NCBI GenBank assembly: GCA_003577005.1
Contig: QEUW01000485.1
Coordinates: forward strand, 1 to 7,691
Reading direction: 5' to 3'
From: Chloroflexota bacterium
Lineage (GTDB): Bacteria > Chloroflexota > Anaerolineae > Caldilineales > Caldilineaceae
DNA: 7,691 bases
The notes beneath the pieces are model-generated. The model searched no databases. It saw nothing but the letters and a program-made list of their open reading frames with translations, and was not told the DNA's origin. The translations under genes were made by a program, and so were the position numbers. This document shows positions 1-7,691 of the stretch, piece by piece (positions within the stretch are counted from its first letter, which is position 1; every line of letters starts with the position of its first letter).

Positions 1-1
1 G

Positions 2-286
2 GTCGCCAGAGGCCACGATGTGACCCGAACGCCGGTGGATTGGATGCCGCTCGACGCCAGCGATGAACGACAACTCTTGGGGGCGACCGCGCAGGGCCGC
101 CTGATCTTTACGTTTAATATACGCGACTTCCTCGCCCTGGCTGATCGCCATCCCCACCATGGTGGTATTGTGCTGGCAGCGCAACGAACGTGGACGCTCA
201 CGCTCTTGCTCAGCGCGCTCGACCGGCTGCTCACGGAGACAACTGCTGCCGATTGGGTGGGCCAGGTGCGCTGGCTGAATGAATAG
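2..286 (+). CDS. DUF5615 PIN-like toxin-type protein, 5' end cut off
   Basis: The reading frame is open from the left edge (VARGHDVTRTPVDW...) to a TAG at 284-286, so the true start lies outside the window; the GTG at 20 is an internal Val codon. The visible piece fits the C-terminal two thirds of the DUF5615 PIN-like family. It has the 'ARGHDV' strand after the missing N-terminal 'DENL' segment, then 'ASDERQLLGATAQGRLIFTFNIRDF', where SDE and the final D of 'NIRDF' match conserved acidic positions, and then the 'HHGGIVLA' strand. Family members are small (about 110-120 residues) putative Mg-dependent RNases, usually paired with a DUF433 or similar antitoxin just upstream, here off the window. 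The family call is fairly secure. Toxin activity is inferred and the first catalytic Asp cannot be seen. Confidence 0.8.
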   Translation, partial: VARGHDVTRTPVDWMPLDASDERQLLGATAQGRLIFTFNIRDFLALADRHPHHGGIVLAAQRTWTLTLLLSALDRLLTETTAADWVGQVRWLNE

Positions 287-343
287 CGCGGGTGAATACG
301 AGTTGGGGCAATACCAGACTCACGCTCGCCCCGCCCAGGCATC

Positions 344-364
344 CATCCCGTGCCGAGCGGAACC
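344..364 (+). repeat. 21-bp direct repeat, copy 1
   Basis: This 21-base word starts CATCCCGTGCC and ends GAGCGGAACC. It recurs without mismatch at 889-909 in the same orientation. This copy ends 7 bases before the terminal stop codon of the transglycosylase-like remnant. Flanking bases on either side of the two copies differ, so the identity stops at the 21-bp core. An exact 21-mer recurring within 600 bp is not expected by chance. It is most likely a dispersed intergenic element of the genome, although its copy number elsewhere cannot be seen. Confidence 0.8.
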
Positions 365-371
365 TCATCAA

Positions 372-887
372 CTATTCCTGTCGCAGCGTCTGGAGGAAGG
401 CGTTGAAGCTGTAGCGCACGAGGATACTGGGCTCTTCAAAAGTAATTCAACCTGGCGAAGCCGAGTTCTATCGAGCGATCAACAGATAGTCGATTAACGG
501 CCGGTAGATCGAATTATCAATATGCTCCTGATACCAGGTTTCGTACGTGCCTTGATTCAAATGTTCTTCAATCTGGTGAGTTTCTTTCAGCAGCGTCCAC
601 AGATTATGGGTGGCCCGGTTACAGAAGCCGTCAATGCCGGTAGCCTGAAGGCCCTCGATACTGCTGTGCTGGCAAGCCGGGCAATCACAGGCGGCCAGTA
701 TCTCCCGCTCCTCCTGATCGGGCAAGCGACCACGCCAGCTACCCAGAATCGCCACCATCCGATCTCCTCGCCCTGGCAACTGGACAATGCCACGCGCCGC
801 CCGGTTGCGCCAACCGGACGAATCAGCCGAATCAATTCCTAATAAAGCAGCGAGATGCATGGTGGCGGTGCCGCCGAGCCCGGGCGT
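372..887 (-). pseudogene. tRNA-guanine transglycosylase-like (DpdA/TGT superfamily) gene, 3' remnant
   Basis: The minus frame open from 953 to the TAG at 468-470 contains a recognisable second half of a TGT-fold enzyme. 'GLGGTATMHLAALLGIDSAD' aligns with the TGT segment (M)GVG..DLLEAV..GVDMFD, so the last Asp (in 'IDSADS') matches the catalytic nucleophile. 'CDCPAC' followed 22 residues later by 'ATHNLW' matches the CxCxxC...H zinc site. The enzyme family exchanges guanine for a 7-deazaguanine base in RNA, or in DNA for DpdA. Homology stops around 881-887, next to a repeat, so the N-terminal half (about 200 residues in a normal 370-residue TGT) is gone. Beyond the stop at 468, coding-like sequence continues ('EEPSILVRYSFNAFLQTLRQ') to a second stop at 372-374, reached through an in-frame TAG and TGA or a pair of compensating frameshifts. 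An ATG at 858-860 could still start a 130-residue product. TGT superfamily is likely; DpdA-like rather than tRNA-acting is a guess. Confidence 0.72.
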
Positions 888-888
888 G

Positions 889-909
889 CATCCCGTGCCG
901 AGCGGAACC
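889..909 (+). repeat. 21-bp direct repeat, copy 2
   Basis: This is an exact copy of the word at 344-364, same orientation. It sits right where the homology of the transglycosylase remnant breaks off, so the repeat marks the truncation point. Nearby, within the remnant, GTGCCGCCGAG (869-879) partly resembles the repeat's GTGCCGAGCGG, a possible microhomology at the junction. Confidence 0.8.
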
Positions 910-958
910 CTGCCGGCTGCCCCTGCTAGGCTGCGCCCATCTGCGGTAGCCATGACTT

Positions 959-1005
959 TAGGAGTTCGGAACTCAGGATTTGGGCTATGACTTCCGAACT
1001 TCCTA
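959..1005. terminator. Imperfect inverted repeat 3' of the HerA gene, possible terminator
   Basis: The left arm TAGGAGTTCGGAACTC (959-974) pairs with the right arm GACTTCCGAACTTCCTA (989-1005), with one bulged base, one mismatch and a 14-base loop. Reading on the minus strand, the hairpin begins 13 bases after the TAG stop of the HerA gene, the right place for an operon terminator. There is no T-run after either arm, so a standard intrinsic terminator is not shown. It could instead be an RNA 3'-end stabiliser, or an element end or boundary. The left arm also contains a small palindrome, GAGTTCGGAACTC. Confidence 0.45.
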
Positions 1006-1018
1006 TGATACGAGTCGG

Positions 1019-2884
1019 CTATTCAATCATCCGGAGTTTGCATGGTGTCGGATTGATAGCCACCAGAAGCGGCCGTGTCATGCTGGTTATCGAGACGATG
1101 GCTTGACCGGGTGCCAGGTTCGGTAGACGACTCCAAAGGCCCTCATTGATGCTACCAATCGAACGCTTCAGCCGGGAAACGACATTCACATCGGTAATCT
1201 TATGCAAAATGAAGTTGTTGATAAGGCCAAGTACCTCATCAGGCAGGTGTTGGGGTAACTGTGTCACAAAGAGCAATCCGATCCATCGTTTGCGACCGCG
1301 GCGTGCAATGCGGGCGACTTGCTCAAACAGGTTCTGCATCTTGGCGATCCGATCGCGCGAAAGAAACTCATGAGCCTCCTCGATAATAATCATCACAGGG
1401 GTTGGTTCCTGACTTGTCTTGGATGCATTGGTATATGCATCCTCCTGTTCGAGCTGGATTCCGCGCAGCACATTAGAGATTACCAGATTGTTAATGATGG
1501 TCGAATCGGTATCACTCAAATCTATAATCGACACTACTCCCGGCTGAATGAGCGCGTTAAAAGGAATTGGCTGTGCATTCCTGCTGTCAAATACACCGGT
1601 CCGCTGAAGCCGCCACAGCTTGCCAAGTAGCGCTTTCCAACTGATTTCGTTGTTGGTCTGTACTTGGGCAACTCGCTGGCGAATCACCGACTTGGCTGCG
1701 TCGGTCTTGAATGAAGCGTTGAAAGGGTCTGCGTCGGTCTTCGTCAGGTGTGACAAGAAAAATCCTGCTATGTCGATGAGATGTGACAGCGTCATTTTTG
1801 GGTAACCTGTCTCAAACTCATTAAGTTCCAAAATACTCCGTTCCTCTTGGGTGTTATTCTTAGCAGGAAAGATGCCCAAATCGCGTAACACGAGTTTGGT
1901 AGTATCGTATGCTTTGAAAAAGCGATCAACTTGCGCTTCGGAAAGATCCATAATCTCGGCAGCTGCATACGGCGACAAGCTTGAAAAGTCCAAACGGAAG
2001 GCCTGGGTAGGTGTCGGTGCCGTAGCCGTAGTTTCACGTCCGACCAAGTGATAAGCATGGACATTTGGCACTCCTCTGGGCTTCCGATTCAATCTTTCCA
2101 GGAGGCGAACCATGGCCTTGTCTTCGGCCGGTAATCCGATTTCAGTGTACTCACCTTCAGTGTCGATTAGGATCGTCGCAATCCCTGCCTTTTGAAACTC
2201 TGATACTAGCCCTGACACCGTGGTGGATTTGCCACCGCCCGTCGTGCCAAGCACCCCCACATGGCGCGGTAGCACAGACTTGCGCTTGGCAGGAATTTGT
2301 ACTTCCATGTTTTCGAAGCCGACGGCCCAACCTAAACTAAGGTCACTCTCAAGTCCGAGTAGGCTGCGCGTCTCTCCATCGGAAAGTGCGAATACTGGGC
2401 TGTTCGGAAGCGGTCGAAACCGTGGTGGTTGTAACGTACCGTCCACTTCCTCACCCAGAATCTCCACTTGAACACGACCGTGATATTTGGGCATAAACAT
2501 AGCGCCCCGAACCGTCGTGGTTACGACGATTGGCGCATCGGCTCTGAGGCCATCCGGCTCTGCGAAGGGTCCTTGTACTACTACGCCTAAATACTGTCGG
2601 CCATCACCACCTTTCTCCTTCGAGCGGCTCTTGATTCGAACCAACGATTGTGATGGCAGCTTGGCTATCCCATCAGCAGGCATTAGAACGGTTATCGTAT
2701 GATCTTTGCTTGTTGGTGTGTCGAACATGGTTCGACCAATAGATCCTTTGTACTCCTCTGCTTCCTCAAGTTCACCACCAGCGATGTCTATTTCCTCAGC
2801 CAGGAGATCTGTAAATTGGAGCGGCATTTGTTGGACAACATCACTGCCGTGGCCGTTTGTTGAGTTGCTTGTCTCTGTTGTCAT
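1019..2884 (-). CDS. HerA-type hexameric DNA-translocating ATPase (DUF87/HAS-barrel)
   Basis: This is a cytosolic FtsK/HerA-superfamily ATPase that would form a hexamer, pump duplex DNA and power a partner nuclease. In 621-residue numbering, a beta-rich N-terminal part (about 45-200) fits the HAS barrel. Walker A 'GTTGGGKSTT' lies at about 213-222, followed by 'ILIDTEGEY' (238-246). Walker B 'VMIIIEEAHEFL' is at about 497-508, with the two acidic residues expected for HerA. 'ARRGRKRWIGLLFVTQLPQ' (527-545) supplies the arginine-rich and sensor region. The length is at the upper end for HerA, because of an acidic N-terminal extension and an inserted helical segment (300-440). I start at the ATG at 2884, which has AAGGA 8 bases upstream; an in-frame ATG at 2893 would have its ribosome site too close. 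It lies 17 bp behind the NurA-like gene and is last in the array, with a hairpin after the stop. The family is secure; a defence role is inferred from context. Confidence 0.9.
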   Translation of the reverse strand: MTTETSNSTNGHGSDVVQQMPLQFTDLLAEEIDIAGGELEEAEEYKGSIGRTMFDTPTSKDHTITVLMPADGIAKLPSQSLVRIKSRSKEKGGDGRQYLGVVVQGPFAEPDGLRADAPIVVTTTVRGAMFMPKYHGRVQVEILGEEVDGTLQPPRFRPLPNSPVFALSDGETRSLLGLESDLSLGWAVGFENMEVQIPAKRKSVLPRHVGVLGTTGGGKSTTVSGLVSEFQKAGIATILIDTEGEYTEIGLPAEDKAMVRLLERLNRKPRGVPNVHAYHLVGRETTATAPTPTQAFRLDFSSLSPYAAAEIMDLSEAQVDRFFKAYDTTKLVLRDLGIFPAKNNTQEERSILELNEFETGYPKMTLSHLIDIAGFFLSHLTKTDADPFNASFKTDAAKSVIRQRVAQVQTNNEISWKALLGKLWRLQRTGVFDSRNAQPIPFNALIQPGVVSIIDLSDTDSTIINNLVISNVLRGIQLEQEDAYTNASKTSQEPTPVMIIIEEAHEFLSRDRIAKMQNLFEQVARIARRGRKRWIGLLFVTQLPQHLPDEVLGLINNFILHKITDVNVVSRLKRSIGSINEGLWSRLPNLAPGQAIVSITSMTRPLLVAINPTPCKLRMIE

Positions 2885-2901
2885 GTGAATCATCCTTACT
2901 G

Positions 2902-4113
2902 TTATTGGCGCGTCTCACGCTCACCAAGATAGCGAAAAGGTTGTCCCGCATCTGCATAAGCCATCTGTACGGATGTCATGAATGTATCAGCCCCAAACAC
3001 ACTTGAACACACTGTATCGGCGAGATCGATCAACATCGGGAACCCCCGGTGTTCTTGCAAGATACTGTCAGCCATTGCAATGTGTGCGGCTAGTTCAGCG
3101 CAGTCTTCATGGGCGTAAAACAGATAGGGTGGCGAGCCTTCCCAAACACGGAATAAGCCAACGACGATCTTGGGAGCCACGTTAGCGCAAAAATCCCTCA
3201 TCACGGGGCGTGTCTCTCGATAGCCACCAGTTTCGATCATTCGCTCAATCTCCGGCTGCAGTGACTGAAGAATAGCGAACTCTAGTGGATTGAGCGCGTT
3301 TCCAATCGTTAACCAATGCCGTTTCGCAGGGGCGCTCGGTACAAAGACAAATCGCTTGTAGTCGACATACCACTTGATCAAATCTAGAGCCACATGCAAT
3401 CTGGCCACCTTCGATGACCATAACCCAGTAAGAAGTTCATAGGGAGCAGGGCTACCATGCCCCATACGCCAGGACGCTGTAGATTTCTCTTTTAAGATTG
3501 CGCGCTCGGCGTAGGCCATGATGCCACGTCGGGCTAACTCGCTCATGCGATCAGAGCCAATGCCTTGCGCCTCTCGGTTCTCACGGCGCTCAAGAATTGC
3601 CAGCGCTTCGGCTACGGGATCTGCGAGTTTAGCTCTGAGATCTCGTCGAAACAATCGATGTGCCCAAGAGCCTTGCTCCCCATTGTAGGATACCAAGCAC
3701 ACTCCGATTTGCGTGATGGTGAGCGGGATCGTGTCATGCACAACATTGGTGCCATCACATGCTTCAACGCCACCGTTAAAGAGAAGGCCTTTGTGAATTT
3801 TTTCTAGATCGGCGGGTTTGGCCTGATAAACCCCTGCATTTTTGGGAGCTCCAATACCACTGCGTATTTTGCCGAACACGACTTCACGCACTGTCTTACG
3901 GACATCGTCCTCCTGTGCGAGTGCCTCCTCTACTTCTTGTTCTAGCCGCCCATATGCGGACAGTAGGTCACCGCCCTGCATCCAAGTCTCTAGGTCAAGA
4001 ACCTTGGCGAGAGATTCGCCGTGTGTGGCTTCGAATTCACTATCTTGCGGGCCGGCCCAGGCGACTTCTTGATGAATATCGGATAGTAGGTTCATTGAGG
4101 CTGATTCGTCCAT
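2902..4113 (-). CDS. NurA-like nuclease-domain protein, HerA partner
   Basis: This 403-residue protein is placed as NurA-like by weak motifs plus position. NurA is the Mn-dependent 5'-3' exonuclease that binds the HerA hexamer. 'GVEACDGTN' (115-123) fits NurA motif I (DGS/T), with D120 as metal ligand. 'MAYAERAILKE' (199-209) fits the Y-x-E helix of motif II. 'YELLTG' (225-230) lies where the 'LLDGS' strand normally follows, but without its Asp. 'GFPMLIDLAD' (357-366) resembles the C-terminal 'GYPxxLxxAH' motif with Asp in place of His. About 100 residues of helical, acidic sequence precede the domain, so the protein is longer than many NurA proteins. The ATG at 4113 has a strong AAGGAGA site. 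It sits directly upstream of the HerA gene, the usual pairing. Nuclease activity is likely but not proven, given the altered residues. Confidence 0.68.
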   Translation of the reverse strand: MDESASMNLLSDIHQEVAWAGPQDSEFEATHGESLAKVLDLETWMQGGDLLSAYGRLEQEVEEALAQEDDVRKTVREVVFGKIRSGIGAPKNAGVYQAKPADLEKIHKGLLFNGGVEACDGTNVVHDTIPLTITQIGVCLVSYNGEQGSWAHRLFRRDLRAKLADPVAEALAILERRENREAQGIGSDRMSELARRGIMAYAERAILKEKSTASWRMGHGSPAPYELLTGLWSSKVARLHVALDLIKWYVDYKRFVFVPSAPAKRHWLTIGNALNPLEFAILQSLQPEIERMIETGGYRETRPVMRDFCANVAPKIVVGLFRVWEGSPPYLFYAHEDCAELAAHIAMADSILQEHRGFPMLIDLADTVCSSVFGADTFMTSVQMAYADAGQPFRYLGERETRQ

Positions 4114-4118
4114 TGCTG

Positions 4119-4125
4119 TCTCCTT
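4119..4125 (-). promoter_or_regulatory. Strong ribosome binding site of the NurA-like gene
   Basis: AAGGAGA on the minus strand lies 5 bases before the ATG at 4111-4113. It is the clearest Shine-Dalgarno of the array and sits in its only sizeable gap (4114-4193). This suggests the NurA-HerA pair is translated independently of the genes in front. The gap also holds a CCGG-N5-CCGG mini-hairpin but no convincing promoter. Confidence 0.7.
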
Positions 4126-4193
4126 GATAATATCTCGTGCTTCTATCTACTGTTCCGGCACTACCGGGCAAAGTTCGACAGATCGATGAGATT

Positions 4194-4934
4194 TCACCGA
4201 AGACCAAGCGACTCCACCCACGACGGGCCTTTTCCAATTTCTGCCAACAGTGAACCCGCATAGCCTGCCGCAACTGTGACTGGTAGACCAAAGGATCGGC
4301 GAAGGACCTCTTTAGTCTTTTGAAGGCGTACAGGATAAGGTTCGGACAAAAAATCTAGTAGCGGGAAAACTGCCTGCGATGGGGCAAGTAAGGCAAGGGC
4401 AAGACGGTCAGCACGGTTCTCAGCTTTCCAAATGTGATCACTGTTTGCAGATTCACTGCGTTCCATTAGAGACTGGTAAGGCCCCACCTTGGTATCACTC
4501 AAGAGCGCGTGAACGCGTTCAGTGACTGTCAACGGGCGAATGCCGTCCAGTGCCTCTGCAATAGTGGGACCAAACTTACCAATTGCTGTTCTACGTGGAA
4601 GCCAGTAGTCACATAGAAAATGAGCGATCTCGTGAGCTATCGTGATGCGCTGCTCATCAGTTGGATCGGAGCCATCCACGAATAGGACTCCTTGTCCTGA
4701 CTGCGCTATAAGGCAACCTCTGACAGACCGGCTTTCACACCCGAAGACAAAATTGTTACCCCGCTGCTGTATCCATCGCTCGACATCCCAAAGCCGCAAA
4801 CGTGGTAGCTTAACCAAAGCGATCGGCAATGCTAATGCCAGAGGTCGTTCTAGATTCCGGGGAAACGGTTCCTCTTCTCCGCATAGATGCCAGAATAAGT
4901 CCAATGCCTCCTGCTCAAGACCAGCTAGCTTCAT
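4194..4934 (-). CDS. ImmA/IrrE-family zinc metallopeptidase
   Basis: This is a 246-residue soluble protease-type protein of the COG2856 ImmA/IrrE family. The zinc motif 'HEIAHFLCDY' (101-110) gives H101, E102 and H105. 'AENRADRLALALLAP' (171-185) matches the E..A..FA..LL.P helix that supplies the third ligand, probably E172. Known relatives cleave a DNA-binding partner to relieve repression (ImmA on ImmR in ICEBs1; IrrE on DdrO in Deinococcus). A C-terminal tail, 'FGLPVTVAAGYAGSLL', fits the usual helix after the core. The start codon overlaps the stop of the sigma/XRE gene by four bases (ATGA), so the two are translationally coupled, as expected for a protease and its target. GGAG lies upstream of the ATG. 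The family call is very secure; the substrate is inferred from coupling. Confidence 0.92.
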   Translation of the reverse strand: MKLAGLEQEALDLFWHLCGEEEPFPRNLERPLALALPIALVKLPRLRLWDVERWIQQRGNNFVFGCESRSVRGCLIAQSGQGVLFVDGSDPTDEQRITIAHEIAHFLCDYWLPRRTAIGKFGPTIAEALDGIRPLTVTERVHALLSDTKVGPYQSLMERSESANSDHIWKAENRADRLALALLAPSQAVFPLLDFLSEPYPVRLQKTKEVLRRSFGLPVTVAAGYAGSLLAEIGKGPSWVESLGLR

Positions 4935-6019
4935 AGAGCCTGCTCCGGTTTCGACGCGTCGGATTCTTCAGATCTATCCATTTCTTCGTTGGTGTCTTGG
5001 TCAGTTTCAGTTCGATCCCGCGCTGCAGCCAGCCATCCGAGTCTCGTTGCAATCGGCTGAGATAAGGCCTCTTGAGATGAATCTGCTTCAGTTACCGGAC
5101 GGATCGCGCCGAGTGCATCAACCTGATTGATCATTTGTGCAAGTTGAGCCGCATCGCAGCCGACGTATGCGGCGATATGTCTAACTTGGTCGGCAAAGTT
5201 GGGTCTGTCGGCAGTGGGACGCTTACACAGTGCCAACCGCGTATACATCGCAGACGAGATGCCAAGAAGATCAGCCAGGGCTGATTCCCCGAGTCCTTCC
5301 TGTTCACGATACCGGTTCAGCACACTTGCCATAAACTGGCTATCCGTCGTCAAACGTTGGGCGAATCGGGCCAGATAGCTCTCAGTTTCTGAGGATAGGG
5401 CTTGATTAGTCATCTTGTTCAATCGCCGAACGAGTCGATCCTTGTTCCGTTTTACCTCGCGCGCCTGTTCGTCGGGCGGCAAATGTGAGATACCCAGGAG
5501 TGTTGCATACTCTTCAGTGGCGCGAACGTTGTCCATCATGAGCAGAACGATTTCTTGGTCTATCGGGTCGGGTAGGAGCTCTGCCAAGTGTCCCCACACA
5601 GGGGAAGTATGATCCAGCGCATATTCGTCAATATTAGGCATACTACTATCTGGTATTTCTTGTTCCACACCAAATGCATCAAGTTCGACAATTCTGCCGA
5701 ATTTTGATAAATCGCTTCTGGCTCCTTGTTTCCTGAGATGGTTGAGAAGATCACCCTGAGCAGACATGCGGAGATAACTATCGAGAGGTAGTTTGGAGGG
5801 ATCATATTTCTCCGGGGCGGAGAGATAGTTCATCATGGCGTCGTGTGCTGCCATCTCAACAAGATGGTCGTCCTCGACGTTTCGGAAGCTGGCCTTCAGA
5901 CGTACAATCAAGCGTGGCAGGTGAAGCTCAGCGAGTTGCGCCGACGCTGTTAGATCGCCAGCCAACAACCTCTTGTGCAGTTGTAGTGAGCCTTCAGGTA
6001 CATCGATTTCCGGAGGCAT
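4931..6019 (-). CDS. Sigma-70-like factor fused to XRE-like HTH domain
   Basis: This is a 362-residue putative transcription regulator. Residues about 13-100 match sigma region 2: 'AAHDAMMNYLSAPEKYDP' followed by 'LDSYLRMSAQGDLLNHLRKQ' mirrors the ECF pattern of a helix, 'P.(R/K)(F/Y)DP', and then '.L..(I/L)A...L.(D/N).LR(R/K)'. Residues about 143-205 ('LLPDPIDQEIVLLMMDNV...EYATLLGIS') look like a region-4-type helix-turn-helix with a basic helix after it. Residues about 227-297 ('EGLGESALADLLGISSAMYT...IAAYVGCDAAQLAQMI') fit an XRE-like HTH. The last 30 residues are acidic and low-complexity. The ATG at 6019 lies 9 bp after the methyltransferase stop and has no visible Shine-Dalgarno, so coupling is likely. 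It overlaps the ImmA-type gene by 4 bp and is its probable target. It may activate or repress the array. The sigma and HTH assignments come from pattern reading, without an alignment. Confidence 0.75.
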   Translation of the reverse strand: MPPEIDVPEGSLQLHKRLLAGDLTASAQLAELHLPRLIVRLKASFRNVEDDHLVEMAAHDAMMNYLSAPEKYDPSKLPLDSYLRMSAQGDLLNHLRKQGARSDLSKFGRIVELDAFGVEQEIPDSSMPNIDEYALDHTSPVWGHLAELLPDPIDQEIVLLMMDNVRATEEYATLLGISHLPPDEQAREVKRNKDRLVRRLNKMTNQALSSETESYLARFAQRLTTDSQFMASVLNRYREQEGLGESALADLLGISSAMYTRLALCKRPTADRPNFADQVRHIAAYVGCDAAQLAQMINQVDALGAIRPVTEADSSQEALSQPIATRLGWLAAARDRTETDQDTNEEMDRSEESDASKPEQAL

Positions 6020-6028
6020 CAGGTGATT

Positions 6029-7303
6029 TTACCGCTTCTGAAAGACAAGAACATACTCGGTGCTCATGCGGGTTCCAAAGGCACTCATATAGGGCATGAC
6101 CCGCCTTCGCTCGTTGATCGTCCGTACATGTTTCTCTATCAGATGCAAATTATGGGCTTGACCCAGTTCGACTAACACATCTTGAGTTGGGATAGCAATC
6201 TTCCGGATATGGGAGGGGCAAACTACAATAACAGCGTGTCGCTTGTCTTTGAGCACGCGCGCAATCTCACTCAACGCTCTATCCATGTCTACAAAATACC
6301 TGTGACAGAGCTTGGCCTGACGCATGCAGTTTGCTGCAAGCTCAGCTAAGATAGTTGGCGTCTGGCTCAGCTGAGTGAGTCTCGGATCAATTTGTAGTGG
6401 GCCAAGTAATCTGCCTTGCTGGCTGCCAATGTAACTTGACGCGTTTGTTCGATAATCGTCCAAATTGATACTTAAGGCGGCCTGCATCCAGGGGATAGCC
6501 AAAAAGTGTGCTCGTGGATAATCTAAAGCTGTTGCATAAGGAGGTGACGTGAATACGAGGTCGACAGATTCGTCTTTCAACTCGAGCTGACGCGCATCAC
6601 CTAAGCGAGCTTCTGTCCAACTCGATCTAGGGGCCGCCGCACACAGATTGCGAAACTCAACCATCTGTCTGCGCATGATTTTCGTTCTCGACGCAAAACG
6701 TGCAAGTACATCTGGCTGTTGAGGGTGCGAGTAGTGGTGGTGGCGAGAGTGAATAATGTCTCGTGCATTTGCTACGCTAGTTCGAGCAATAATTAATGAT
6801 GAAAAAGCGACCCACAAGAAGTCTTTAACGGGTCGAGGGAACGGATGTGCCGCAATGTGATAGGATAAGATAGTAAGCGCAGTTGACACTTCTGGATCAA
6901 ACCAATAGTCACGATTATGGAAATCTGGAAGTGAATAGCGAGAAGTGAGTTCAGCCGGAGCCTCTGCCGACTTTATTAGGGCAAAATCCGCTGCAGACTC
7001 CCGCAAGATGAGTCCCGCTGCTGCCTCGATTTCGGCATCATCTACGATCTGTGATTTCACCTGTGCAATGAGTCGAGCGAGGGGGTCAAAGTCATACCCG
7101 ATTGCATTGCGGCCTTTTATACGTGCCTCTACAAGTGCAGTGCCGCTACCAACCATAGGGTCGAGGATCAGTTCACCAGGTTGCGAGTAGTGGTCCATCG
7201 CATAGCCAACAAGTTGCGGTGGACATTTCGCTGCAAACGCATGCAGACCGTGTGTGGCATAAAGTGTGTTTTGGTTGTCAAAGTTGAGTTCGAGTTTTTC
7301 CAT
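6029..7303 (-). CDS. DNA N4/N6-type methyltransferase with TSPPY motif
   Basis: This 424-residue protein transfers methyl groups from S-adenosylmethionine to an amino group in DNA. The SAM site 'LILDPMVGSGTALVEA' (45-60) is followed by 'GYDFDPLA' (69-76). The catalytic loop 'VDLVFTSPPYATALDY' (247-262) follows about 190 residues later. C-terminal 'LSEIARVLKDKRHAVIVVCP' (344-363) is the usual strand after the active site. The order SAM site then PPY marks an alpha- or gamma-type enzyme, with 85-235 as candidate target-recognition region. TSPPY is typical of N4-cytosine methylases, but N6-adenine cannot be excluded. It opens the five-gene array. The ATG at 7303 has no good Shine-Dalgarno; the in-frame TTG at 7309 is an alternative. 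In this context it probably marks self DNA so that the nuclease part spares it, which is inference. RNA methylases share the SAM site but usually lack TSPPY. Confidence 0.87.
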   Translation of the reverse strand: MEKLELNFDNQNTLYATHGLHAFAAKCPPQLVGYAMDHYSQPGELILDPMVGSGTALVEARIKGRNAIGYDFDPLARLIAQVKSQIVDDAEIEAAAGLILRESAADFALIKSAEAPAELTSRYSLPDFHNRDYWFDPEVSTALTILSYHIAAHPFPRPVKDFLWVAFSSLIIARTSVANARDIIHSRHHHYSHPQQPDVLARFASRTKIMRRQMVEFRNLCAAAPRSSWTEARLGDARQLELKDESVDLVFTSPPYATALDYPRAHFLAIPWMQAALSINLDDYRTNASSYIGSQQGRLLGPLQIDPRLTQLSQTPTILAELAANCMRQAKLCHRYFVDMDRALSEIARVLKDKRHAVIVVCPSHIRKIAIPTQDVLVELGQAHNLHLIEKHVRTINERRRVMPYMSAFGTRMSTEYVLVFQKR

Positions 7304-7328
7304 CAGCAAGTTAATGGTTTTCGTGGCT

Positions 7329-7334
7329 TTTATA
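7329..7334 (-). promoter_or_regulatory. Candidate -10 box (TATAAA) ahead of the methyltransferase array
   Basis: The 135-bp gap 7304-7438 between the antitoxin stop and the methyltransferase start is the only place for an operon promoter inside the window. On the minus strand, TATAAA lies about 25 bases before the ATG, which would give a leader of roughly 20 bases. No acceptable -35 hexamer is found 16-18 bases upstream, so this is weak. If the array's own sigma-like factor drives it, the consensus would be unknown. The gap also holds a TGCCG-N8-CGGCA hairpin (about 7361-7378) without a T-run. Confidence 0.22.
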
Positions 7335-7438
7335 TTGAACTGAACAACTCCACCCTGCTGCCGATGCCAGGCGGCACTACCCTCAAACCTTCACTGCCTC
7401 CTCCACCTTTGCCATCGCCAAGGTGATCACCCTCTCTT

Positions 7439-7678
7439 TCACCCATGGCGGCGCAGGCTTTCGATCAGAGCAGAGACTTCAGGGGGTGCCTCCAGGCGTT
7501 CCAGATCTCGGCGCAGAGCCTGGCCGACATAAGCGCGAATGAGGGGTTGGTAACCGGAAAAGCCCAAGTGGGGCGCAATACGCTTGAGATCATCCACCAC
7601 ATCTTTCGGCATGCGCAGGCTGATGGTCGTCATTGGGCGCTCTTTTTGCAGCCGTTTATTGAGGTCAGTGATTTTCAT
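7439..7678 (-). CDS. CopG/BrnA-like ribbon-helix-helix antitoxin
   Basis: This 79-residue protein has a basic N-terminal part (1-15), then 'TTISLRMPKDVVDDLKRIA' (17-35), which is the beta strand and first helix of a ribbon-helix-helix domain. 'GYQPLIRAYVGQALRRDL' (42-59) is the second helix and extension. Such proteins dimerise, bind operator DNA through the paired strands and neutralise a small toxin. In BrnT/BrnA-type modules the toxin gene comes just before the antitoxin, which here would be beyond the right edge. The ATG at 7678 is preceded by GAAAGAG six bases upstream; an internal ATG at codon 16 (7633) would still encode the whole fold. It ends 135 bp before the methyltransferase and is probably a separate unit. 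The fold is secure; the toxin family is not visible. Confidence 0.83.
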   Translation of the reverse strand: MKITDLNKRLQKERPMTTISLRMPKDVVDDLKRIAPHLGFSGYQPLIRAYVGQALRRDLERLEAPPEVSALIESLRRHG

Positions 7679-7691
7679 GGCGCACTCTTTC

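Follow-up and report, generated by a model that had tools for sequence, protein, structure and literature searches.

An ECF-type sigma gene in a NurA-HerA operon: promoter-like sites before the NurA-like gene and within the sigma gene

RESULTS AND DISCUSSION

We showed that a five-gene operon, found in a stretch of DNA of 7,691 nucleotides (the window), carries an oriented bipartite motif, TGTCGAACTT-N13/14-GGAA, before the gene of a NurA-like protein and again within the gene of a sigma factor. These copies are the main new result of this study. We consider it fairly probable that the operon constitutes a self-contained inducible DNA-degrading immune module, in which a sigma factor gated by a protease and an XRE-like protein switches on NurA-HerA.

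Gene content and layout of the operon

The first-pass annotation had described five same-strand genes flanked by toxin-antitoxin-type genes and a broken gene. All five ORFs are indeed located at 1019..7303 on the minus strand, and the features of the window are as follows:

2..286, plus strand: DUF5615 gene, presumably toxin-like
468..953, minus strand: C-terminal fragment of a TGT-family gene
1019..2893, minus strand: HerA-type DNA translocase (Pfam DUF87 2.5e-18, HerA_C 3.1e-13)
2902..4113, minus strand: probable nuclease with a NurA fold, from a sequence family of its own
4153..4180, minus strand: sigma-promoter-like site upstream of the NurA-like gene (TGTCGAACTT-N14-GGAA); some 40 bases separate its end from the start codon
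4194..4934, minus strand: M78 metallopeptidase of the IrrE/ImmA/CapP type (HEIAH motif; Pfam Peptidase_M78 4.1e-6; PADLOC capP 4.4e-7)
4931..6019, minus strand: ECF-type sigma factor (approximately the first 199 residues) fused to an XRE-like protein in one ORF
4931..5413, minus strand: XRE-like part, with the C-terminal LxAAR(D) motif, here LAAARD
5663..5690, minus strand: sigma-promoter-like site in the sigma gene (TGTCGAACTT-N14-GGAA), encoding VEL
6029..7303 (ORF from 7309), minus strand: N4/N6-type DNA methyltransferase (motifs DPxxGSG and SPPY; Pfam N6_N4_Mtase 7.8e-15; PADLOC MTase_II 4.3e-47)
7439..7678, minus strand: weak match to CopG/BrnA antitoxins

The intergenic gaps are 9, -4, 80 and 8 bp; the first three agree with the earlier values, and the 17 bp given for the last applies only if HerA begins at its second ATG. 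All five core genes are kept in order at 59 of the 68 related loci, which is far above chance, and seven of the nine remaining loci are interrupted by contig ends. The gene set is thus a coherent operon. The domain readings (N6_N4_Mtase, Peptidase_M78, HerA/DUF87 and, by fold, NurA) proved correct, and the view that no named system of this exact composition is known was supported: among the PADLOC matches of the window proteins there was no complete one, and in NCBIfam no equivalog was reached. A scan of the window for sigma70-type promoters returned one site, i.e. fewer than the 5.7 in shuffles.

The encoded proteins

The HerA-type translocase has both Walker motifs, A and B, and an ATPase domain of the HerA type; it retains the Walker A lysine K222 in 45 of 46 aligned relatives and the EEAH motif in 46 of 46. 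Its best solved relatives are HerA structures (4d2i and 9x1l), and its profile lies nearer to archaeal HerA (2.4e-30) than to TdpA (4e-12).

The NurA-like protein has the NurA (RNase H-like) fold. It matches no Pfam family up to E 1, and consequently not PF09376, while hhalign against eight classical NurA proteins gave a probability of 1%, so that the profiles do not join them; for these reasons we assign it to a separate sequence family with a NurA-like fold. No sequence link to solved structures was found. The first catalytic Asp (ACDGT; by analogy with NurA) is kept in 48 of 55 relatives and replaced in the other seven, five of them Bacteroidota, so that the nuclease activity proposed here cannot hold for every member of the family. 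Where the second Asp would be expected, the sequence reads GHG, as judged by eye.

The regulatory role proposed earlier for the sigma factor and the protease is supported. In the protease, the HExxH residues H101, E102 and H105, together with E172, are present in 50/50 aligned relatives, and its profile weakly matches the IrrE (0.0022) and CapP (0.0088) chains. The sigma factor and the XRE-like protein, previously read as a single gene, occupy separate ORFs at all related loci that yielded both. The closest relative of the sigma factor, P0121, is 98% identical over 56% of the window ORF and stops short of the XRE part. The fusion seen in the window is either an assembly error or a local deletion allele; the probable native XRE start, an ATG at 5413, is still there. 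The AF2 model of P0121 (pLDDT 85.3) contains the sigma2 and sigma4 domains of ECF factors, and the 50 VIA structure matches listed for the fold are sigma chains by title, with Foldseek reaching E 1.6e-3 at best. By sequence, the sigma factor scores below the curated cut-offs (Sigma70_r2, 22.9 of 24 bits in Pfam; TIGR02937, 24.9 of 42.9 in NCBIfam). The HTH of the XRE-like protein is likewise a weak match under the Pfam cut-off, and no clear solved relative of this protein was found. An LxAAR motif is present near the C-terminus of 52 of 64 XRE proteins, and the family tracks the system, with strong matches in 18 of the 19 genomes positive for the NurA-like protein and matches of E<1e-10 in 3 of 381 others.

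Distribution and genetic neighbourhood

The system is patchily distributed (19/400 genomes of one phylum and 2/395 of another), and 9 of 22 host genomes encode a separate classical NurA. These two observations rule out that we are dealing with the single housekeeping HerA-NurA pair of the genome. A plasmid or phage origin was also rejected: tblastn with the NurA-like protein found nothing in plasmid or phage collections, and of the 84 stretches of viral contigs that match the pattern, two encode a relative. At 16 of 66 genome loci cas genes lie no more than four ORFs away, in 15 cases downstream on the same strand; a 22-mer test detected a CRISPR array at one of the loci examined (L032).

The same data bear on the possibility that the operon is a DNA-damage repair module, with a protease that senses single-stranded DNA inducing end resection by NurA-HerA and no role against invaders. 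The literature describes end resection by NurA-HerA in Deinococcus and archaea and damage sensing by IrrE/PprI, and some loci have UvrD, RNase_T or a metallophosphoesterase (SbcD-like by our reading) as neighbours. Nevertheless, the patchy presence, the separate NurA of 9 of 22 hosts, the methylase found near 38 of 68 loci and the cas genes near 16 of 66 all speak against such a module, which we regard as unlikely. We retain the inducible immune module as the preferred reading.

Promoter-like motif

The strict motif occurs 58 times in 1.135 Mb, each time on the strand of the operon, compared with a mean of 0.4 in five Markov shuffles. A matrix trained on the gap sites before the NurA-like gene gave matches in this gap at 42 of 67 loci and inside the sigma gene at 36 of 66 loci, in both cases with none in one shuffle; at the cut used, the gap site was not found in 21/67 loci. 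The intragenic site, which falls in a low-confidence linker of the sigma model, is under selection as DNA: its Val codon is GTC in all 45 loci with Val (51 aligned), against 12.6 expected. TGTCGA resembles an ECF42-type -35 element.

Fourteen regions were fetched for the held-out set. L128, L131 and L134 share their contigs with L031, L028 and L030 and were omitted; among the 19 genomes that carry the NurA-like gene, G002, G007, G009 and G272 had been included before, as handle or contig showed, and G262 contains no more than a fragment. Both sites, at a score of at least 14, are present in 8 of 11 held-out loci (four of these eight are close kin), and neither in three. The A or C that follows GTCG covaries between the two sites of one locus (P=2.7e-5 in 44 pairs); with stricter cuts P is 6e-4 in 42 and in 35 pairs and 0.08 in 24, the signal thus fading at the strictest cut. 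An association of sigma4 residues with this variant (best position 207, P 1.8e-5; K197R, P 4e-4) was discarded, because it is confounded by shared ancestry.

Could the motif be an operator of the XRE-like protein rather than a sigma promoter? The HTH proteins that accompany M78 proteases elsewhere, DdrO and CapH, are repressors according to the papers cited below. On the other hand, the motif is not palindromic, it is oriented with the genes (one reverse among 104 matrix matches), its halves have a nearly fixed spacing, and it often lies 40-70 bases before the NurA-like start codon, as a sigma promoter would; furthermore, the XRE HTH is weak. An operator thus seems improbable, and we interpret the sites as candidate promoters of the sigma factor.

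The regulon is local to the system locus. The exact motif has 27 matches in the 22 host genomes (eight of which have none), 19 of them in the system locus as counted from coordinates; the eight outside it equal the eight of a backward control pattern, and a genome-wide regulon was rejected on this background level. Extra copies precede cas4-cas1, cas5 or ubiquitin-like genes, and no such site was found before the upstream methylase gene. The first-pass annotation had missed these sites, the two-gene norm for sigma and XRE, and the CRISPR-cas link. A sigma-type promoter kept inside the sigma coding sequence across phyla would be unusual, and would make the predicted regulon readable from sequence alone.

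Proposed mechanism and comparison with known systems

We propose that the XRE-like protein silences either the dedicated sigma factor of ECF type or the promoters that this factor uses. The protease, which is of the IrrE/CapP type and probably responds to single-stranded or damaged DNA, would cut the XRE-like protein, possibly at the LxAARD motif conserved near its C-terminus. Once free, the sigma factor would bind and transcribe from the TGTCGAACTT-N13/14-GGAA promoters: the one inside its own gene would feed XRE and the protease, forming a feedback loop, and the one before the NurA-like gene would feed NurA-HerA. HerA would thread DNA into the NurA-like nuclease, leading to destruction of invading DNA and hence to defence, while the upstream methylase of many loci may protect host DNA. 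In other loci, neighbouring immune genes such as cas4-cas1 may be transcribed from the same promoter.

We give roughly even chances to a broader reading, namely a portable immune switch in which a sigma factor, freed by an IrrE/CapP-type protease from an XRE-type inhibitor, turns on NurA-HerA and any immune operon situated downstream (type I CRISPR-Cas, ubiquitin-like or SbcD-type). One promoter of this factor would lie in its own coding sequence and place the inhibitor under its control as well. This would be a bacterial counterpart of the coupling of NurA-HerA to CRISPR adaptation by Csa3a, and the sites before cas4-cas1 make such a link directly testable in bacteria.

With HerA-DUF4297 and HerA-SIR2 the system shares a HerA translocase and a partner effector in an immune setting, but its partner is a NurA-fold protein within a five-gene core with its own regulators; neither a DUF4297 nor a SIR2 effector was matched among the window proteins (Pfam, PADLOC). 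TdpABC, which marks self DNA by modification, likewise combines a HerA-type motor with a NurA-like protein, whereas here the mark would be methylation, and optional. MADS consists of eight mad genes; HerA matches mad8 (1e-19), and the methylase shows a weak match to mad2 (2.8e-9). The matches listed for the six proteins of the window (25 of 59 families for the methylase) include no further mad gene, so the full gene set was not recovered.

CapH-CapP and DdrO-IrrE/PprI also place an HTH protein and an M78 protease beside the operon they control. Unlike them, the present system adds a dedicated sigma factor, its candidate control sites are sigma-type promoters, and its XRE family carries a conserved C-terminal AAR(D) motif. 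Published accounts describe IrrE and CapP as proteases that are stimulated by ssDNA and have repressors of damage or immune operons as their substrates, and Csa3a of Sulfolobus as co-activating cas adaptation genes and nurA/herA (IrrE/CapP, NurA-HerA, ECF, Csa3a and type III-E background: PMC12839542, PMC10853773, PMC10904395, PMC13373217, PMC6180224, PMC9960219, PMC8616872, PMC10013973, PMC11291478, PMC12977600). As with Csa3a, a single regulator would couple NurA-HerA with cas1-type genes, although Csa3 is an archaeal regulator and ours a bacterial sigma factor. In type III-E CRISPR, a protease cleaves a sigma-factor inhibitor (PMC11291478), and proteolysis freeing a sigma factor would be the immune switch in both cases; here, however, the protease is of the M78 type and the model involves no RNA guide. 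Sigma control, HerA-nuclease immunity and damage sensing of the CapH/CapP type are each known, and their combination was not found in the literature searched: in open-licence PMC full text, no paper was found that brings together NurA and HerA with both an M78 protease and a sigma factor.

The methylase

The DP, GSG and SPPY motifs of the methylase are present in 36/36 aligned relatives. The methylase is nevertheless an optional partner gene: since no related one was found near 30 of 68 loci, the labelling of self DNA, earlier taken as the core logic, cannot define the system, and the pairing of methylase and nuclease expected of type II restriction-modification, although seen in the window, does not hold across loci. 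Plain restriction-modification, with a constitutive methylase marking self, NurA-HerA degrading unmarked DNA and regulators that only delay the nuclease, resembles the logic of TdpABC and would fit the closeness of the NurA-like model to TdpAB chain G, the same-strand upstream methylase at 26/68 loci and the gene rows mentioned below, but we judge it improbable, given that 17 of the loci where no related methylase was found extend for 2 kb or more on either side and that neither HerA nor the NurA-like protein showed a recognisable DNA-specificity domain. The inducible module, with methylation as an optional and possibly protective addition, is preferred. A second HerA-NurA-methylase row is present at locus L076, and a similar one was recognised by eye at L079.

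Gene content and distribution of the system

The five-gene row proposed by the first-pass annotation (methyltransferase, sigma/XRE regulator, ImmA-type protease, NurA-like nuclease and HerA) was borne out by five ORFs, all on the minus strand of the window. Those with database matches, and the flanking features, are listed here.

Annotated features of the window
Methylase, minus strand: Pfam N6_N4_Mtase 7.8e-15; PADLOC MTase_II
Protease, minus strand: Pfam Peptidase_M78 4.1e-6; PADLOC capP 4.4e-7
HerA, minus strand: Pfam DUF87 2.5e-18; PADLOC HerA
2-286, plus strand: DUF5615 protein
468-953, minus strand, immediately downstream of HerA: C-terminal fragment of a tRNA-guanine-transglycosylase-family gene (Pfam TGT 2.6e-7; no match in NCBIfam)
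7439-7678, minus strand: weak CopG/BrnA-type antitoxin match

The Pfam search gave zero matches for the NurA-like protein of the window, whose closest named relatives are from Anaerolineales (79% identity for this protein), and neither tRNAs nor Rfam RNAs (gathering score) were found in the window. PADLOC did not recognise a complete named system in these matches; novelty was judged against PADLOC 2023, NCBIfam 2026 and full-text searches limited to open-licence papers.

A check of gene-family co-occurrence, using profiles built from the families, revealed the sigma, XRE, M78, NurA-like and HerA genes together, in this order and on one strand, in 59 of 68 related loci. These loci were found with patterns from conserved peptides, in one scan each of a species-genome collection (66 loci) and of viral contigs (2). 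Contig ends truncate seven incomplete loci (L030, L037, L046, L059, L060, L063 and L064), no XRE was separately detected by profile in L033, and L057 contains just the NurA-like gene and a piece of HerA. The NurA-like family comprises 3107 members of the 7998 candidates scored. Record titles, many of them of metagenome bins, name Chloroflexi, Acidobacteria, Planctomycetota, Bacteroidota (e.g. Saprospiraceae, Daejeonella), Actinomycetota, Bacillota, Nitrospirales, Calidithermus, Myxococcaceae and Gammaproteobacteria.

The spread is patchy (19 of 400 genomes in the phylum of genome G002, 2 of 395 in that of G005). Across the phylum of G002 the XRE family tracks the NurA-like system: strong matches occur in 18 of the 19 system-carrying genomes, the very divergent G044 being the sole exception, and matches at E < 1e-10 in 3 of the remaining 381 (G047, G342 and G385), with weaker ones in 4 more, in a survey apparently covering the same 400 genomes. 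Genome G095 encodes NurA-like and HerA proteins on one contig (L140, L148), with sigma, XRE and M78 absent from the fetched stretch and an XRE homologue on a different contig; judging from this genome, the regulatory part may be separable from NurA-HerA.

A related methylase was found by profile near 38 of the 68 loci, on the same strand upstream in 26 and downstream in 1, and on the opposite strand in 11 (6 upstream, counting L064 by coordinates, and 5 downstream). Among the 30 loci with no such methylase nearby, 17 have at least 2 kb of flanking sequence on both sides. Another HerA-NurA-methylase type, in which a methylase-like protein of 370 aa and a HerA-like ATPase adjoin a classical NurA, occurs at L076 (tested) and L079 (by eye), whose genomes also encode the sigma-NurA-HerA system.

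Sigma, XRE and NurA-like proteins

Both parts of the sigma/XRE regulator named in the first-pass annotation are present, but its description as a single gene does not extend to relatives, where there are two. All 15 sigma homologues examined (200-216 aa) lack the XRE part. The nearest relative, P0121, is 98% identical to the sigma protein of the window across the matched part, and its terminal tail is still encoded by the window in another reading frame. The two frames are joined in the window because about 28 bases at 5400-5450 (minus strand) appear to be missing relative to P0121; the likely XRE start codon is retained at 5413. The fusion could be a strain allele (a true deletion) or an assembly error. 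In L006, from a MAG, several ORFs make up the sigma and HerA genes, through decay or sequencing error.

In 52 of 64 XRE-family proteins the motif LxAAR directly precedes the variable tail, and near variants (e.g. FLAARD) occur in several others; it is a candidate cut or contact site. Five Bacteroidota NurA-like proteins (L035, L043, L051, L056 and L058) have ACGS in place of ACDG, and have thus lost the presumed first catalytic Asp while retaining the operon and promoter-like sites; the Asp is kept in L011 and L024-L026.

Promoter-like sites

The protease-to-NurA gaps share an element, TGTCGAACTT, then 13 or 14 bases and GGAA, which resembles a sigma-type promoter. At the chosen cut it is present in 46 of 67 loci, the window included, with spacers of 13 (30 loci), 14 (13), 12 (2) or 15 (1). 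In 69 sequences totalling 1.135 Mb the strict motif was counted 58 times, always on the operon strand, vs a mean of 0.4 in five Markov shuffles. A search with a matrix built from 37 gap sites, in which one site may count at both spacings, gave 104 matches vs 0 in one shuffle, a single match being on the reverse strand. Gaps hold 50 (42 of 67 loci, most of which served for training) and the sigma gene 38 (36 of 66 loci); 10 lie downstream of HerA, 2 elsewhere in the core and 3 upstream of sigma, none of these three preceding an upstream methylase gene.

The intragenic copy codes for Val-Glu-Leu in the linker that joins the two sigma domains, a region of low confidence. Val occupies the motif position in 45 of 51 aligned loci, encoded by GTC in 45/45 (12.6 expected); Glu is GAA in 31/42 (20.2 expected) and Leu is CTT or CTC in 26/27 (10.6 expected), where expectations were computed for each locus from its own HerA, NurA-like and M78 genes and the figures are inflated by relatedness, though the loci span phyla. 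From this codon bias, selection appears to act on the DNA of the site and not on the protein alone.

The two copies also covary. The base after GTCG (A or C) is the same in both copies for 41 of 44 pairs (Fisher 2.7e-5) and, once held-out pairs, including four close kin, are added, for 48 of 52 (P 6.7e-8), at a cut that admits doubtful sites; agreement was 39/42 with GTC demanded in both copies (P 6e-4), 34/35 at a higher cut (P 6e-4) and 23/24, with one C/C pair, at the highest (P 0.08). Spacers of 13 or 14 covary within loci (P=0.0027), and rare -10 forms are common to both copies in L002, L003 and L055 (by eye). Among 11 held-out loci, whose closest known NurA-like protein is 28-78% identical, both sites scored at least 14 in 8, L135-L138 being close kin, and L133, L140 and L141 had neither.

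Proposed mode of action and neighbouring cas genes

The operon is a putative defence system. Judging from how genes and sites are arranged, methylase and sigma would be made first, and sigma-driven promoters would then yield XRE-protease and NurA-HerA; we infer the trigger, the protease substrate and the methylase role in this scheme. Published work describes cleavage of HTH repressors by the M78 proteases IrrE/PprI and CapP, stimulated by ssDNA, and joint action of HerA with NurA in known complexes. In type III-E CRISPR (PMC11291478) a sigma-factor inhibitor is cleaved, a precedent for the cleavage proposed here; studies of Sulfolobus place cas1-type genes, nurA and herA under one regulator, a precedent for joint action on such genes.

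Within 22 whole genomes (~128 Mb) the exact pattern gave 27 matches in 14 genomes, 19 inside the system locus and 8 outside, equal to the 8 of the backward control. One outside match, in Calidithermus, lies ~12 kb from the system at the cas3 end, ~300 bases before cas5 (Csd1-type set).

Sites downstream of HerA
L038: ~73 bases before the likely cas4-cas1 start
L045: ~83 bases before the likely cas4-cas1 start
L041: before a gene of no assigned function, then cas4-cas1
L042: 315 bases before cas4-cas1
L051: 167 bases before a protein of the bacterial ubiquitin-like type (Multi_ubiq), 12997-13700 (L104)
L012: ~230 bases before a metallophosphoesterase (SbcD-like in our reading)
L011, L035, L043: site after HerA, no clear immune gene
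L015: 7.8 kb away
L040: inside the cas3 ORF

Of the 66 genome loci, 16 have cas genes at most four ORFs from the core: L003, L004, L009, L013 (counted solely through similarity to a Cas6 match), L015, L022, L023, L031, L038, L040, L041, L042, L045, L050 (upstream, opposite strand), L062 and L065. In Calidithermus chliarophilus (L032, 3068-8087) a 71-repeat CRISPR array ends immediately upstream of sigma, and in an Actinomycetes MAG (L033, 6529-7866) a DpdB-family protein (NCBIfam 1.3e-151) is encoded upstream of the system.
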